Translations under genes and position numbers: made by a program
Notes under the pieces: generated by a model
The model's database searches: none
What the model saw: only the letters and a program-made list of their open reading frames with translations
What the model was told of the DNA's origin: nothing
From: Halobacillus halophilus DSM 2266
Lineage (GTDB): Bacteria > Bacillota > Bacilli > Bacillales > Halobacillaceae
Length of the DNA stretch: 64,000 nt
Assembly (NCBI RefSeq): GCF_000284515.1
Contig: NC_017668.1
Location: 1,302,001-1,366,000 of the forward strand
Direction of reading: 5' to 3'
Shown here: in pieces, positions 1 to 64,000 of the stretch
How the letters are laid out: each line of letters begins with the position of its first letter
Numbering within the stretch: the stretch's first letter is position 1

Positions 1-2
1 TA

Positions 3-809
3 GAGAAAGAGTACGGTGTTGATGTTTCTTATAAAGAGGGTATTAATAGTTATACAAAAACGGTTCAAGCGGTAGAAGAACTGGTGAATCAAGGGGCTAC
101 GGTCATTTTGGGTCATAGTCATGTGTACGGAAATTATTTCCAACAATTGCATAAGCAGTATCCTGATATCCAGTTCATTTATTTTAATGGGGCCTTTACG
201 GCGGACAATGTTACCAGTCTGAATTTCAGTGCTCAGGCCATGGGCTTTTTTGGAGGCATGGCAGCAGGACAGATGACAGAAAGCGATAAGGTTGGAATTA
301 TCGCGGCATTTGAATGGCAGCCTGAAGTAGAAGGATTCTATGAAGGTGTCAATTTTCAGAACCCGCAGGCTGAAGTCGAGATCACGTTTACAAACAGCTG
401 GGAAGATACAGATAAGGCCCTCAGCCAGTATGAACGGTTAGAGAAGCAGGGGGCTGATGTGTTTTATCCTGCCGGGGATGTATTCAACCAGGCGGTCATC
501 AAACAGATAAAGCAGGATGACCACTATGCGGTCGGTTACGTGAACGATCAGTCCGATGTTGGCGGGAAGGCTGTTCTCACCAGTACGATACAAAAAGTAG
601 ATGCTGTTTATAAAATTGCTATGGAAAAGTACTTAAACGATAACCTGCCCGGACGTCCGCTAATGTTTGATTTTGAAGAAGGGGCCATTGAAATGGGACC
701 TTACAGCCCGGAGATCCCGAAGGAGTTTCAAAGGGAAATTGACCGTGCTGTAAAACAATATATCGAAACAGGGTATTTGCCCAATCATCAAAACTCTGAA
801 GCCAGATGA
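3..809 (+). CDS. med: Med/BMP-family lipoprotein, 3' part
   Basis: The reading frame is open from base 3 to the TGA at 807, so the N-terminus with its signal peptide lies outside the window. The visible part has the periplasmic-binding fold pattern of the basic membrane protein (BMP/PnrA) family: alternating beta strands and helices, with glycine-rich turns such as GFFGGMAAGQ and an NDQSDVGG segment typical of the ligand-binding cleft. In Bacillus subtilis the BMP-like protein Med, a positive regulator of comK, lies directly upstream of fabH, and this gene is in that place. Family membership is well supported. The Med name rests on position, and a nucleoside-binding lipoprotein is the alternative. 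Confidence 0.7.
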   Translation, partial: EKEYGVDVSYKEGINSYTKTVQAVEELVNQGATVILGHSHVYGNYFQQLHKQYPDIQFIYFNGAFTADNVTSLNFSAQAMGFFGGMAAGQMTESDKVGIIAAFEWQPEVEGFYEGVNFQNPQAEVEITFTNSWEDTDKALSQYERLEKQGADVFYPAGDVFNQAVIKQIKQDDHYAVGYVNDQSDVGGKAVLTSTIQKVDAVYKIAMEKYLNDNLPGRPLMFDFEEGAIEMGPYSPEIPKEFQREIDRAVKQYIETGYLPNHQNSEAR

Positions 810-826
810 GGCTTCAGAGTTTTTTT
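792..826 (+). terminator. Rho-independent terminator of med
   Basis: A 12-bp perfect stem (aactctgaagcc pairing with ggcttcagagtt) is followed by a run of T. The stem begins inside the last codons of the Med-like gene, so the stop codon sits in the loop. Confidence 0.9.
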
Positions 827-867
827 AGCAATCGGCAGGATGGTAAGAAAAATATAAAGCAATACCG

Positions 868-1071
868 CTACTTTTTAAATTTATTAACCATAGGTTTAAT
901 CATCGGATAGATCGTCTTCCATGTTTTATTAACTTCTTCCCACACCGTTCCCCAGTCGGCCGGTGGCTGTTCTTCTTCTTTTTTTTCTTCTTCTTCTGGT
1001 TCTTCCGCTTGTTTACGATTATTGGGACCTTGCCAGAAATGATCGAATGGAGATTGAGGTCTTTTGGCCAT
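868..1071 (-). CDS. Small acidic hypothetical protein
   Basis: A 67-residue protein starting MAKRPQSPFDHFWQG. The start at 1071 is chosen because AAGGGGGTGA stands a few bases upstream; a longer in-frame extension has no such site. The middle is almost pure Glu/Lys/Pro (about residues 22-36), and the end (WGTVWEEVNKTWKTIYPMIK) is amphipathic and aromatic. The C-terminal pattern weakly recalls small YppG-type proteins of bacilli, but I do not recognise a defined family. It is transcribed away from fabH. Its place, between med and fabH, is where B. subtilis carries other small genes. Confidence 0.6.
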   Translation of the reverse strand: MAKRPQSPFDHFWQGPNNRKQAEEPEEEEKKEEEQPPADWGTVWEEVNKTWKTIYPMIKPMVNKFKK

Positions 1072-1151
1072 GACATTCACCCCCTTATACGTACTGTATG
1101 TAAACGACGTTTCCTGTTTGTGGGCGGCCCTATTATTGGAAAAGCTTCTAC

Positions 1152-1180
1152 TTGCAGAAACCAAAGAGATGAATTAAAAT
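1152..1180 (+). promoter_or_regulatory. Promoter of fabH-fabF
   Basis: TTGCAG (1152-1157), a 17-base spacer, then TAAAAT (1175-1180) forms a good sigma-A promoter. Its -10 box touches the FapR operator that begins at 1180, an arrangement suited to repression. Confidence 0.7.
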
Positions 1181-1196
1181 TAGTACCAAGTCATAA
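1180..1196 (+). promoter_or_regulatory. FapR operator upstream of fabH
   Basis: TTAGTACCAAGTCATAA matches the 17-bp FapR consensus (TTAGTACCTAGTCTTAA type) at all but two or three positions. FapR represses fatty-acid synthesis genes in bacilli and is released by malonyl-CoA or malonyl-ACP. A second related site stands before fabI in this window. The regulator gene itself is not in the window. Confidence 0.75.
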
Positions 1197-1241
1197 GAAT
1201 TGATATAAGATATTAGACTTTACCTTTAAGGGGATGAATAT

Positions 1242-2174
1242 ATGAACGCAGGTATATTGGGTGTAGGTCACTACGCTCCAGAAAAAGTCCTTACCAACCA
1301 AGATTTAGAGAAAATGGTGGATACAAGTGATGAGTGGATCCGGTCCCGCACTGGAATAGAAGAACGCCGTATCGCGGCAGATGGGGAAGACACTTCCCAT
1401 ATGGCAGTAAATGCCGCCAGAAGTGCCCTTGAGGATGCCAACATGGATGCTGAAGAACTGGATATGATTTTAGTGGCTACCGTTACTCCTGATCAGCCGT
1501 TTCCATCGGTTGCAACGATGCTGCAAGAACAGCTTGGAGCTAGAAAAGTAGCGGCAATGGATTTAAGCGCGGCCTGCGCAGGCTTTATGTATGGTGTTAT
1601 TACAGCTAAGCAATTCATTGAAAGCGGCGGTTATAAAAATGTCCTGGTTGTCGGGGTTGAGAAATTATCCAAGATTACAAACTGGGAAGATCGAAACACA
1701 TGCGTCCTATTCGGAGACGGAGCAGGCGCAGCCGTGATCGGTCCAGTCAGTGACGATAGAGGGATTATGTCCTTTGAACTCGGCTCTGATGGAAGCGGCG
1801 GACCACATTTGTACCAGGATGAAACCTTGTTCATGAACGGTAGAGAAGTGTTTAAATTTGCCGTAAGACAAATGCCTGAGTCTTCTGTGAACGTGGTCAA
1901 GAAAATTGGCCTGAAAGAAGAAGATGTAGATTATTTAATCCCGCATCAGGCTAACATAAGAATTATGGAAGCTGCACGCGAACGCCTGGGTATTTCAGAG
2001 GATAAGATGGCTACTTCTGTGAAACGATACGGAAATACATCTTCCGCATCGATCCCGATGGCTTTGTCAGAAGAAGTAAAAGCAGGTAAAATAAAAGATA
2101 ACGATTTAGTAGTACTTGTCGGATTTGGTGGCGGACTCACCTGGGGCGCCGTAGCTCTCCGATGGGGTAAGTAA
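1242..2174 (+). CDS. fabH: Beta-ketoacyl-ACP synthase III
   Basis: FabH starts each fatty-acid chain in the cytoplasm by condensing acetyl-CoA or branched-chain acyl-CoA with malonyl-ACP. The 310-residue protein has the full thiolase fold and the expected triad: Cys112 in AACAGF, His235 in IPHQANIR and Asn265 in GNTSSASIP. The start follows AAGGGGATGA. fabF follows after 18 bases, so the two form one operon behind a FapR-controlled promoter. In bacilli this enzyme sets the branched-chain composition of the membrane. Assignment is secure. Confidence 0.97.
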
Positions 2175-2192
2175 CCGAGGAGGAATACATTT

Positions 2193-3434
2193 ATGGATAA
2201 ACGACGTGTCGTCATTACCGGTATGGGAGCAGTCACTCCTGTAGGTAATTCAGTAGAAGAAATGTGGAGCAGTATTAAAAGCGGCCGATCTGGTGTCGGC
2301 GAAATAACGAAAGTGAACAAAGATGATTATCCGGTCAGCGTCGCCGCTGAATTAAAAGACTTTGATCCTTCCAGCTATATTGACCGTAAAGATGCTCGCC
2401 GTATGGATCCATTTGTTCAATATGCCATGGTTGCTTCTCATATGGCCGTAGAGGATGCAGATTTGAAAATTACGGATGAAATTGCGAATCGGACCGGCGT
2501 GTGGATTGGCTCGGGAATCGGCGGAATGGGAACGTACGAATCCCAATTCGAAACCTTCCAGAAAAAAGGCTACCGCCGCGTCAGTCCTTTCTTCATTCCG
2601 ATGATGATCCCGGATATGGCAGCCGGACAGGTTTCCATTTCGCTTGGTGCCAAAGGGATTAATTCCTGCACCGTAACCGCCTGCTCTTCCGGCGCTAACT
2701 CAATTGGCGATGCTTTCAAAGTTATTCAAAGAGGAGACGCTGACGTTATGATCGCAGGCGGTACCGAAGCGCCGATGACCAAAATGTCCTTTGCCGGCTT
2801 TGCGTCCGCCCGAGCGCTTTCTCTTAACGAAGATCCGAATACAGCAAGCCGTCCATTTGATAAAGACCGTGATGGCTTTGTCATGGGCGAAGGTGCCGGT
2901 ATTCTGATTCTTGAATCCCTGGAATCCGCGAAGCAGCGCGGAGCTAAAATCTATGGCGAACTAACAGGATATGGTTCAACAGGGGACGCCTATCACATTA
3001 CATCCCCAGCTCCAGAAGGGGACGGAGCTTCTCGTGCGATGAAGCAGGCTCTGCAGGATGCAGGTGTTGAACCGGAAGCGATTGATTATTTAAATGCCCA
3101 CGGTACATCTACAGAATTAAACGATAAATTTGAAACGTACGCAGCGAAAACGGTGTTCAAGGAGCATGCGAATAAACTGGCGATCTCATCCACGAAATCC
3201 ATGACCGGACACTTACTTGGAGCTGCAGGAGCAGTTGAGTCTGTTATTTCATTAAAAGCGATTAATGAAGGAATTCTGCCTCCTACGATTAATTATGAAA
3301 CTCCGGATCCAGAGTGTGATTTGGATTATGTGCCGAATGAAGCCAGAAAGCAGGAGATTAATGCTGTTATGAGTAACTCTCTAGGCTTTGGCGGACACAA
3401 TGCTACGTTGATTTTCCAGAAATACAATGACTAA
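2193..3434 (+). CDS. fabF: Beta-ketoacyl-ACP synthase II
   Basis: FabF elongates acyl-ACP by condensation with malonyl-ACP. All 413 residues expected for the family are present. The catalytic Cys164 lies in TACSSGANS, with His303 in NAHGTST and His340 in [11 protein letters not shown]. The start follows GAGGAGG. It is the second and last gene of the fabH operon and is closed by a strong terminator. No second condensing enzyme is seen nearby. Confidence 0.97.
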
Positions 3435-3443
3435 TATAAAGGA

Positions 3444-3480
3444 AATCCCCGATGCCGTGTTTGGCATCGGGGATTTTTTT
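3444..3480 (+). terminator. Terminator of fabHF operon
   Basis: A 13-bp perfect stem (aatccccgatgcc with ggcatcggggatt) with a 6-base loop and seven T. Confidence 0.95.
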
Positions 3481-3484
3481 GAAA

Positions 3485-4522
3485 CTATTCTCTTTGATCA
3501 TATAAGAACTTCTTTAAGTCCTCACGGGTTTTATTCTGGTCGTGATTCAGAACGAGACCTGTTGGATACGGCTTCCGTTCGTTCCACACATTGTCAGTGG
3601 TTGGAATACGGAGAGTTTCCAGCTTTTCGGGGGGATGAAGGAAGTAATCCTTGGCCGCTTCCATATACATCCCTCTTCCTGCATCTGTATCCACGTAAGG
3701 TTGTATAGAGCCAAGCAGCCGGGGCATTTTCCACAGACTTTCAATGGAAAGAAGCTGTTCTTTCAATAAGGCAAGAACTTTCTGCTGCCGTTCTACACGG
3801 CCGAAGTCCCCCTCACTGTCACTTCTGAAACGTGAATAAGCGAGAAGTTCCTCTCCATCCAGCTGCTGCACACCTTCATTTAGGTCAATAACGGTGTCTC
3901 CACCTTCTGATTGATACTTCAAATTCTTCTCTATCGTAACCTCCAGTCCCCCGGGGGCAATCGTATCAGCGATATGACTGAAACCACTGAAATCCACCTT
4001 TGCATAATGCTCTAATGGAATATCGAAATTTTGAGCTATGGTCTTTCTTAACAGCTCCGGGCCTCCCAGGGCATAAGCCGCATTAATCTTGTTTAATCCG
4101 TGCCCGGGAATCTCTACATATGTATCCCGCATGATGGAAGCGAGCTTCAAACTCTGCTTTTCCGGATGGTAGCGAAGGATCATAATCGTATCTGCTCGGG
4201 CAGTCTCGGTATTTCTCTGGTCCGTCCCTAAAAGGAGGAGCGATAATGCACCCTCGGGGTCCGGCTTTCCATGAAAAGGAAAAGTGGACTCTTTCTTGCC
4301 ATCTTCTATGTTTATATCAGGTTTTATGGGAGTGGGATTTTGCTGGCTTAAAGCCTGCTGCTTGCCTGCTAAATATTCAAAAGCGGTAAAGCCGGCGGTA
4401 AAAAGAAAGCATAGCGTTAAAACAGCAAGCATCACCTTTAATCTTCGTCTTTTTTTATCGATAGAGCAATTTGAACGAGTGGTACTCAAGCGATCATCAA
4501 TCCTTCCTGCTTCCGGTTCCAT
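3485..4522 (-). CDS. LytR-CpsA-Psr family cell wall transferase
   Basis: LCP proteins attach teichoic acids or other glycopolymers to peptidoglycan outside the membrane. This 345-residue member has a short basic N-terminus (KKRRR), one membrane segment at about residues 28-46 and then an extracellular LCP domain. Hallmarks seen are LLLLGTDQR (about 95-103), RADTIM (109-114), the catalytic-type RDTYVEIPG (132-140) and KINAAYALGG, and later SRFRSD followed by GDFGRVERQQ. The start at 4522 follows AAGGAAGG only a base or two upstream, so a slightly different start is possible. It converges on fabF. Which paralogue it is (TagT, TagU or TagV type) cannot be told here. Confidence 0.88.
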   Translation of the reverse strand: MEPEAGRIDDRLSTTRSNCSIDKKRRRLKVMLAVLTLCFLFTAGFTAFEYLAGKQQALSQQNPTPIKPDINIEDGKKESTFPFHGKPDPEGALSLLLLGTDQRNTETARADTIMILRYHPEKQSLKLASIMRDTYVEIPGHGLNKINAAYALGGPELLRKTIAQNFDIPLEHYAKVDFSGFSHIADTIAPGGLEVTIEKNLKYQSEGGDTVIDLNEGVQQLDGEELLAYSRFRSDSEGDFGRVERQQKVLALLKEQLLSIESLWKMPRLLGSIQPYVDTDAGRGMYMEAAKDYFLHPPEKLETLRIPTTDNVWNERKPYPTGLVLNHDQNKTREDLKKFLYDQRE

Positions 4523-4646
4523 TCCTTCCTTAATTTACCTTTAATTGGCAAAGAAGTAAAGAGGAAGAAGGAAGTACGAAACAAGGGCATGTCCGAGGGA
4601 CAACCTTCATATTATAGAACAGGAGGACAGGCTGGGAGGTTGTCAC

Positions 4647-4847
4647 ATGTGGTGGTGGATCGTATTTTTGACGGGGTTCGGTTTTGCTGTAGCTGGAGGA
4701 ACCGTGACGATTACGTATTTGAACCTCATCCCAGCAGGTCTCAGCTGGTGGGAATTTCTCATTTTGATTCAGTCCAGGTTTGAATGTTACTTGTTTCCCT
4801 TAGGGATTTTGTTCATTACGACAGCCATTATATTTATGAGAGATTAG
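4647..4847 (+). CDS. Small two-helix membrane protein
   Basis: A 66-residue protein starting MWWWIVFLTGFGFAVAGG, with two strongly hydrophobic segments (about 3-25 and 40-62) and no recognisable motif. The start is supported by GGGAGG seven bases upstream. It stands between the LCP gene and yjbA, a place where small membrane proteins occur in related genomes. I do not recognise the family. Confidence 0.65.
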   Translation: MWWWIVFLTGFGFAVAGGTVTITYLNLIPAGLSWWEFLILIQSRFECYLFPLGILFITTAIIFMRD

Positions 4848-4937
4848 TTTAGTAAATAATGGATCTAAAGAATAAAATAGCCATTATTGGTCATAATGTA
4901 ACCTAAAGAGATCACTGAATGAAAGTGAGGGGCCGAT

Positions 4938-5699
4938 ATGCTATACATGCACGACTTATGGGTAAATTGGTTTGAAGGTGAAGAGAATGGATACAATGTC
5001 TGTCGATTCCATGAGTGGAGGAAAGAAGACGGAATTGAGCTAGTGGATCAAATTCCACTCCTGCTTGTAACGAATGAACTATTTAACTTTATTGAAAATG
5101 ATTTGCAGGATCTGCCGTTGCCCTTGCTGCAGGACGTCCATAGAAAGACGTACATGAAAAAGAATCAGGAGAGACAGACCGTTGAATATGCGGCTGTGTT
5201 AACAGACGGGGAAGATGTCATCGTATTTGACACCCTTGGATACACATTGCCTGTTAAGAAAAGCCGATTAATTCCAAGACAGGAACGTCTGGTATTTGAA
5301 ATGGTTCAGGGTAAGAAGCCTGCTTCCTATTCAATAGAAGAAAGTGTATTAAAAGAACACCACATTCTTTCTCTGGCACCTGCCAAAATGGCTGGCCTGA
5401 CTCGCAGAGAGAGGCAATTAAAACAACTACTTATGATGGCCCTGGACCAATTAAAAAATTCCGATCATCCAGAAGAAATCAGATATTGGCTTACGGAATG
5501 GGATCCTGACCAATATCCATACTTGAAGCAGCTGACGAATGAGGAGGCATGGGACCTCCTATATGAAGGAACTTGCAAGGGATGGACTTCTTTACATGAA
5601 GAGTTGTGTGAGAAACTAGTTAAAGGGCAGCCCTTCTTTGAAACGATTTGGCAAGGAGAAAACCAGCACGTATCCCACAAAATAAACAGCCAGAATTGA
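4938..5699 (+). CDS. yjbA: YjbA-like protein (DUF3603)
   Basis: A 253-residue soluble protein beginning MLYMHDLWVNWFEGEE, the pattern of the B. subtilis YjbA family, which occupies the same place next to trpS. It is rich in Trp and acidic residues. No catalytic motif is visible and the family function is unknown. The start follows GTGAGGGGC. The terminator begins inside its last codons. Confidence 0.8.
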   Translation: MLYMHDLWVNWFEGEENGYNVCRFHEWRKEDGIELVDQIPLLLVTNELFNFIENDLQDLPLPLLQDVHRKTYMKKNQERQTVEYAAVLTDGEDVIVFDTLGYTLPVKKSRLIPRQERLVFEMVQGKKPASYSIEESVLKEHHILSLAPAKMAGLTRRERQLKQLLMMALDQLKNSDHPEEIRYWLTEWDPDQYPYLKQLTNEEAWDLLYEGTCKGWTSLHEELCEKLVKGQPFFETIWQGENQHVSHKINSQN

Positions 5700-5726
5700 G
5701 TGGTACCACTCAATTCTGGCTTTTCT
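5688..5726 (+). terminator. Terminator after yjbA
   Basis: A perfect 32-bp palindrome (16-bp arms, 5689-5720) contains the yjbA stop codon and is followed by TTTTC. The symmetry means it could also serve the converging trpS. Confidence 0.9.
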
Positions 5727-5738
5727 TCTGAGCTTCAG

Positions 5739-6767
<1,029 letters not shown>

Positions 6768-6772
6768 CTATA

Positions 6773-7012
6773 AAAAAAAGATCATTCATCTCTTCCATAT
6801 GGAAGGGACGAATGATCCGCGGTGCCACCCTGATTACTTTTAAACGTAAAAGTCAACTTTAAGATCGTTAACGCCGATCGTGCGTCGATAGAAGCTCCTA
6901 AGGCCCATTTCCTCCCACTGATCCTGACTGTTCCCAGCATCCACAGTCTCTCTGAAAAGATTACAGTGTCGAGTACTATTCCTTACTCATAGCCTTTAAT
7001 TTTATATTGTAA
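6773..7012 (-). promoter_or_regulatory. T-box riboswitch leader of trpS
   Basis: On the minus strand the T-box GGGTGGCACCGCGG (6817-6830) is followed by a terminator hairpin (gatcattcgtc pairing across a TTCCATATGGAA tip, 6775-6817) and a T run. The alternative antiterminator would use the T-box sequence. The upstream 180 bases can hold Stem I and the specifier loop. Uncharged tRNA-Trp is expected to bind and allow read-through. I did not fix the UGG specifier position with certainty. Confidence 0.93.
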
Positions 7013-7019
7013 GATTTAT

Positions 7020-7048
7020 ATTATAGCCGATAAATGATTAACGTGCAA
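7020..7048 (-). promoter_or_regulatory. Promoter of trpS
   Basis: On the minus strand TTGCAC (7043-7048), 17 bases and TATAAT (7020-7025) make a near-consensus sigma-A promoter just before the T-box leader. Confidence 0.85.
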
Positions 7049-7052
7049 ACCC

Positions 7053-7424
7053 CTACAGATTATAGTAAAGAGCCAGTAAAGCCAGTAAACCTGCCGTTAA
7101 CATTCCGCCATGAAAAAGGAAGAACTTCAGCCACGTACTTTCAATGGTCTGGGAAGGAAGAGGTTTCTGCTTCCAATCGTCAAGATAATCCTGTTGTTTC
7201 GAAACGCGGTTATAAAATCTTCTCATACTATACGTAATGGCATCGAAGAATCCTCCACGGATTACCCACAGAAGTATTCCGACAAACAAATAGAAATAGG
7301 CAATATAGAAAAGCTGATTAATAAAATGGAATAAATCATAGACAGGCGCCATAATGGCGAAAAGCAGGCTGACAAGCAGAAGATTTCCTGCGACACCCAT
7401 CCATTTGTTTCTTAGCACATTCAC
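7053..7424 (-). CDS. DUF3899-type membrane protein
   Basis: A 123-residue protein with three hydrophobic segments (about 10-32, 37-58 and 100-121) and a basic stretch RGGFFDAITYSMRRF after the second, which is the signature of the DUF3899 family. The start is a GTG at 7424, preceded by AAGGTG; a second GTG two codons later is possible. No terminator separates it from the trpS promoter, so transcription may run on into the trpS leader. Function is unknown. Confidence 0.7.
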   Translation of the reverse strand: MNVLRNKWMGVAGNLLLVSLLFAIMAPVYDLFHFINQLFYIAYFYLFVGILLWVIRGGFFDAITYSMRRFYNRVSKQQDYLDDWKQKPLPSQTIESTWLKFFLFHGGMLTAGLLALLALYYNL

Positions 7425-7826
7425 CCAATGTCACACCTTTCCTTAAAACTCGTACATATTATATCACGTCTTCATCTATGAAGGAATTGTAAATGGGATT
7501 AATAAACAGAAAATTCACGGTTGAAGGAATATTGAATGGTATATTCACTTACTTTAACGTATAACCGCATTAAATGCGGATTCAGCTTTTCATGCCTCCC
7601 CTTCTTTATACAAAATAGCTTATAATTAATGAAATTCGACACGTAAATGTTGTAAAATGAACTAGGTAAAAAGTCACGTTTTATGTTACAGAAAAGTAAT
7701 AATGATGGGCTTCATACTATTTTTCGGAAAAAAAGGTAATGCAAAATAGTTAGAAAACTTGTATAATTCGTATTGTGGACAAAGCGCCACGATACTTTTA
7801 GAAAAATTAGGGGAGGTCTTTTCTAC
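7425..7826 (+). promoter_or_regulatory. Leader and promoter region of the opp operon
   Basis: About 400 bases without a gene. A TATAAT at 7762-7767 is the best -10 box, with only a weak -35 (ATGCAA, 7739). Two CodY-like motifs are seen: AATAAACAGAAAATT (7501-7515, 12 of 15 consensus bases) and a weaker one at 7719-7733 (11 of 15). CodY control of peptide transporters is known in bacilli. Here it is only inferred. Confidence 0.35.
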
Positions 7827-9521
7827 ATGAAAAAGACAAATTGGTTATTGCTAGTACTAGCATTAGTACTAAGCATGTTCCTGGCTGCATGTTCAGGAGG
7901 AGGAAATGAATCGGAAGGAGATTCAGGTTCTTCTGACAACGGCGGGGATTCAGAGAATACTGAAGAACAATCTTCAGGAGACAGCGAACAAGTACTTAAC
8001 ATTACGGACAGTGCGGAGATCCCAACGATGGATCCAGCACTTGCTACAGACGCAGTAGCTTTCCAATTCCTTGGTTCCACAATGGACGGGCTTTATCGTC
8101 TGGGTGAAGGTGGAAAACCAGAACCAGCAATTGCGAAAGACCACGAAGTAAGTGAAGATGCTCTTACTTGGACATTTAACCTGCGTGAAGATGCAACATG
8201 GTCAAACGGTGAGCCTGTTACAGCGAACGACTTCGTTTACGCTTGGCAGCGCGCGGTAAACCCTGATACAGGATCTGAATATGGTCCTTACATGATGGGC
8301 GGAGTTATTAAGAATGCAACTGCAATCGCTGATGGCGAAACACCTCCAGAAGAACTGGGTGTTAAAGCAGTAGATGATTATACGCTTGAAATTACGCTTG
8401 AAAAACCGATTCCTTATTTCGAATCGTTAACTACTTTCGGTACATTCCTTCCATTGAACCAGAAATTCGTTGAAGAACAAGGCGAAGATTTCTCTCTGGA
8501 AGCTGACACTCTAGTATCCAACGGTCCTTTCACCATGACTGAATGGAACCACGGCGAAGGCTGGACTCTTGAGAAGAATGAAGATTACTGGGATGCTGAA
8601 GCAGTTAAACTTGATAAAATTAATGTAAGTGTTGTTAAAGAAACTTCTACTGGTGTAAACCTTTACCAGAGCGGCGACATCGACCGTACAGGTCTATCAG
8701 CTGAATTCGTTGACCAGTACCGTTCCAATGAAGACTTCCAAGTAGAGAAAGAACCTACTTTGTTCTACTTGAAATTCAACCAGGAGAACGAAATCCTTGG
8801 AAACGTGAAAGCTCGTAAAGCTATGCAGATGATCATTAACCGTGAAGACATGGTTAACGTTATCCTGAACAACGGATCTATCCCTGCTGTAGGTGATATT
8901 CCTGAAGATTTCGTTAAGCACCCTGAAAGCGGAGAAGACTTCCGTGAAATCAACGGAGATCTAGTTGAAACCAATAAAGAAGAAGCTCAAAAACTTTGGT
9001 CTGAAGCTAAGCAGGAACTAGGTATTGAGGATGCTGAAATCGGCTACCTTGGTGGCGACAGTGATGTTGCTAAGAACCTTGATGCTTACCTTAAAGACCA
9101 GCTTGAAGAACTTGAAGGATTGACTGTCAACGTCCAGGCCGTTCCATTTAAAGAGCGTATTGACCGCGACAAGAATATGGAGTATGACATCCAGAATGCT
9201 GGATGGGGACCTGACTATATCGACCCGAATACTTTCTTAAACATGTGGGTAACCGACGGTGGAAACAACCACACTGGTTATGCTAGTGACGAGTATGATG
9301 GCATGATTGAAGAAGCGAACAACGAGCTTGCTCAAGAGCCAGTTAAACGCTTTGAAACATTCCTTGAAGCAGAGAAGAAACTAATTCAAGAAGACGCTGT
9401 ACTTGCTCCACTTTACCAGCGTGCATCTGCTAAACTCGTTAAGCCATATGTTAAAGGTGTCATTACTAACCCTATGGGACCTGACTACATCTACAAGTAC
9501 GCTTATATTGAAGGTAAATAA
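7827..9521 (+). CDS. oppA: Oligopeptide-binding lipoprotein
   Basis: The extracellular receptor of the peptide ABC transporter. It begins with a lipoprotein signal: KK, a hydrophobic core and the lipobox LAAC with Cys22, then an acidic Ser/Gly/Glu linker (23-55). The rest is an SBP_bac_5 domain, with DPALATDA, DFVYAWQRAVNP and a C-terminal YQRASAKLVKPYVKGV segment. The start at 7827 follows GGGGAGGT; a longer frame upstream has no ribosome site. At 564 residues it is of normal length. It is first in a five-gene operon and separated from oppB by an attenuator. Confidence 0.95.
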   Translation: MKKTNWLLLVLALVLSMFLAACSGGGNESEGDSGSSDNGGDSENTEEQSSGDSEQVLNITDSAEIPTMDPALATDAVAFQFLGSTMDGLYRLGEGGKPEPAIAKDHEVSEDALTWTFNLREDATWSNGEPVTANDFVYAWQRAVNPDTGSEYGPYMMGGVIKNATAIADGETPPEELGVKAVDDYTLEITLEKPIPYFESLTTFGTFLPLNQKFVEEQGEDFSLEADTLVSNGPFTMTEWNHGEGWTLEKNEDYWDAEAVKLDKINVSVVKETSTGVNLYQSGDIDRTGLSAEFVDQYRSNEDFQVEKEPTLFYLKFNQENEILGNVKARKAMQMIINREDMVNVILNNGSIPAVGDIPEDFVKHPESGEDFREINGDLVETNKEEAQKLWSEAKQELGIEDAEIGYLGGDSDVAKNLDAYLKDQLEELEGLTVNVQAVPFKERIDRDKNMEYDIQNAGWGPDYIDPNTFLNMWVTDGGNNHTGYASDEYDGMIEEANNELAQEPVKRFETFLEAEKKLIQEDAVLAPLYQRASAKLVKPYVKGVITNPMGPDYIYKYAYIEGK

Positions 9522-9566
9522 TAGACAAAACTATTCTAAACCATATATAGGCTAGCTAATAAGGGA

Positions 9567-9606
9567 GAGAGTATATGTCCAAACAGTTGGCGTATGCTCT
9601 CTTTTT
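9567..9606 (+). terminator. Attenuator between oppA and oppB
   Basis: An 11-bp stem with two G-T pairs (gagagtatatg, 9567-9577, with cgtatgctctc, 9591-9601) is followed by five T. It would let most transcripts end after oppA, giving more receptor than permease. Confidence 0.8.
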
Positions 9607-9695
9607 CCCTGCAAAGAAAGTATTCTAATTATAGACAACTTTCTGTCTATTCAAAAAATAAGATAGTAGGTTTTAAATTCACAGGAGGTGTTCAT

Positions 9696-10622
9696 ATGAC
9701 ACGTTATATACTTCAACGACTAGGATACATGATTATAACGATGTTCTTGATCGCTACCTTTACGTTCTTCCTGATGAAATTTTTACCAGGTACTCCCCTA
9801 AGTGCTGCAGATAAATTATCAGAAGAGCAACAAGCGGTAGTGTTAGAAAAGTACGGACTGGATGATCCGGTACCCGTACAGTATTTCAATTATATAGTCA
9901 ACCTTACCCAGGGTGACTTAGGTATATCTTTCCAGTTTGATAACAGGGAAGTAACCACCATTATTATGGAGCGTATCGGACCTTCGATGACCATTGGGGT
10001 TCAAGCCATGATCGTTGGTACCATTTTAGGGATGCTGCTCGGATTAGTGTCAGCGATTTATCATAATGGATTTTTGGATTATGGTTCGACATTCATAGCC
10101 GTACTCGGAAAATCCATACCTTCATTCGTATTTGCAGGAATATTGCAATATTACGTTGGCGTTAAATTAGGCTGGTTCCCGGTTGCCTTATGGGGAACGT
10201 GGCAGCACACAGTCATGCCCACGATCGCCCTTGCGATTTTCCCGCTCGCCATTGCCGCCCGTTTTATGAGAACCGAGATGCTTGAGGTATTAGGGTCTGA
10301 CTATATTACAACAGCCCGTGCAAAAGGGGTTAACAAGTTCGGCGTTGTTTTCAAACATGGTCTGCGAAATGCTTTAATTCCATTGGTTACGGTACTAGGA
10401 CCACTAGCAATCGGTTTAGTGACGGGAACACTTGTAATTGAAAACATTTTCGCCGTACCTGGGATTGGTGAACAGTTCGTTAAAGCGATTAACACAAATG
10501 ACTTTCCGATTATAATGGGTACCACGTTACTAATCGCGTTCCTTTTCATTTTCATCATCCTTGTCATTGATCTCCTTTATGGAGTCATTGATCCTAGAAT
10601 CCGACTGGCTGAAGGAGAGTAG
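9696..10622 (+). CDS. oppB: Oligopeptide ABC transporter permease
   Basis: A 308-residue membrane permease with the typical OppB/DppB start MTRYILQRLGYMI and about six membrane segments. The ATPase-contacting EAA-type loop reads TTARAKGVNKFGVVFKHGLR (about 205-224). The start at 9696 follows AGGAGGTG; codons upstream overlap the attenuator. It forms the membrane channel together with OppC. Confidence 0.95.
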   Translation: MTRYILQRLGYMIITMFLIATFTFFLMKFLPGTPLSAADKLSEEQQAVVLEKYGLDDPVPVQYFNYIVNLTQGDLGISFQFDNREVTTIIMERIGPSMTIGVQAMIVGTILGMLLGLVSAIYHNGFLDYGSTFIAVLGKSIPSFVFAGILQYYVGVKLGWFPVALWGTWQHTVMPTIALAIFPLAIAARFMRTEMLEVLGSDYITTARAKGVNKFGVVFKHGLRNALIPLVTVLGPLAIGLVTGTLVIENIFAVPGIGEQFVKAINTNDFPIIMGTTLLIAFLFIFIILVIDLLYGVIDPRIRLAEGE

Positions 10623-10628
10623 TAACTT

Positions 10629-11762
10629 ATGGATAACCACAAACCATCGAAAGAATTATTTGTACCCGTAGAACGACAGGAAAATGAAGGTGAAAAAATA
10701 GCCAGACCGAGTCTTTCTTTCTGGCAGGACTCTTTCATGAGACTGCGTAAAAACGTAGGGGCCATGATCGGTCTTGCGACATTGATCATCTTAATGCTTA
10801 TGGCTATTTTTGGTCCTTATATGAACCAATACGGAGAATTCGAACAGGACCTTGGACGTGCTAAAATGCCTCCAAAAGTTGAAGGTCTGGGCTGGCTTGG
10901 AATGGACGGAACCTTATCCGCCACGATGTCAGGTTCAACAGTAGAACAGGCGACCACAAATGCGAATATGCGATTTAATAATGATGAAGAATTCATTAAA
11001 ACATCCGTGGTCAGTGACGGCTCCAACGGAGAACCTGCACAGGTTAAAGCAGTATATGATGTATATGCAGCAAAAGATATGAATGATCAGTCATTCTGGT
11101 TCGGTACAGACGGACTTGGACGTGACTTATGGACACGTACATGGAAAGGTACTCGTATTTCCTTGTACATTGCGTTATTAGCTGCAGCTATTGATATGGT
11201 CATTGGTGTAGCTTACGGAGGAATTTCTGCTTATTACGGAGGCCGTGTCGATAACTACATGCAGCGTATTATCGAAATTCTTATGGGGATTCCGAACCTG
11301 GTCGTTGTCATTCTCATGATTCTGATACTGGAACCGGGGATATTATCGATCACCATTGCCTTGACGATAACCGGCTGGATATCGATGGCCAGGATTGTCC
11401 GAGGGCAAATCCTGAAGCTGAAAAACCAGGAGTTCGTATTAGCATCAAGAACCCTTGGTGCTCCGGACAACCGTATATTGAGAAAGCATTTAGTGCCTAA
11501 CGTTACAGGCTTAATTGTTATTAATACTATGTTTACGATTCCAAGTGCCATATTCTTCGAGGCTTTCTTGAGCTTTATCGGACTAGGACTGCCTACTCCA
11601 ATTGCCTCATTAGGTACTTTAATCGATGATGGATTTAAGTCTTTACAAATCTATCCGCATATTTTATTGTTCCCGGCAATTGTAATTTCACTAATCATGA
11701 TTGCCTTTAATGTCTTAGCAGACGGTCTTCGTGATGCATTTGATCCGAAGATGCGTGAATAG
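10629..11762 (+). CDS. oppC: Oligopeptide ABC transporter permease, long form
   Basis: The second permease subunit. It has a cytoplasmic N-terminus, one helix (about 40-60), a long outer segment and then FGTDGLGRDLWTRTWKGTR, followed by five helices with the EAA loop ASRTLGAPDNRILRKH. At 377 residues it is about 70 longer than most OppC. The extra part lies between the first helix and the FGTD motif (about residues 75-155) and is polar, hence outside the cell. The start follows GGAGAG. Confidence 0.92.
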   Translation: MDNHKPSKELFVPVERQENEGEKIARPSLSFWQDSFMRLRKNVGAMIGLATLIILMLMAIFGPYMNQYGEFEQDLGRAKMPPKVEGLGWLGMDGTLSATMSGSTVEQATTNANMRFNNDEEFIKTSVVSDGSNGEPAQVKAVYDVYAAKDMNDQSFWFGTDGLGRDLWTRTWKGTRISLYIALLAAAIDMVIGVAYGGISAYYGGRVDNYMQRIIEILMGIPNLVVVILMILILEPGILSITIALTITGWISMARIVRGQILKLKNQEFVLASRTLGAPDNRILRKHLVPNVTGLIVINTMFTIPSAIFFEAFLSFIGLGLPTPIASLGTLIDDGFKSLQIYPHILLFPAIVISLIMIAFNVLADGLRDAFDPKMRE

Positions 11763-11777
11763 GAGGTAGGTGTACCA

Positions 11778-12839
11778 ATGGACAAACTACTAGAAGTAAA
11801 TAACATGCATGTATCCTTTGACACCTACGGCGGTGAAGTTAAAGCTGTACGTGGGGTTAGTTTCGATGTTCACAAAGGAGAAACTCTGGCTATTGTAGGT
11901 GAGTCAGGTTCTGGTAAATCAGTCACAACGAAAGCTCTGATGCAGCTGATTCCTAAACCGCCGGGCCGAATTAAAGAAGGAGAGATCCTTTTTGAAGGCA
12001 GAGATTTAACAAAGATGAGCGAAAAACAAATGCAGAAAATACGCGGAAAAGATATGGCGATGATTTTCCGGGATCCGATGACATCCTTGAACCCTACGAT
12101 GAAAGTAGGGAACCAGATCATGGAAGGGCTGATCAAGCACCAGAAAATGGACCGCGCACAGGCACGTAAGCGTGTGGTTGAGTTATTGGAGCTTGTAGGT
12201 ATTCCTGATCCTGAAAGCCGGTTAAAACAATATCCTCACCAGTTTTCCGGCGGGATGAGACAGCGTGTGGTCGTAGCGATAGCACTTGCTTGTAATCCTA
12301 AACTATTGATCGCTGACGAGCCGACTACGGCTCTTGATGTAACGATTCAGGCTCAAATCCTTGAACTGATGAAGGACATTCAAAAGAAAACCGATTCGGC
12401 TACGATCTTTATTACCCACGATCTTGGAGTAGTAGCAAACGTAGCTGACCGTGTAGCGGTTATGTATGCCGGAAAGATCGTTGAAATTGGCACGGTAGAT
12501 GATATTTTCTATAATCCTAAACATCCTTATACGTGGGGATTACTCGGCTCCATGCCATCTCTCGACAGTGCCGATGAAGAATTATATGCCATTCCAGGTT
12601 CGCCTCCGGATCTTTTGGATCCTCCAAAAGGAGATGCGTTTGCACCTCGTAATGAGTACGCGATGCAGATTGATCTGGAGCAAGAGCCTCCGATGTTCAA
12701 AGTTTCTGAGACTCATTATGCAGCTACATGGTTGTTACATGAGAATGCTCCGAACATGGAGCCCCCTGCTTCGATTAAGAAACGTATGGAGGGGATGGCT
12801 AAATCATCCTCAAGCAATGAGAAAGGTGATCGCATATGA
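11778..12839 (+). CDS. oppD: Oligopeptide ABC transporter ATPase
   Basis: One of two ATP-hydrolysing subunits. Walker A is GESGSGKS (41-48), the signature is SGGMRQRV and Walker B is LLIADEPTTALD, followed by the H-loop ITHDLG. The C-terminal oligopeptide domain (PKHPYTWGLLGSMP) is present. The Q-loop reads MIFRDPMTSLNP, with Arg98 where the family has Gln. The reading overlaps oppF by four bases (ATGA). Confidence 0.95.
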   Translation: MDKLLEVNNMHVSFDTYGGEVKAVRGVSFDVHKGETLAIVGESGSGKSVTTKALMQLIPKPPGRIKEGEILFEGRDLTKMSEKQMQKIRGKDMAMIFRDPMTSLNPTMKVGNQIMEGLIKHQKMDRAQARKRVVELLELVGIPDPESRLKQYPHQFSGGMRQRVVVAIALACNPKLLIADEPTTALDVTIQAQILELMKDIQKKTDSATIFITHDLGVVANVADRVAVMYAGKIVEIGTVDDIFYNPKHPYTWGLLGSMPSLDSADEELYAIPGSPPDLLDPPKGDAFAPRNEYAMQIDLEQEPPMFKVSETHYAATWLLHENAPNMEPPASIKKRMEGMAKSSSSNEKGDRI

Positions 12840-13777
12840 GTCAAGAGAAGCTGGTAGAGATTAAAAACCTAAAACAACATTTCAAGACCGGCCGCCACAG
12901 TGTGGTTAAAGCTGTAGATGGCTTAAATTTTGATATCTTTAAAGGTGAAACATTTGGTCTTGTAGGAGAGTCCGGCTGTGGAAAATCAACAACCGGACGT
13001 ACCATCATTCGTCTTTATGATGCTACAGATGGAGAAGTTATCTTTAATGGTGAAGATGTTCACGGGAAGAAAAACCGTGAAGATCTGAAAAAGTTTAACC
13101 GTGAAATGCAAATGATTTTCCAGGATCCTTATGCTTCTTTAAATCCTCGTATGAAGGTAGAGGATATTATAGCGGAAGGTATGGATATCCATGGTCTTGC
13201 TAAAAACGATAAAGAGCGTAAAGCAAAAGTTCATGAGCTTCTGGAAACAGTTGGTTTGAACAAAGAACATGCGAACCGCTACCCTCACGAGTTTAGTGGC
13301 GGACAGCGTCAGCGTATAGGAATTGCCCGTGCGCTGGCTGTAGATCCAAGCTTTATCATTGCGGATGAGCCAATTTCTGCATTGGACGTATCCATTCAAG
13401 CTCAAGTGGTAAACCTTTTGAAAAAGCTTCAGGAAGAAAAAGGGCTCACTTATCTATTTATCGCCCATGATCTGTCCATGGTCAAATATATTAGTGATCG
13501 AATTGGTGTTATGTATTTCGGGAAATTGGTGGAAGTTGCCGATTCAGATGATCTGTATAATCACCCGATTCACCCTTATACTCAATCTTTATTGTCAGCG
13601 ATTCCGCTGCCTGACCCTGACTATGAACGTTCTCGTGAACGTTTTACGTATAATCCAAATAATCACGATACGAGTGAAGAACCGGAATTCCGTGAAGTAC
13701 GTCCAGGCCACTGGGTGCTTTGCACAACGAAGGAGTTCGACTTCTACAAAAAAGAACATGCGACAAAAACGAAATAA
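12836..13777 (+). CDS. oppF: Oligopeptide ABC transporter ATPase
   Basis: The partner ATPase of OppD. Walker A is GESGCGKS (44-51), the Q-loop [12 protein letters not shown] (Gln95) is intact, the signature is [14 protein letters not shown] and Walker B is [12 protein letters not shown]. The C-terminal tail holds the [15 protein letters not shown] motif and a single Cys near the end (HWVLCT), as in many OppF proteins. Translation is coupled to oppD by the ATGA overlap. A terminator closes the operon. Confidence 0.96.
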
Positions 13778-13790
13778 GTGTGTTGTAAAA

Positions 13791-13822
13791 GGGATCTTGT
13801 CTATGACAAGGTCTCTTTTTTT
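13791..13822 (+). terminator. Terminator of opp operon
   Basis: An 11-bp stem with wobble pairs (gggatcttgtc with gacaaggtctc), a TAT loop and seven T. Confidence 0.9.
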
Positions 13823-13932
13823 CGGTAAGTAGATGCTAAATCTCCCGTTTGTTGGAGACTCAGTTTCGAGATAAATGAGTCCGTTTCCAAACAATAGATT
13901 AGGGCGGCTTCGGAAACAACTCGTCTTGTTCC

Positions 13933-14031
13933 ATCACCCAGACACTCGAAACATAAGCCGCTCATCAACGGATGGAAAAACCGCCATCCTTTTGATGGTC
14001 GGCTTATGCTGGTCGTGTCTTTCGGGGTGAT
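13933..14031. repeat. Large imperfect palindrome inside repeat copy 1
   Basis: About 33 base pairs in five blocks: atcaccc/gggtgat, agacac/gtgtct, cataagccg/cggcttatg, atcaa/ttgat and ggatgg/ccatcc, around a short tip. It is absent from the other two copies of the composite repeat, so it is a nested insert or a copy-specific expansion. Confidence 0.8.
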
Positions 14032-14042
14032 TCCACATTTGA

Positions 14043-14102
14043 GGCCCTACACGACGTAGGGTCGATCGATGTTGCCACAGGACGTGGCGACCTTAGTCGA
14101 TC
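14043..14102. repeat. 60-bp structured module, copy 1
   Basis: Two hairpins are seen: ccctac/gtaggg with loop acgac, and an outer gatcga/tcgatc that encloses gccac/gtggc. The related copy at 31131-31190 differs at about ten positions, and two of the changes are compensated across the stems. Confidence 0.75.
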
Positions 14103-14485
14103 CTCCTTTTACCAGGAGCCTCCTCAGTCGTTAACACTCCTGTGGGGTCTCGCCTAGCTCCTTCTCCCGCGGGAATCTCGTTGTTTCCTCCGCCATCCCT
14201 ACGATATCTAGTGAACGGCCCCTTCTTTAGAAGTGCAGATGTTGGACTAGATCCTCTATGAATCCAGTGTTATCAGGCCTTTTCTAACAATAACTGGAGA
14301 AAACAGGAACTCATGGCATGATTTTTATATTACTATTCAAGTGATTTTACCAATGTTTCGAGTCTCTTATTTCAGCAAGGTCCGGAGGGGGACGATGAAG
14401 ACTCCTGTGGGATAAACATGATCGGTGAGACCCCGCAGAGCTTGCTGAACTGACCCCTTAAAATTGGACACATTCATTAAAATTA

Positions 14486-15358
14486 TCACGCCGATTCTTG
14501 AAAGCGGGCTCGATAGGAAATGGGGCTTATTCTGAGCTTCGATTTGATGCGTTTATGATTATAATAATGGATATATTCCTCTAATTCTTGTTTGAAATGG
14601 GTCACACTTTCAAATTCTCTTAAATAAAGGAATTCCGATTTCATGATACCGAAAAAGTTCTCCATAACGGCGTTATCATGACAATTCCCTTTTCTGGACA
14701 TGCTTTGGGTAACTTGATGGTCTTTCAATTTCTTTCGATAGGGAGCCATTTGGTAATGCCATCCCTGGTCGGAGTGCATAACTAGTTCATCCGATGGATG
14801 AAGGCGTTCAAATGCTTGGTCTAACATGTTGTTCACCAAGGAATAGGTGGGTCTGGAACCAATTGTGTACGTGATGATTTCTCCATTGAATAGATCTAAG
14901 ACAGGGGAAAGATAAAGCTTCTCGCCAAATAGCTTGAACTCCGTAATGTCTGTCACCCATTTCTGATTCGGCTGATCCGCCTTGAAATTCCGATTTAAGA
15001 TGTTTGGAGCCGTTTGACCAACTTTCCCTTTATAAGAACGATATTTCTTCATTTTCACCGTAGACTGAAGCCCCAGTTCTTTCATAAGACGATAGACTTT
15101 TTTATGGTTCACTTCATGACCGAGATTACGAAGCTCATTTTCAATGCGGCGATAGCCGTAGCGACCTTTATGTTCTTTAAAAATGGAGGTGATAAGCTCC
15201 TTTAATGGTCGGTCCGTTTTTGGCTCGAGTTGCTTTTCTTTCCAATAGTAATAGGTACTTCTAGGGATATCAGCTATTTCAGTCAGCTGTTTAACTGGAA
15301 AATGAAACCTTAACTCATCGATTACTTGCGCTTGTTCTTCTTTCGAGATGCTTTCTTT
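14486..15358 (-). CDS. IS3-family transposase, OrfB part
   Basis: The catalytic half, made as an OrfAB fusion by -1 frameshifting at 15355-15361; no good start codon is seen near its beginning. The retroviral-integrase-type DDE core is visible: Asp in WVTDITEF, Asp in MHSDQGWHYQ and Glu in DNAVMENFFGIMKSE. The upstream HTH_21 part contains HKGRYGYRRI. The end IHYYNHKRIKSKLRISPISY is typical of IS150/IS3 OrfB. About 290 codons with no interruption. Confidence 0.9.
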   Translation of the reverse strand, partial: KESISKEEQAQVIDELRFHFPVKQLTEIADIPRSTYYYWKEKQLEPKTDRPLKELITSIFKEHKGRYGYRRIENELRNLGHEVNHKKVYRLMKELGLQSTVKMKKYRSYKGKVGQTAPNILNRNFKADQPNQKWVTDITEFKLFGEKLYLSPVLDLFNGEIITYTIGSRPTYSLVNNMLDQAFERLHPSDELVMHSDQGWHYQMAPYRKKLKDHQVTQSMSRKGNCHDNAVMENFFGIMKSEFLYLREFESVTHFKQELEEYIHYYNHKRIKSKLRISPISYRARFQESA

Positions 15359-15828
15359 TTTTGAGCTAAGGTCTCTAACTTTTTTAAGTATTCATTTTCC
15401 ATCCGTAAGCGTTCATTCTCTTTCTTTAAGGCTTCATAAGAATCCATTGAACCTTCTTTTTTCTTATGAGACGTCATGTGTGTTGGCCCCTTCCTTGTAG
15501 ATTCAAGGGCTTCTTTTCCGCCTTCCAGCCACTTCTTACGCCATCGGCGTACCATGGAGAAATCGGGGATGTGAAACATAGCTGAAGCTTCTCGAATCGA
15601 ATATTCTTCTTCCTCTATACGTTGAATTACTTTCAGTTTAAAGGCAGCTGAATAGTTTGTATAGGGGAAGTCGAAGGCTTCACTACCATGATATTCGGAT
15701 AATTTCACCCAATAACGGATGGAAGAACTATCCACTCCCAACTCTTTTTCTAAGTCACGGAAACTGACATTTTCCGTGAGATAACGTTGGACGATCAGGT
15801 GCTTTTCTTGAGAAGTAAGTTTAGACAT
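15322..15828 (-). CDS. IS3-family transposase, OrfA part
   Basis: A 168-residue DNA-binding protein with two helix-turn-helix blocks (about 10-45, SFRDLEKELGVDSSSIRYW, and 60-95, SIREASAMFHIPDFSMVRRW) and a C-terminal leucine-zipper-like stretch (ALKKENERLRMENEYLKKL). The sequence ends in Lys-rich codons that contain the slippery AAAAAAAG. OrfA binds the IS ends and regulates transposition. Confidence 0.9.
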   Translation of the reverse strand: MSKLTSQEKHLIVQRYLTENVSFRDLEKELGVDSSSIRYWVKLSEYHGSEAFDFPYTNYSAAFKLKVIQRIEEEEYSIREASAMFHIPDFSMVRRWRKKWLEGGKEALESTRKGPTHMTSHKKKEGSMDSYEALKKENERLRMENEYLKKLETLAQKKKASRKKNKRK

Positions 15829-16127
15829 ATGTTGGGTCCCTCCTAAGTTTCATAAGGTGTCCAACATTTGGGGGTCATTACATTGCTCGAGGAGGCTCAG
15901 CACATGCCCACGGAAAGCGAATCGTCCCCCGCAGGACCTTCTCTGCAAACCAATATCTCGAAACTGAGTCTTAAACAAACTGTTCTTTCTTCAACAATTA
16001 TAAAAAAAGACGATAATAAAGGGAGAGGTAAAGAGTATTTACATAAATTTCAATTAAGGGCTATTCTTAGCAACTATCCTCTTATATAATGAATAGTGAC
16101 AAAAAATTTAAATAGGAGCAGGATCAA

Positions 16128-17345
16128 ATGGGGAAAAAACTGAAATGGATGTTAATCGTTGCTAGTCTTTTGCTGATCTCTTGTACTGTACCACTACATA
16201 ACGCTAATGCCGCAGATGAAGAAAAGAAAGAAGCCCTTATGCTTACGAAGAAAGAACTAGGTTTGAAGAAGCTGGATACCTCGCAGCCAGCTGCACGCTT
16301 TATGTTTAATTCAGGACTTAATTTTGAATATCCGGACGCAGTAAGAGGGATATATGTCACGGGTCCTTCTGCCGGCGGAAAGAAAATGAGTGAATTGACT
16401 AAACTGGTGGAGAACTCAGACTTAAATGCCATGGTAATCGATATTAAAGAAGATCATGGAAACATTACCTTTCAACCGGAAAAAGGCTCGCCGTACGCAG
16501 ACATTGCCGAACCATTTATCGATGATCCCAAGAAAATGCTGAAAACCCTTGAAGAGAAAGGTATTTATCCTATTGCCCGTGTGGTAGTATTTAAGGATTC
16601 GATGCTTGCTGAAAAGCGACCGGATTTGTCCTACACTAAAAATGGCAAGGTGTGGGTGAATGGACGCGGAGAAGCATTTGTTAACCCATTCTTGAAAGAA
16701 GTATGGGAGTACAACCTGGATATTGCGAAGCAGGCAGCTGAAATGGGCTTCCAGGAAATCCAGTTTGATTATGTTCGTTTTCCAGAGGGATTCGGAAATC
16801 GTGACAGCGTCCTGGAATATGACCAGGGTGAATATGCTGAACTGGAAATGGAAGAAGTACAGAAACGTGTGAAAGCTGTAACCGATTTTGTAGCTTTTGC
16901 CAACAAAGAATTATCTCATTACGACGTTGATGTTTCTGTGGACATCTTCGGTTATTCCGCTACGATTCCGGAAGCTCCAAACATTGGGCAGAATTTCTCG
17001 AAAATCTCTGAAAACGTAGATGTTATATCATCGATGATTTATCCTAGTCACTGGGGGCCATATTTTGGCATATCCAAACCGGATACCGAACCTTATCGTG
17101 TCATTGATGAGTACGCTAAAGTAGAGAATGAGGTATTAAGTAAACTGGAGAATAAACCAACTTCCCGCCCATGGCTGCAGGATTTTGAAGCACCCTGGCT
17201 TTATTCAGGAGCTACTAAGCAGTATGGCAAGGCTGAAGTAGAAGCTCAAATTAAAGCTCTTGAAGAAAACGGGATCCATGAATATCTCTTATGGAACGCT
17301 ACAAATAATTACACATCAAATGTTGATTATACCCCTATGAATTAA
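16128..17345 (+). CDS. Putative secreted glycoside hydrolase (DUF4015)
   Basis: A 405-residue protein with an N-terminal signal sequence (about 1-29, ending near ANAADEE). A Cys in LLLISCTV could make it a lipoprotein, but the spacing is better for ordinary cleavage. The rest matches the DUF4015 TIM-barrel family of putative polysaccharide hydrolases. Seen are AVRGIYVTG, AMVIDIKEDHG, IYPIARVVVFKD, FQEIQFDYVRFPEG and VSVDIFGYS. Acidic residues at strand ends (DIKED, QFDYVRFPE) are candidate catalytic groups. The start follows AGGAGCAGG. Substrate is unknown, possibly cell-wall or exopolysaccharide. Confidence 0.8.
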   Translation: MGKKLKWMLIVASLLLISCTVPLHNANAADEEKKEALMLTKKELGLKKLDTSQPAARFMFNSGLNFEYPDAVRGIYVTGPSAGGKKMSELTKLVENSDLNAMVIDIKEDHGNITFQPEKGSPYADIAEPFIDDPKKMLKTLEEKGIYPIARVVVFKDSMLAEKRPDLSYTKNGKVWVNGRGEAFVNPFLKEVWEYNLDIAKQAAEMGFQEIQFDYVRFPEGFGNRDSVLEYDQGEYAELEMEEVQKRVKAVTDFVAFANKELSHYDVDVSVDIFGYSATIPEAPNIGQNFSKISENVDVISSMIYPSHWGPYFGISKPDTEPYRVIDEYAKVENEVLSKLENKPTSRPWLQDFEAPWLYSGATKQYGKAEVEAQIKALEENGIHEYLLWNATNNYTSNVDYTPMN

Positions 17346-17348
17346 TAA

Positions 17349-17386
17349 CGAAGAGTGCTGGAAACCGGCACTCTTCGTTTATTTTT
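17349..17386 (+). terminator. Terminator of the DUF4015 gene
   Basis: A 10-bp stem (cgaagagtgc with gcactcttcg) followed by a T-rich run. Confidence 0.88.
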
Positions 17387-17488
17387 AAAGGAAGCAGGGA
17401 AGGTTACTAAATGGAGGACGTCTACGGATTTAACAATAATCACAAACTTCTGTATAATGAAAGTAATTAATGAAAAGGGAGTAGATCA

Positions 17489-18082
17489 ATGAATTGGTAT
17501 GAAAAGCTGAACAAATATTTCCCTGTAGAGGAAATGAAGTCAAAAGAACATATGGAAGCATTGCTTAAAGAAAAAAGCGACGTCTACTATAAGGATGAAG
17601 GTGACAAGCATGTATTAATGTATGCAGAATTCGATTCTTTCATTTTTATTGATTATGTATACGTTTCCACTGCTGCTCGCGGCCAAGGGCTTGGACACAA
17701 ACTTATTGAGAAAATGAAAGCCAAAAACAAACCAATCATTCTGGAAGTAGAGCCTGTGGATTATGATGAGACGGATTCCGAAAAACGTCTTCGCTTCTAT
17801 CAAAGAGAAGGCTTTAAGCACGCCCAGTCGATTGGGTACACGAGGCGCTCCCTCGCTACGAATGAAGTCAATCAGATGGAGATTCTTTATTGGTCCCCTG
17901 AAGGCGCTTCAGAAGAAGAGATTTATGAACAAATGAAACGTATGTATACGGAAGTTCATACCTACAGAGATGAAGATTTCTACGGTAAATCCTATCAGCA
18001 TGTAGATGAAGTTCTTCAAATGGATGAAAATCGTGGAATTGAGGATATTTTAGACGAACTGGATAAGTCTAAAAATTCTTAG
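17489..18082 (+). CDS. yjbC: GNAT acetyltransferase, YjbC-like
   Basis: A 197-residue GCN5-related N-acetyltransferase. The acetyl-CoA loop reads AARGQGLGHKLIEKM (about 60-74), followed by YQREGF. A C-terminal extension of about 70 acidic residues is shared with B. subtilis YjbC, a stress-induced protein encoded just before spx as here. The substrate is unknown. The start follows AAGGGAG. Confidence 0.85.
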   Translation: MNWYEKLNKYFPVEEMKSKEHMEALLKEKSDVYYKDEGDKHVLMYAEFDSFIFIDYVYVSTAARGQGLGHKLIEKMKAKNKPIILEVEPVDYDETDSEKRLRFYQREGFKHAQSIGYTRRSLATNEVNQMEILYWSPEGASEEEIYEQMKRMYTEVHTYRDEDFYGKSYQHVDEVLQMDENRGIEDILDELDKSKNS

Positions 18083-18090
18083 GTTTCATT

Positions 18091-18117
18091 ACCCACCAAT
18101 AAACAGGTGGGTTTTTT
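18091..18117 (+). terminator. Terminator between yjbC and spx
   Basis: Stem cccacc/ggtggg with an eight-base loop and six T. It means spx probably has its own promoter in the 250 bases that follow; I see no fully convincing one there. Confidence 0.8.
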
Positions 18118-18365
18118 CAATAAATGTTCACAATTGAAAAAAACTCTTATTTTTTATATTGAATGTGGTTTAAGTTAACGCTTGCAGTGGTACATATTAC
18201 TTCAAGATGAAAATAGACGTTATAGGGTTCGTTCCTGTTCATATAGACATATGAAACAGTTGACAGATGTGTTATAGTTTAAGTAGGTTAGATTATAAAG
18301 ATTGTAATTTAATAAGCAGTTCAAATTTTTACCATAATAAAAATATTGAGGAGTGAAGTTTCTGT

Positions 18366-18761
18366 ATGGTCACACTTTATACCTCACCAAGTTGTACATC
18401 ATGCCGTAAAGCAAAGGCTTGGCTTGAAGAGCACGATATCCCTTATACGGAGAGGAACATCTTTTCCGAACCTCTTACTTTAGATGAGATTAAGCAGATC
18501 CTTAGAATGACGGAAGATGGAACAGAAGAGATTATCTCTACGCGTTCTAAAGTATTCCAAAAGCTGAAGGTTGATTTCGATCAATTGCCGATGCAGGATT
18601 TATTTGATCTTATTCAGGAAAACCCTGGTTTACTTCGCCGCCCGATCATCATTGATGATAAGCGTCTGCAAGTAGGATATAACGAAGATGAGATTCGTCG
18701 CTTCCTTCCGCGAAGTGTACGTACGTTCCAATTAAAAGAAGCACAGAAGTTAGTTAATTAA
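18366..18761 (+). CDS. spx: Transcriptional regulator Spx
   Basis: Spx binds the alpha subunit C-terminal domain of RNA polymerase and switches on thiol-stress genes. It is of ArsC-like fold and exactly the family length (131). The redox switch CTSC (Cys10, Cys13) is present. The invariant start [20 protein letters not shown] leaves no doubt, although the AGGAG lies about 12 bases from the ATG, a long spacing that may lower translation. YjbH, which delivers Spx to ClpXP, is also encoded in this window. Confidence 0.98.
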
Positions 18762-18770
18762 ATAAACGTT

Positions 18771-18802
18771 AAAACTGTGGTCCTGAGGGTCACAGTTTTT
18801 GT
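18771..18802 (+). terminator. Bidirectional terminator between spx and yjbE
   Basis: aaactgtg pairs with cacagttt around an 11-base loop, with T-rich flanks on both strands. Confidence 0.85.
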
Positions 18803-18807
18803 TTTAA

Positions 18808-19470
18808 TTATGTCCTTTCTTTTCGTTTATTTACAAAATAACCTGTAAATGTAACGGCTACTACAGAAAGGACAGGCATCCAGACTTTTACTTCAGGATA
18901 GTCCATGATGAGGTAAGAAACGGAGTGATCCTCAATCATCATTTCAGCTGCTGTATAGGCGAGTAATCCTGCTCCGAAGTAGATGAGAAGGGGAAACTTG
19001 TCCATAAGCAGGAGAATGAATCGACTTCCCCAGATGATAATCGGCACGGAAATTAATAATCCGAAGACCACAAGTACGATATTGTTATGGGAAGCTCCAG
19101 CAATAGCGAGTACATTGTCAAAGCCCATGACAATATCAGCCAGTACGATTGTTTTAACGGCGGTCATTAAGTTGTCTCCTCCATGAATATCCTGATTATC
19201 ATCGTTATCTGTTAATAATTGCATGGCAATGTAAAAAAGAAACAGTCCACCGACTAATTGAAGGTAGGGAATTTGGAGAAGATAAAGAGCAACAGCTGTT
19301 AGTAAGATACGAGCTGCGATGGCAAGGCCTGTCCCAAGAAAAATAGCTTTATTTCTCTGGTGCTTGGGAAGGTTCCGACTGGCAAGGGCGATGACGATGG
19401 CGTTATCGCCGCCTAAAATGATATCAATACTGATAATGATTAAAATTGGTTCAAGCATGTCCCAGTTCAT
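18808..19470 (-). CDS. yjbE: TerC-family membrane protein, YjbE-like
   Basis: TerC-family integral membrane proteins are linked to manganese export. This 220-residue member has about seven helices and the family's acidic membrane motifs: DIILGGDNAIVIALA near the start and DIVMGFDNVLAIAGASH in the middle. The start at 19470 follows GGGAGG by seven bases; a longer frame has weaker support. It lies between spx and mecA as in B. subtilis. No yybP-ykoY manganese riboswitch is seen upstream. Confidence 0.9.
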   Translation of the reverse strand: MNWDMLEPILIIISIDIILGGDNAIVIALASRNLPKHQRNKAIFLGTGLAIAARILLTAVALYLLQIPYLQLVGGLFLFYIAMQLLTDNDDNQDIHGGDNLMTAVKTIVLADIVMGFDNVLAIAGASHNNIVLVVFGLLISVPIIIWGSRFILLLMDKFPLLIYFGAGLLAYTAAEMMIEDHSVSYLIMDYPEVKVWMPVLSVVAVTFTGYFVNKRKERT

Positions 19471-19766
19471 AATAAATCCTCCCGCTTGTAGTGACAAAGC
19501 AATCAGAATAAGCTAAAATGGTAACCCAACAGAAACAAAAGATGGGTCTTAAAAAAAGATATTCATTTTGGGTATGGTTATATGCTGAATTGAAGCAATT
19601 TGTTTTCCATTTGCCTTACACTGTCATACAATAGAATTAATCAATCCTTCATTCTACACATTTTGAAGGTTGAGGCTTTGACCTAACGGGTAAGGTTTTA
19701 TAAGCATTAAAAAAGGGTGAGTATTCCCTTCCCCCTTAATACTTGTTAAGAAGGGAGAGAAATTTC

Positions 19767-20468
19767 ATGGAAATAGAACGTATTAATGAAAACACGGTTA
19801 AGTTTTACGTCACTTACCAGGATGTAGAACAGCGTGGGTTCGACAGAGAAGAAATTTGGTATAACCGGGAACGAAGCGAGCAGCTTTTCTGGGAAATGAT
19901 GGATGAAGTGAATGATCAGGAAAACTTCCAGGCTGATGGTCCATTGTGGATTCAAGTTCAAGCCATGGATAAAGGTTTAGAAGTGATCGTAACAAAAGCA
20001 CAAGTCTCCCAGGATGGTCAAAAACTCGAGCTCCCTAGTGACGATGAAAATGCTATTGATGTACCGGTTGATGAAAAACTGGAATCTTTGCTTGACGATA
20101 AATTTAGTAAATCTGATCAAAACGATCAGGATGAAGAACAGGGCACAGAGGATGAGGATCACAAGGATGAACCGTTGACATTCACATTGAAATTCAATGA
20201 GTTTGAAGATGTCATTCAACTCAGCCACTACATGTCTGTTGAAAATTCCATGGATCAGCGTCTTTTCCATTTTGAAGACAACTATTATTTATATATTCAG
20301 TTCATTGATGAAAATATGAGTGATGAAGAACAGGAAAATATGTTGAGCCAAGTAATGGAATTCGGACATGAGTCACCTGTAACGATTTATCGTTTAGAGG
20401 AATATGGTAAAACCATATTCGATGAACAAGCTTTGACCAGGGTCAAAGAATATTTTCCAGCTCATTAA
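19767..20468 (+). CDS. mecA: Adaptor protein MecA
   Basis: MecA brings substrates such as ComK to the ClpCP protease and thus holds down competence. The protein of 233 residues has the N-terminal substrate-binding domain (MEIERINENTVKFYVTYQD), an acidic linker (about 105-140) and the C-terminal ClpC-binding domain (ending near VTIYRLEEYGKTI). The start at 19767 follows AAGGGAGAG; an upstream TTG is in frame but lies over that site. The linker is very acidic, as in halophilic relatives. Confidence 0.96.
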   Translation: MEIERINENTVKFYVTYQDVEQRGFDREEIWYNRERSEQLFWEMMDEVNDQENFQADGPLWIQVQAMDKGLEVIVTKAQVSQDGQKLELPSDDENAIDVPVDEKLESLLDDKFSKSDQNDQDEEQGTEDEDHKDEPLTFTLKFNEFEDVIQLSHYMSVENSMDQRLFHFEDNYYLYIQFIDENMSDEEQENMLSQVMEFGHESPVTIYRLEEYGKTIFDEQALTRVKEYFPAH

Positions 20469-20475
20469 CGTTTAC

Positions 20476-20507
20476 AAGCACACCCTTACAAGTGTGCTTA
20501 TTTTTTT
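20476..20507 (+). terminator. Terminator of mecA
   Basis: aagcacac pairs with gtgtgctt; a run of seven T follows. Confidence 0.9.
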
Positions 20508-20563
20508 GTACATAAAGGAAAAATGTGGATAGGTGTCGAATAGAAAGAGGAGGAGGTGAAGGA

Positions 20564-21709
20564 TTGTTTTACGCCGAGGATTCCTCAGGAAAGCTACAGT
20601 CATTATTACATTTAACCCCTCAAGAACTGCAGGCGCCACGAACTCGTTCCTACTATTGTCCTCATTGTAAAGAAGTCCTGCTGATTCGATCAGGACCAAA
20701 AGTGAAACCGCACTTTGCGCATTTTCCCAAAAGTGAGTGTATCGTTAACCGGGGGGAGGGTGAAGCGCATGAACAAGGAAAATGGGCTTTATATGAGTGG
20801 CTGATCCATCACAACTACGAAGCAAAACTAGAATACCCGTTATGTGGTCCCGCTCAGCGTCCCGATGTATTTGTAACCATTGGATCTAAACAAATAGCCA
20901 TTGAATATCAATGTGCCAGAATTTCTAAAGAAGAAATTCTGCGGCGATCGAGTCAGTACAAAGAACATGGTATTTTCCCTCTCTGGATTCTGGGAAGTCA
21001 TCTCTTGAAACGAACGTCTCCAGATACGATCCACATGACTGAATTTCTTCGGAATTTTCTCTATTCCTTTCATCATCACTATTCCCTCTACTTTTTTAAC
21101 TCCAAAACCCAGCGTTTAACGATGGCTTCCAACTTGAGAAGCGTCAGCCAGCGAAAAACTTTAGCCGACCTGCGCTCTTATTCGCTCTCAAGCATCCAAT
21201 TTCCCCAGTTGTTTCAAATCTCTGCTTCATCCTCTTTGCATGACTTGCTGCCTATGTGGGAAAAACTATTGTATAAGCAACGGACCGTATATAATCCACA
21301 CGTCAGTAAAGAAGTGCAGGCATTTCGGGACGATGTGTACAGGAGAGGAGTTCACGTTTCATTGCTTCCTACACTTGCCTTCCTGCCCTCTAAGGGGGAG
21401 CTTGCCGGAGCGGGGCCTTCCTATGTGTGGCAGACGAAGTTTTTATTTGATCATTTCATAGAACTAGAAGTAGGAGCCCCCGTAAATTTCCCTGAACAGG
21501 CTGCTCCTCCTACGATTAATGGATATCAGCCGGATTTAATGAAAGAATATTCATATCTGCTGGAAGCTCTCGGATACATCAATAAGTCCGTAAATAAGGG
21601 ATGGGTTAAGAAAAAGCAGGTCGTTTTTCATCAACATATAACGCATGCTCTCGAAGACGATCGAAAGACTGTCGCGGCATTAAAAAAACTGGAAAGAATT
21701 AATATTTAA
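20564..21709 (+). CDS. coiA: Competence protein CoiA
   Basis: CoiA acts in natural transformation, after DNA uptake, and belongs to a nuclease-like family. The 381-residue protein has an N-terminal zinc-finger-like block (YYCPHCKEVL with later HFAHFPKSEC). A central nuclease-type segment follows: EGEAHEQGKWALYEWL, RPDVFVTIGSKQIAIEYQCARIS. The start is taken as TTG at 20564, five bases after GGAGGTG, giving FYAEDSSGK; an ATG-like codon further up lacks a ribosome site. It lies between mecA and pepF as in B. subtilis. Confidence 0.9.
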   Translation: MFYAEDSSGKLQSLLHLTPQELQAPRTRSYYCPHCKEVLLIRSGPKVKPHFAHFPKSECIVNRGEGEAHEQGKWALYEWLIHHNYEAKLEYPLCGPAQRPDVFVTIGSKQIAIEYQCARISKEEILRRSSQYKEHGIFPLWILGSHLLKRTSPDTIHMTEFLRNFLYSFHHHYSLYFFNSKTQRLTMASNLRSVSQRKTLADLRSYSLSSIQFPQLFQISASSSLHDLLPMWEKLLYKQRTVYNPHVSKEVQAFRDDVYRRGVHVSLLPTLAFLPSKGELAGAGPSYVWQTKFLFDHFIELEVGAPVNFPEQAAPPTINGYQPDLMKEYSYLLEALGYINKSVNKGWVKKKQVVFHQHITHALEDDRKTVAALKKLERINI

Positions 21710-21772
21710 GAAGGGATTCACACCTAAATCGAGAATTGGTTAGGGTGACGAACTATCTGAAGGAGGATCATG

Positions 21773-23581
21773 ATGGCTGCAACTAAACAATTACCTAAAA
21801 GAGAAGAGGTACCCGTAGAAAAAACATGGGACCTTGAAGCTATTTTTGCTACAGACGAAGAGTGGTATAAAGAGCTGAAAGAAGCAGAGGAACTCCTGCC
21901 TGAACTGGATCAATACCGTGGAAAACTGGGCGAATCTGCTGAACAGCTTTACAACCTTCTTGATTTTCAAGATAAAATTTCCAATAAAATTGGCCTGCTT
22001 TTTACTTATGCCCATATGCGCAAAGATCAGGATACAACAAACTCCCATTATCAGGAAATGAATGCCAAAGCGGAAAGCTTATATACAAAGATTGCCTCGG
22101 CAATGAGCTTTATTGTGCCGGAAATCTTAGCTCTCCCTGAAGGAAAAATTAAAGGATTTATTAAGGAATATGAACCACTGAAATTGTATGAGCATACGCT
22201 TGATGAGATTACACGACGTAAGGAGCATGTTCTTAGTGAGAAGGAAGAAAAACTGCTCGCTGGTTTCTCTGAAATAGGAGCCAATCCATCGCAGACATTT
22301 GGAGCTTTAAATAATGCGGATCTTACTTTTCCAACGATCAAGAATGAAGAAGGGGAAGAGGTAGATCTTACTCACGGCCGTTATGTCGGTTTTCTTAAAT
22401 CCGATGACCGTGAAGTACGAAAATCCGCGTTTGAAGCGATGTATGATACATTTGGTTCTTTCAAAAATACGTTTGCATCGACATTGAGCGGTCATGTGAA
22501 GAAAAATAATTTTAATGCTCAGGTTAGAAATTACGAACGCGCACGTGAAGCGAAATTAAACAACAATAATATTCCGGAAACGGTTTATGATAATTTAATT
22601 GAAGCTGTTAATGAACGTCTGCCCCTGCTTCATCGCTATATCGAACTTAGAAAAGAAGTGCTCGGATTAGATGAAGTTCATATGTACGACATCTACACGC
22701 CGCTCGTTAAGGACGCGGAAATGAAAGTGTCTTATGAGGAAGCCAAAGACCTGGTTCTGAAAGGACTCGAGCCGCTAGGGGAGGAATATGTCAATACCGT
22801 GAAGGAAGGCTTTGAGAACCGCTGGATTGACGTTGAGGAGAACAAAGGGAAGCGAAGCGGAGCTTATTCCTCAGGTCACTACGGAACAAACCCTTATATA
22901 TTAATGAATTGGCAGGATAATGTGAATAATTTATTTACACTCGCTCATGAATTGGGACATTCCCTGCACAGCTATTATACGCATGCGAATCAGCCATACC
23001 GTTACGGGAATTATTCCATTTTCGTGGCTGAAGTGGCTTCAACGTGTAATGAGGCACTATTGAATGATTACATGCTGAAGAATACGAAGAGTGAGAAGGA
23101 ACAGCTTTATTTATTGAATAACTTCCTGGAAGGTTTCCGCGGCACGGTATTCAGACAAACGATGTTTGCTGAATTTGAACACGAGATTCATATGCAGGCT
23201 CAAAACGGGGAAGCTTTGACAGCGGATAAGCTCACAGAAATCTACTACGACCTGAATAAGAAATATTTTGGAGACAATATTGTGATTGATGATCATATCG
23301 GCCTGGAATGGGCTCGTATTCCTCACTTCTATATGGGGTATTATGTTTATCAATACGCTACTGGCTACGCGGCAGCTACGGCGCTTGCGGATCAGATCCT
23401 TTCTGAAGGCGACACAGCAGTTGAACGATATAAGAGTTTCCTTAAAGCAGGAAGCAGCGACTATCCGATTGAAGTGCTGAAACAGGCAGGTGTGGACATG
23501 ACTTCTAAAGATCCGATTTTGTCCGCCCTTGATGTATTTGAAGAAAAGCTGAATGAAATGGAAGAACTGCTTAAAAAGTAA
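21773..23581 (+). CDS. pepF: Oligoendopeptidase F
   Basis: A cytoplasmic zinc peptidase of family M3 that cuts short peptides and probably helps recycle those brought in by Opp. The HELGH motif is at about residues 392-396 (ahead of SLHSYYTHA), and the third ligand lies about 25 residues on in FVAEVASTCNE. At 602 residues it has the normal length. Two adjacent ATG codons precede it; the second, six bases after AAGGAGG, is preferred. Confidence 0.96.
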   Translation: MAATKQLPKREEVPVEKTWDLEAIFATDEEWYKELKEAEELLPELDQYRGKLGESAEQLYNLLDFQDKISNKIGLLFTYAHMRKDQDTTNSHYQEMNAKAESLYTKIASAMSFIVPEILALPEGKIKGFIKEYEPLKLYEHTLDEITRRKEHVLSEKEEKLLAGFSEIGANPSQTFGALNNADLTFPTIKNEEGEEVDLTHGRYVGFLKSDDREVRKSAFEAMYDTFGSFKNTFASTLSGHVKKNNFNAQVRNYERAREAKLNNNNIPETVYDNLIEAVNERLPLLHRYIELRKEVLGLDEVHMYDIYTPLVKDAEMKVSYEEAKDLVLKGLEPLGEEYVNTVKEGFENRWIDVEENKGKRSGAYSSGHYGTNPYILMNWQDNVNNLFTLAHELGHSLHSYYTHANQPYRYGNYSIFVAEVASTCNEALLNDYMLKNTKSEKEQLYLLNNFLEGFRGTVFRQTMFAEFEHEIHMQAQNGEALTADKLTEIYYDLNKKYFGDNIVIDDHIGLEWARIPHFYMGYYVYQYATGYAAATALADQILSEGDTAVERYKSFLKAGSSDYPIEVLKQAGVDMTSKDPILSALDVFEEKLNEMEELLKK

Positions 23582-23593
23582 GCATATAAAAGA

Positions 23594-23625
23594 CCCGCGT
23601 GATCCTTACTGGCACGCGGGTTTTC
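23594..23625 (+). terminator. Terminator shared by pepF and the converging small gene
   Basis: cccgcgtg pairs with cacgcggg; T-rich on both sides. Confidence 0.85.
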
Positions 23626-23801
23626 TAATGAAATCCTTTAAATGTTTTTCTGTGATAAATAAAGGAGATGCACAGATAGATGGAAATAAAGAGAAGCGGG
23701 GAGGTAATGTATAAAGGATATAAACGCATTAAGCCGAATAAGTGAAAACTGCCCAATAATATAAAAACCAAGCAGCAGGCGATGATTTTCCAGACTGTCA
23801 T
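23625..23801 (-). CDS. Small membrane protein in the place of YizD
   Basis: A 58-residue frame starting MTVWKIIACCLVFILLG, with two hydrophobic segments (about 4-24 and 30-50) and a basic tail RKTFKGFH. The ATG lies seven bases after AAAGGAGG, a strong ribosome site. In B. subtilis a protein of similar size, YizD, lies between pepF and yjbH. The resemblance is by size and position only. Confidence 0.65.
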   Translation of the reverse strand: MTVWKIIACCLVFILLGSFHLFGLMRLYPLYITSPLLFISIYLCISFIYHRKTFKGFH

Positions 23802-23943
23802 AGCTCTTCCTCCTTTGATTATATCTATGACTGTTGTTAGCCTGTCTATGCTCCCATCTCCTGGAAGTTAAAAAGAAATCCTTAGATATATGGGCTTTTC
23901 CCAGGATACCTAAAGATGTATGTCCATCATTTTTAGAGGAGTA

Positions 23944-24132
23944 TTAAGCGGAGTTTTGCTTTTTTAGTTCAAAGACAAGTGCAATAAAACCAATAAACCC
24001 GCCAACAGCTAATAGAAATGAGATAATGGTACTGTCCATAGCTGGTTCCCCTGTAAGTAAACTATTAACTCCCCAAAAGCATAAAATAAAATTTCCAATT
24101 AATCCGATTCCGATTCTAACTTTTTTATTCAT
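23944..24132 (-). CDS. Small two-helix membrane protein
   Basis: 62 residues starting MNKKVRIGIGLIGNFILCFWG, with two membrane segments (about 6-25 and 35-55) and a basic tail. The start follows GGAGAGGAG. The family is not recognised. It is the last gene of a run of three minus-strand membrane-protein genes (23944-25560). Confidence 0.65.
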   Translation of the reverse strand: MNKKVRIGIGLIGNFILCFWGVNSLLTGEPAMDSTIISFLLAVGGFIGFIALVFELKKQNSA

Positions 24133-24173
24133 AGCTATCTCCTCTCCAAAATCCTATTCTAATCCGCATCATC

Positions 24174-24986
24174 TTATCCATTTATAGAACGGTTCATAAA
24201 TAGAAAGCTGATGACAGCAAGCAGCAGCCGTTTATTTTTGAACGAGAGCTCGTTCGATAACTCTACGATGTCGTTATCAACGTCACGGAATAACTCGGTG
24301 TATTCATGAGGGAAGCGGCCACTATAAAAATGCGCCCAGCGATGACCATCTTCATCAGATAAGGAAAAATCACCGCTTGTTCCTGAGGCCTTTACGGAGA
24401 GAACAGGTCGGTTTTCCTCGTCTTTAATTTCTCCTTTAACCTGGAAAAGGCTTTTATATTCTTCTTGTATGTAAGTGCCTGAATGATTTCCTGCTGCGTC
24501 AAAAATGGCAACCTTCGTTTCCTTAAATCCGTTTCGCCGAAAGGAAAAAAGCTTTTCACCGTCCTGGGTGTAAAAGCTGTATGTACTCGGGATGAACGAT
24601 AAGATAGACTTTTGGAAAAACACAATTGGGCGGCCCCACCATGGCAGTTTATCCGTTTTCAACATGCCAAAATAGGCTCCGTTTTTTTCGAAAGCCATCA
24701 GCCGTGGGAGGCTGCTTGCATCGGATTTCCATACGACATGGTCAGACTCCATGAGAGAACCTGATGCTTCCGGTATGGACAGGTCTTTCACTTTATTATA
24801 TTTGTGGCGGCTTGATCCTGCAATCATTCCCATAAAAATAACCGGAACAAGCAGGACGGCTGCTTCCAGCCATTCTTGACTCGTCTCCGGCCAATTCCAT
24901 AGCAAGTATCCTCCCAAAATTAGAATGAGGGCACCTATAAGGGAATGGGCCAATTTTTCTCTTCTTTTGTACATATCAGCAATCAT
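24174..24986 (-). CDS. Membrane protein with tubby/LURP-like beta domain
   Basis: 270 residues. Two helices at the N-terminus (about 18-35 and 42-60) are followed by about 180 residues of short beta-strand repeats (DGEKLFSFRRNG, KVAIFDAAGNHSGTYI, RPVLSVKASGTSGDFSLSDEDG) and a final hydrophobic segment. The strand pattern recalls the tubby C-terminal or LURP-one fold, but this is my inference. The start follows AGAAGGA; an in-frame ATG further upstream would overlap the preceding gene. Confidence 0.6.
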   Translation of the reverse strand: MIADMYKRREKLAHSLIGALILILGGYLLWNWPETSQEWLEAAVLLVPVIFMGMIAGSSRHKYNKVKDLSIPEASGSLMESDHVVWKSDASSLPRLMAFEKNGAYFGMLKTDKLPWWGRPIVFFQKSILSFIPSTYSFYTQDGEKLFSFRRNGFKETKVAIFDAAGNHSGTYIQEEYKSLFQVKGEIKDEENRPVLSVKASGTSGDFSLSDEDGHRWAHFYSGRFPHEYTELFRDVDNDIVELSNELSFKNKRLLLAVISFLFMNRSING

Positions 24987-25005
24987 TGTTAATCCTTCTT
25001 TCTTT

Positions 25006-25560
25006 TCATTTGTCGGCAGTATCATCTACATCATCTACAATCTGTTTCGCGTGAATCAAAGACAAATTGTAGGTTTGTCTCAATCTTTTTACACATTCCA
25101 CTTTCGAATCCAGCTGCATCCATTCATACGCTTTCTCTTTCACTTGTTCTTCGTCCAAAGAAGAGTATTCATCGTTTTCACCGTGTTTCTGTGATCCCTC
25201 CAGGACGTATCCAAGTAATAATGTAGCTGGAATGAGGGCAATTACGATAGCGATCCATGAACTCATGGTTTTTACCCAGCCTTCTAGCTGAAGGCTCTCT
25301 TTTATAACATAGTTGGCGGTGTAAATAAAGATCAGTGTAAGAGCTATAGCTCCTAAATAAGCAAATGCGACAGTTAGCACTCGTCGTTTTTCAGGACAAC
25401 TTCTGCGTGGTTTTTTAAGACCTCCTTTAGCTATGTAAAAACAAAGATAGACAGATGGGGCAGCGATCAAAAGCCATTCCTTATAACCAAAAACAGTCCA
25501 CACGAAAAAGTAAGGCGCTATTAATAGCCAGCCTAAACTGTTAAAAAATTTTTTGCTCAT
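25006..25560 (-). CDS. Membrane protein with L7/L12-like C-terminal domain
   Basis: 184 residues: four membrane helices (about 8-45, 62-85 and 95-118), a charged linker, and a C-terminal stretch KVECVKRLRQTYNLSLIHA followed by KQIVD (about 150-175). This resembles the helix-turn-helix of the ribosomal protein L7/L12 C-terminal domain (KxxVIKxVRxxTGLGLKEAKDLV). The start follows GAGGAGGTG. It lies 19 bases ahead of the next gene and is probably co-transcribed. Function is unknown. Confidence 0.65.
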   Translation of the reverse strand: MSKKFFNSLGWLLIAPYFFVWTVFGYKEWLLIAAPSVYLCFYIAKGGLKKPRRSCPEKRRVLTVAFAYLGAIALTLIFIYTANYVIKESLQLEGWVKTMSSWIAIVIALIPATLLLGYVLEGSQKHGENDEYSSLDEEQVKEKAYEWMQLDSKVECVKRLRQTYNLSLIHAKQIVDDVDDTADK

Positions 25561-25738
25561 TAAATATTTTTCACCTCCTCATTTGTGACAGATTACAATG
25601 GGTATTACGATCATTTATGTAAAAAGTTTCATGAAAATTACACCCCGAGAGAAAAGATTGGGTTGCGGGCAATAGGAGGAGCTGACGGCGCAATAGAGGT
25701 AGAAAACGGGCCTATGAACGCTCCAGTTCAATTACGCA

Positions 25739-25793
25739 TAAAAAAACGATACCGAAATCGTTAGACAGCCATCTAACCATTTCGGTACCGTTT
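25739..25793 (-). terminator. Terminator of yjbH operon
   Basis: On the minus strand a 15-bp outer stem (aaacggtaccgaaat with atttcggtatcgttt, one mismatch) encloses a small ttaga/tctaa inner stem and is followed by a T run. Confidence 0.9.
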
Positions 25794-25802
25794 CAAAGAC
25801 GC

Positions 25803-26693
25803 TTAGTATGTGCCGAGATATTCCCAGAAGGCACCGTGTTTCACTGGGATTTCACGCGCTTTCTGTTTCAGCACTAATTTTTTCATTTCTTTCTTTGCCT
25901 GCTGTTCTGTCCAGTCGTAGACGACCGCAACTTCTTTGTTCGCTACAAATCGATAGTAGTGCAAAAAGTCTTCAAGAGCTGGCTTAATGGCAGGGGTTGG
26001 ATCCTTTTGCAGCATCTCTTTCAGAACTTTTACATACACGTCATAGGAATACATACCGGTTATTTTAAGTCCGGCATCTTCTTCTGATTCATTGAAAAGG
26101 ACGATCGTAGGAGTGGATTCCACTTCCATTTCGTGTGTCAATTTCAAGTCGCAGTTTAAAGCGTTGCGAGCGGCATCGGAATGAAGGTCCTTCTTAAATT
26201 CATCTACATCCAGACGGCTCTTACTGGCGCATTCAATTAATACATCTTCATCGGAAATATTCTGTTTTTCCAGGAAAACATACTCCTGAATTTTTCTGAG
26301 AAACCGCATGCCGGCTTTTTTACCTTGCAGCTCGGCTGCTTTTACAGCTAGAGAAGCCGCGAAAGGGGAGGAAACCGGGTTCTCAATCCAAACATCACCA
26401 TCACAGCACATGCCGGTCCGGGAAGTGGTGCTGTCCCACGCTTTTTTCAGATTTTCAGGTTTCTTCACTTTATTTTGCTGAAAGGAAGTCAACTTCCCGC
26501 TAATAATGGGACGGATGGTAAAGAAGCGGCCGTACTCGATAGTGAGTTTTTTTAAGAATGGTTCAAGTGACCAGCATTCAGGACAGAGCGGATCGATAAA
26601 CACATAGATTTCTATGGGCCGCTTTAATAAATTGAAAAAACCGCTGGCTGTTCCTTGGGTGTCATTATTGCTGCTCAAGCTTTTCCAACTCAC
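25803..26693 (-). CDS. yjbH: ClpXP adaptor YjbH/SpxH
   Basis: YjbH is a DsbA-like thioredoxin-fold protein that binds Spx and hands it to ClpXP. The 296-residue protein has the CPEC pair (Cys37, Cys40) in [14 protein letters not shown], and the later [18 protein letters not shown] and STPTIVLFN segments. It starts with GTG after AAAGGAG. It overlaps the globin gene by four bases (GTGA), as in the B. subtilis yjbI-yjbH pair. It is encoded about 7 kb from its substrate spx. Confidence 0.95.
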
Positions 26694-27091
26694 TTCGATT
26701 CTCCTTTCTCCTCTTCTGGTGTGTTCATCATGTGGTTCGCCGTCATCGTTAATCGCTCGAATATAGCGGACCGGTAAGGTTCTTCAATAGAAACCTCGTT
26801 TAAAGCGCCTGACATACAAGACAGCCAGGCGTCTCTTCGAGTTGGTGTAATTTCAAAAGGCAGGTGTCTGGCTCTCAGCATCGGGTGACCATGCTCTTCG
26901 ATGTAAAGAGGAGGACCGCCGAAGAACTGAGTCAAAAACTGCTTCTGTTTTCGTGCGGTTTCCGTTAAATCTTCCGGAAAGATCGGAATTAATTCCGGGT
27001 GACGGCTCACTCGGCTGTAAAATGCTTCGACAAGCTCCGATATTTTTTCTTCACCAAGCGCCTCATAAATCGTTCCAGGTCGCTGTACCAT
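26690..27091 (-). CDS. yjbI: Group II truncated hemoglobin YjbI
   Basis: A small haem protein of 133 residues. The proximal histidine is His76 in RARHLPFEI, Tyr25 (AFYSRV) can be the distal B10 residue, and a Trp lies in RDAWLSCM. In B. subtilis, YjbI is linked to protection against oxidative damage on the surface or membrane. It is translationally coupled to yjbH. Confidence 0.93.
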
Positions 27092-27145
27092 AAAATCCCT
27101 TCCTGTCTGTTAATCCATTTTAGCAATGGGCGTGTGCTACGGCAA

Positions 27146-27727
27146 CTATTCTGATTCTTGCCGGGCTTTATAAAAGCGTTTAATCTTATTATCTGTTTCC
27201 CTTTCAGGAATATTGCATTGATTTAAAATTTGGGAAAAAACGGATTTTCCTTGTTCTTTTGATTGAGCTTCGAGTTCTAGCTCAAAATCTTCCTGATCAT
27301 AATAGAGGCTGTGATCGAGAACGAGAAGGGTATCCTTGTACTCGATTTCCTTTCTTCTTGTGGTCAGGGAACCAAGGAATTTCAAGTCCTCCAAAGAAAC
27401 GCCAAGCTCTTCCAGCTGTTTCCCGACATTCGGTTTTTCCACCATGCGGTTTTGGATCCATAAATCTGCCTCGTGTTCAGACAATGAGTCATGGGTTTCA
27501 AGCAGCCCTTCAGGATGAGGCTGTTTCAGGGTCAACGTCCATTGGTCATTTTTTTTCCTGATGCGGAGAGCCGCCCCTAGACTGCGAAGCTTTAAATCAT
27601 CTGATTCAAAATAATAATTGGTTTGCTCCATGAATTCAACTGATTCGAATGGGTATAATTGGTGTACACGATCGTACTCACCCTTCGTGAGCAGGTTCTT
27701 ATATTCAATTTCGATTTCCTGGGACAA
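27146..27727 (-). CDS. yjbK: CYTH-domain phosphatase-like protein YjbK
   Basis: A CYTH tunnel-fold protein of 193 residues with the defining ExExK motif at the N-terminus (EIEIEYKN). Later pairs of charged residues line the tunnel: ALRIRKKNDQWTLTLKQP and LELEAQS. Related enzymes hydrolyse inorganic triphosphate. Translation starts with TTG after AAAGGAGG. It is transcribed away from relQ. Confidence 0.9.
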   Translation of the reverse strand: MSQEIEIEYKNLLTKGEYDRVHQLYPFESVEFMEQTNYYFESDDLKLRSLGAALRIRKKNDQWTLTLKQPHPEGLLETHDSLSEHEADLWIQNRMVEKPNVGKQLEELGVSLEDLKFLGSLTTRRKEIEYKDTLLVLDHSLYYDQEDFELELEAQSKEQGKSVFSQILNQCNIPERETDNKIKRFYKARQESE

Positions 27728-27840
27728 TTTAGAATGCCTCCTTTATCATTTCTGATGTGACTTAACTTTATGATACAATGAATGCATAAGAAAACGCACA
27801 TATTTACTATACAGATTGGATACATAAAGGTGGGCGCAAG

Positions 27841-28479
27841 ATGAATTGGGATATATTTATAGCACCTTATGGACAAGTAGTTGACGAACTAAAAGTAAAA
27901 CTAAAGGGAATGCGCCAACAGTTTGAATATGAAATGGAGCAGTCTCCGATTGAATTTGTCACGGGTCGCGTAAAACCAAGATCAAGTATTATTGAAAAAG
28001 CCAGGAGAAAAGCCATTAATCCTGAAAACATTGAAAAAGAGTTACAGGATATAGCGGGTGTGCGTGTAGTCTGTCAATTTGTAGATGATATTTATGCTGT
28101 CGTAGACATGCTCAAAAATCGTCATGACTTTACCATTGTAGAAGAGAAGGATTACATCTCCCGCAAAAAAGAGAGCGGTTACAGGTCCTACCACGTAATC
28201 ATTGAGTATCCAGTCGAAACCATCCATGGAGAAAAGATTGTGTTAGCAGAAATTCAAATCCGTACACTGGCTATGAATTTCTGGGCAACCAACGAACACT
28301 CCTTAAATTATAAATATGCTGGTAAAATACCAACAGAAATTAAAAGCCGGTTAAAGCGGGCAGGCGAAGCAGCCTTCCGCCTGGATGAAGAAATGTCCAA
28401 GATTAAAAGTGAAATCCAGGAAGCCCAAAAAGTATTTTTGCGTAAAGAAGATCAGAAAAACCATAATAAAAAGAAGTAG
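27841..28479 (+). CDS. relQ: Small alarmone synthetase RelQ
   Basis: RelQ (YjbM, SAS1) makes (p)ppGpp from GDP or GTP and ATP. The 212-residue protein has the synthetase domain only. Seen are GRVKPRSSIIEKARRK, the DIAGVRVVCQFVDDIYAV strand, KESGYRSYHVIIEYP and the E-x-Q motif in AEIQIRTLAMNFWATNEH. It lacks the hydrolase domain, TGS and ACT parts. The next gene, nadK, follows after 15 bases. Confidence 0.96.
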   Translation: MNWDIFIAPYGQVVDELKVKLKGMRQQFEYEMEQSPIEFVTGRVKPRSSIIEKARRKAINPENIEKELQDIAGVRVVCQFVDDIYAVVDMLKNRHDFTIVEEKDYISRKKESGYRSYHVIIEYPVETIHGEKIVLAEIQIRTLAMNFWATNEHSLNYKYAGKIPTEIKSRLKRAGEAAFRLDEEMSKIKSEIQEAQKVFLRKEDQKNHNKKK

Positions 28480-28494
28480 AGGAGTGGGCAGCAG

Positions 28495-29310
28495 ATGAAG
28501 TTTTCGATCCTTTCCAAAGGCGACCAGAAATCGAATGAAATACGATCCAAAATCAAAAATTATTTAACGGAATTCCAGTTGGAATACAATGAGGACGAGC
28601 CTGATCTTGCTATCTCTGTAGGAGGAGACGGCACGTTATTGGAAGCTTTTCACACCTATGTTCACCGCCTTGATCAAACGGCGTTTATCGGGATTCATAC
28701 CGGACACTTAGGCTTCTATGCCGACTGGATGCCGGAAGAGCTGGAAAAACTGATCATTGAAATCGCGCGGACGCCTTTTCAGGTGGTTGAATACCCGCTT
28801 CTGGAAGTGACGATCCGTCCACAAGACGGGGAAGAGGAAGATCGGTATCTGGCATTGAATGAATGTACCATTAAGACTTCAGAAGGTTCGGTCGTTTTTG
28901 ATATCGAAATTAAAGGCGATCATTTTGAAACCTTCCGCGGAGATGGACTTTGCATTTCCACGCCATCCGGCAGTACCGCTTATAACAAAGCGCTCGGCGG
29001 CGCGATTCTCCATCCTTCCCTGGAAGCAATCCAGATCGCCGAAATGGCTTCCATTAACAACCGGGTGTTCCGTACCATCGGTTCTCCGCTTATTTTGCCG
29101 AGCCATCATACCTGTTTATTAAAACCATTGAACGACAGAAGCTTTCTGATTACGATGGATCATATTACTCGTACTTACAAGGACGTGAAATCCATTCAGT
29201 GTCGTGTGGCGACTGAAAAAGTCCGGTTTGCCCGCTTCCGTCCGTTTCCTTTCTGGAGACGTGTGCATGATTCCTTCGTATCCGATGAGTATTCTCATTC
29301 TAAAGAGTGA
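28495..29310 (+). CDS. nadK: NAD kinase
   Basis: Phosphorylates NAD to NADP. It has 271 residues with GGDGT at 43-47, an LNE motif in LALNECTIK and [21 protein letters not shown] for substrate binding. The start follows GAGGAGTGG. Its stop overlaps the GTG start of the pseudouridine synthase gene, so relQ, nadK and yjbO form an operon as in B. subtilis. Confidence 0.96.
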
Positions 29311-30197
29311 GTACGGTTACCAAAAGCTGGCGCGTTCCGCCTGAGGCGTCAGGTCAGACAGTGAGGGATTTCCTGCAGAAGCGGGCCGGCTTCTCCCGCC
29401 AGCTGATTAAACGAGTGAAAGCGGGAGGATCGATTTACGTCAATCACCAGCCGGCTTCTCTCAAGCAGAAGGTGGATTCGGAAGCGATGGTTTCCGTTTA
29501 TTTTCCCGAAGAAGTTCGCGGCGATAGAATGATGCCTGAAGAAGGCCCGTTATCGATCCGCTATGAGGACGAAGATGTGATCGTGATGGACAAACCGTCC
29601 TCGGTTCCGGTCGTTCCATCTTCCCACCATGAAGGCTCTTCCATCGCAACCCGGCTGCTTTATCATTACGAGAAGCACGGCCTGTCAAATACGGTTCATA
29701 TCGTCACAAGGCTGGACCGGGAGACGTCAGGGCTTATGCTTGCAGCGAAGCACGCTTATAGCCACCGGCTGCTAACACTTGAGAAAAGCAGAGTCGAGCG
29801 CTTTTACACGGCACTGGTAAAAGGAAAGCTTGAGGGTGAGGGAGTTATTGAAACGCCGATTGCCCGGAAACCGGGATCCATTGTGGAACGGACCACCTGT
29901 GCAGATGGAAAACCATCAAAGACGTTATACAAGGTTCAGGAAAGCCATGAACAGCATACGCTCGTCAGACTAAAGCTTGAGACCGGGCGGACCCATCAGA
30001 TTCGTGTTCACATGGCTTCTATTGGTCATCCGCTCGTGGGGGATACTTTATACGGAGAGCCTGAAGATCTTCCCTGGAGCGGACAAGCTCTTCATTGTCA
30101 TAAACTGGCCTTTGATCATCCCTGGACAGGCGAGTTGATGTCTTTTACATCCGGCATTCCTGAAGAGTGGAATCGTTATATCATGGCATGTGAATAG
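29307..30197 (+). CDS. yjbO: RluD-type pseudouridine synthase
   Basis: Modifies uridine in large-subunit rRNA. The N-terminal S4-like part (about 16-65: [17 protein letters not shown]) is followed by the catalytic domain with Asp137 in [16 protein letters not shown]. The C-terminal [24 protein letters not shown] motif is complete. It starts with GTG overlapping the nadK stop by four bases. At 296 residues it is of normal length. Confidence 0.93.
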
Positions 30198-30201
30198 TAA
30201 A

Positions 30202-30233
30202 AAATCAGACCCCGCCTGGAGTCTGATTTTTTA
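30202..30233 (+). terminator. Terminator after yjbO
   Basis: aaatcagac pairs with gtctgattt around a ten-base loop, with T on one side and A on the other, so it can serve prpE too. Confidence 0.85.
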
Positions 30234-30965
30234 GTATCTGAACTTCTCTTCAACGAGCGGCATTGAGGAAGGAACACTGACGAGTTCTTCTTCAGGCAGG
30301 CGGAACGCGGTTAGTTCGCCACCAAACACGCAGCCCGTGTCAATATTGACGGTTTTATGGACGAAGCGGGGTTCGCGTACAGGGGTGTGCCCATAAACGA
30401 CCCACAAGTCGCCGTCATAATGCTGGGCCCAGTCTCTTCGAACAGGACGTCCGTCCGGGAGCTTTTCTCCTGTAATGTCGCCATACAATACGAACGTTTT
30501 CACTTTTTTATTATTTTTTCCGATATCTTCTCTGCGGATACCGGCATGGGCGATGACAGCGTCCGCTTCTTCCAGTACGTGATATAGAGGGGATTCCTCC
30601 ACCAGCGTCATAAACTGCTTGCGCACCTTTTTTTGTTCACGTCTGGATAAGCTTCGGTATTCGTCTGCTGTTGTTTCTAAACCGTGGGTTTCCTCTACAG
30701 GATTTCCAAGGAAAAAACGGTATAGTTTATTGCAATGATTGCCGGGCACATAGAGTGCCGTTTTTTCTTCTAATACTAACTGGCAGACAAAACGAATGCA
30801 CTCCACTGAAGCAGGACCGCGGTCCGTAATATCACCAACAAAGACTGGGGTGCGTCCGTCGGGATGAAAAGGAAGCCCGTTTTTCCATTCGTAGCCGAGT
30901 TTCGTGAATAGCTGCTTTAATTCATCCAGACAGCCATGCACATCGCCAATTATATCAATTTTCAT
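30231..30965 (-). CDS. prpE: Bis(nucleosyl)-tetraphosphatase PrpE
   Basis: A metallophosphoesterase that splits diadenosine tetraphosphate and can act on phosphoproteins. Motifs are in order: GDVHG (7-11), [22 protein letters not shown] and YGHTPV. The second of two adjacent ATG codons is taken as start, seven bases after AAAGGAG. The stop lies inside the shared terminator hairpin. Confidence 0.94.
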
Positions 30966-31064
30966 CATTATTCTCCTTTCATTAAGTTAATAAAAAATCA
31001 AGGTGGTCCTTAAAATTAAGGTTAAATCGCTAAAAGTTCCTTAGTGAGCTAAGGGTCCGGATTG

Positions 31065-31653
31065 TATAAGACTCCGTTTCGAGATATTTTATGAGAGGAA
31101 AGTTCCTGCGGGGCACGATTCGCTTTCCGTGGCCCTGCACGACGCAGGGTCGTTCGACGTTGCCACAGGATGTGGCGGTCTTAGTCGAATATCCCTTGTG
31201 GTGAGCTTCCTCGGGCTTAACAGCCCTGTGGGATCTCACCGATCATGTTTATCCCACAGGAGTCTTCGCCGTTCCCTTCCGCCCCTTTGCGATCATGGAG
31301 CGCTCAAAATCTTGCACGTAAATGCCTTCATATGAGGAAGGAGAACCTATGTGATCAACACTAAGGACCGGGTCTTTACAGGAGATAAACGCCGCTGTAG
31401 AAGCATATAAGACGATTTAAAGTTCCCACTTTTTCTACTGGCAGGGTCCGTTCGCAGAATTATAGTGGGGCTGGTGGGGAAATGGCGAGACTCCCATGGG
31501 AGAAGGGACTAGGTGAGATCCCGCAGGGAGTGAAACGAGCGAGGAAGCTCACCGTTCCTCCATAGGAAAGCGAGCTATTTCCTCACCAGCCCTCTTCCGC
31601 ATAGAGTAACGGACCCAATTTATTACGAGACTGAGTCTTCAAGTAATGGGAGC
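31065..31653 (-). repeat. Composite intergenic repeat, copy 2
   Basis: The second copy of the element, reversed relative to copies 1 and 3 (module B at about 31088-31320, module A at about 31440-31640). Its ends are AAGACTCCGTTTCGAGATAT (31069-31088) and, inverted, CGAGACTGAGTCTTCAAGTA (31626-31645). The spacer between modules is AT-richer. The 60-bp structured module is inserted in module B at 31131-31190. No gene is seen in this stretch of nearly 800 bases. Confidence 0.8.
31131..31190. repeat. 60-bp structured module, copy 2
   Basis: Hairpin ccctgc/gcaggg with loop acgac, then gttcga/tcgaat enclosing gccac/gtggc. It has the same length as the copy at 14043-14102, with about ten substitutions, two of them compensated pairs. 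Confidence 0.75.
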
Positions 31654-31714
31654 TTTTATTAAATAAATCCATACTGAGAATTACAGAGCTTTATTAGACC
31701 GGCTTAGAATAATC

Positions 31715-31756
31715 AAAAAAAGGCGGGAAGTCTTTTACAAAGCTTCTCCACCTTTT
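31715..31756 (-). terminator. Terminator of the RodA-like gene
   Basis: On the minus strand aaaggtggagaag pairs with cttcccgcctttt (two mismatches) and is followed by a T run. Confidence 0.8.
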
Positions 31757-31763
31757 GAGCGTG

Positions 31764-32936
31764 TTATTCAAACATGTAAGATCTTGTACGGGATTTGACG
31801 TTCAGCACGAGGCCGATTGCGAGCATATAAGCGAGTGTCGAACTTCCCCCGTAACTGATAAAGGGAAGCGGAAGTCCCGTGATCGGAAGCAGCTGAATGG
31901 ACATGCCGATATTTTGAAAGACTTGAAACGCGATCATACCTACTACGCCGACAATTAAATAGCTTCCAAAAGCATCATTACTTTCGAGAGCGATTTGGAT
32001 CATCCGATAGACCAGAAGGAAAAACAGCGTGACGACAATACTTGAGCCTACGAAACCAAACTGCTCGGATACCGCGGTGAAGATCATATCGGTGTGACGT
32101 TCGGGCACCATCACTTCAAAGTTGCCCGGGCCTTTTCCGGTCAGCTGTCCGGAGCCGATCGCTGTGATGGCTTTAATCAGCTGCAGGCCGGCACCGAGCT
32201 CGTATTTTTCAGGCTGAAGCCAGCCATAGAAACGGGAGTCCACGTGGGCAAACACGGATTCTTCAAAGAACGTGGTAACTTTTGTAATATTAAATAGGAA
32301 AGTAGTCGCAACAGCTGCAATAACGACTAGTACGGATGAGACGATCGAGAGCAGAATTTTCCATTGAATACCGGATACTAAAATCATAAACGTCGTGATG
32401 GATACCAACACAAGGAATGTACCTAAGTCCGGCTGCACCGCAATAAGTCCCATCGGAACTACGGAAAGAAGCATCAGCTTTCCGAGCAGCTTTAGATCTG
32501 TCTTAACGGTTTTCATCCTGGTTTTTTCATTATGTTTAACAATCACATGAGCAAGCGTAATGACAAGGAAAACCTTCATAAATTCGGAGGGCTGGATGGT
32601 ACCGATGCCAGGTAATTTAAACCAGCTCCAGGCTCCGCCTGAATAGTGAACGAGCCCCGGCGGGAATTTAAAGAAGAGCATAAGCAGGGCCGTGAGTCCA
32701 AATCCGTAAAGACCCCAAACGATTTGATGAAGGCGGTCATAATCCAGAATCATAGCTACACCTGCGACTATGCTTCCTAGTATGTACCAGACGATTTGTT
32801 TCATATAAGAACCCTGATCTCCTACGCCTAAGTAAGGATCTACGGTGTAAAGGGTATAGCAGCTGATGATTCCAAAGGCCAGGACAATGAATATAATGGT
32901 AAAATCAATCGGTGAAGTTTGCTGATTATCATTCAT
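31764..32936 (-). CDS. FtsW/RodA/SpoVE-family glycosyltransferase
   Basis: SEDS proteins polymerise peptidoglycan from lipid II. This 390-residue member has about ten membrane helices and SEDS motifs: SGGAWSWFKLPGIGTIQPSEF, VQPDLGTF, the large outer loop with GSGQLTGKGPGN and PERHTDMIFTAVSEQFG, and LPFISYGGSS near the end. The pattern favours a RodA-type elongation enzyme over FtsW, but this is inference. The start at 32936 follows AAAGGGAAC. Confidence 0.9.
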   Translation of the reverse strand: MNDNQQTSPIDFTIIFIVLAFGIISCYTLYTVDPYLGVGDQGSYMKQIVWYILGSIVAGVAMILDYDRLHQIVWGLYGFGLTALLMLFFKFPPGLVHYSGGAWSWFKLPGIGTIQPSEFMKVFLVITLAHVIVKHNEKTRMKTVKTDLKLLGKLMLLSVVPMGLIAVQPDLGTFLVLVSITTFMILVSGIQWKILLSIVSSVLVVIAAVATTFLFNITKVTTFFEESVFAHVDSRFYGWLQPEKYELGAGLQLIKAITAIGSGQLTGKGPGNFEVMVPERHTDMIFTAVSEQFGFVGSSIVVTLFFLLVYRMIQIALESNDAFGSYLIVGVVGMIAFQVFQNIGMSIQLLPITGLPLPFISYGGSSTLAYMLAIGLVLNVKSRTRSYMFE

Positions 32937-33121
32937 GAATGTTCCCTTTCTATCAAGCAATCTGTTAAACTACGGTTATAATTGTAAGTGTACATGATTC
33001 TTCCAATAATTTTAAGTCAACTTAATGATTTAATGAAAAGAAAATACTTTCGTTGACAAACGTCCAGCAGGCAATTAAGATTAAACGGTCAAAAACGAAT
33101 AGAACGTCAAGGAGGGGAGCT

Positions 33122-34486
33122 ATGGAACACTTAGATGACCAGGAGCGCCAAGAGGTTTGGGATACGATAAAGGATGCGCTTTTTAATGATTACATTGACC
33201 AATTCCGCGCCGAGTTTCTAGAACTCCACCCTTATGATCAGGCTATGATTTTCGAGGGATTAGATGTTGACGTTCGTATGCAGATCTATACGTATCTATC
33301 TCCCGAAGAAGTAGCCGATTTCATGGAGCATATTGATTATGAGGAAATCGAGCCGTTTTTCTCTGAAATGGATCCCAGATTTGCGGCGCAAGTATTCGCA
33401 GAGATGTCTACGGATGATGCGGTAGATATTTTTAATGAACTGGATAAAGACAAGGTGGCAAGCTTCCTAACCATTATGGATAAGGAAGCGGCACAGGAAA
33501 TAAAAGATTTGCTGCACTACGAAGAAAAAACCGCGGGCTCTATTATGACCACGGAGTTCGTCATCGTGGAGGCCGGCATGTCGATCAGGGAAGCGATGCT
33601 TCACTTAAGAAAAGAAGCCCCTGATGCCGAAACGATTTATTACACCTATGTCATTGACGAAGACAAGCGTCTGGTTGGGGTAATTTCGCTTCGTGATTTA
33701 ATTATCTCGGAAGACGACTGGCTCATCTCGGACGTTATGAATGAACGTGTGGTGTCCGTTTCTGTAGCCGAAGACCAGGAAGAAGTCGCGCGAATGGTAA
33801 GAGATTATGATTTTCTTGCTCTTCCCGTTGTTGATTTCCAGAATCACCTGCTCGGTATTATTACAGTCGATGATATTATGGACGTTATGGAAGAAGAAGC
33901 AAGCGATGACTATTCCAAGCTTGCCGGTATTTCTGACGTAGACAGTCCTGATGAAAATGCTTTTGATTCAGCTAAAAAAAGGCTGCCCTGGCTGATTATT
34001 CTGCTATTCTTGGGCAGTGTAACGGCAAGCCTGATCGGCCGCTTCGAGGATACGCTTGATAAAGTAGCGATTCTTGCGATATTTATTCCGCTCATTGCCG
34101 GAATGGCTGGTAATACAGGTACACAGGCACTTGCGGTAGCGGTACGAGGAATTGCGACAGGTGAAATTGATAAACAAGGGAAGACTAAAATGATGCTCCG
34201 GGAAGCCGGAACTGGATTGATTACCGGGATTTCCTGCGGGATCATCATCACACTCGTCGTTTATTTCTGGCAAGGGAACATCTTTTTAGGTTTGCTCGTT
34301 GGGCTTTCCATTTTATCGACGTTGATCGTAGCCACCCTGGCTGGATCACTCGTTCCTCTCATCATGCATCGATTTAATATCGATCCTGCTGTTGCATCAG
34401 GACCATTCATCACGACGATTAACGATATCATCTCCATACTGATTTATTTCGGTATGGCGACAGCATTTATGAATTTACTCATCTAG
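33122..34486 (+). CDS. mgtE: Magnesium transporter MgtE
   Basis: A 454-residue Mg2+ channel of the inner membrane. An N-terminal superhelical domain (about 1-125) is followed by two CBS domains (about 130-255: TTEFVIVEAGMS, VGVISLRDLI, LLGIITVDDIMDV). Five C-terminal helices carry the pore motif PLIAGMAGNTGTQALAV. The start at 33122 follows AAGGAGGGGAG; upstream codons in frame lack a site. No M-box riboswitch fits in the short upstream space. Confidence 0.94.
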   Translation: MEHLDDQERQEVWDTIKDALFNDYIDQFRAEFLELHPYDQAMIFEGLDVDVRMQIYTYLSPEEVADFMEHIDYEEIEPFFSEMDPRFAAQVFAEMSTDDAVDIFNELDKDKVASFLTIMDKEAAQEIKDLLHYEEKTAGSIMTTEFVIVEAGMSIREAMLHLRKEAPDAETIYYTYVIDEDKRLVGVISLRDLIISEDDWLISDVMNERVVSVSVAEDQEEVARMVRDYDFLALPVVDFQNHLLGIITVDDIMDVMEEEASDDYSKLAGISDVDSPDENAFDSAKKRLPWLIILLFLGSVTASLIGRFEDTLDKVAILAIFIPLIAGMAGNTGTQALAVAVRGIATGEIDKQGKTKMMLREAGTGLITGISCGIIITLVVYFWQGNIFLGLLVGLSILSTLIVATLAGSLVPLIMHRFNIDPAVASGPFITTINDIISILIYFGMATAFMNLLI

Positions 34487-34502
34487 TGGAAGGAGGGCGA
34501 GT

Positions 34503-36353
34503 ATGGAACATGGAGCTTCAGTAACTTCCTTAGTTATTGTCATACTAGCTGCATTTATCACTCCCATCTTATTGCATCGTTTTAAACTGAACATGATTCC
34601 CGTCGTGGTCGCAGAGATTATCGTCGGATTAATAATAGGAAAAAGCGGTTTCGATATAGTGGAACAGGGAAGCTGGCTTGAGATTTTATCAACGCTTGGG
34701 TTTATCTTTCTTATGTTTCTTAGTGGTCTCGAAATTGACTTCTCCATTTTTGCCAGAAGAAAGAAAAGGGCTAAGCCCGAAAATAAAGGGACAGGAGCTC
34801 CAAATCCGGTCATCGTGGCTTTAATCGTGTTCGCCGGAATATTCGCCATCTCTCTCGGTTTGTCCTATCTATTTGTTCTGGCTGGCTTTATCGACAATGC
34901 CTTCTTAATGACATTGATTATATCCACCGTATCGCTTGGTGTCGTTGTGCCAACGCTTAAGGATGCCCAGATGATGAAGTCGACGATTGGCCAGACCATT
35001 CTTCTAGTTGCCGTTATTGCTGACCTGGCCACAATGATTCTATTAGCCGTCTTCGTTTCGCTTTACGGCGAGAGCGAAGGCAATACGTGGCTCCTGCTCA
35101 TTCTGTTCGCGGTCGGGGTTCTGCTTTACTTCGTCGGCAAGCAGTTTCGTCATCAATCCTTTGTGGAAACGATGGCCAAAGGTACCATCCAGATCGATAC
35201 GCGAGCGGTTTTCACGCTGATTATCCTGCTCGTAGCCTTATCCGAAACCGTAGGCGCCGAGAACATTCTGGGCGCGTTCCTTGCAGGTACCCTTGTTTCT
35301 CTCTTGTCTCCGAACCAGGAGATGGTGAAGAAATTAGACAGCTTTGGCTACGGCTTTTTGATTCCGATCTTCTTTGTGATGGTCGGGGTAGATCTTGATA
35401 TTTGGAGTCTGTTTACCGACAACCGCGTGGTCATTCTCATTCCATTATTATTCATAGCACTGCTCGTATCGAAAGTCGTACCTGCGCTGATTTTGAAAAA
35501 ATGGTATGATACGCGCACTGTCTTGAGTACAGGATTTATTCTGACCTCTACGCTCTCGCTTGTGATTGCGGCTGCAACGATCGGGGAGAGAGAAGGCATG
35601 ATTGATGCCCAGATGGAAGGTGCGCTGATTCTAGTGGCGGTACTCACCTGTCTGATCGCTCCGATTGTATTTAAGAAGATTTATGGCAAGTTTGAGGATG
35701 AACAGCATAAAACGGTGGTGTCCTTTATTGGCTCCAACCGCATGACGCTGCCGGTGGTCCGGGAGCTGGACATCAATTCCTACGAGACTCACTTGTATCA
35801 TACAAAAGTAGATAAAATCGATGATAAAATCAGCCGTTCCTGCTTCGATATCAAGGAACTGGATGGCTATAACGTGGATGCCATGAAAGCATATGGTGTA
35901 TTTGAGGTTGATCTCTTGGTCGCTTCTACAGGTGATGAAGAAAAGAACGCCGAAATTGCACGCTTTGCGAAAGAAGAAGGAGTGGAGCGCGTTATTGCCC
36001 GTGTAGAATCTCCAGAATTGACCGCCGAGCTAAAAGAGCTTAAGGTCAGCGTGTTCTCTGTCTTCTTATCATCCAAAGCTCTCCTTAAAGCCATGATCGA
36101 AGCACCGAACGTCGTCGATATCATCACGAAACAGGAAAGTGCGCTCTACCAGATCAACATGAACAATTCCTCCTATAACGGAGTGTATCTTCGCGAATTT
36201 CCGTTTACTGGAGATGTGATCATGGTCCGGATTTTCCGTGGCAAAGATTCAATTGTGCCGCACGGGGATACAGAGCTTAAACTGGGTGACCGTCTCATTG
36301 TGACGGGTTCAAGTGAGTATGTAGATGAACTGAAAATGGATCTTGAATTTTAA
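34503..36353 (+). CDS. yjbQ: CPA2 monovalent cation/proton antiporter, YjbQ-like
   Basis: A 616-residue antiporter of the KefB/YjbQ type. About 12-13 membrane helices (1-395) include FIFLMFLSGLEIDF and LGAFLAGTLVSLLSPNQEM. They are followed by an RCK/TrkA-N domain (about 405-520, VVSFIGSNRM...LLVASTGDEEKN) and a TrkA-C domain (about 535-616, ending in GDRLIVTGSSEYVDEL). In B. subtilis yjbQ also follows prpE. Potassium or sodium export fits a salt-adapted host. The start follows GGAAGGAGGG; it probably shares a transcript with mgtE (16-base gap). Confidence 0.9.
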   Translation: MEHGASVTSLVIVILAAFITPILLHRFKLNMIPVVVAEIIVGLIIGKSGFDIVEQGSWLEILSTLGFIFLMFLSGLEIDFSIFARRKKRAKPENKGTGAPNPVIVALIVFAGIFAISLGLSYLFVLAGFIDNAFLMTLIISTVSLGVVVPTLKDAQMMKSTIGQTILLVAVIADLATMILLAVFVSLYGESEGNTWLLLILFAVGVLLYFVGKQFRHQSFVETMAKGTIQIDTRAVFTLIILLVALSETVGAENILGAFLAGTLVSLLSPNQEMVKKLDSFGYGFLIPIFFVMVGVDLDIWSLFTDNRVVILIPLLFIALLVSKVVPALILKKWYDTRTVLSTGFILTSTLSLVIAAATIGEREGMIDAQMEGALILVAVLTCLIAPIVFKKIYGKFEDEQHKTVVSFIGSNRMTLPVVRELDINSYETHLYHTKVDKIDDKISRSCFDIKELDGYNVDAMKAYGVFEVDLLVASTGDEEKNAEIARFAKEEGVERVIARVESPELTAELKELKVSVFSVFLSSKALLKAMIEAPNVVDIITKQESALYQINMNNSSYNGVYLREFPFTGDVIMVRIFRGKDSIVPHGDTELKLGDRLIVTGSSEYVDELKMDLEF

Positions 36354-36361
36354 ATGAGCAG

Positions 36362-36396
36362 GGATCTCCTTTCGAAATGAAAGGGGGTCCTTTTTT
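36362..36396 (+). terminator. Terminator of mgtE-yjbQ
   Basis: ggatctcctttc pairs with gaaagggggtcc, with wobble pairs, then six T. Confidence 0.88.
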
Positions 36397-36559
36397 ATGG
36401 CGTGATTACTTCGCCCTGCCTGAATTGGGCCGCAGTCAAATGAAAAAGAAACCTCGCCAGTTGAAATAAGGAGATCATAATTTATAAAACGCCTCTTATT
36501 GAAACTCCAGTACTGTAATAATCGTAGATGTACTATGGAATTTAGGACGGAGGAGAAGG

Positions 36560-36820
36560 ATGACCGTACTGGTTGACCTGATCATGTTATGGTTAGAACT
36601 CACCTTATTGAAGGTGTCGGAAGAAGATATCGAAGGTAATCTAAAGGAACTGAAAAAGCATACCTGGTTTCAGGACTATCTCTCTGATGAAACGAAGCGG
36701 CAGCAAATCATCCATGATGCAAAAGTACGGCGCGTGATCGGAAGGTTCTCTAAAAGGAAATTAAGAAAAGACTCGTATCAGGCGTATTGTAAGAAGAAAT
36801 TGGACCGTGCGCTTAGATAG
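36560..36820 (+). CDS. Hypothetical protein
   Basis: 86 residues starting MTVLVDLIMLWLELTLLKVSE. The first 20 residues are hydrophobic; the rest is helical and basic, ending KKKLDRALR. The start follows a good GGAGGAG site. No family is recognised. It stands alone between the antiporter terminator and a 39-residue gene. Confidence 0.6.
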   Translation: MTVLVDLIMLWLELTLLKVSEEDIEGNLKELKKHTWFQDYLSDETKRQQIIHDAKVRRVIGRFSKRKLRKDSYQAYCKKKLDRALR

Positions 36821-36932
36821 AGGATCCACACCGTGTGAGCGTGTCTGACCTTTACTACTGGAGGTATATGTTAGGCTTGACGAAATACACGAAGTTTTTC
36901 TTATATAGATAGAGAAATAGGTGGGGTAAAAT

Positions 36933-37052
36933 ATGGTTAAGAGGTTTAAAGAACAGATGAAGCTACCGGGTGCACGTTTGGGAGTGTCCATAGCAGCTTT
37001 GATATTTATAAGTGGAGTTTTGACTAAAATCTTTACGATGCTTTTATTATGA
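36933..37052 (+). CDS. 39-residue membrane peptide
   Basis: A short frame starting MVKRFKEQMKLPGARLG: a basic amphipathic front and one hydrophobic segment (about 17-38). GGTGGGG lies six bases before the ATG. The sense codons look bacterial, but with no known family it remains a candidate. Confidence 0.4.
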   Translation: MVKRFKEQMKLPGARLGVSIAALIFISGVLTKIFTMLLL

Positions 37053-37072
37053 AAAACAAGCCGGCTTAAATC

Positions 37073-37951
37073 TTAAGACTGAATGGTTTTTCTGATTTCA
37101 TTTTCAATCATTGTCCAAGCTTGCTGGGCTTTTAGCTCGGGTCCTAAGTGAGTGAAGGCGTGATAGCAGTCTTCAAATACTTCGTGTCTCACGGGCACGC
37201 TGGCGTTTCTTAATTTGTCTGCGTACGTTTCAGCTTCCTGGGAGAAAGCGTCATATTCCGCCGCAATTATAAGCGCCGGGGCAAGCTTGTCTGTATGGGG
37301 AGCTAAGACGGGAGAAGCAAGCGGATGTTCCGCCTGGTTTCTTTCCGGTACATAGCACAAGTTGAGAAAATGGGCAGCCTGAGGGAAACGCGCACGACCG
37401 GGATCGCCCTCTGGTTTATCAGCATGCGGGGTAACGAAATCAAGCATGGGACAGATCAGCACCTGGAGGAGGGGCTGAGGTTCGTTCCGCTCCTTCAGCA
37501 ATAGACAGAGCGCGGCCATAATATTGCCACCTGAACTTTGCCCGCCGACCATAATTTTTTCTGGATCAATCTTAAGGTCTTTGGCATGGTCTTTTATCCA
37601 GTGCAGCAGCTGGTAGGACTGCTCCACAGGCCCTGGAAAAGGATATTCCGGTGCCTTGGCATAGTCAACATTGATAACGACGCAGCCCGTATTGTTCGCG
37701 ATCTGACGGCAGTATGGATCATCCATCTCTTTGGAATTCATAATGAAGGCACCGCCGTGCAGGTTAATGTAGACAGGCAGATTTTCACCCGTTGCTCCTT
37801 TTGGATAGTAGCAGGATATATATGTATCTTTCACATCAGTTTCAACGAGAATGTCCTTTTTGTCCTGGACGGACTGTATGGGAACCATGGGTGTATTCAG
37901 AGATTGATCTGAAAAGAAACGGAGTGTATTGGCTATAATAGATTTATACAT
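37073..37951 (-). CDS. Alpha/beta hydrolase, HSL-type esterase
   Basis: 292 residues. The oxyanion motif HGGAF is at 65-69, the nucleophile Ser139 lies in GGQSSGG, Asp234 in AEYDAFS and His264 in DCYHAF, giving a complete triad of the hormone-sensitive-lipase group. No signal peptide is seen, so it acts in the cytoplasm. The substrate is unknown. The start follows AGGGGG. Confidence 0.88.
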   Translation of the reverse strand: MYKSIIANTLRFFSDQSLNTPMVPIQSVQDKKDILVETDVKDTYISCYYPKGATGENLPVYINLHGGAFIMNSKEMDDPYCRQIANNTGCVVINVDYAKAPEYPFPGPVEQSYQLLHWIKDHAKDLKIDPEKIMVGGQSSGGNIMAALCLLLKERNEPQPLLQVLICPMLDFVTPHADKPEGDPGRARFPQAAHFLNLCYVPERNQAEHPLASPVLAPHTDKLAPALIIAAEYDAFSQEAETYADKLRNASVPVRHEVFEDCYHAFTHLGPELKAQQAWTMIENEIRKTIQS

Positions 37952-38124
37952 AATGAACCCCCTGTTTTTTAATTGCTTATTCCCGGCGTAAAATGAAAAT
38001 AATCATAATGAGCTTCTGAGTGCAAGATATCATAGACGAACACGCTGATATGCAGAACCTGCACAACAAATGTTTACATATAAAATAAGCATACGCTATG
38101 CTTGAAAAAGATGAGGTGATCGCC

Positions 38125-39210
38125 ATGTGGTTCATGTTTCTGGCCATAATTTCAACTCTCCTGCTATTTTGGCAGAAGGTTTCATTTCCTATTCAAGAAC
38201 CTGGAAAAACGAGTACATACTCGATTATTATACCAGCACGTAATGAAGAAGAAAATTTAAAACGCTTACTTCCTTCGATTCTCGCAACGAAGAGTAACCA
38301 AAGGGAAGTCATTGTCGTGGATGACCACTCAGAAGACCGGACCCGGGCAGCGGCAGAATCCTTTGGAGTAAAAGTGATCAGCAATCCGCCTTTACCGGAA
38401 GAGTGGATGGGTAAATCCTGGGCCTGTTATAACGGGGCAAAAATAGCAAAAGGAAAAACGTTGTTTTTTCTTGATGCAGACACATGGTTCTCCAAACACG
38501 GACCGGAAAGGATCATCCAGTTTTCAGAAAATAAAGGAGTGAACGCCTTAGTTACGGTACATCCCTATCACTACATGCATTCGTTCTGGGAAAAGTTTTC
38601 TTCTATTTTCCACCTGGTGGTATTTGCTTCCTCAGGAATCACAACGGTCGCGAGGGATCAGATAAGCAAGCATGGAGGCTTTGGTCCCTGTTTAATTATT
38701 CCGGCAGAGACGTACTGGGAGCTTGGCGGCCATCAGTCGATCCGCAGTGAAATTGTAGAGCACCTGGCCTTTGCAAGACGCGCGGAAACTAGAGGCGTAC
38801 AGACTTATGCCTTCAGCGGCAGACATGTGGTGAACATGCGGATGTATGAAGCGAGTCTGAAAGCGGTGGTGGAAGGGTGGTCCAAAAGCTTTGCTTCGGG
38901 AGCGAAAACGGCATCGCCGTGGATGACAGCTGCTGCGATTCTCTGGATCACGTCTGTCATCTCTTACCTTCTTAACATTCCTGACATGGGGTGGTGGAGC
39001 CTGATCGGCTATGGAATTCTTGCTTTCTGGCTTGGTCGCACGCTCCAGGAAATGGGGAACTTCAAGTGGTATGATGCGATCCTTTTCCCGCTCCATTTCT
39101 TCTTCTTTGTCGTTCTGTTTGGCTATTCCATTTTGAAAACCTTCTTTTGGAAGGAATCCACTTGGAAGGGCCGGAATATAGCCGGAAAGAATAAGAGAGG
39201 GTCGTCCTGA
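38125..39210 (+). CDS. Family 2 glycosyltransferase, CrtQ-like
   Basis: 361 residues with an N-terminal helix, a GT-A domain (SIIIPARNEEENLKRLLPSI, VIVVDDHSEDRT, FLDADTWF) and C-terminal membrane helices. It resembles CrtQ, which adds glucose to a C30 carotenoid acid in staphyloxanthin-type pathways. The QxxRW region is replaced by EGWSKSFASGAK, as in that group. The start at 38125 lies six bases after GAGGTG. The next gene overlaps its stop. Confidence 0.8.
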   Translation: MWFMFLAIISTLLLFWQKVSFPIQEPGKTSTYSIIIPARNEEENLKRLLPSILATKSNQREVIVVDDHSEDRTRAAAESFGVKVISNPPLPEEWMGKSWACYNGAKIAKGKTLFFLDADTWFSKHGPERIIQFSENKGVNALVTVHPYHYMHSFWEKFSSIFHLVVFASSGITTVARDQISKHGGFGPCLIIPAETYWELGGHQSIRSEIVEHLAFARRAETRGVQTYAFSGRHVVNMRMYEASLKAVVEGWSKSFASGAKTASPWMTAAAILWITSVISYLLNIPDMGWWSLIGYGILAFWLGRTLQEMGNFKWYDAILFPLHFFFFVVLFGYSILKTFFWKESTWKGRNIAGKNKRGSS

Positions 39211-39665
39211 TGATGACAAAGATAATAATTGCCTGGGTAATGATCCATATAAGCATCAGCGTACTTGTATCTCAGCTGCCCGCTTCTATGGTTTTATCTT
39301 TCTCCAAACTATATGAGTTAAAGAATTGGGAGAAAAACGGCCGGGTGTATGAGCAGCTGAAAATAAAGAAATGGAAGCATTTTCTTCCAGAAGCCAGGAA
39401 ATGGGTGAATCAGGGAAAGGGGAAGACGGCGGCTCATCTGCGGAACGAAAAAGAGTTTCAAGCCTTAACCCTGCAGACCAGCCGCTCCGAGCTGTCTCAC
39501 TGGATTCAGATCCTTCCCGCCCCATTATTTTTCTTCTTTCTGCCTACGTGGGCCGGGTGGGTCATGGTCCTCTATGCGATTTTATTTAATCTGCCCTTTA
39601 TCCTTGTACAGCGCTATAACCGCACCCGGTTAGAACGATTCAGGAAGGTTTACGAAAAGAAGTAG
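39210..39665 (+). CDS. CrtO-like acyltransferase family protein
   Basis: 151 residues with a front helix (about 5-25), a polar middle with KIKKWKHFLPEARKWVNQGKG, and two C-terminal helices ending in NLPFILVQRYNRTRLERF. This is the pattern of glycosyl-diaponeurosporenoate acyltransferase CrtO, which closes carotenoid glycolipid synthesis. The ATG overlaps the stop of the CrtQ-like gene, so the two are translationally coupled. No other crt gene is in the window. Confidence 0.75.
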   Translation: MMTKIIIAWVMIHISISVLVSQLPASMVLSFSKLYELKNWEKNGRVYEQLKIKKWKHFLPEARKWVNQGKGKTAAHLRNEKEFQALTLQTSRSELSHWIQILPAPLFFFFLPTWAGWVMVLYAILFNLPFILVQRYNRTRLERFRKVYEKK

Positions 39666-39687
39666 CGATGACGTGCTGTCAGCGCAC

Positions 39688-39726
39688 AAAAAGGGACGGA
39701 AAGCCGTGTGATACGCTTCCGTCCCT
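39688..39726 (-). terminator. Terminator of a small minus-strand gene
   Basis: A stem agggacggaagc/gctttccgtccct (one bulge) is followed on the minus strand by five T. Confidence 0.75.
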
Positions 39727-39737
39727 AACTTATTCAT

Positions 39738-39923
39738 TTAGAAATTTTTCATATTCTTTGGATCGGACGATTTTGCTGCGGCACCTTCAGATCTGTAGAT
39801 CTCTTCCATTGCCTTCTGCTCATCAACGACCGGAACGAGGCGTGTCTGCTGCCTGCGTTTTTGTTCAAAATGCACGGACAGGATAATCAATCCAGCTGGT
39901 AGTAACAACCATAACCACAACAT
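39738..39923 (-). CDS. Small single-helix membrane protein
   Basis: 61 residues starting MLWLWLLLPAGLIILSVHFEQ: one membrane helix and a charged cytoplasmic tail. A GGCGGG site precedes the ATG and a proper terminator follows, which supports a real gene. The family is unknown. Confidence 0.55.
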   Translation of the reverse strand: MLWLWLLLPAGLIILSVHFEQKRRQQTRLVPVVDEQKAMEEIYRSEGAAAKSSDPKNMKNF

Positions 39924-40091
39924 CTAATCCCGCCTTTCTCGGATCTATACGATCCTATGTATTGTATTCCCTTCTTATCAAAATTTATCCCTCCTTTTCA
40001 TGGAAAATTTGCCATTCTTGTTAATGGATGAAAGAAAAAATGAAACGATCGAAGCGGGCGAACCGTACGTAAGGAAAGGAAGTGATCAGCT

Positions 40092-40244
40092 ATGATGAGA
40101 CTCATGTTTATGATTGCCGCGCTTGTTCTCCCGATTTCAATGTTCTTTGACCAGGCAGCTTCAGGGATCTTAATCTCCCTGTTCTTCATGTTGACAGGGG
40201 CTTATTTCAGCAAACCGAGATTTAATCGTTCGAAAAAAGGCTGA
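40092..40244 (+). CDS. 50-residue membrane protein
   Basis: A short frame starting MMRLMFMIAALVLPISMFFD: two hydrophobic segments (about 2-18 and 25-42) and the tail KPRFNRSKKG. AGGAAGTGA precedes the start. It heads a row of three small membrane-protein genes on the plus strand (40092-40958). Confidence 0.5.
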   Translation: MMRLMFMIAALVLPISMFFDQAASGILISLFFMLTGAYFSKPRFNRSKKG

Positions 40245-40282
40245 GAATTTTATCCCTGTTCGATTTTTTTGGAGGTGGGAGA

Positions 40283-40486
40283 GTGAGAAAGCATTACGTT
40301 AGAACTGCCCTGATCGTTGGAGTAGCTGTGTTTTTGATCAGCTTGTTTGTCCTGGTCGCCCTGGGGTCGCCTGCTCCTTATGTGGGAGGCTTAGTCATCG
40401 CATTTATCGTATTTGAAATCAGCTTTTATCATTTGTTTGCGAAGAATAGGCAGGAGCGTAACGTTTTTTATAAAAGAACAAAATGA
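40283..40486 (+). CDS. Small two-helix membrane protein
   Basis: 67 residues with a GTG start just after GGAGGTGGG, two helices (about 7-30 and 34-53) and a basic tail. No family is recognised. Confidence 0.6.
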   Translation: MRKHYVRTALIVGVAVFLISLFVLVALGSPAPYVGGLVIAFIVFEISFYHLFAKNRQERNVFYKRTK

Positions 40487-40517
40487 ACAAGTAGGATAGA
40501 GAAGGGAAGCGGAACCA

Positions 40518-40958
40518 ATGGAGAGAATAAATGATGAACGTCTGCAGCTGAGGAATTTAAAAAACATTCGGATCGTCTATATCATACAGACCTTTGGAAT
40601 TTTGGCCATTCTTGCCTACGATCTGGTAACAAAAGGTATGGATAGAATGACTGAAAACCCTCTGTGGGCCGTTTTTATGATTTCAGCTGTGGTGAATGCG
40701 TACTTAATGATGAATATTAGTGTGGATCATGAAAAGCAAACATCACCAGAGAAGGGCCTTTACATATCACTCGCCGTTGTTGGTGTCCTGTCTATTGCTA
40801 GTGGTGCAATGGTGACGTTACTGGGCTCGAATGGGATGGGAAGCGGCTTCTTAATAGGCGGCATAATTTTAGTCTGTTCCCTGGTGCCTGTGATCTATAT
40901 TTATGTATTAAGAAAGAGGAAGATAGAAGACGAGGATGAAGAGGAGCTTTCCAGTTGA
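40518..40958 (+). CDS. Four-helix membrane protein
   Basis: 146 residues with hydrophobic segments at about 19-37, 50-66, 83-105 and 110-131. A charged front (MERINDERLQLRNLKN) and a very acidic tail (EDEDEEELSS) flank them. The start follows AAGGGAAGCGG. The family is not known to me. A terminator follows, closing the row of small membrane-protein genes. Confidence 0.65.
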   Translation: MERINDERLQLRNLKNIRIVYIIQTFGILAILAYDLVTKGMDRMTENPLWAVFMISAVVNAYLMMNISVDHEKQTSPEKGLYISLAVVGVLSIASGAMVTLLGSNGMGSGFLIGGIILVCSLVPVIYIYVLRKRKIEDEDEEELSS

Positions 40959-40974
40959 GTTTCTCTTTAAAGAG

Positions 40975-41010
40975 ACAGAAGTTCTGATGAACCAGGGCTT
41001 CTGTTTTTTT
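40975..41010 (+). terminator. Terminator after the four-helix protein
   Basis: acagaag pairs with cttctgt around a 16-base loop, followed by T7. Confidence 0.8.
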
Positions 41011-41075
41011 GTGTATTGAAAAATATTTACTTGAAGTGTAATATTACACTAAATCTGAATGGGAGGAGAATGTGT

Positions 41076-41693
41076 ATGTATGTAATTCCGCTTGTCCTGT
41101 TTATATTTCCAATGCTTGCCTTTGTGATAGGCGTTTTAGGCCGCGCTCTTTTGAAAAAGCTGTTTATTGCACCTGTCATCGTCTTTGGACTTTCCCTGCT
41201 GGCTCAACTCCTGTACTTACATTTTTCTTTTTTTACATGGACCCTCATCTATACAGCCCTTGCTTTTTCAGGTAGTATTATCGCTCATTTTCTCCTCCTG
41301 AAATATCAACCCAGCCGCAAAGTTCAAAAGACAGGTGTGATCATTCTTCTGGGATCTGTCCTTATTCCTGCGCTGATTTTTACCATATCGAGGCCGGTAA
41401 ATGCCGTTCTGATGGAGAAAAAGGTTGAGAATCACCTTCGGGAAGAAGAATACTCGTCCAGTGACATTTACTCCATTGAAACTTTTTATGATGGCAAACG
41501 TAATACAAACCGGACAGAACCTGTCATTGCGGAGGTTGTTTTTACAGATGATCCTGGCCATACATATCGTTATATCGAATTAAAGAAGAAAAAACAGGTT
41601 GTGCAGATGTGTGAATATGAGAGGAGCCCGAACTTTTATACGAACGAGTACACGGCGGAACGGCCGCACATGGTTAAAGGCTGCTTTGAATAA
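41076..41693 (+). CDS. Membrane protein with DUF3139-like tail
   Basis: 205 residues. Four membrane helices fill the first 115 residues (start MYVIPLVLFIFPMLAF). The rest is an outer domain with VENHLREEEYSSSDIYSIET and AEVVFTDDPGHTYRYIELKKK, the pattern of the DUF3139 family. The start at 41076 gives nine bases from GGAGG. An in-frame ATG two codons upstream is too close to the ribosome site. Confidence 0.65.
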   Translation: MYVIPLVLFIFPMLAFVIGVLGRALLKKLFIAPVIVFGLSLLAQLLYLHFSFFTWTLIYTALAFSGSIIAHFLLLKYQPSRKVQKTGVIILLGSVLIPALIFTISRPVNAVLMEKKVENHLREEEYSSSDIYSIETFYDGKRNTNRTEPVIAEVVFTDDPGHTYRYIELKKKKQVVQMCEYERSPNFYTNEYTAERPHMVKGCFE

Positions 41694-41714
41694 GCAAGAC
41701 AGAGGCCTGGGTAA

Positions 41715-41924
41715 ATCGGAGAGTCCGTCAATCATACTAAATTCGACAATAAGGTTCGCATCGAAGCGGTTATAATAAACGCCGAAAAGGGAAAAGAAAT
41801 TCCTGTAGTGGGAGAGATCGTTCATTCGCTTGTTCTAAATGAAGAATACTCTTTTGCCATCACTGGTGCAGACCCTTCCCGTCTCCACCTGAAAAAGGAG
41901 GTATTGGGCTGCTTTAGTGGATAA
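41715..41924 (+). pseudogene. Coding remnant without a start
   Basis: 70 codons stay open with protein-like content (EAVIINAEKGKEIPVVGEIV, GADPSRLHLKKEVLGCFSG) but an in-frame stop precedes them and no start or ribosome site is seen. The end GCFSG resembles the GCFE end of the DUF3139-like gene just upstream, so it may be the tail of a decayed relative. Confidence 0.4.
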
Positions 41925-41942
41925 TTGTATTTTGTTAATTGA

Positions 41943-41968
41943 TATAATAAAATAGGAGCAGGTACTAA
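41943..41968 (+). promoter_or_regulatory. fabI -10 box and FapR operator
   Basis: TATAAT at 41943-41948 is followed at 41952-41968 by a site that on the minus strand reads TTAGTACCTGCTCCTAT. One half matches the FapR consensus perfectly and the other only partly. The placing just after the -10 box is the same as before fabH. Confidence 0.65.
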
Positions 41969-42011
41969 TAACAAATCCCAATTGTAGAAATCACCTCAAG
42001 GAGGGCATGGA

Positions 42012-42791
42012 ATGAATTTATCATTAGAAGGACGCACCTATGTCGTAATGGGCGTAGCCAACAAACGAAGTATTGCGTGGGGCATTGCACGCTCTTTACA
42101 TGAAGCAGGCGCGAGACTTATTTTTACTTATGCATCCGAACGTTTCGGGAAAGCTGTTCGTGAACTGGCCGACACGCTTGAAGGGGAAAACAATTCCTTA
42201 TTCTATGAGTGTGACGTAACCAATGATGAAGCCATCATTCAAACGTTCGAAAATATTCAGAATGATGTAGGTGTCATTCATGGACTGGCTCACTGCATTG
42301 CTTTTGCCAACCGCGATGAGCTAAAGGATGAGTTCCTGAACACAAGCCGTGACGGATTCTTAACGGCTCACAACATCAGTTCTTATTCACTTACTGCTGT
42401 GGCACGTGCCGCTAAGCCGCTTATGTCAGAAGGTGGAAGCATTATTACCATGACGTATCTCGGCGGCGAGCAAGTCGTCCAGAACTACAATGTGATGGGT
42501 GTTGCTAAAGCGAGCCTGGATGCAAGCATGAAGTATTTAGCTAACGACTTAGGTAAGCACAACATTCGTGTGAACGCGATTTCCGCTGGTCCAATCCGTA
42601 CGCTGTCCGCTAAAGGCGTAGGAGACTTTAACCAGATTCTTCAGGAAATTGAAGAACGTGCGCCGCTGCGCCGTCCCGTTACACAGGAAGAAGTCGGCGA
42701 TACCGCTTATTATCTAATGAGTGATCTTTCCCGCGGCGTAACAGGAGAAGTTATTCACGTGGACTCAGGCTTTAACATTATCGGTTATTAA
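42012..42791 (+). CDS. fabI: Enoyl-ACP reductase I
   Basis: Completes each round of fatty-acid elongation. It is a 259-residue short-chain dehydrogenase with GVANKRSIAWGIA for nucleotide binding and the FabI-type active site Tyr149, Tyr159 and Lys166 (SxxLGGEQ, YNVMGVAKASL). A FapR-like operator precedes it. The start follows AAGGAGGGC. In B. subtilis fabI also lies beside cotO. Confidence 0.97.
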   Translation: MNLSLEGRTYVVMGVANKRSIAWGIARSLHEAGARLIFTYASERFGKAVRELADTLEGENNSLFYECDVTNDEAIIQTFENIQNDVGVIHGLAHCIAFANRDELKDEFLNTSRDGFLTAHNISSYSLTAVARAAKPLMSEGGSIITMTYLGGEQVVQNYNVMGVAKASLDASMKYLANDLGKHNIRVNAISAGPIRTLSAKGVGDFNQILQEIEERAPLRRPVTQEEVGDTAYYLMSDLSRGVTGEVIHVDSGFNIIGY

Positions 42792-42796
42792 TAGAC

Positions 42797-42837
42797 AAAT
42801 CCCCGGACGCTTGAGAAAGAGCGCCGGGGATTTTTTT
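42797..42837 (+). terminator. Terminator of fabI
   Basis: aaatccccgg pairs with ccggggattt, with an inner cgct/agcg, followed by T7. The next 300 bases before cotO hold no other feature that I can support. Confidence 0.92.
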
Positions 42838-43133
42838 ATGTCACCAGTACTTCAATTGATCCCAACGAGATTTGCAGTGGGAGATGAGGTGACACAAAAG
42901 ATCCATTTTACTTGGCACTTGAAATAATTCAGTCGGGCTTTGAATATCATGGTTAATAAGGCATTTGTGTTCAGGTCATTATCCTGACCAGCAGAGAAAA
43001 GGATCGTTCGTTACTTGGTTAAAACTTTGTAAAAAAGGAAGAAATAATGTCGAACTTGGGCGATTGTGAACATGCTGTCCTAACCAAGCATATACATAGA
43101 ACGATGACCCTATTTAAAAAGGAGAGATCCGGA

Positions 43134-43667
43134 ATGGCTGAAAACACGGAAAACAAACGAATGGCAAAGCAACCGATGCTTTATATCGCCCAACCTAAAT
43201 TCAAACCTGCTGAAGTTTCCATGCAGACCAGCTTTCGTACCCAGCGGAGTCAGTCTGCTCCAGCACCTGCCGAGCAGCCCGCTAAATCAGAGGCACCCTC
43301 GACTTCTCTTCATGAAAAAGAACTGAGGCTGAGGAGCCAGAATAAAGCGGCACCTGCTGCCAGTCCACCAAAAGCGAATGAAGAGGCACCTGCCGAGGAG
43401 TCAGAGAAGAAGGAACAGCCTGAATCTTCAAGAGATCGCAGACTTCGTTTCCATGAATTATCGCTTGAGGAAAAAGTGAACTACTTTTTCACGTTATCTC
43501 CGCACGTGCCAAAAATGAAGTGTGAGGTATCGACCGAGGACAATAAATACAGAGGATACATTACGGACTATGAAGAAGGAATCGTCCACTTAAAGATTTT
43601 TCAGCGGCCCTTCCAGCAAGAGGTACCGTTTAAGGACATAACCGATATTCGATTAATTGGATTCTAA
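43134..43667 (+). CDS. cotO: Spore coat protein CotO
   Basis: CotO helps assemble the outer coat of the spore. The 177-residue protein has a Pro/Ala/Glu-rich middle (about 30-110). A conserved C-terminal domain follows: LSLEEKVNYFFTLSPHVPKM, then KYRGYITDYEEGIVHLKIF. The start at 43134 follows AAGGAGAG. A frame reaching further upstream has no site. Position between fabI and a CotY/CotZ gene matches B. subtilis. Confidence 0.85.
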   Translation: MAENTENKRMAKQPMLYIAQPKFKPAEVSMQTSFRTQRSQSAPAPAEQPAKSEAPSTSLHEKELRLRSQNKAAPAASPPKANEEAPAEESEKKEQPESSRDRRLRFHELSLEEKVNYFFTLSPHVPKMKCEVSTEDNKYRGYITDYEEGIVHLKIFQRPFQQEVPFKDITDIRLIGF

Positions 43668-43669
43668 GA

Positions 43670-43698
43670 AAAAAACCGCGCTTTGTCAGCGCGGTTTT
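43670..43698 (+). terminator. Bidirectional terminator between cotO and cotZ-like gene
   Basis: ccgcgct pairs with agcgcgg; flanked by A and T runs. Confidence 0.88.
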
Positions 43699-43708
43699 CG
43701 TTTGATTA

Positions 43709-44212
43709 TTACAGTGCTGCTGTTGCAGGCAGGCAAGTCACGTGGCAGAAGCAGTTAAGATCTACCGTAATACAGATGCCGGAAGCGCGCAGGTTTCTGC
43801 AGCTTTGGTCAGCAGGAGACTTCGGATCAAATCCATGATGATGATGGTACCCATCAGATGATTCGTCTGCTCCTCCTACATTGTTGTGATGATCAGCGAA
43901 CAATAGCTCAACTACCGCACATCCGTCATGATCTACGGATTTAACGCGGAAGAAGAAGCTTCCTCTAATCTCGCAGGCATCTCCACTTCTTTTCGAACCG
44001 TATCCTTTAAAAGGTTTGCAGCCATCTTTACAGTAAAGAATAACCGGAACCGTATCGAATCCAGAACCTCCGCCTGTATCCCCTAATAGATCAGCGATGG
44101 ATTGCTCACAGCTCGTCATGCATTCGTGGATGACATCATTTTGAGCATCAACGATATCTTTAAGGATATCAATGACGCAAGAGCCACTATCATGTTTTTT
44201 ACCACAGCTCAT
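43709..44212 (-). CDS. cotZ: Cysteine-rich spore coat protein, CotY/CotZ family
   Basis: 167 residues with 13 cysteines, which cross-link the crust and outer coat. The family pattern is visible: DIVDAQNDVIHECMTSCEQSI, ILYCKDGCKPFKGYG, FFFRVKSVD and a Cys-rich end (CITVDLNCFCHVTC). A HHHH run stands at about 123-126. Whether it is CotY or CotZ cannot be decided, as only one member is present here. A sigma-K-like promoter precedes it. Confidence 0.88.
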   Translation of the reverse strand: MSCGKKHDSGSCVIDILKDIVDAQNDVIHECMTSCEQSIADLLGDTGGGSGFDTVPVILYCKDGCKPFKGYGSKRSGDACEIRGSFFFRVKSVDHDGCAVVELLFADHHNNVGGADESSDGYHHHHGFDPKSPADQSCRNLRASGICITVDLNCFCHVTCLPATAAL

Positions 44213-44255
44213 ATTTATTTTCCCCTTTCCATACGTATTGACGTATTGTCTTTAC

Positions 44256-44285
44256 TAGAATATGTTTTGACCCATTGAGGGTGTG
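44256..44285 (-). promoter_or_regulatory. Sigma-K-like promoter of the cotZ-like gene
   Basis: On the minus strand CATATTCTA (44256-44264) matches the sigma-K -10 box CATANNNTA. CACAC, with the AC core of the -35 box, lies 16 bases upstream (44281-44285). Late mother-cell expression fits a coat protein. Confidence 0.6.
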
Positions 44286-44345
44286 GGCATTTGTCATATT
44301 TCCTGAATTCTGTAACTTTTTTATCAAAGATGGGCATTAGACCAT

Positions 44346-44372
44346 ACTTCATCGAGACAAACGCATAGAGTA
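44346..44372 (+). promoter_or_regulatory. Sigma-K-like promoter of a small coat-region gene
   Basis: CATAGAGTA (44364-44372) is a full match to CATANNNTA, with an AC core (44346-44347) 16 bases upstream. It points to a transcript start near 44380, after the first in-frame ATG of the gene. Confidence 0.5.
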
Positions 44373-44402
44373 ACAATGAATTCGAATAAGGAGATGAATA
44401 GC

Positions 44403-44615
44403 ATGTCTGAGAAGAAAAAGGTCATTCGCGTGAAAGACCTTGTAATTGAAGCTGAAAACGTATTTATTGAACCTCAGCGTAAAGAACATCATGACCGTAA
44501 AGACCGTGTCGATCCATTTTTCGGGGGGCGCCGTAGAAAAGATGACGTAGCTGGCGAATCAAAAGATCGCCATGATGAGTCTTCCAGCAGCCGGGGCGGA
44601 TTTTCCTGGATTTAA
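44403..44615 (+). CDS. Small charged protein, probable spore component
   Basis: 70 residues starting MSEKKKVIRVKDLVIEAENV, then a His/Arg/Asp-rich tail with PFFGGRRRKD and a Ser-Gly end. The start at 44403 is preferred to an ATG at 44376 because AAGGAG lies before it and the sigma-K-like promoter would begin transcripts after 44376. It sits divergently beside cotZ. A spore role is inferred from context only. Confidence 0.65.
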   Translation: MSEKKKVIRVKDLVIEAENVFIEPQRKEHHDRKDRVDPFFGGRRRKDDVAGESKDRHDESSSSRGGFSWI

Positions 44616-44628
44616 TAAAAATTTCTTC

Positions 44629-44658
44629 AGCCACTACCGACGAGCGTAGTGGCTTTTT
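44629..44658 (+). terminator. Terminator of the small coat-region gene
   Basis: agccactac pairs with gtagtggct and is followed by T5. The 250 bases that follow hold nothing that I can support. Confidence 0.9.
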
Positions 44659-44916
44659 CTATATGGCTTCGGTTGCGTTAATCACTGTGGTTGATCAAAA
44701 GTTCTTCCATAATAAAGCATTTTCGTGGAAGACTCAGGTTCTAGGTGTTCACGGAGAAGGTACTGCGGCCGATTAGGGTACAGTGTATTTTTCTGTCTTA
44801 CATTTTCGAAACACAAAGTAATCGGAACGGATTGTACAGATAAGCGAGGTAGTTGAATAAATTAATAAATATAGAGTTTTACCCGTGTCATGAATTTCAA
44901 AAGGGAGGTTTAAGAA

Positions 44917-45252
44917 ATGGGGAGTATAACATGGTTGGAGTTATTATTATTGGGGCTTGCGAGCTTCCGGCTAACTCGGCTGATTGTAGATGACCTGATT
45001 ATGGAATGGCTGAGAAAGCCCTTCTTTCATACGAAAGTAGTTGAGCTGGAAGATGGGAAGAAGGAAGAATGGGAAATACCGAACGGCTGGATCGGGGAGG
45101 GGCTGAGCTGTCACTGGTGTGTCGGTGTATGGTCGGCACTTATTAATTTTCTTCTATATTATTATATTCCATTTGGTTATTTTCTGGTGCTGATCCTGGC
45201 CATTGCCGGTTTACAATCGATTTTCTATAAATGGAGTGAAAAGCTTTCATGA
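44917..45252 (+). CDS. yjcA: Sporulation protein YjcA (DUF1360)
   Basis: A 111-residue DUF1360 protein with helices at about 5-25 and 70-105 and the family's Cys pair in LSCHWCVGVWSAL. ELLLLGLASFRLTRLIVDD is the typical start. B. subtilis YjcA, a sporulation protein, lies in the same coat-gene region. The ATG follows AAGGGAGG. The next gene overlaps its stop. Confidence 0.85.
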   Translation: MGSITWLELLLLGLASFRLTRLIVDDLIMEWLRKPFFHTKVVELEDGKKEEWEIPNGWIGEGLSCHWCVGVWSALINFLLYYYIPFGYFLVLILAIAGLQSIFYKWSEKLS

Positions 45253-45464
45253 CGGAGAAAAAAGATAAAACAATCTTTGAAGTTTTACAGGAAATCAATG
45301 AGGAAACGTCGAAAAACTATGGAATCATTAAACAGCCTGAGAAGAAATTTCAGGGCTGGGATCAGGACATTCAAGCCTGGGACCGCCGGTTTTCCAAACG
45401 GATGACGGATATGGAGCGCTTTTTGAATAAGCAGATGGGTAAAGTCGAGCGTTTTTTTGAATAA
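45249..45464 (+). CDS. Hypothetical protein coupled to yjcA
   Basis: 71 residues, fully charged and helical (MTEKKDKTIFEVLQEINEET, RFSKRMTDMERFLNKQMGK). It overlaps the yjcA stop by four bases (ATGA), so it is translated with it. No family is recognised. A role in sporulation is only suggested by the coupling. Confidence 0.65.
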   Translation: MTEKKDKTIFEVLQEINEETSKNYGIIKQPEKKFQGWDQDIQAWDRRFSKRMTDMERFLNKQMGKVERFFE

Positions 45465-45497
45465 GGCATTGTTAAACTTCAGTGTTGATTTTAAGGT

Positions 45498-46011
45498 TAA
45501 TCTCCCGTTACTTGAAGACTCAGTTCCGAGATAACTTGGGTCCGTCGCCAAAAAAGGATGAGAGCGGCTACGGAAACAACTCGCTTTCCTACAGGGGAAC
45601 GGTGAGCTTCCTCGCTCGTTTCACTCCCTGCGGGATCTCACCTAGTCCCTTCTCCCGTGGGAGTCTCATCGTTTCCTTCTCCGCCCGAACGATAGCTGAT
45701 GAGCGGACCCTGCTATAGGAGAAAAGAGCCATACTGTATCTGCATCAAATGCTTCTATAACAGGATTCCTACACGTAAACACACGTGAAAACCAGTGTGG
45801 ATCTCGTTGATTGGAAAGCGATTATGGAAGGGTTTCGAGCTCCCCATAAACGCAAAGGGCGGAAGGGAACGGCGAAGACTCCTGCGGGATGAACATGATC
45901 GGTGAGATCCCAGAAGGCGAAGCCTGAGGAAGCTCACCACATGCCCGCGGAAAGCGAGCCGTTCCCTGAAGCCCCTTTCTCCACACAATATCTCGAAATC
46001 GAGTCTTCAAC
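45498..46011 (+). repeat. Composite intergenic repeat, copy 3
   Basis: The simplest copy, 514 bp. It starts TAATCTCCCGTTACTTGAAG, with the inverted end GAAGACTCAGTTCCGAGATA (45514-45533) and at the right TATCTCGAAATCGAGTCTTC (45989-46008). Module A runs to about 45710, an AT-rich spacer follows, and module B (ggaagggaacggcgaagact onward) starts near 45851. It contains neither the 60-bp structured module nor the large palindrome of copy 1, so it may show the ground state. Confidence 0.82.
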
Positions 46012-46150
46012 TATCCTGTCCTATTGTGTAATAAGTCTTTTTTGAAAAATTAACAATAAACTTTAACACAGCTTTGAATAAAGGATGCGTAATGGAGGTA
46101 TATCAGGGTCGGAAAAAGGGTATGGGTCTATAAACGAGGAGGAGTTATAG

Positions 46151-46453
46151 ATGGGGTATATATTGCCGGTTAATCATTATCAATATAAGGATTATCATGA
46201 TCGTACGATCCAGACTGAACGCTCTCCTTTTATGCTGGAACAAATTTTTAAAACGACGCTCGATAACCGATTAAAGCAGCATGAGCAGTCGCGGGAAGAG
46301 GACCGTCTCGAATATCAGGAAATGAGCCGCAAGCTTTTCACCTCTAAAGATATGCATGCCGTGAAGAATCCATGGCAGCCAGCCGATCCAGCTCATGAAA
46401 AAGTATATTCCGATGTAACAGGAAAAGGGAAACACTTTAGCGAAAGTATTTAG
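46151..46453 (+). CDS. Hypothetical protein
   Basis: 100 soluble residues starting MGYILPVNHYQYKDYHDRTI, with a charged helical middle (LDNRLKQHEQSREEDRLEYQ). The start follows GAGGAGGAG. The front pattern occurs in small proteins of bacilli that I cannot name. It is followed after 22 bases by the metallo-hydrolase gene, probably in one transcript. Confidence 0.6.
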   Translation: MGYILPVNHYQYKDYHDRTIQTERSPFMLEQIFKTTLDNRLKQHEQSREEDRLEYQEMSRKLFTSKDMHAVKNPWQPADPAHEKVYSDVTGKGKHFSESI

Positions 46454-46475
46454 AAAAGCTAAAGGAGTTGATCTT

Positions 46476-47387
46476 GTGTCTTTTCATTCCATCAATGAAC
46501 ACTGCTATTACTATAGCGGTTCCGTGAATATCGGATACATTCATAAAGGAACGGACGGCCTGCTGATTGATGCCGGCCTGGACCGTTCCTCTATAAAGAA
46601 GGTGCTCAAGGAGCTGAGCGAACGCGAACTTCCATTGACGCACCTTTTTATTACGCATGCGCACGCCGACCATTACGGGGGAGCGGCTTATATCCAGCAG
46701 AATTACGATGTCTATACGCTTGCGCCTGTTTTTGAAGAGGCCGTGCTGAAGTACCCGGGTCTTGAACCGCTGTACTTGTTCGGAGGCAATGATCCGCTTG
46801 AAGAGCTGCAGAATAAGTTTCTGCAGGGTCCTGCGATTACCATTGATGAAGTGATTGAGGAGGGGACGTTTCAGGCCGGAGCCATTGAAGGAAAAACCTA
46901 TCTTATGCCGGGCCACAGCTATCACCAGCTTGCCCTTCGCGCCCACGGAATTCTCTACGCAGCGGACAGTTATTTTGGAGTTGAAACTTTACATAAGCAT
47001 AAAATCCCTTACAATTCCGATGCCGATCGAACACTTGAAAGTCTGAACCGATTACTGACCATTTCGTGCGATGGCTGTGTACCCGGCCACGGAGAGCTGG
47101 AAGAGGACGCGTCGGCTACCATTCAAACCAACATCGATTATCACGAAGAGATCCTGGATACGATGGAAAACTGTATTCAGGCACACGAAAAAGGGGTCAG
47201 CCATGAAGAACTCGTTGCCGCCATGTGTGAACACTATGGGGTAAAAGCTCCTCAGCTGTCCCAGTGGTTATTGTACCGGACGGCCGTTACGGCGTATGCG
47301 ATTGCTTTAGTGAAGCAGGGAAGGGCGGTCCATCAGGTTCAGGACCACCGTTTCATTTTTACAGCATTAGAAGCCGATCAAAAATAG
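46476..47387 (+). CDS. Metallo-beta-lactamase fold hydrolase
   Basis: 303 residues with the MBL metal motif HAHADH (61-66), then MPGHSYHQLALRAHGILYAADS and VPGHGE for the remaining ligands. A C-terminal winged-helix-like part (about 235-290) resembles the YflN/LACTB2 group. It starts with GTG after AAAGGAG. The substrate is unknown. Its last 21 bases overlap the end of the converging DUF421 gene. Confidence 0.85.
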   Translation: MSFHSINEHCYYYSGSVNIGYIHKGTDGLLIDAGLDRSSIKKVLKELSERELPLTHLFITHAHADHYGGAAYIQQNYDVYTLAPVFEEAVLKYPGLEPLYLFGGNDPLEELQNKFLQGPAITIDEVIEEGTFQAGAIEGKTYLMPGHSYHQLALRAHGILYAADSYFGVETLHKHKIPYNSDADRTLESLNRLLTISCDGCVPGHGELEEDASATIQTNIDYHEEILDTMENCIQAHEKGVSHEELVAAMCEHYGVKAPQLSQWLLYRTAVTAYAIALVKQGRAVHQVQDHRFIFTALEADQK

Positions 47388-48044
47388 CTGCGGCTCGCCT
47401 TCTTTATATTCGGCGTAAAGGACGTCCTCCGGTGAGTTAAAATTCTGCGATTGCAGCTGACGTTTCAGCCAGGCTTCATTCTGACCGATTTCCTCCAGAC
47501 TGTCCCAGATGACTTCACCGTCACTGATCAAAGTACGTGGAAGTGGAACGGCTTCCGGCGACAGGTTCATGTCCCCCCGGGTTACGTTCTGATACTGGGA
47601 AGCTTTTAACACTGAAACGGTACCATCCGTTTCAAGCACGGCATACTGTACTTCCTGTACCGAAAATACGTCTTTAGCGCGCAGCAGGTGCTGCAATTGA
47701 TTGATATCCAGCTTGCTTTTCTTAAGCTGCTTACGGTCGATGTCCCCTTTGTAAATGATCAGGGAAGGTCGGCCCTCCAGCAGCCCGCGGGTCGATTTAT
47801 ATTTTTCTGTTATAATCTCCGTAACATAGATGAGAACGCCCCACAAAAGCACGGCAAAACCAATCTGAGGAATGCCGACTTCTTTATCATAAAGCGCATT
47901 ACCTACAAGCTCTCCCAGGACGAGGGCAGCGATAAAGTCGAACGCGGTGATTTGCGTGATTTGTGTTTTTCCTAATACTTTGGTGAGAATAAATAAGGCT
48001 AAAAAGCCGAAGAAGGTTTCCACCGTAATTTGAAGATAATCCAT
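47367..48044 (-). CDS. DUF421/YetF-family membrane protein
   Basis: 225 residues with three N-terminal helices (about 6-24, 32-50, 58-78) and the family motif GKTQITQITAFDFIAALVLGELVGNALYD split over helix 1-2. A cytoplasmic domain with LLEGRPSLIIYKGDIDRKQL follows. YetF-type proteins occur in several copies in bacilli and are of unknown role, some linked to spores. No strong ribosome site is seen at 48044. Confidence 0.85.
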   Translation of the reverse strand: MDYLQITVETFFGFLALFILTKVLGKTQITQITAFDFIAALVLGELVGNALYDKEVGIPQIGFAVLLWGVLIYVTEIITEKYKSTRGLLEGRPSLIIYKGDIDRKQLKKSKLDINQLQHLLRAKDVFSVQEVQYAVLETDGTVSVLKASQYQNVTRGDMNLSPEAVPLPRTLISDGEVIWDSLEEIGQNEAWLKRQLQSQNFNSPEDVLYAEYKEGEPQLFLIGF

Positions 48045-48110
48045 ATATAATCACAGTCCTCGTCAATTCTTTATCCTTCATTGTGGACAAAAAGGAGACG
48101 ACCTAAACGA

Positions 48111-48147
48111 AAAAAACTGTCGATCCAAAGTGGATCGACAGTTTTTT
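48111..48147 (-). terminator. Terminator of the yjcH-yjcG-yjcF group
   Basis: An aaaactgtcgatcc/ggatcgacagtttt perfect stem with a five-base loop; it works in both directions. Confidence 0.92.
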
Positions 48148-48152
48148 CTCGT

Positions 48153-48575
48153 TTATAAGGTTTTTGTCATCGTGACGTGCGGAATGCCCGCATCCATAAA
48201 TTCGCCGGACACGGTTTCATAGCCCAATGATTGATAGAAAGCTTCCGCATGCGTCTGCGCATTCAGCTTGGAGGCTTGATACGTATGCTCTTCAATGAGA
48301 GATTCCATAAACAGAATCATCTCTTTGCCATACCGCTTGCCCCGGTAAGGACGCTTCACGCAGATGCGTTCAAGCTTTCCGTAATCGCCGACAAACCGCA
48401 GACGAGCCGCAGCGATAGGCTCATCCTGCTCGTAGCCTACCAGGTGAACGGCCGTGTCATCGTGTTCATCGATTTCTAAATCCTCAGGAACGTTCTGTTC
48501 ATCAACAAAGACGACGCGTCTTACGTGAAACGCGTCGTCTTTCTCTTGTGGACTTGCAACCTGTCTGATCTCCAT
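48153..48575 (-). CDS. yjcF: GNAT acetyltransferase YjcF
   Basis: 140 residues with the GNAT pattern VRRVVFVDEQNVPEDLEIDEH, AARLRFVG and the acetyl-CoA loop RPYRGKRYGKEMI (about 79-91). It is the last gene of the yjcH-yjcG-yjcF run known from B. subtilis. The start at 48575 follows GGGAGGG; longer frames overlap yjcG. Confidence 0.88.
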   Translation of the reverse strand: MEIRQVASPQEKDDAFHVRRVVFVDEQNVPEDLEIDEHDDTAVHLVGYEQDEPIAAARLRFVGDYGKLERICVKRPYRGKRYGKEMILFMESLIEEHTYQASKLNAQTHAEAFYQSLGYETVSGEFMDAGIPHVTMTKTL

Positions 48576-48579
48576 GTGT

Positions 48580-49095
48580 TTATCCCTCCCCAAGACGGAA
48601 GGTTTCATACACACTCCAGGCACCGTTCTCCAGCTGATAAAGAAGCTGGAAGCGGCCAACATTATCCTGAATGTCGAATTTGTTCATGCTTAAGCTGCCG
48701 TATACATCGAAAAACTCATCATCCGAAAGCTTCTGGGCAATCGTAATGTGAGGAACGAATTTAAAATCTTTTTTATCCGGAAGGCTGCCTGTGTGAAGCT
48801 GTTCATTTAAATTGAAAATCTCTTCCGAAGGTTCAACTTTCAAGTAAATTGTATTTGTTACTGGAGAAAAGGAACTCACTTTGTAGATGCCGTAAGAAAA
48901 AGGCTCGGTATTCTTCGCAATTTCTTTTAATTCAGGAATGATTTTTTCCTCGATCTCACTTTCTTCCGCTTCGAATGGTTCTTTGACTGTAATGTGTGGC
49001 GGAATCAAAGCATAGTGCGGGTCATAGCGTTTACGATAGGAATTCGCGACATCTTGTACTTTTTTTGATGGAAATACTGCAATACCGTATCTCAT
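48580..49095 (-). CDS. yjcG: 2H phosphoesterase YjcG
   Basis: A 171-residue member of the 2'-5' RNA ligase-like family. Both catalytic HxT motifs are intact: His34-Thr36 (PPHITVKEP) and His116-Thr118 (VPHITIAQK). The cellular substrate is unknown. It is separated from yjcF by four bases and from yjcH by about 35. Confidence 0.92.
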   Translation of the reverse strand: MRYGIAVFPSKKVQDVANSYRKRYDPHYALIPPHITVKEPFEAEESEIEEKIIPELKEIAKNTEPFSYGIYKVSSFSPVTNTIYLKVEPSEEIFNLNEQLHTGSLPDKKDFKFVPHITIAQKLSDDEFFDVYGSLSMNKFDIQDNVGRFQLLYQLENGAWSVYETFRLGEG

Positions 49096-49130
49096 GGAAA
49101 ATACCCCTCCTGATTCTTATTTCAATTCTT

Positions 49131-49838
49131 TTATTCACCAAAAATGGTTAATAAAGCGCGTTTGAAATCCTTCTGCCACGTGCCCCACGTATGATCACCT
49201 TCAAGCTCGTGGAACGTATAGCTGCACGGACGTCCGGTCAAGTAGTTATTTAAGTCACGGTTCGGCTGAAGGAAGTTCTTCCTGGCACCTTCCGTTGTCT
49301 CCACGTCATACTCCTGATCACCGATCGTGTGGTAAATCGTTAACGAAGACATATCTTTTGAGGACTTAATCACTTCAAACACATGTTCATCCACATAAGG
49401 GCTCTGCATAATCACATTCCCAAAAACATTCGGAAACTTCACCGCTGTCATGAACGAAACCGTTCCAGCAAGCGAATCCCCGACAAGCGTTCGACCACTG
49501 CCCATATGATAACCCGGCAGCTCTTCATCAAGGAACGGAACCACTTCGCGGATGAGGAAATTCACATATTCCGCCTGCTTCTTTCCGTCCGGATGATATT
49601 TATCCTGTCGATCGTACTTGTCCCTATAATGAATACCAATAAAAATGGTATTCTCAATCTTTCCTTCACCATGCAGCTCATCACTTAGTGTGGCCGCACG
49701 TCCCAGCTGGAAATAATCGTTACCATCTTGCATAATACAGAAATGGTACTTATACAAGGGGGAGAAATTTTCTGGGGTGTACACTTTTAGTGTCATTTCT
49801 TCATCTAGATAGCTGCTATTAATTGTATATTCAGTCAT
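49131..49838 (-). CDS. yjcH: Esterase YjcH, esterase D-like
   Basis: 235 residues of the putative esterase family. The nucleophile Ser122 is in VGDSLAGTVS and the histidine in LEGDHTWGTW. CIMQDGNDYF gives the oxyanion region. The start at 49838 follows AAAAGGATC; the upstream frame is not supported. It is the first gene of the minus-strand run, with no signal peptide. Confidence 0.88.
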   Translation of the reverse strand: MTEYTINSSYLDEEMTLKVYTPENFSPLYKYHFCIMQDGNDYFQLGRAATLSDELHGEGKIENTIFIGIHYRDKYDRQDKYHPDGKKQAEYVNFLIREVVPFLDEELPGYHMGSGRTLVGDSLAGTVSFMTAVKFPNVFGNVIMQSPYVDEHVFEVIKSSKDMSSLTIYHTIGDQEYDVETTEGARKNFLQPNRDLNNYLTGRPCSYTFHELEGDHTWGTWQKDFKRALLTIFGE

Positions 49839-50038
49839 GGATCCTTTTCTACCCAAGCCGATTACCTCCTTACATGCAAATAAGCTCCTATCAGAATTCC
49901 CGCTGCCTTCTGTACATAAACGTACCATAACTATTTTATCATATAATTATGTAAAAAGTAGAGAAGAGGAAGAAAGCGCTTGATAAATAGGATATTTTGA
50001 GGATATTTACATGAGCTTCACAAAAAATTAAAATTCTG

Positions 50039-50067
50039 TTGACACGAATTCAGTTACGTTGTATATT
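50039..50067 (+). promoter_or_regulatory. Promoter of tRNA-Val
   Basis: TTGACA (50039-50044), exactly 17 bases and TATATT (50062-50067) form a near-perfect promoter about 32 bases before the tRNA. Confidence 0.85.
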
Positions 50068-50098
50068 ATTAGTTGTCAGACGACATCTTATTACATAC

Positions 50099-50171
50099 GA
50101 TTCCGTAGCTCAGCTGGGAGAGCGCCACCTTGACAGGGTGGAAGTCGTTGGTTCGAGCCCAATCGGAATCA
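50099..50171 (+). tRNA. tRNA-Val (anticodon GAC)
   Basis: A full cloverleaf: acceptor gattccg/cggaatc with discriminator A (50171), D arm gctc/gagc, anticodon stem ccacc/ggtgg with loop TTGACAG, and T arm ttgg/ccaa with loop TTCGAGC. The 3' CCA is not encoded (the next bases are TCC), unlike most tRNA genes of bacilli. The gene stands alone. Its 3' end is repeated in decayed form at 54318-54452. Confidence 0.96.
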
Positions 50172-50188
50172 TCCATACAAAGTGCGAA

Positions 50189-50230
50189 GGCGTTATGATC
50201 CGTATCCAGAGCGGGTTGTAGCGTCTTTTT
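50189..50230 (+). terminator. Terminator of tRNA-Val
   Basis: A 14-bp stem with several G-T pairs (ggcgttatgatccg with cgggttgtagcgtc) and a T run. A diverged copy of this hairpin region lies in the repeat near 54370. Confidence 0.8.
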
Positions 50231-50300
50231 CTGTTTTGATAACTTTTTTTGCGAATCCTGAAGACTTATCGCAGGGTTACGCTCTTAGTTTTCATTCAGC

Positions 50301-50346
50301 AAGCAAGCTTTTTCCGCAATAATACGGAGAGAGCTTGCTTTTTTGT
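50301..50346 (+). terminator. Second hairpin terminator after tRNA-Val
   Basis: aagcaagct pairs with agcttgctt, with an inner ccg/cgg, followed by T6. The 300 bases that follow hold no supported gene. Confidence 0.8.
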
Positions 50347-50658
50347 GTTTAGATGAATTATTTTATATGTTCATTTCGATCAAATCGGCAAAGGAACCCG
50401 TAACGCGGAAGGGGGTGGAATATACGTTACATTTAGAGAAATTCACACGGAAAAAAAGTGTACTCGCTGACTTGATCGAACCAACGACCTATGATGATAT
50501 TTGACTAATATACCTAACGTAACAATGTAAGATTAATAAGGAAGAGTTGAAAAAAAAGAAATAAAGTAGTTATTGAAGGAATATGGAAAGATTTATCGAA
50601 TTATTTTGTTATTAAGTCATTAATTCTTTTGAGATAAGGAGGTCAGTAGGCGGTCATA

Positions 50659-50805
50659 ATGTCAACGTTTCGTAGATCATGGATTTCAGGTTTTAATAAA
50701 ATTATGGATGACAGAACAGTCGAGTAAAGGAAGGTTAATCTCATTCTTAACGTGTACAAGAATGGAAGTTAAGCAACCGTTTACCTTTAGACTGTTCTTT
50801 TTTTA
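50659..50805 (+). promoter_or_regulatory. Leader with mini-frame and branched terminator
   Basis: A 22-codon frame (50659-50727, MSTFRRSWISGFNKIMDDRT...) runs into a branched structure. The outer stem is agaacagtc/gactgttct plus taaagg/cctttac, with inner ggtt/aacc and cattctt/aagaatg, followed by T8 (to 50805). The metalloprotease gene begins 26 bases later. It looks like an attenuator, but the mini-frame may be chance; its AAGGAGG is 16 bases away. Confidence 0.45.
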
Positions 50806-50831
50806 TCTTTACCAAGCTAAGCCTTTTCTTA

Positions 50832-52052
50832 ATGTCCATTGCTTTAGATCAGGTTCATAAGGAGGCATGGTGGGGTTCCATGGATAAAATAAATTCGCAA
50901 TTTTTAAGCATGGGAGATCAGGATCGTAAAGTTATTTACCTGAAGAAATACCTGAAAAAGTTCGGTTACTATCATTCTTGTCCTTGTCTTGAAGAAGCAT
51001 TCTGCAAACATCTCGATAAATCGGTGAAGGATTATCAGTTGTATTTTGGATTGTCTATCACCGGAAACTTAGATGAACCTACTATTACTCAGATGCAAAA
51101 GCCGAGGTGTGGACTGCCTGATTTGTTACCTGGGGAAGATGTTCGCGAGAAAGTAAACGATTATAGCCTAAGTGGTGGTAGATGGGAAAATACGAACATC
51201 AGGTATTTTTTTCAGAATGGAACGAGCGATATTTCTGGGACAACAGAATGGGACATTATGCGGCAAGCAATGGATCGTTGGGCGGATGTTACGCCTTTAA
51301 CATTTACACAAGTGACGACGGAAGCGGATGCTGATATTCGATTTTTATGGGCGACAGGAAGTCATGGAGATGACGATCCCTTTGATGGTTTTGGAAATGT
51401 ACTGGCTCACGCTTTCTATCCACCCCCTGTAAACTCACGTCCTACTGCTGGTGATGTTCACTTTGATAACGATGAAAAATGGGATACAGAGGACGGTGGA
51501 TTTTGGTGGTGGAGGCGACGTGATCTTCTTACTGTGGCGATACATGAAGTCGGCCACGCTCTTGGTCTGGCTCATTCCACTATAGGTAACGCGATTATGT
51601 GGCCTACTTATGAAGGGGAAAGGAGGACTTTACATTCAGATGACATTGAGGGGATACAGGCGCTTTATGGTTCTCCAGTCAGGCCCGCCGGTTCAAGGTT
51701 CGCAGAAGCAAGCATGTGGGCATTAAAGAACACAGGAGGATACGGAACCATTTCAATTGATTTAGGAAGCCCTCGGCGATTTGTCGCATGGGGAACCATC
51801 ACCATGTTGGATTCCCTATCCGATTTAGATAGAGATAACGCTGTCGTTGCAGAGGTGTTTCAAGTTGATGGGATAGAAACATGGAAAGCTGTATCTGGCG
51901 GTGATCACTGGGGTGCTGCCGGTAATTCCTCTAATGTACACCAGGGAGCGTATGTTGGGTTTGGACAAACCATTACTTTTCGGATTCGTTCCATGCACCC
52001 TAATGATATGGAAGCTTATGGTGTGGGGTCAGTTATGGTACTTGATGAATGA
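50832..52052 (+). CDS. Matrixin-type metalloprotease with cysteine switch
   Basis: 406 residues from the first ATG. In order: a peptidoglycan-binding-like prodomain (about 30-88), PRCGLPD (91-97, Cys93), which is the cysteine-switch motif of animal and plant matrix metalloproteases, and a catalytic domain (112-281). That domain has structural sites HGDDDPFDG and GDVHFDNDEKW, the zinc motif HEVGHALGLAH (238-248) and the Met-turn NAIMWP (Met256). A C-terminal domain (about 293-404) reappears as a separate protein at 52370. No signal peptide is visible. The first ATG has no ribosome site; the ATG at 50880, 14 bases after AAGGAGG, is an alternative. First of three genes. Confidence 0.85.
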   Translation: MSIALDQVHKEAWWGSMDKINSQFLSMGDQDRKVIYLKKYLKKFGYYHSCPCLEEAFCKHLDKSVKDYQLYFGLSITGNLDEPTITQMQKPRCGLPDLLPGEDVREKVNDYSLSGGRWENTNIRYFFQNGTSDISGTTEWDIMRQAMDRWADVTPLTFTQVTTEADADIRFLWATGSHGDDDPFDGFGNVLAHAFYPPPVNSRPTAGDVHFDNDEKWDTEDGGFWWWRRRDLLTVAIHEVGHALGLAHSTIGNAIMWPTYEGERRTLHSDDIEGIQALYGSPVRPAGSRFAEASMWALKNTGGYGTISIDLGSPRRFVAWGTITMLDSLSDLDRDNAVVAEVFQVDGIETWKAVSGGDHWGAAGNSSNVHQGAYVGFGQTITFRIRSMHPNDMEAYGVGSVMVLDE

Positions 52053-52079
52053 TAGACAAACCCAGAAAGGAAAATGCCG

Positions 52080-52352
52080 ATGTTAGTTTATATGATCTAT
52101 GATAAAAGCAATGGAGAAATCGTACACATTCATCGTAATGTAGATATTAATGGAAGAAGCTACACGTGTACAGAAGAAGAAATTCACCGCATGATACCTC
52201 CTCATATTGATCAAAAATCTGTCGGCTTTATTTCAGCTGAACTTGAACAACCTCCTTCAGGAAGGCAAGTGAAAATGAGTGTAGATGTTACGAAAAATAC
52301 GCTTATTCAAACATTCATCGATAAAGATGCACCTATTGAAAAGAATGAATAA
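52080..52352 (+). CDS. Hypothetical protein in the metalloprotease operon
   Basis: 90 residues starting MLVYMIYDKSNGEIVHIHRN, mixed beta and alpha, with THR/SYTCTEEE in the middle. No signal or membrane segment. The start at 52080 is eight bases after AAAGGA; an ATG two codons earlier is too close. It lies between the protease and the stand-alone copy of its C-terminal domain. The family is unknown. Co-expression suggests that it acts with them. Confidence 0.65.
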   Translation: MLVYMIYDKSNGEIVHIHRNVDINGRSYTCTEEEIHRMIPPHIDQKSVGFISAELEQPPSGRQVKMSVDVTKNTLIQTFIDKDAPIEKNE

Positions 52353-52369
52353 AAGTCAGGAGGTTGAAT

Positions 52370-52723
52370 ATGGATGCATATGAAATTAGTATGTGGGGAT
52401 TAAAAAATCATGGCGGCAGCAACACCGTGACGATTGATCTCGGACGGAACAGAAGCTTTCTTGCCTGGGCATCCGTAACCATGATTGATTCACTTAATGA
52501 TTTTGATGCGGACAATGCTGTTGTTGCAGAGGTGTTTCAGGTTGATGGAGTCGAAACGTGGAAGGCAGTATATGGAGGGGAACACTGGGGTTCTGCCGGA
52601 GATTCTTCCAATGTTCACCAAGGAGCTTACGTAGGATACGGCCGAAGAATCACCTTTCGGATCAGGTCGGTTCATTCAAGTGATTTAGATTCATATGGTA
52701 TGGGTGTAGTAGTAGCACAATAA
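52370..52723 (+). CDS. Stand-alone copy of the metalloprotease C-terminal domain
   Basis: 117 residues that match residues 293-404 of the metalloprotease along their whole length. Shared stretches include NAVVAEVFQVDG, ETWKAV, GGxHWGxAGxSSNVHQGAYVG and ITFRIRS. The domain is Trp- and aromatic-rich and looks all-beta, so carbohydrate or surface binding is possible, but I know no named family for it. AGGAGG lies six bases before the ATG. No signal peptide is present. It is the last gene before a strong terminator. Confidence 0.75.
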   Translation: MDAYEISMWGLKNHGGSNTVTIDLGRNRSFLAWASVTMIDSLNDFDADNAVVAEVFQVDGVETWKAVYGGEHWGSAGDSSNVHQGAYVGYGRRITFRIRSVHSSDLDSYGMGVVVAQ

Positions 52724-52756
52724 ATTAAAAATAAGTATATTGGAATGACTAGCGGA

Positions 52757-52795
52757 CTGAATAAATAGGACTGTCCGTCCTATTTATTCAGTTTT
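52757..52795 (+). terminator. Terminator of the metalloprotease operon
   Basis: A 15-bp perfect stem (ctgaataaataggac with gtcctatttattcag) with a five-base loop, then TTTT. Confidence 0.9.
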
Positions 52796-52862
52796 GCACC
52801 TATAGAGACAAATCATTTGATTAGCATTTTTTATACATAAAATTTCAAATTCAGCTATTTTC

Positions 52863-52908
52863 AAAAAAGCCTCTTACAAGTTTAGCTACACTTTTGGGAG
52901 GCTTTTTC
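52863..52908. terminator. Second terminator-like hairpin
   Basis: aaaaaagcctc pairs with gaggctttttc around a 24-base loop. It can act on either strand. The 230 bases up to 53143 hold only a TATAAT at 53098-53103 that may start the next gene. Confidence 0.65.
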
Positions 52909-53143
52909 TTACATGTTTTTAGTAATGAAAGCGTAAATTTTAATAAATATCATTTTGTCAGCAATATTTAGAAGTTCGGGAAGCTCAGAGTTCTGAACTT
53001 TACAAAAGACTCCTCATTGTATATTCATTATTCATTTTTTGAATGAAAAACCACCTTGATTACACAATGGCCTGGAAAATTATATCCTTTTACGTAATAT
53101 AATAGTAGTGGGTATTTAAAACTAAATGAGGGGAGATTGATCA

Positions 53144-54166
53144 GTGGAAACATTCTTAATGATCCTAATGTTAACGGCTTTAGCAGGTATGGTAGTCTTT
53201 ATTGTTTTAACTTTCGTAAAAGGTAAGGATAACAGACGCAGGAATTTGGCTAAGTCAGGTGGTTGCTTATACTTATTTCTAGCCCTGGCAATGATTTTAG
53301 GATCTGAGGATGGAGCTTTCCAAACCTTCGTAGGAATTTTGATGTTAACAGCTTTTGCAGGTACGGTAGTCTTTGCTGTCCTAGCTTTCGTAAAAGGTAA
53401 AGGTAACAGGCTCAGGAACTTTGCAAAACCAGGTGGCTGCCTGTTAGCACTTCTCGTTATAGTCGTTATTGGAGCACCAGTTGAAGAAACGCCTATTGCT
53501 CAAGAAGTTACAACGGAAGCTTCCGCAGAGGCTGAAGAGAAAGTTGAGCAGGAAGAGGAAGCAAAGAAAGTAGAGGAACAAGCAAAAAAAGAGCAAGAAG
53601 CTGAGGAGCAGGCGAAAAAACAAGAAGAAGAACGAATAGCAAAAGAAGAGGAAGATCGTAAAGCTAAAGAAGAACAAGAAGCAAAAGAAGCTGAGGAACA
53701 AGCGAAGAAAGAAGAAGAGGAACGAATAGCAAAAGAAGAGGAAGAACGTAAAGCTAAAGAAGAACAAGAAGCAAAAGAGACTGAGGAGCAGGCGAAAAAA
53801 GAAGAAGAGGAACGAATAGCAAAAGAAGAAGCAGATCGAAAAGCTAGGGAAGAACAAGAAGCTGAAGAAGCCAGTGTAACGGTTTCTCAGGAACAGGCGG
53901 TTAGAATGGCTAAGGACTATCTGGACTACACGGCATTCTCTAAATCAGGATTAATCGATCAATTAAAGTTTGAGGGGTTTAGCACAAAAGATGCAACTTA
54001 TGCTGTAGAAAACATCACGGTCGACTGGCAGGAGCAGGCGGTTATTATGGCTCAAGATTATCTTGATTACACTTCTTTTTCACGCCAAGGACTAATTGAG
54101 CAATTAACTTTTGAAGGATTCAGCACAAAACATGCGACCTACGCTGCAGGCCAGGTTGGTTTGTGA
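53144..54166 (+). CDS. Membrane coiled-coil protein with two Ltp-type repeats
   Basis: 340 residues with a GTG start after GAGGGGAG. Two tandem copies of a membrane unit (about 3-52 and 60-107, each with LMLTAxAGxVVFxVLxFVKGK and GGCL) lead to a Lys/Glu/Ala-rich coiled coil (about 125-245) with three 30-residue repeats. Two C-terminal repeats of about 45 residues follow (AKDYLDYTAFSKSGLIDQL, FEGFSTKDATYA and a close copy). The last two match the Ltp family (host-cell-surface lipoprotein), known from a streptococcal phage superinfection-exclusion lipoprotein. The function here is unknown. Confidence 0.8.
   Translation: METFLMILMLTALAGMVVFIVLTFVKGKDNRRRNLAKSGGCLYLFLALAMILGSEDGAFQTFVGILMLTAFAGTVVFAVLAFVKGKGNRLRNFAKPGGCLLALLVIVVIGAPVEETPIAQEVTTEASAEAEEKVEQEEEAKKVEEQAKKEQEAEEQAKKQEEERIAKEEEDRKAKEEQEAKEAEEQAKKEEEERIAKEEEERKAKEEQEAKETEEQAKKEEEERIAKEEADRKAREEQEAEEASVTVSQEQAVRMAKDYLDYTAFSKSGLIDQLKFEGFSTKDATYAVENITVDWQEQAVIMAQDYLDYTSFSRQGLIEQLTFEGFSTKHATYAAGQVGL
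53603..53872 (+). repeat. Three 90-bp tandem repeats within a coding region
   Basis: Three in-frame units of 30 codons, each beginning EEQAKK and ending near KEEQEAKE. They extend the coiled coil and are likely to vary in number between strains. Confidence 0.85.
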
Positions 54167-54215
54167 AAGATAACGGGAGCAGAAAATAGGCTGCTCCCGT
54201 TATCTTTCAATCTAT
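54165..54215 (+). terminator. Terminator of the Ltp-repeat gene
   Basis: An 18-bp perfect stem (gaaagataacgggagcag with its inverse at 54191-54208) followed by a T-rich run; the stop codon is in the stem. Confidence 0.92.
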
Positions 54216-54317
54216 TTTTTGTGTAACCACAATTTTAAAATTGTTAGCATTATTATAATGATTCTACTTACCGCAACAGCCTTCTAAGTTGTTGGTCAAT
54301 TTACTATAGTGATCCCG

Positions 54318-54452
54318 AATTGTTGTCCGAACCCAATTGTTATCATCTATATAAAGTGCGAAGGATTATGCCCCGTATCCAAAGTCGGTGGTAGCTTCTT
54401 TTTCTTTACTGAACAATCTTTACAAATTTCCTGAGGATTTCTCGCAGGTTTA
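54318..54452 (+). repeat. Decayed direct repeat of the tRNA-Val 3' end and its terminator
   Basis: About 135 bases align with 50142-50277 at roughly 70-75 percent by eye. The best blocks are ccgaacccaattgttatcatct (tRNA T arm and acceptor) followed by ataaagtgcgaagg, ccgtatcca, gtagc and ttctttttct. The tRNA part can no longer fold. It is either an old attachment-site copy or a remnant of a duplicated tRNA. Confidence 0.65.
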
Positions 54453-54601
54453 GCATTTAAAATAGACCTTCTATAAAAAACTTTTTGAATATAGTATGTA
54501 TGATTTGGAAGGAAAAAGTGAAAGTGTTAGACTTGATTTATCTTTGAACCTTTCACGATTGCAATGGGCATGCCCCCTGCGAAAGATTATTCAAAGGTGT
54601 G

Positions 54602-54634
54602 GCCTCACCTTCAATTAAAGGGTGGGGCTTTTTC
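54602..54634 (+). terminator. Orphan terminator hairpin
   Basis: gcctcacctt pairs with aagggtggggc (two G-T pairs), then T5. No plus-strand gene is seen just upstream, so it may belong to a lost gene or to a small RNA. Confidence 0.5.
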
Positions 54635-54693
54635 TTTTAAATCCTTTACATAAGAATCCCTGGAGTTGTTTTGGTAACCCCGGGGCTGATTTT

Positions 54694-55317
54694 TTAACTT
54701 AATTCCTGGTAAAGTTCATTTGGGTTAATAAAATTAATACTACTGACATTACCTTCTTCATCCGTTTGGGTATGGCCTCTGATTTCCACGGTTTTACTTT
54801 CACCGCTTTTGTTATTTGTATAGGACACATCCATAGAAAATTTGTAATAGCCTTCCTTATCTTCTATCGTTATACCTTCCGTTTTTAACTGAGCATCGGG
54901 ATGTGCTGCTTTTAGGTAATAGGAAGCATCTGGAGAGTCTATAAAAGAAGCTTCATAGAAACTGTCACTTACATAGGGTTTATAATGTTGTTCAAAGTAT
55001 TCGGCATAATCACTAAGGTGCTTCTTGAAGTCTTCGCTTCCAAACCCCTCGTTTTCCATACCGTCTAATGCTATTTCCAACTTTTCAGTCGGTCCATTAA
55101 ACATGCTCTCTAAAGCAGCTCGTATGTTTTGCTTACTCTCACTTTCATCCTCTTTCTCTTTGGTTTCTTCGGCTGAGGATTCGGAAGTTGAGTTGTTTTT
55201 TTCTCCTGAGGAACTTGGACCTGAACCAGAGCTGGAGTTAGAGCAGCCAATAATTAAAAATAGTAAAGAAAACCATACAGCAAGCTTAAAATACTTCTTA
55301 ATACCTCTCATATTCAA
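54694..55317 (-). CDS. Putative lipoprotein
   Basis: About 207 residues. A basic front MRGIKKYFK leads to a hydrophobic core and the lipobox LIIGC, then a Ser/Gly/Glu linker of about 40 residues. The globular part contains RAALESMFNGPTEKLEIALDG, YYLKAAHPDA and KFSMDVSYTNNKSGESK. The start is uncertain: TTG at 55317 is nine bases after GGAGAGG, while the ATG two codons on is 15 away. No named family is recognised. It is attached to the outer face of the membrane. Confidence 0.65.
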   Translation of the reverse strand: MNMRGIKKYFKLAVWFSLLFLIIGCSNSSSGSGPSSSGEKNNSTSESSAEETKEKEDESESKQNIRAALESMFNGPTEKLEIALDGMENEGFGSEDFKKHLSDYAEYFEQHYKPYVSDSFYEASFIDSPDASYYLKAAHPDAQLKTEGITIEDKEGYYKFSMDVSYTNNKSGESKTVEIRGHTQTDEEGNVSSINFINPNELYQELS

Positions 55318-55483
55318 AACAAAAATCCTCTCCATTATAAAAATTTTACTTACGGTCTGTTTACGAGAGATTCTCTTATAAAGTTTCATATTATTCTATA
55401 TTTGTATAATATTGGAATTTGAAGATGCAATGAAACAAATAAACGATCAACTTTAGCACGTTAATACTCAAGGAACCCGCCCC

Positions 55484-55508
55484 GCCTTCTGCCAAAGGCG
55501 GGATTTTT
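55484..55508 (+). terminator. Orphan hairpin with T run
   Basis: cccgcctt pairs with aaggcggg and T5 follows on the plus strand. No plus-strand gene is seen before it; both neighbours are on the minus strand. Confidence 0.55.
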
Positions 55509-55595
55509 CTACTTCTGCGTACGATTTGATAAGATGGCAGTCTTTATTTTTTAAAACCTCGACTTACTTTTAAAAGTGAGTAAGCAAAGCATTGG

Positions 55596-55913
55596 CTACT
55601 TTGAGCCTGTGCTTTGCGTTTTGTCTGTTACGTTATAAGTATCTTTATGACTTCTTTTTACTACGTAATTCATGGACCCTAAGTCTTTTTTCTTCATGCG
55701 TCCATTAATTCGCAGGCTGTTTGTCTTATGTCGAAAGAACTCACGTGCTCCATTGTAAGTGGTGTACCAGCGCCTGCCGATTAGGGTAAAGCCTCCATAA
55801 TCGTGCTCGGAAAGTTTTATTGGTCGAAAACACGTGCCAAACACTTCGTCTTCCCATTCAATAATACCTAATGCTTCCTGTTCATCCATCCACATGCTGC
55901 ATATTTTTTTCAA
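55596..55913 (-). CDS. Hypothetical protein
   Basis: 105 residues, starting with TTG after GGGGGAG. The protein (KKICSMWMDEQEALGIIEWE, GGFTLIGRRWYTTYNGAREF) has a Trp-rich front and a basic tail. The family is not recognised. The region from 55914 to 56313 upstream holds no gene; a TATAGT near 56254 may be the -10 box of the next gene. Confidence 0.55.
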   Translation of the reverse strand: MKKICSMWMDEQEALGIIEWEDEVFGTCFRPIKLSEHDYGGFTLIGRRWYTTYNGAREFFRHKTNSLRINGRMKKKDLGSMNYVVKRSHKDTYNVTDKTQSTGSK

Positions 55914-56313
55914 TACTACTCCCCCTGAAAATAGCTTATTTCACCAAAAACCAGTTCTGAAATGGCCGCTTTTTTGATGATGAAAGTTTAATAGATGTAC
56001 CAAACGATCACTCCTTCTCTCTACTAGTATTAACTACCTATTATTCCATAATTTTCTGTGAAATTCCACAATTGAAAAATAAATTAGAGATAGAAAAAAT
56101 CCTGAAATTGAAGGTAAGACCTTACGTCAAAGGAGAAATACAAGAGTAGCAGGTTTTCACAAATTTTCACATCTGCCGTAATAACCAGATCCCCGACATG
56201 GGCAATAAAAGTACGGAAAATAAAAGTTATCACAATACGATTTTCTCATGTATAGTTAAAGCATAATGCAGGAAGAGTGAGCACGGACTTAAATATACTA
56301 AGGGGGAGATAGA

Positions 56314-57165
56314 ATGCGAAGGATCATCTTATCGACTGAAAGCGGTGCCGACTTACCGGATGATTTAGTTGAAAAGTACAATATTCAAGTCGTCCCTATG
56401 CACGTCATTATGGATGGTAAGGATTATTTAGACGGTTCATTGCCGGTTCAGGATATATATGACTATTACGAACGTATGAAGAAAATACCCTCTACGACCT
56501 CCACAAATGTTCATGAGTACCAAGAATTTTTTACAAATATAAGAGAGAATTTTCCGGATTGCACCATTATCCACATTGGCTATACATCAAAAGCGTCTTC
56601 ATCTTTTCAACATGCGGTCATTGCTGCGGAAGAATTTGAAGACATTTTTCTTATTGATGCTCTAAACGTTACGGGAGGATTGGCTGCCATTGTACTGGAC
56701 GCTGCTAAAGCTTTAGAAGAGGAACCTGACATTGAAACGGAACGCTTCGTTGAAAAGATAGAGGCAATTGTTCCTAAATCAAGGCTGGCTTTCATCCCAG
56801 GCAGCCTGGAGTTTCTCAAAGCAGGAGGACGTGTGAGCAATATGGCTTCTCTCATTGGAACTCTGCTTAAAATAAAGCCTTGCATTGAGTTGAAGGATGG
56901 AAAGCTTATGTCTACAAAGAAGTACCGCGGGAAAATGAGCAGAGCCACTGAAAAACTTTTTCGTGATTACTTAACTGAATTCAATATCGATAGGAAGCAG
57001 ATTTATTTTATTTATTCTATCGGACTGGATGAAAGGATCAAACAGCGGATGGAGGAGGTTGCCAAAGAAAATGGCTTCCAAAATATAAGATGGATTCAGG
57101 CGGGCGGTATGATTTCTACTCATTCTGGCGCCGGGGGCTTCGGGGTAGCGGGATTAGAGGAATAG
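56314..57165 (+). CDS. DegV-family fatty-acid-binding protein
   Basis: 283 residues of the DegV/FakB family. The start MRRIILSTESGADLPDDLVE and the motif SGSLEF-like PGSLEFLKAGGRVSN fit, with PSTTSTNVHEYQEFF for the fatty-acid carboxylate and HSGAGGFGVA at the end. FakB proteins present fatty acids to the kinase FakA; no fakA is in the window. The start follows AAGGGGGAG. Confidence 0.92.
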   Translation: MRRIILSTESGADLPDDLVEKYNIQVVPMHVIMDGKDYLDGSLPVQDIYDYYERMKKIPSTTSTNVHEYQEFFTNIRENFPDCTIIHIGYTSKASSSFQHAVIAAEEFEDIFLIDALNVTGGLAAIVLDAAKALEEEPDIETERFVEKIEAIVPKSRLAFIPGSLEFLKAGGRVSNMASLIGTLLKIKPCIELKDGKLMSTKKYRGKMSRATEKLFRDYLTEFNIDRKQIYFIYSIGLDERIKQRMEEVAKENGFQNIRWIQAGGMISTHSGAGGFGVAGLEE

Positions 57166-57567
57166 TACGGGCGGGACCAGGATTGAGGGGAGAAAAACTA
57201 GAAGCAGCTAGTAATGAATTAGGAAATTGCTTTGTGGGTTTTTCATCGAAAGGATAGCAGGGGACTGCCGTAACGTATCATCTCTAGTTAGTCACAAAGA
57301 GGCTGTCTCATAAATGTCAATTTATGACTTTGGGCCAGCCGTCTTGTTACTGTAAGAATCTAACTTACGTTTACCTTCAATTTATCATATTTGCGCTGGG
57401 TTTTATTATGAATTTCCTATTGTGAAACTTGAACTTTTTAAATTATGAAGTACCTATTTTAAACAATTGACCCAAATACCGTAGTCTATTAAACATTACA
57501 TTATCAAATATGTTAGCGTTTATGTGAAGCAATTATACTGCTTCAATCTATAGGTGGAGGGTCAGGA
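57166..57567. other. Gene-free stretch with one hairpin
   Basis: 400 bases without a supported gene. At 57299-57345 a hairpin is seen: ggctg/cagcc outside and cataaat/atttatg inside. Its left arm, agaggctgtctcata, resembles ends of some insertion sequences, but no second end or transposase is nearby. Confidence 0.4.
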
Positions 57568-58167
57568 ATGAAGGGGAAAGGATCTTACAAAGCGGTTATT
57601 ATCATTCTATTATTATTGATAACTGCTTTGAGTGTGACCGTTTTTATTACAATAAATAAATATAACGCTTATCATGATTATCTTGAAAATCGTGTATTTA
57701 ATCCTTCTTTCAAGTGGTTTGATATTGATTTTGGTAATTACAGTGAGCTTATCGATGAGGCCATAAGTGAGGAAACCATTGATTTAAAAACCGTTACACA
57801 ATTAAATAGTATATATACGAATGGATCAGATAATTTCCAGGAGTTATCTCATATTGCCAAGGTTGTAAAGGATGCTGACTTAAATAGTGATCGGATTCTC
57901 AATAAGTTACATGAGATTTCCATTACTCTAACATTACTTAGACAAGAGGTAGAGGAAAGTGGAACTGGTACCCTGAAGCTTTCTGGAGATCAGATTAAAT
58001 TTTTAAATAATATCAAAGCATTCAATTCAATATTTGAAGATACATTAAAGGAATATTCAGATATAGATGACGAAGAATTTTTTGAATATGACAATCAATA
58101 TTGGATTGAATATCTATCCAATATAAGTAAGCGTTCGGATAGCATTAGAATATATAACGTTTACTAA
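57568..58167 (+). CDS. Membrane-anchored hypothetical protein
   Basis: 199 residues starting MKGKGSYKAVIIILLLLITA: one N-terminal helix (about 8-29), then an outer helical domain rich in Asp, Glu and Asn. The gene is visibly more AT-rich than its neighbours, which suggests recent arrival. GGTGGAGGG precedes the start. No family is recognised. Confidence 0.65.
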   Translation: MKGKGSYKAVIIILLLLITALSVTVFITINKYNAYHDYLENRVFNPSFKWFDIDFGNYSELIDEAISEETIDLKTVTQLNSIYTNGSDNFQELSHIAKVVKDADLNSDRILNKLHEISITLTLLRQEVEESGTGTLKLSGDQIKFLNNIKAFNSIFEDTLKEYSDIDDEEFFEYDNQYWIEYLSNISKRSDSIRIYNVY

Positions 58168-58316
58168 TGTATGTTTTTTTTTTACCTGCATAAGGCGCCC
58201 CGGTGGTCTAGTATTATCATAATCTTGTGGTTTAGAAATTGCACGGGCTTGTCTTGTCCATAAATAATTAAAGTTATATAATGAAAACACATCTTATACA
58301 TAAAGGAGGGAAAGTC

Positions 58317-58427
58317 ATGCATACGTTCACGTTAGACATCAAAAGTGAGAGTAAATATCTTCTTTATATGATGTCTATCATTGGAATTTCAGCCGTCCTC
58401 GGGACAAGTGTGTCCTTTTTTAGCTGA
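58317..58427 (+). CDS. 36-residue membrane peptide
   Basis: A short frame starting MHTFTLDIKSESKYLLYMMS: a charged front and one hydrophobic stretch (about 14-35). AAAGGAGGGAAAGTC lies right before the ATG, one of the strongest ribosome sites in the window, which is why I list it. A terminator-like hairpin follows at 58475. Confidence 0.5.
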   Translation: MHTFTLDIKSESKYLLYMMSIIGISAVLGTSVSFFS

Positions 58428-58474
58428 AATTTCATAGATGTGAACGTACGTATGAACTCCTAAAAATAGCGAAT

Positions 58475-58508
58475 GAGCCGCACGGGAGTGTTTCCGTGTG
58501 GCTTTTTA
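58475..58508 (+). terminator. Terminator after the 36-residue peptide
   Basis: agccgcacgg pairs with ccgtgtggct and T5 follows. It lies just ahead of the MFS gene. Confidence 0.8.
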
Positions 58509-58531
58509 TGTATAAGAGAGGACGAATTTCA

Positions 58532-59716
58532 ATGTTTAAAACAAAACGTAGTATTTATATGCTGTATGGATATATATTTTTTGCGCAGTTATTCTTTGAC
58601 CGTGCCTTATGGGTTATTTATCTTGGCGACAGAGGAATGACGTTCGGTCAAATCGGTTTATTAGAAGCTTTTCTTCATTTAGCGATTGTTCTATTCGAGG
58701 TGCCTACAGGGATGGTTGCCGATTTATACGGGAGAAAAGCAAGTCTCCTGATCGGAAATTTGTTTAGCATCCTTTACGGACTGTTCATGTTAATTAGCGG
58801 AACGTTTTCGATGTTTACGCTGGGCTTTTTATCCATGGGACTTATGATCACTTTCCATTCAGGCGCTGAGCAGGCTTTTGCTTACGATACTCTGAAAAAT
58901 GAAAACCGTGAAAAGGAATATACCAAGGTGATTGGAACGATGACGGCTCTTGCCTTGTTGTCACTCAGTTTTGCCAAATTTCTCGGCGGTTTTATGGCGG
59001 ACATCAGCTGGGAATGGGTGTATGGCTCAACCATCTTCACACACGTACTTGCGTTAATTCCTCTTTTCTTTTTGAAGGAACCGGAACGTGAAAAAACAGA
59101 AGAGGTGGCGGGCCGGTGGTATAACCAGTGGGTGCACCAATTTAAATTGGGTGTAAATGTATGGAGGAATAATCCGGCTATTCACCAGCCGGTGGTACTG
59201 TTTATCCTGGCGAGTGCGGTGATGGTGATTATCGTTTTTTACGGTCAGGAGTACTTCATTCAGCTAGGTTATTCTTCTGTCGTGGTAGGAGCCGTATTTA
59301 CGGTGGAAGGCCTATTGGGAGTCGTGATGGCGAAGATTGCTTTTAAAGTCGAAGAACGGTTTAAGTTCTTTAACATCCTGTACTATGGTTTAGGGCTTTT
59401 CCTATTATTTTTCATGTTATTTATTTTTGCCACGGACTGGGCTATATTATTGTCATTCCTTTTCCTTGCCCAGCTGTTGAGTTTGTTTGAGCCAATTTTC
59501 AGCTCATTTGTGCAAAACTTCTTGAAAAGTAACGTCAGATCCACTTTCTTTTCGTTAATCGGTTTAATGGAGAGCTTTGTCATTATGATCAGTTTCCCCT
59601 TATTCGGATTTGCGATTGAGCGGACTGGATTTACGGATGGTTTTGCGGGATTGCTTGTTATATTTGTTGCGATGGCTGGGGGATACCTGATTGTTCATAG
59701 GCTTGTAAAAAGTTGA
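58532..59716 (+). CDS. Major facilitator superfamily transporter
   Basis: 394 residues with 12 membrane helices. The MFS motif A is seen as GMVADLYGRKASLLIG after helix 2, preceded by FEVPTG, and SGAEQAFAYDTLKNE after helix 4 is typical of drug-efflux-like members. The start at 58532 is used because GAGG lies ten bases upstream; a longer frame would begin inside the hairpin. The substrate is unknown. Confidence 0.88.
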   Translation: MFKTKRSIYMLYGYIFFAQLFFDRALWVIYLGDRGMTFGQIGLLEAFLHLAIVLFEVPTGMVADLYGRKASLLIGNLFSILYGLFMLISGTFSMFTLGFLSMGLMITFHSGAEQAFAYDTLKNENREKEYTKVIGTMTALALLSLSFAKFLGGFMADISWEWVYGSTIFTHVLALIPLFFLKEPEREKTEEVAGRWYNQWVHQFKLGVNVWRNNPAIHQPVVLFILASAVMVIIVFYGQEYFIQLGYSSVVVGAVFTVEGLLGVVMAKIAFKVEERFKFFNILYYGLGLFLLFFMLFIFATDWAILLSFLFLAQLLSLFEPIFSSFVQNFLKSNVRSTFFSLIGLMESFVIMISFPLFGFAIERTGFTDGFAGLLVIFVAMAGGYLIVHRLVKS

Positions 59717-59754
59717 TAAAAGGAGCTTCTCATTTATTGAGGAGCTCCTTTTAT
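59717..59754 (+). terminator. Terminator of the MFS gene
   Basis: aaaaggagct pairs with agctcctttt, with an inner ctc/gag, and T-rich flanks. Confidence 0.9.
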
Positions 59755-59792
59755 ATGTGCGCTTTTGTGACATTATAGGAATAGAACTTCAC

Positions 59793-60278
59793 TTAGGAGT
59801 GAGGCTCTGCCAGCTTGTCAGCTGTGTGATCCATCATTTCCTCTGACAATTGATAGGTACTCCTTTTAACGCCTTTCATGCGTAAAATGGACTTCTCTAA
59901 TAGATTTAATTGATCCATATGAATCTCGTGACCAGCCACTTCTTTTACTACAGCATGATTGTACAGTTTTTCAGAAAAACTATCCTTTAGTTCTCGGGCC
60001 AGCAGAGCAGGGTCTGGCTCTCCGGCGCAGATATAAAGTGCCACCTTTTTTTGGAGCAATTCCGTTTCCTTTTCCTCCGCAAACTGCCTTAATTCTTCTT
60101 GAATCTTCCCCATATAAATAGAACCTCCGAGAACAATTGTGTCGTAATCTCGTAAAGGTGGGACCCTCTCTTTCATAACGGATCTTACATGGACCTCTCC
60201 CGGCAATTTGGTACGTAACCTGTACGCTACCTTTTTAGCACTACCGTGTCTGGTGCCATAAACGATTAGGGTTTTCAT
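59793..60278 (-). CDS. Flavodoxin-like protein (HemG-type)
   Basis: 161 residues of the flavodoxin_5 group. The FMN phosphate loop is YGTRHGSAKKVA (8-19), and LGGSIYMGKIQEELRQF covers the second FMN contact. HemG-type members oxidise protoporphyrinogen, but others differ. Its start lies 38 bases inside the preceding gene, so the two are tightly coupled. Confidence 0.82.
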   Translation of the reverse strand: MKTLIVYGTRHGSAKKVAYRLRTKLPGEVHVRSVMKERVPPLRDYDTIVLGGSIYMGKIQEELRQFAEEKETELLQKKVALYICAGEPDPALLARELKDSFSEKLYNHAVVKEVAGHEIHMDQLNLLEKSILRMKGVKRSTYQLSEEMMDHTADKLAEPHS

Positions 60279-61164
60279 GAGAAGGACCTCCTGTTACAGA
60301 TTTGTGTTCGCTCACATGTTTCAACATAAGAATAAAACAGTAGACAACGAAGATATTTAATAATGGAAATAGGGAAAGTTCTATAATGGAAACAGTTTCT
60401 CCGGACCTCATCATGTTTACCATCATAGCTGTGATCGCTGTCAGCATAGTGAGCCCTTTTACAATCAGGATGGTTCCAAGCAAATAACCAAACGCTTTTC
60501 TTCGGAGAACAAGTACGCCGGACAGAATAGCTGCAGGTACGATAAAACCGAGATCGAGCACCTGGATGACGAGCGTCGTATAATGTTCGAGACCGACAGG
60601 CGGGGTATCTTGAATGATACCTGGCAGGATTCGACCTAGCCACAATGCGAGCAGCAGAACCGCCAGGAAGAACAAGAATCCAGCGATCGTTTTCACAGGG
60701 ATATGAGCATCAAATGATTGATGCAGCTTTTCATAATCGAATGACATCATGGTCAACGTGAAAGCAAAGAACGAAGCGGAAAGCAAGAGAACATACAGTA
60801 AGAAGAAATCATTATACATAAGTAACAAAGCGTACGAGGCATAGGTGTACAAAAAGTATCCAATCGTTCCAGCAAGAAGGATTCGTCCCTTCATACTTCC
60901 TCTTCTAGCCCAGTGTAAAGAGAACCATAATAACGGCAGTCCGAATAAGAGGGTTACCCAGTCCTGAGCGATCACTTGAGCGGCCGCACTTACCGAGTCT
61001 AATTGGTATAACCCTTTCCCGTATAACCGGATATTCTCTCCCTGGATCGATTGAAACGAAGTGAAGGAAGAATTGCGGCTCGATGAAACTCCAACGAATG
61101 CTACGAAGAGGGAAACGATACCAGTGAGATAGACCAGCAAGGTTATTTCTCTTTTGAACTTCAT
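60241..61164 (-). CDS. Polytopic membrane protein
   Basis: 307 residues with about eight helices, starting MKFKREITLLVYLTGIVSLF. An outer loop (about 30-65) separates helices 1 and 2. No catalytic motif is visible and I do not know the family. The reading frame overlaps the flavodoxin gene by 38 bases, so the two proteins probably work together, perhaps as a membrane redox or sensing pair. The start follows AGGAGGTAG. Confidence 0.75.
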   Translation of the reverse strand: MKFKREITLLVYLTGIVSLFVAFVGVSSSRNSSFTSFQSIQGENIRLYGKGLYQLDSVSAAAQVIAQDWVTLLFGLPLLWFSLHWARRGSMKGRILLAGTIGYFLYTYASYALLLMYNDFFLLYVLLLSASFFAFTLTMMSFDYEKLHQSFDAHIPVKTIAGFLFFLAVLLLALWLGRILPGIIQDTPPVGLEHYTTLVIQVLDLGFIVPAAILSGVLVLRRKAFGYLLGTILIVKGLTMLTAITAMMVNMMRSGETVSIIELSLFPLLNIFVVYCFILMLKHVSEHKSVTGGPSHENPNRLWHQTR

Positions 61165-61721
61165 TTTTCCTACCTCCTAAATACCTTCTTACTTATGTTA
61201 TATCACGGGGTAGAGGTGGATATGAGGAGCATTGATGACTATATTGTGAATTAATTCACATGAATTAAAAAGTATAAATGGTGATTGAATAGTCGGTAAG
61301 AAGTGAAGGAGGGGCATTTACCAACACTGCTTGTTCACTTGATCATAGCGAGGTGCTCAGGTCATATTTCGATTGATTAAATTTGCTTAGCTGTATCTTG
61401 TGCAGGTTTCAAAATATAACAGATTACCCATTCCTTTTCATTACCCTTTAGGTTATTACGTGCTGGAAAACCTGAGGGGTGTTTTGTACTTACTTCAAAA
61501 AGATAAATAAGTTTTCGATAAGATTAGACAAATCTTTCATATCGCAGAAAATGACAAAAGCCTGTCAATAAAAGAATCAGGAGTGATAGCCCGGTAACAA
61601 TTTAATACGATAACGTAGTTGAACTTTAAACGGCATTCTTGATGGAAAATTTAGATAATTCTAAAATAAATAGTGGTGACATTAATTTCCTTAAAATGGA
61701 TGTCGGAAAGGGGAAAGGTTT
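61165..61721. other. Gene-free stretch upstream of the aminotransferase operon
   Basis: 557 bases with no supported gene. A perfect 14-bp palindrome gtgaattaattcac lies at about 61248-61261 and could be an operator. Two T-rich stretches follow. I see no clear promoter boxes, although the operon must start here. Confidence 0.4.
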
Positions 61722-62846
61722 ATGGTAAAACCACGACCACAAATCGACCAGATTGCAATGTATTCTCCGGGAAAACCGGTGGAAGAACTTAAGCGTGAAA
61801 AAGGACTTACGAAAATTGTAAAGATGGCTTCCAACGAGAATCCTTTTGGTTATTCTCCGCTTGCAGCAGAAGCTATACGTACTGAAATGAAGGAAGTTCC
61901 GTTATACCCGGAGGTTACTTCACCGCTGCTGGCAGAAAAATTAGCGAACAAACTCGCTGTGTCATCTGATCAAGTCGTATTTGGAAATGGATCAGATGAA
62001 ATTATCCGATTACTAACGAGAACGTACATAAACGAAGGCGATGAGGTCGTGATGGCAGGAGTGACGTTTCCGCGTTACAAAACAAATGTCATCATCGAAG
62101 GCGGCGTTCCCATTGAGGTTGAAATGGAGGAGGGCGGCGTGCACGATCTGGAGAAAATGGCTGAAGCCTTAAACGAGAAAACAAAAATGGTGTTCGTCTG
62201 CAACCCGAATAACCCCACTGGCACGATCGTACATAAAGAACGCTTAAAGGCCTTTATTGAAAAGGTTCCATCCCACGTCATGCTTGTTATGGATGAAGCT
62301 TATTATGAATACGCGGATTCCCCTCAATATTTAGAAACGATCCCTTTACTCAATCAGTACAAGAATATGGTGATTTTACGGACTTTTTCTAAAGTCTACG
62401 GTCTAGCCGCGTTACGGATTGGCTATGGGCTGATGGCGGCTGAAATGGTAAACGATCTCCATAAAGTGAAAGAGCCATTTAATATTAACCGATTAGCTCA
62501 AGCAGCGGCCTCCGCTTCTTTGGATGATGACGAGTTTCTCTATGAAAGCATTCGATTGAACAAAGAGGGGCGTGAGTTATTAACCAATCAATTCGAAGCT
62601 ATGAATCTATCTTACTTTCCAACTCAAACCAACTTCATTATGGTGGATACCGGCTATCCGGCTAAAGAGGTTTATGAGTATCTATTAAATCTTGGAGTGA
62701 TTATCCGACCAGGTCACTTAATGGGATATCCAACGATGATTCGGGTGACCATTGGTGAGCAGAAAGACAATCAATATTTTATGGACTGTCTGGAAGCTTA
62801 TTTGAAAGAGCAGCAAAAAGATGAAAAAGGGGTGTTGAAGCGATGA
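61722..62846 (+). CDS. hisC: Histidinol-phosphate aminotransferase-like enzyme
   Basis: 374 residues, a class I/II PLP aminotransferase of the HisC type: ASNENPFGYSP at the front, NPNNPTG (161-167), Asp191 in MDEAYYEY and the PLP lysine Lys224 in TFSKVYGLAALRIGYG. It is not among histidine genes: the E1 alpha gene of a 2-oxoacid dehydrogenase overlaps its stop. It may therefore transaminate a branched-chain or aromatic amino acid instead. The start follows AAAGGGGAAAGG. Confidence 0.82.
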   Translation: MVKPRPQIDQIAMYSPGKPVEELKREKGLTKIVKMASNENPFGYSPLAAEAIRTEMKEVPLYPEVTSPLLAEKLANKLAVSSDQVVFGNGSDEIIRLLTRTYINEGDEVVMAGVTFPRYKTNVIIEGGVPIEVEMEEGGVHDLEKMAEALNEKTKMVFVCNPNNPTGTIVHKERLKAFIEKVPSHVMLVMDEAYYEYADSPQYLETIPLLNQYKNMVILRTFSKVYGLAALRIGYGLMAAEMVNDLHKVKEPFNINRLAQAAASASLDDDEFLYESIRLNKEGRELLTNQFEAMNLSYFPTQTNFIMVDTGYPAKEVYEYLLNLGVIIRPGHLMGYPTMIRVTIGEQKDNQYFMDCLEAYLKEQQKDEKGVLKR

Positions 62847-63919
62847 ACATGCTTGAGAAATTTCCATTAACGCAGTACGTCAGTGAAGAAGGGGAAACTG
62901 TTCATTCCGACGTAACGGACATGCTGACCGCTGATTTGGTCAAACTTTTTTATGAAAAGATGTTGAGAGCGCGCATGATGGACAAAAAGTGCGTCAACCT
63001 GCAACGCCAGGGTAGAATCGGAACGTATGTGCCTTATGAAGGGCAGGAAGCGGCCCAGGTGGGCAGTGCTTTAGCGGTTGAGGAAGGTGACTGGATGTTC
63101 CCAACTTACCGGGATCATGCGGCAACGATGACGTTCGGTCACTCGCTCCGCAATCTATTGTTGTATTGGGTAGGACGTATAGAAGGCGGTATCCCTCCTG
63201 AAGGAAAGAATATCTTTCCACCAGCGGTTCCGATTGCCTCGCAGCTGCTTCATGCTACCGGTGTCGCCTGGGCTGAGAAGAAGAAAAACACAGACCGGGT
63301 TTCCCTGGTCTACTTTGGAGATGGGGCAACATCAGAAGGGGATTTCCATGAGGGGCTTAATTTTGCAAGCGTTTTCAAGGCTCCGGTCGTTTTCTTTAAT
63401 CAGAATAACGGTTATGCCATTAGCGTTCCAATGGAGAAGCAAATGAATTCTAAAACGATTGCTCAAAAGGGATTAGGCTATGAAATTCCAAGTATTCGAA
63501 TCGATGGGAATGATATTGCGGCTGTTTATCTAGAAACAAAAAAAGCAGTAGAACGTGCTCGTAATGGTGAAGGACCAACCTTGATTGAAGCGGTCACATG
63601 GAGATACGGCGCACACACGACAGCGGATGACCCATCTAAATACCGGGATCAAGGAGAGAGCGACCAGAGAAGAACAACGGGCGATCCTTTACTAAGACTC
63701 GAAAAATATATGAAAAATGAAGGGCTATGGGACGAGGAGTGGGTAACCACTACGGAGAATAAAATCACACGTGAAATCAATACGGCTTTAGAAGAGATGC
63801 AAAATTATCCTGAACCAAGAATTGAGGATGTATTTGAAAACGTATTTGAAAAACCAACCTGGACGCTGGATGAACAGCTTGAACAACATAGGAGCATAAA
63901 AAGGGGGCAAATGTCATGA
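62843..63919 (+). CDS. 2-oxoacid dehydrogenase E1 alpha subunit
   Basis: 358 residues. The thiamine diphosphate motif runs from GDG (159-161) to NN (188-189), and the loop AHTTADDPSKYRDQGE carries the expected phosphorylation-site-like residues. RQGRIGTYVPYEGQEAAQVG fits pyruvate or branched-chain dehydrogenases. The ATG overlaps the aminotransferase stop (ATGA). Pyruvate (PdhA) or branched-chain 2-oxoacids are possible substrates; the neighbour favours the second. Confidence 0.88.
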   Translation: MNMLEKFPLTQYVSEEGETVHSDVTDMLTADLVKLFYEKMLRARMMDKKCVNLQRQGRIGTYVPYEGQEAAQVGSALAVEEGDWMFPTYRDHAATMTFGHSLRNLLLYWVGRIEGGIPPEGKNIFPPAVPIASQLLHATGVAWAEKKKNTDRVSLVYFGDGATSEGDFHEGLNFASVFKAPVVFFNQNNGYAISVPMEKQMNSKTIAQKGLGYEIPSIRIDGNDIAAVYLETKKAVERARNGEGPTLIEAVTWRYGAHTTADDPSKYRDQGESDQRRTTGDPLLRLEKYMKNEGLWDEEWVTTTENKITREINTALEEMQNYPEPRIEDVFENVFEKPTWTLDEQLEQHRSIKRGQMS

Positions 63920-64000
63920 CGACGGCTATTCAAGTGAGAAAATTAACGATGGTTCAGGCAGTGACAGATGCAATGAAAACCATGCTTCAAGAGGATGAAT
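63916..64000 (+). CDS. 2-oxoacid dehydrogenase E1 beta subunit, 5' part
   Basis: 28 codons before the window ends: MTTAIQVRKLTMVQAVTDAM and on. LTMVQAVTDAM is the standard beginning of E1 beta subunits. The ATG overlaps the E1 alpha stop by four bases and follows GGGGGCA. The rest is outside the window. Confidence 0.8.
   Translation, partial: MTTAIQVRKLTMVQAVTDAMKTMLQEDE

Follow-up and report, generated by a model that had tools for sequence, protein, structure and literature searches.

A predicted leaderless matrix metalloprotease with an animal-type cysteine switch in a tRNA-Val hotspot of Halobacillus halophilus

The window analyzed here is a stretch of 64,000 nucleotides of Halobacillus halophilus DSM 2266 (NC_017668.1, 1,302,001 to 1,366,000), and all coordinates are positions within it. 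Three genes on the forward strand are arranged as an operon. The first (50880..52052, 390 aa) codes for a putative pro-matrix metalloprotease (pro-MMP) without a leader, an assignment based on Pfam, a PDB sequence match, in-frame stops in relatives and dN/dS. It is followed after 21 bases by ORF2 (52074-52352, 92 aa) and, 17 bases further on, by ORF3 (52370-52723, 117 aa). Within the protease, a match to PG_binding_1 (PF01471, E 1.3e-7; 50928-51095) precedes the cysteine switch PRCGLPD (51102-51122), the M10 catalytic domain (51180-51671; PF00413, E 6.2e-47, 159.9 bits against a cut-off of 24) and a C-terminal domain of ca. 113 residues (51705-52043). The HExxHxxGxxH zinc motif, here HEVGHALGLAH (51543-51575), and the methionine of the Met-turn (51597-51599) were read directly, as was the switch, and both fall inside the PF00413 domain, which corresponds to family M10A. 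The metal loop reads HGDDDPFDGFGNVLAHAF...GDVHFDNDEKW. Its segments HGD, FDG, AHAF and VHFDNDE, which we take to be the structural zinc and calcium loop ligands, align with their counterparts in human pro-MMP-1 (1su3), the best PDB sequence match (E 6.3e-45; query 14-275 against 8-256), and a four-sequence bacterial profile matched the same protein at E 1e-63. Switch, zinc motif, Met-turn and metal loops are all intact, so that the zymogen motif and the MMP-type calcium and zinc loops reported by the first-pass annotation were confirmed. The same annotation had described an N-terminal peptidoglycan-binding-like domain. The Pfam match is there, but the alignment with pro-MMP-1 covers the prodomain too, and the stretch is therefore the usual MMP prodomain; an extra peptidoglycan-binding domain was ruled out. 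Judged by its sequence, the protein is an M10A matrix metalloprotease with a canonical prodomain and a PRCGLPD cysteine switch, and it is the sole PF00413 match of its genome.

The likeness to animal pro-MMPs, which extends over residues 14-275, comprises the prodomain, the PRCGxPD switch, the HExxHxxGxxH motif and the metal loops. Animal pro-MMPs also carry a signal peptide and hemopexin repeats, whereas the window protease has neither and ends instead in a short predicted jelly-roll. A hemopexin C-terminal domain is found in most, not all, animal and plant pro-MMPs; here no Pfam match to it appeared at E up to 1. Karilysin of Tannerella forsythia (2xs4), a bacterial M10A enzyme, resembles the catalytic domain (E 5.2e-42, query 95-266). 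This secreted enzyme has neither the animal-type prodomain nor the cysteine switch, both of which are present in the window protease. Serralysins (M10B) are leaderless and exported through a type I system; the whole-protein serralysin model NF035945 of NCBIfam gave the window protease 32.5 bits against a cut-off of 500. Another point of comparison is mirolysin, described in PMC8259862 and PMC6949598 as a secreted bacterial metalloprotease of the pappalysin family with a short N-terminal pro-segment and cysteine-switch latency, a latency that in the window protease is predicted from the sequence.

The gene had at first been taken to begin at ATG 50832, 16 codons 5' of the start adopted here. 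In both close relatives (L015 and L016) an in-frame TGA is the third codon 5' of ATG 50880, and in the window AGGAGG is located at 50860-50865, so the start was moved to ATG 50880. Above 50832 the frame of the window continues for 27 further codons, none of them ATG, GTG or TTG. The stops in both relatives exclude a missed signal peptide, and an upstream start was rejected on the same grounds, together with the lack of any start codon further 5' in the window's own frame. The N-terminus of the protease, MDKINSQFLSMGDQDRKVIYLKKYLKKFGYY, showed no signal peptide on inspection and no hydrophobic core in a home-made test (see below), and those of ORF2 (MPMLVYMIYDKSNGEI) and ORF3 (MDAYEISMWGLKNHGG) are not leader-like by eye. 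The first-pass annotation was thus right that none of the three proteins has a signal peptide. One could still argue that this is a matrixin of the ordinary secreted kind, with a leader that was overlooked or that this strain lost recently, given the open frame above 50832 and the leaders of switch-less Bacillota matrixins. However, besides the stops, which refute it, unrelated switch-bearing relatives are leaderless as well, and we regard this explanation as highly improbable.

Upstream of the protease there is a putative RNA leader (50526..50870, forward strand) with a terminator-like hairpin, common to the three genomes that bear the operon. The arms of the hairpin (50714-50721 and 50790-50797) are followed by seven T, ca. 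75 bases 5' of the start codon, and the stretch 50714-50804 folds with a z of -3.0. Among 22 genomes of the genus, the segment 50530-50830 was found in three, exclusively those with the operon; it matches the window with 96% and 91% identity in the two relatives and is conserved to about the same degree as the coding part. Any promoter located 5' of the hairpin must read through it, and transcriptional attenuation at this point is therefore possible, as far as can be judged from the sequence; covariation is uninformative because the pairs hardly vary. No Rfam family, riboswitches included, reaches its gathering score in the leader, and nothing convincing was seen by eye as a sporulation promoter. 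A 22-codon ORF before the hairpin was discarded as a leader peptide: L015 has AAG in place of its ATG, and L016 differs at most of its residues (by eye).

ORF3 is 67% identical to the C-terminal domain of the protease and, by this criterion, is a stand-alone copy of it. Its model is a predicted jelly-roll (pLDDT 71) that also matches intracellular proteins, without family assignment; for the jelly-roll predicted in the C-terminal domain, the Z scores of accessory domains of secreted proteases tie with those of many other jelly-rolls. ORF2 has no match in Pfam or NCBIfam, is 95% and 89% identical in the two relatives, and is modeled as five strands and one helix (pLDDT 82). A search of 299 genomes of the order, a sample that leaves out the genomes G001 and G019, matched ORF3 in its own genome alone. 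Against plasmid records, ORF3 gave one weak place (E 0.3) and ORF2 no match at E 1. Selection was estimated as dN/dS (Nei-Gojobori) in three pairwise comparisons. The values for the whole protease were 0.077, 0.082 and 0.080, with 0.085-0.107 for the prodomain, 0.038-0.079 for the catalytic domain and 0.070-0.126 for the C-terminal domain. Those of ORF3 were lower (0.017-0.034), and ORF2 is looser than both (0.29-0.40, from few changes). With dN/dS close to 0.08, the protease is not a chance ORF. These sequence comparisons indicate that all three genes are maintained, the protease under purifying selection. A decaying or non-functional acquired gene would fit the accessory position of the operon, its rarity in the genus and the lack of any integrase gene in the stretch from the tRNA to the far repeat (see below). 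It is, however, largely refuted by the purifying selection on the protease and on ORF3 (0.02-0.03), and by the intact switch, catalytic and metal-loop residues, which leave it with hardly any credibility.

The operon is positioned 3' of a tRNA-Val (GAC) gene (50099..50171, forward strand; ARAGORN, Rfam RF00005 62.3 bits), the putative anchor of an integration hotspot. Beyond the operon, a degenerate att-like repeat of the 3' end and flank of this tRNA (54325..54421, forward strand) contains the direct repeats D7 (83%) and D5 (75%) of 50151-50248. No integrase gene is present in the window between the tRNA and this far repeat. The situation is richer in the relative G001, in which the locus contains, starting from the tRNA, an integrase, replication-type genes (by eye; the 505-aa one without a Pfam match), a tRNA-flank repeat, a two-piece integrase, a TIR protein, an OLD-family ATPase, a repeat, the protease operon and another repeat. 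Several tRNA-flank repeats thus bound separate cassettes in this hotspot (L091 1-19001), namely an island with an integrase, the cassette of TIR protein and OLD-family ATPase, and the protease operon. A mismatch of the flanks had raised the suspicion that the cassette had moved elsewhere in G001, which was rejected, the locus being the same tRNA-Val with a longer insert. Of the 19 genomes of the genus without the operon, six were examined, and in all six the tRNA-Val (GAC) adjoins the same conserved gene (49131-49928 in the window). These contents, together with the same tRNA neighbor in the operon-less genomes, make the operon an accessory cassette in an integration hotspot. The gene directly 3' of the operon (53144-54166) is internally repetitive; two hydrophobic segments at its N-terminus and a long charged EE/K repeat precede two repeats of the Lipoprotein_Ltp type.

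By sequence similarity, the hotspot can also hold defense-type genes, since in G001 the TIR protein matches the SpbK model (2.5e-22) and its neighbor the OLD-family ATPase (9.7e-72). This suggests an alternative in which the zymogen stays inside the cell as an immune protease, is unlocked by phage infection and cuts phage or host proteins. The missing leader, the patchy distribution (3 of 22 genomes of the genus) and the position of the homologue in G109, located 3' of a prophage tape-measure gene and ca. 4 kb from an FRG-domain gene, are in its favor. Nevertheless, the TIR/OLD cassette is present in only one of the three operon-bearing genomes, none of the three proteins matched PADLOC at E 0.01 (a search to which a new system would stay invisible), the surface-binding-type repeats of relatives suit a target outside better, and MMPs need calcium. 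On balance, an immune role appears unlikely, although it deserves to be kept in mind.

Homologues are scattered. The two loci from named genomes, H. alkaliphilus FP5 and H. halophilus AcN7-4, have protein identities of 95% and 94%, and the operon occurs in 3 of the 22 genomes of the genus. A threshold of E 0.001 gave seven matches in 121 related genomes, namely the three loci of Halobacillus, G109, whose homologue is 36% identical and bears the switch, and three with the PG-binding stretch only. Eleven of 398 genomes of the class matched, the other ten besides its own being eight switch-less matrixins and two with the PG-binding stretch only. At the phylum level (E 1e-12), matches were limited to 3 of 398 genomes, its own plus G772 and G837, the latter two through the catalytic domain alone. 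Three of 344 genomes in the family of G123, presumably Paenibacillaceae, matched at E 1e-15; G1163 has PRCGFPD, G1304 a divergent RYCGVPE, and G1155 is switch-less. Plasmids were represented by 17 of 72,556 records, four of which were inspected: those of Paenibacillus sonchi, P. amylolyticus and Streptomyces globosus have the switch and that of Euzebya does not; with L043 as the query, 18 plasmid records were found. None of 50,697 phage records matched the window protease, and the same was true for L049. Five scans of viral contigs gave 12 distinct contigs or loci, two of them switch-like (L043, PRCGVRD, and L049, PRCGCDD). Three ChW stretches are present in the leaderless L043, and propeller-type repeats, FG-GAP-like according to Pfam, in L030. 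The plasmid proteins of P. sonchi, P. amylolyticus and S. globosus, named "matrixin family metalloprotease," are like the window protease in being leaderless, with a PG_binding_1-type prodomain, switch and M10 domain, but differ in their C-terminal modules (none in S. globosus) and in having no ORF2 or ORF3 among their listed neighbors. Switch-bearing L033 (9985-10779) and L030 (3827-5623) form a sub-group in which another sequence (DPDHSMV) takes the place of the first structural-zinc His-x-Asp and additional cysteines are found near the metal loop, a hint of altered metal binding. In G109, the leaderless switch-bearing matrixin and the tape-measure gene 5' of it (L033 9985-15897) are directly adjacent on the same strand, and on the S. 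globosus plasmid (L029 2602-4933) a serpin gene lies directly 5' of the leaderless switch-bearing matrixin, also on the same strand. A viral contig (L052 2194-5235) has a matrixin motif within an apparent tape-measure protein (by eye).

The presence of leaders in these proteins was scored with a home-made heuristic script that searches the vicinity of candidate starts for a hydrophobic core of 10 residues without charges (34 loci in, 31 scored; L035, L036 and L046 gave no row). No leader was found in any of the 11 switch-bearing bacterial MMPs (core score at most 1.8), whereas all 10 switch-less Bacillota matrixins have one (nine score at least 2.29, and in L017 a membrane helix is seen by eye), in a small sample for which the threshold and the widened motif [RY]CG.[PRD][DE] were set after the sequences had been seen. 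The strict form PRCG[VLF]PD is present in seven of the 11, which amount to nine lineages, since three are the near-identical Halobacillus proteins. The Euzebya protein (L031) and the viral L045, L050, L051, L053 and L054 score at least 2.2. A missing leader does not go with the switch alone, because the switch-less viral L044, L047 and L048 have no hydrophobic core and are leaderless too. Still, on this sequence test, the missing leader is no quirk of the window gene but is common to the other switch-bearing bacterial MMPs found. A tree was built from the catalytic domains of bacterial and viral sequences alone; 33 were entered and 31 retained, the motif filter having removed L036 and L053. 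The switch-bearing sequences are clustered on it, with four changes required, a number as low as that of one in 500 label shuffles, but 0% of 200 bootstrap trees unite them in a single clade. At weak support values (62/93), the midpoint sets the ten secreted Bacillota matrixins (L018, L019, L021 and L023 among them) plus L046 opposite all 11 switch-bearing sequences, with some switch-less viral and Euzebya sequences among the latter. As deep branches are weak and several are long, the tree does not show a single origin of the switch-bearing MMPs. A grouping of the window protease with ordinary secreted bacterial matrixins, which would have told against the first-pass annotation, was not seen in this weak tree; those of Bacillota share the M10 domain with HExxHxxGxxH and differ in their signal peptide or membrane helix, their lack of a switch motif and their place in the tree.

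A protein without a Sec leader could also be secreted by intact cells through a non-classical route, perhaps via ORF2 or ORF3, and the co-directional arrangement of both genes, with gaps of 21 and 17 bases, kept in all three operon-bearing genomes, would agree with this. On the other hand, the leaderless proteins of G109, S. globosus and P. sonchi have neither gene among their listed neighbors (by eye), and the marker of extracellular contractile injection systems, PF14065, had no match in the H. halophilus genome, a blank shared by the control search, which likewise matched nowhere. Such an export strikes us as quite unlikely. Since the protease lacks a leader and relatives carry surface-type modules, the best single reading would be that of a latent pro-MMP stored in the cytoplasm and acting after lysis, which we propose tentatively, stopping somewhat short of calling it probable. 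The protease would be synthesized in the cytoplasm and remain there as a latent zymogen, with Cys77 of the prodomain capping the catalytic zinc. The cysteine switch requires a free thiol and MMPs require calcium, and for these reasons a cytosol that is reducing and poor in calcium would hold the enzyme in its locked state. Cell lysis, whether by phage, grazer, autolysis or mother-cell lysis, would expose it to calcium, oxidants and other proteases, the prodomain would then be lost and the enzyme would become active outside; release into salt water would favor the unlocking. The jelly-roll domain and its separate copy, ORF3, probably bind a surface or substrate, and the tRNA-Val cassette is probably carried for conflict with, or feeding on, other organisms. 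The analysis turned up no sign of an action on spores, which the first-pass annotation had listed with dying cells and competitors as conceivable targets.

The complete pro-MMP plan with its intact switch, a leader that is impossible in the relatives, the contrast in leaders between switch-bearing and switch-less proteins, the predicted jelly-roll, purifying selection and the accessory hotspot are all consistent with storage and release by lysis, and the ChW stretches of L043 and propeller-type repeats of L030 fit an action at surfaces. Against it, the TIR and OLD neighbors in G001 are no less compatible with a role inside the cell, the jelly-roll of ORF3 matches intracellular proteins, and switch-less viral proteins are leaderless too. 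It is also possible, albeit doubtful, that switch-bearing bacterial MMPs are a distinct, unrecognized class of leaderless stored zymogens, often with surface-binding modules, located on plasmids, prophage regions and tRNA hotspots, and serving as weapons released by lysis or triggered by infection. In bacteria the switch would then allow a protease to be stored within the cell without harm, and the secreted animal form would be only one of its two uses.

Matrix metalloproteases are known as secreted enzymes, and we found no account of leaderless switch-bearing bacterial MMPs in the open-access literature searched. A full animal-type lock without an export signal in bacteria would mean, if true, that the lock can serve intracellular storage. 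Marine Halobacillus would offer a test system for the role of bacterial MMPs, which, according to PMC12587646, are widespread, with no study having tested their action on animal matrix proteins. The first-pass annotation had taken bacterial MMP-like genes to come from eukaryotes, which is contested: in PMC12587646, the metazoan and bacterial roots are not separable and a bacterial origin is favored. A term search of the text of PMC12587646 gave no mention of "signal peptide" or "cysteine switch," and the lock described here is relevant to the order in which the bacterial and animal forms arose, a question left open in that paper. Elsewhere in the window there are two copies of the Bacillaceae-1 RNA (RF01690) on the reverse strand, at 14046-14112 and 31134-31200, and a T-box leader at 6801-6999.
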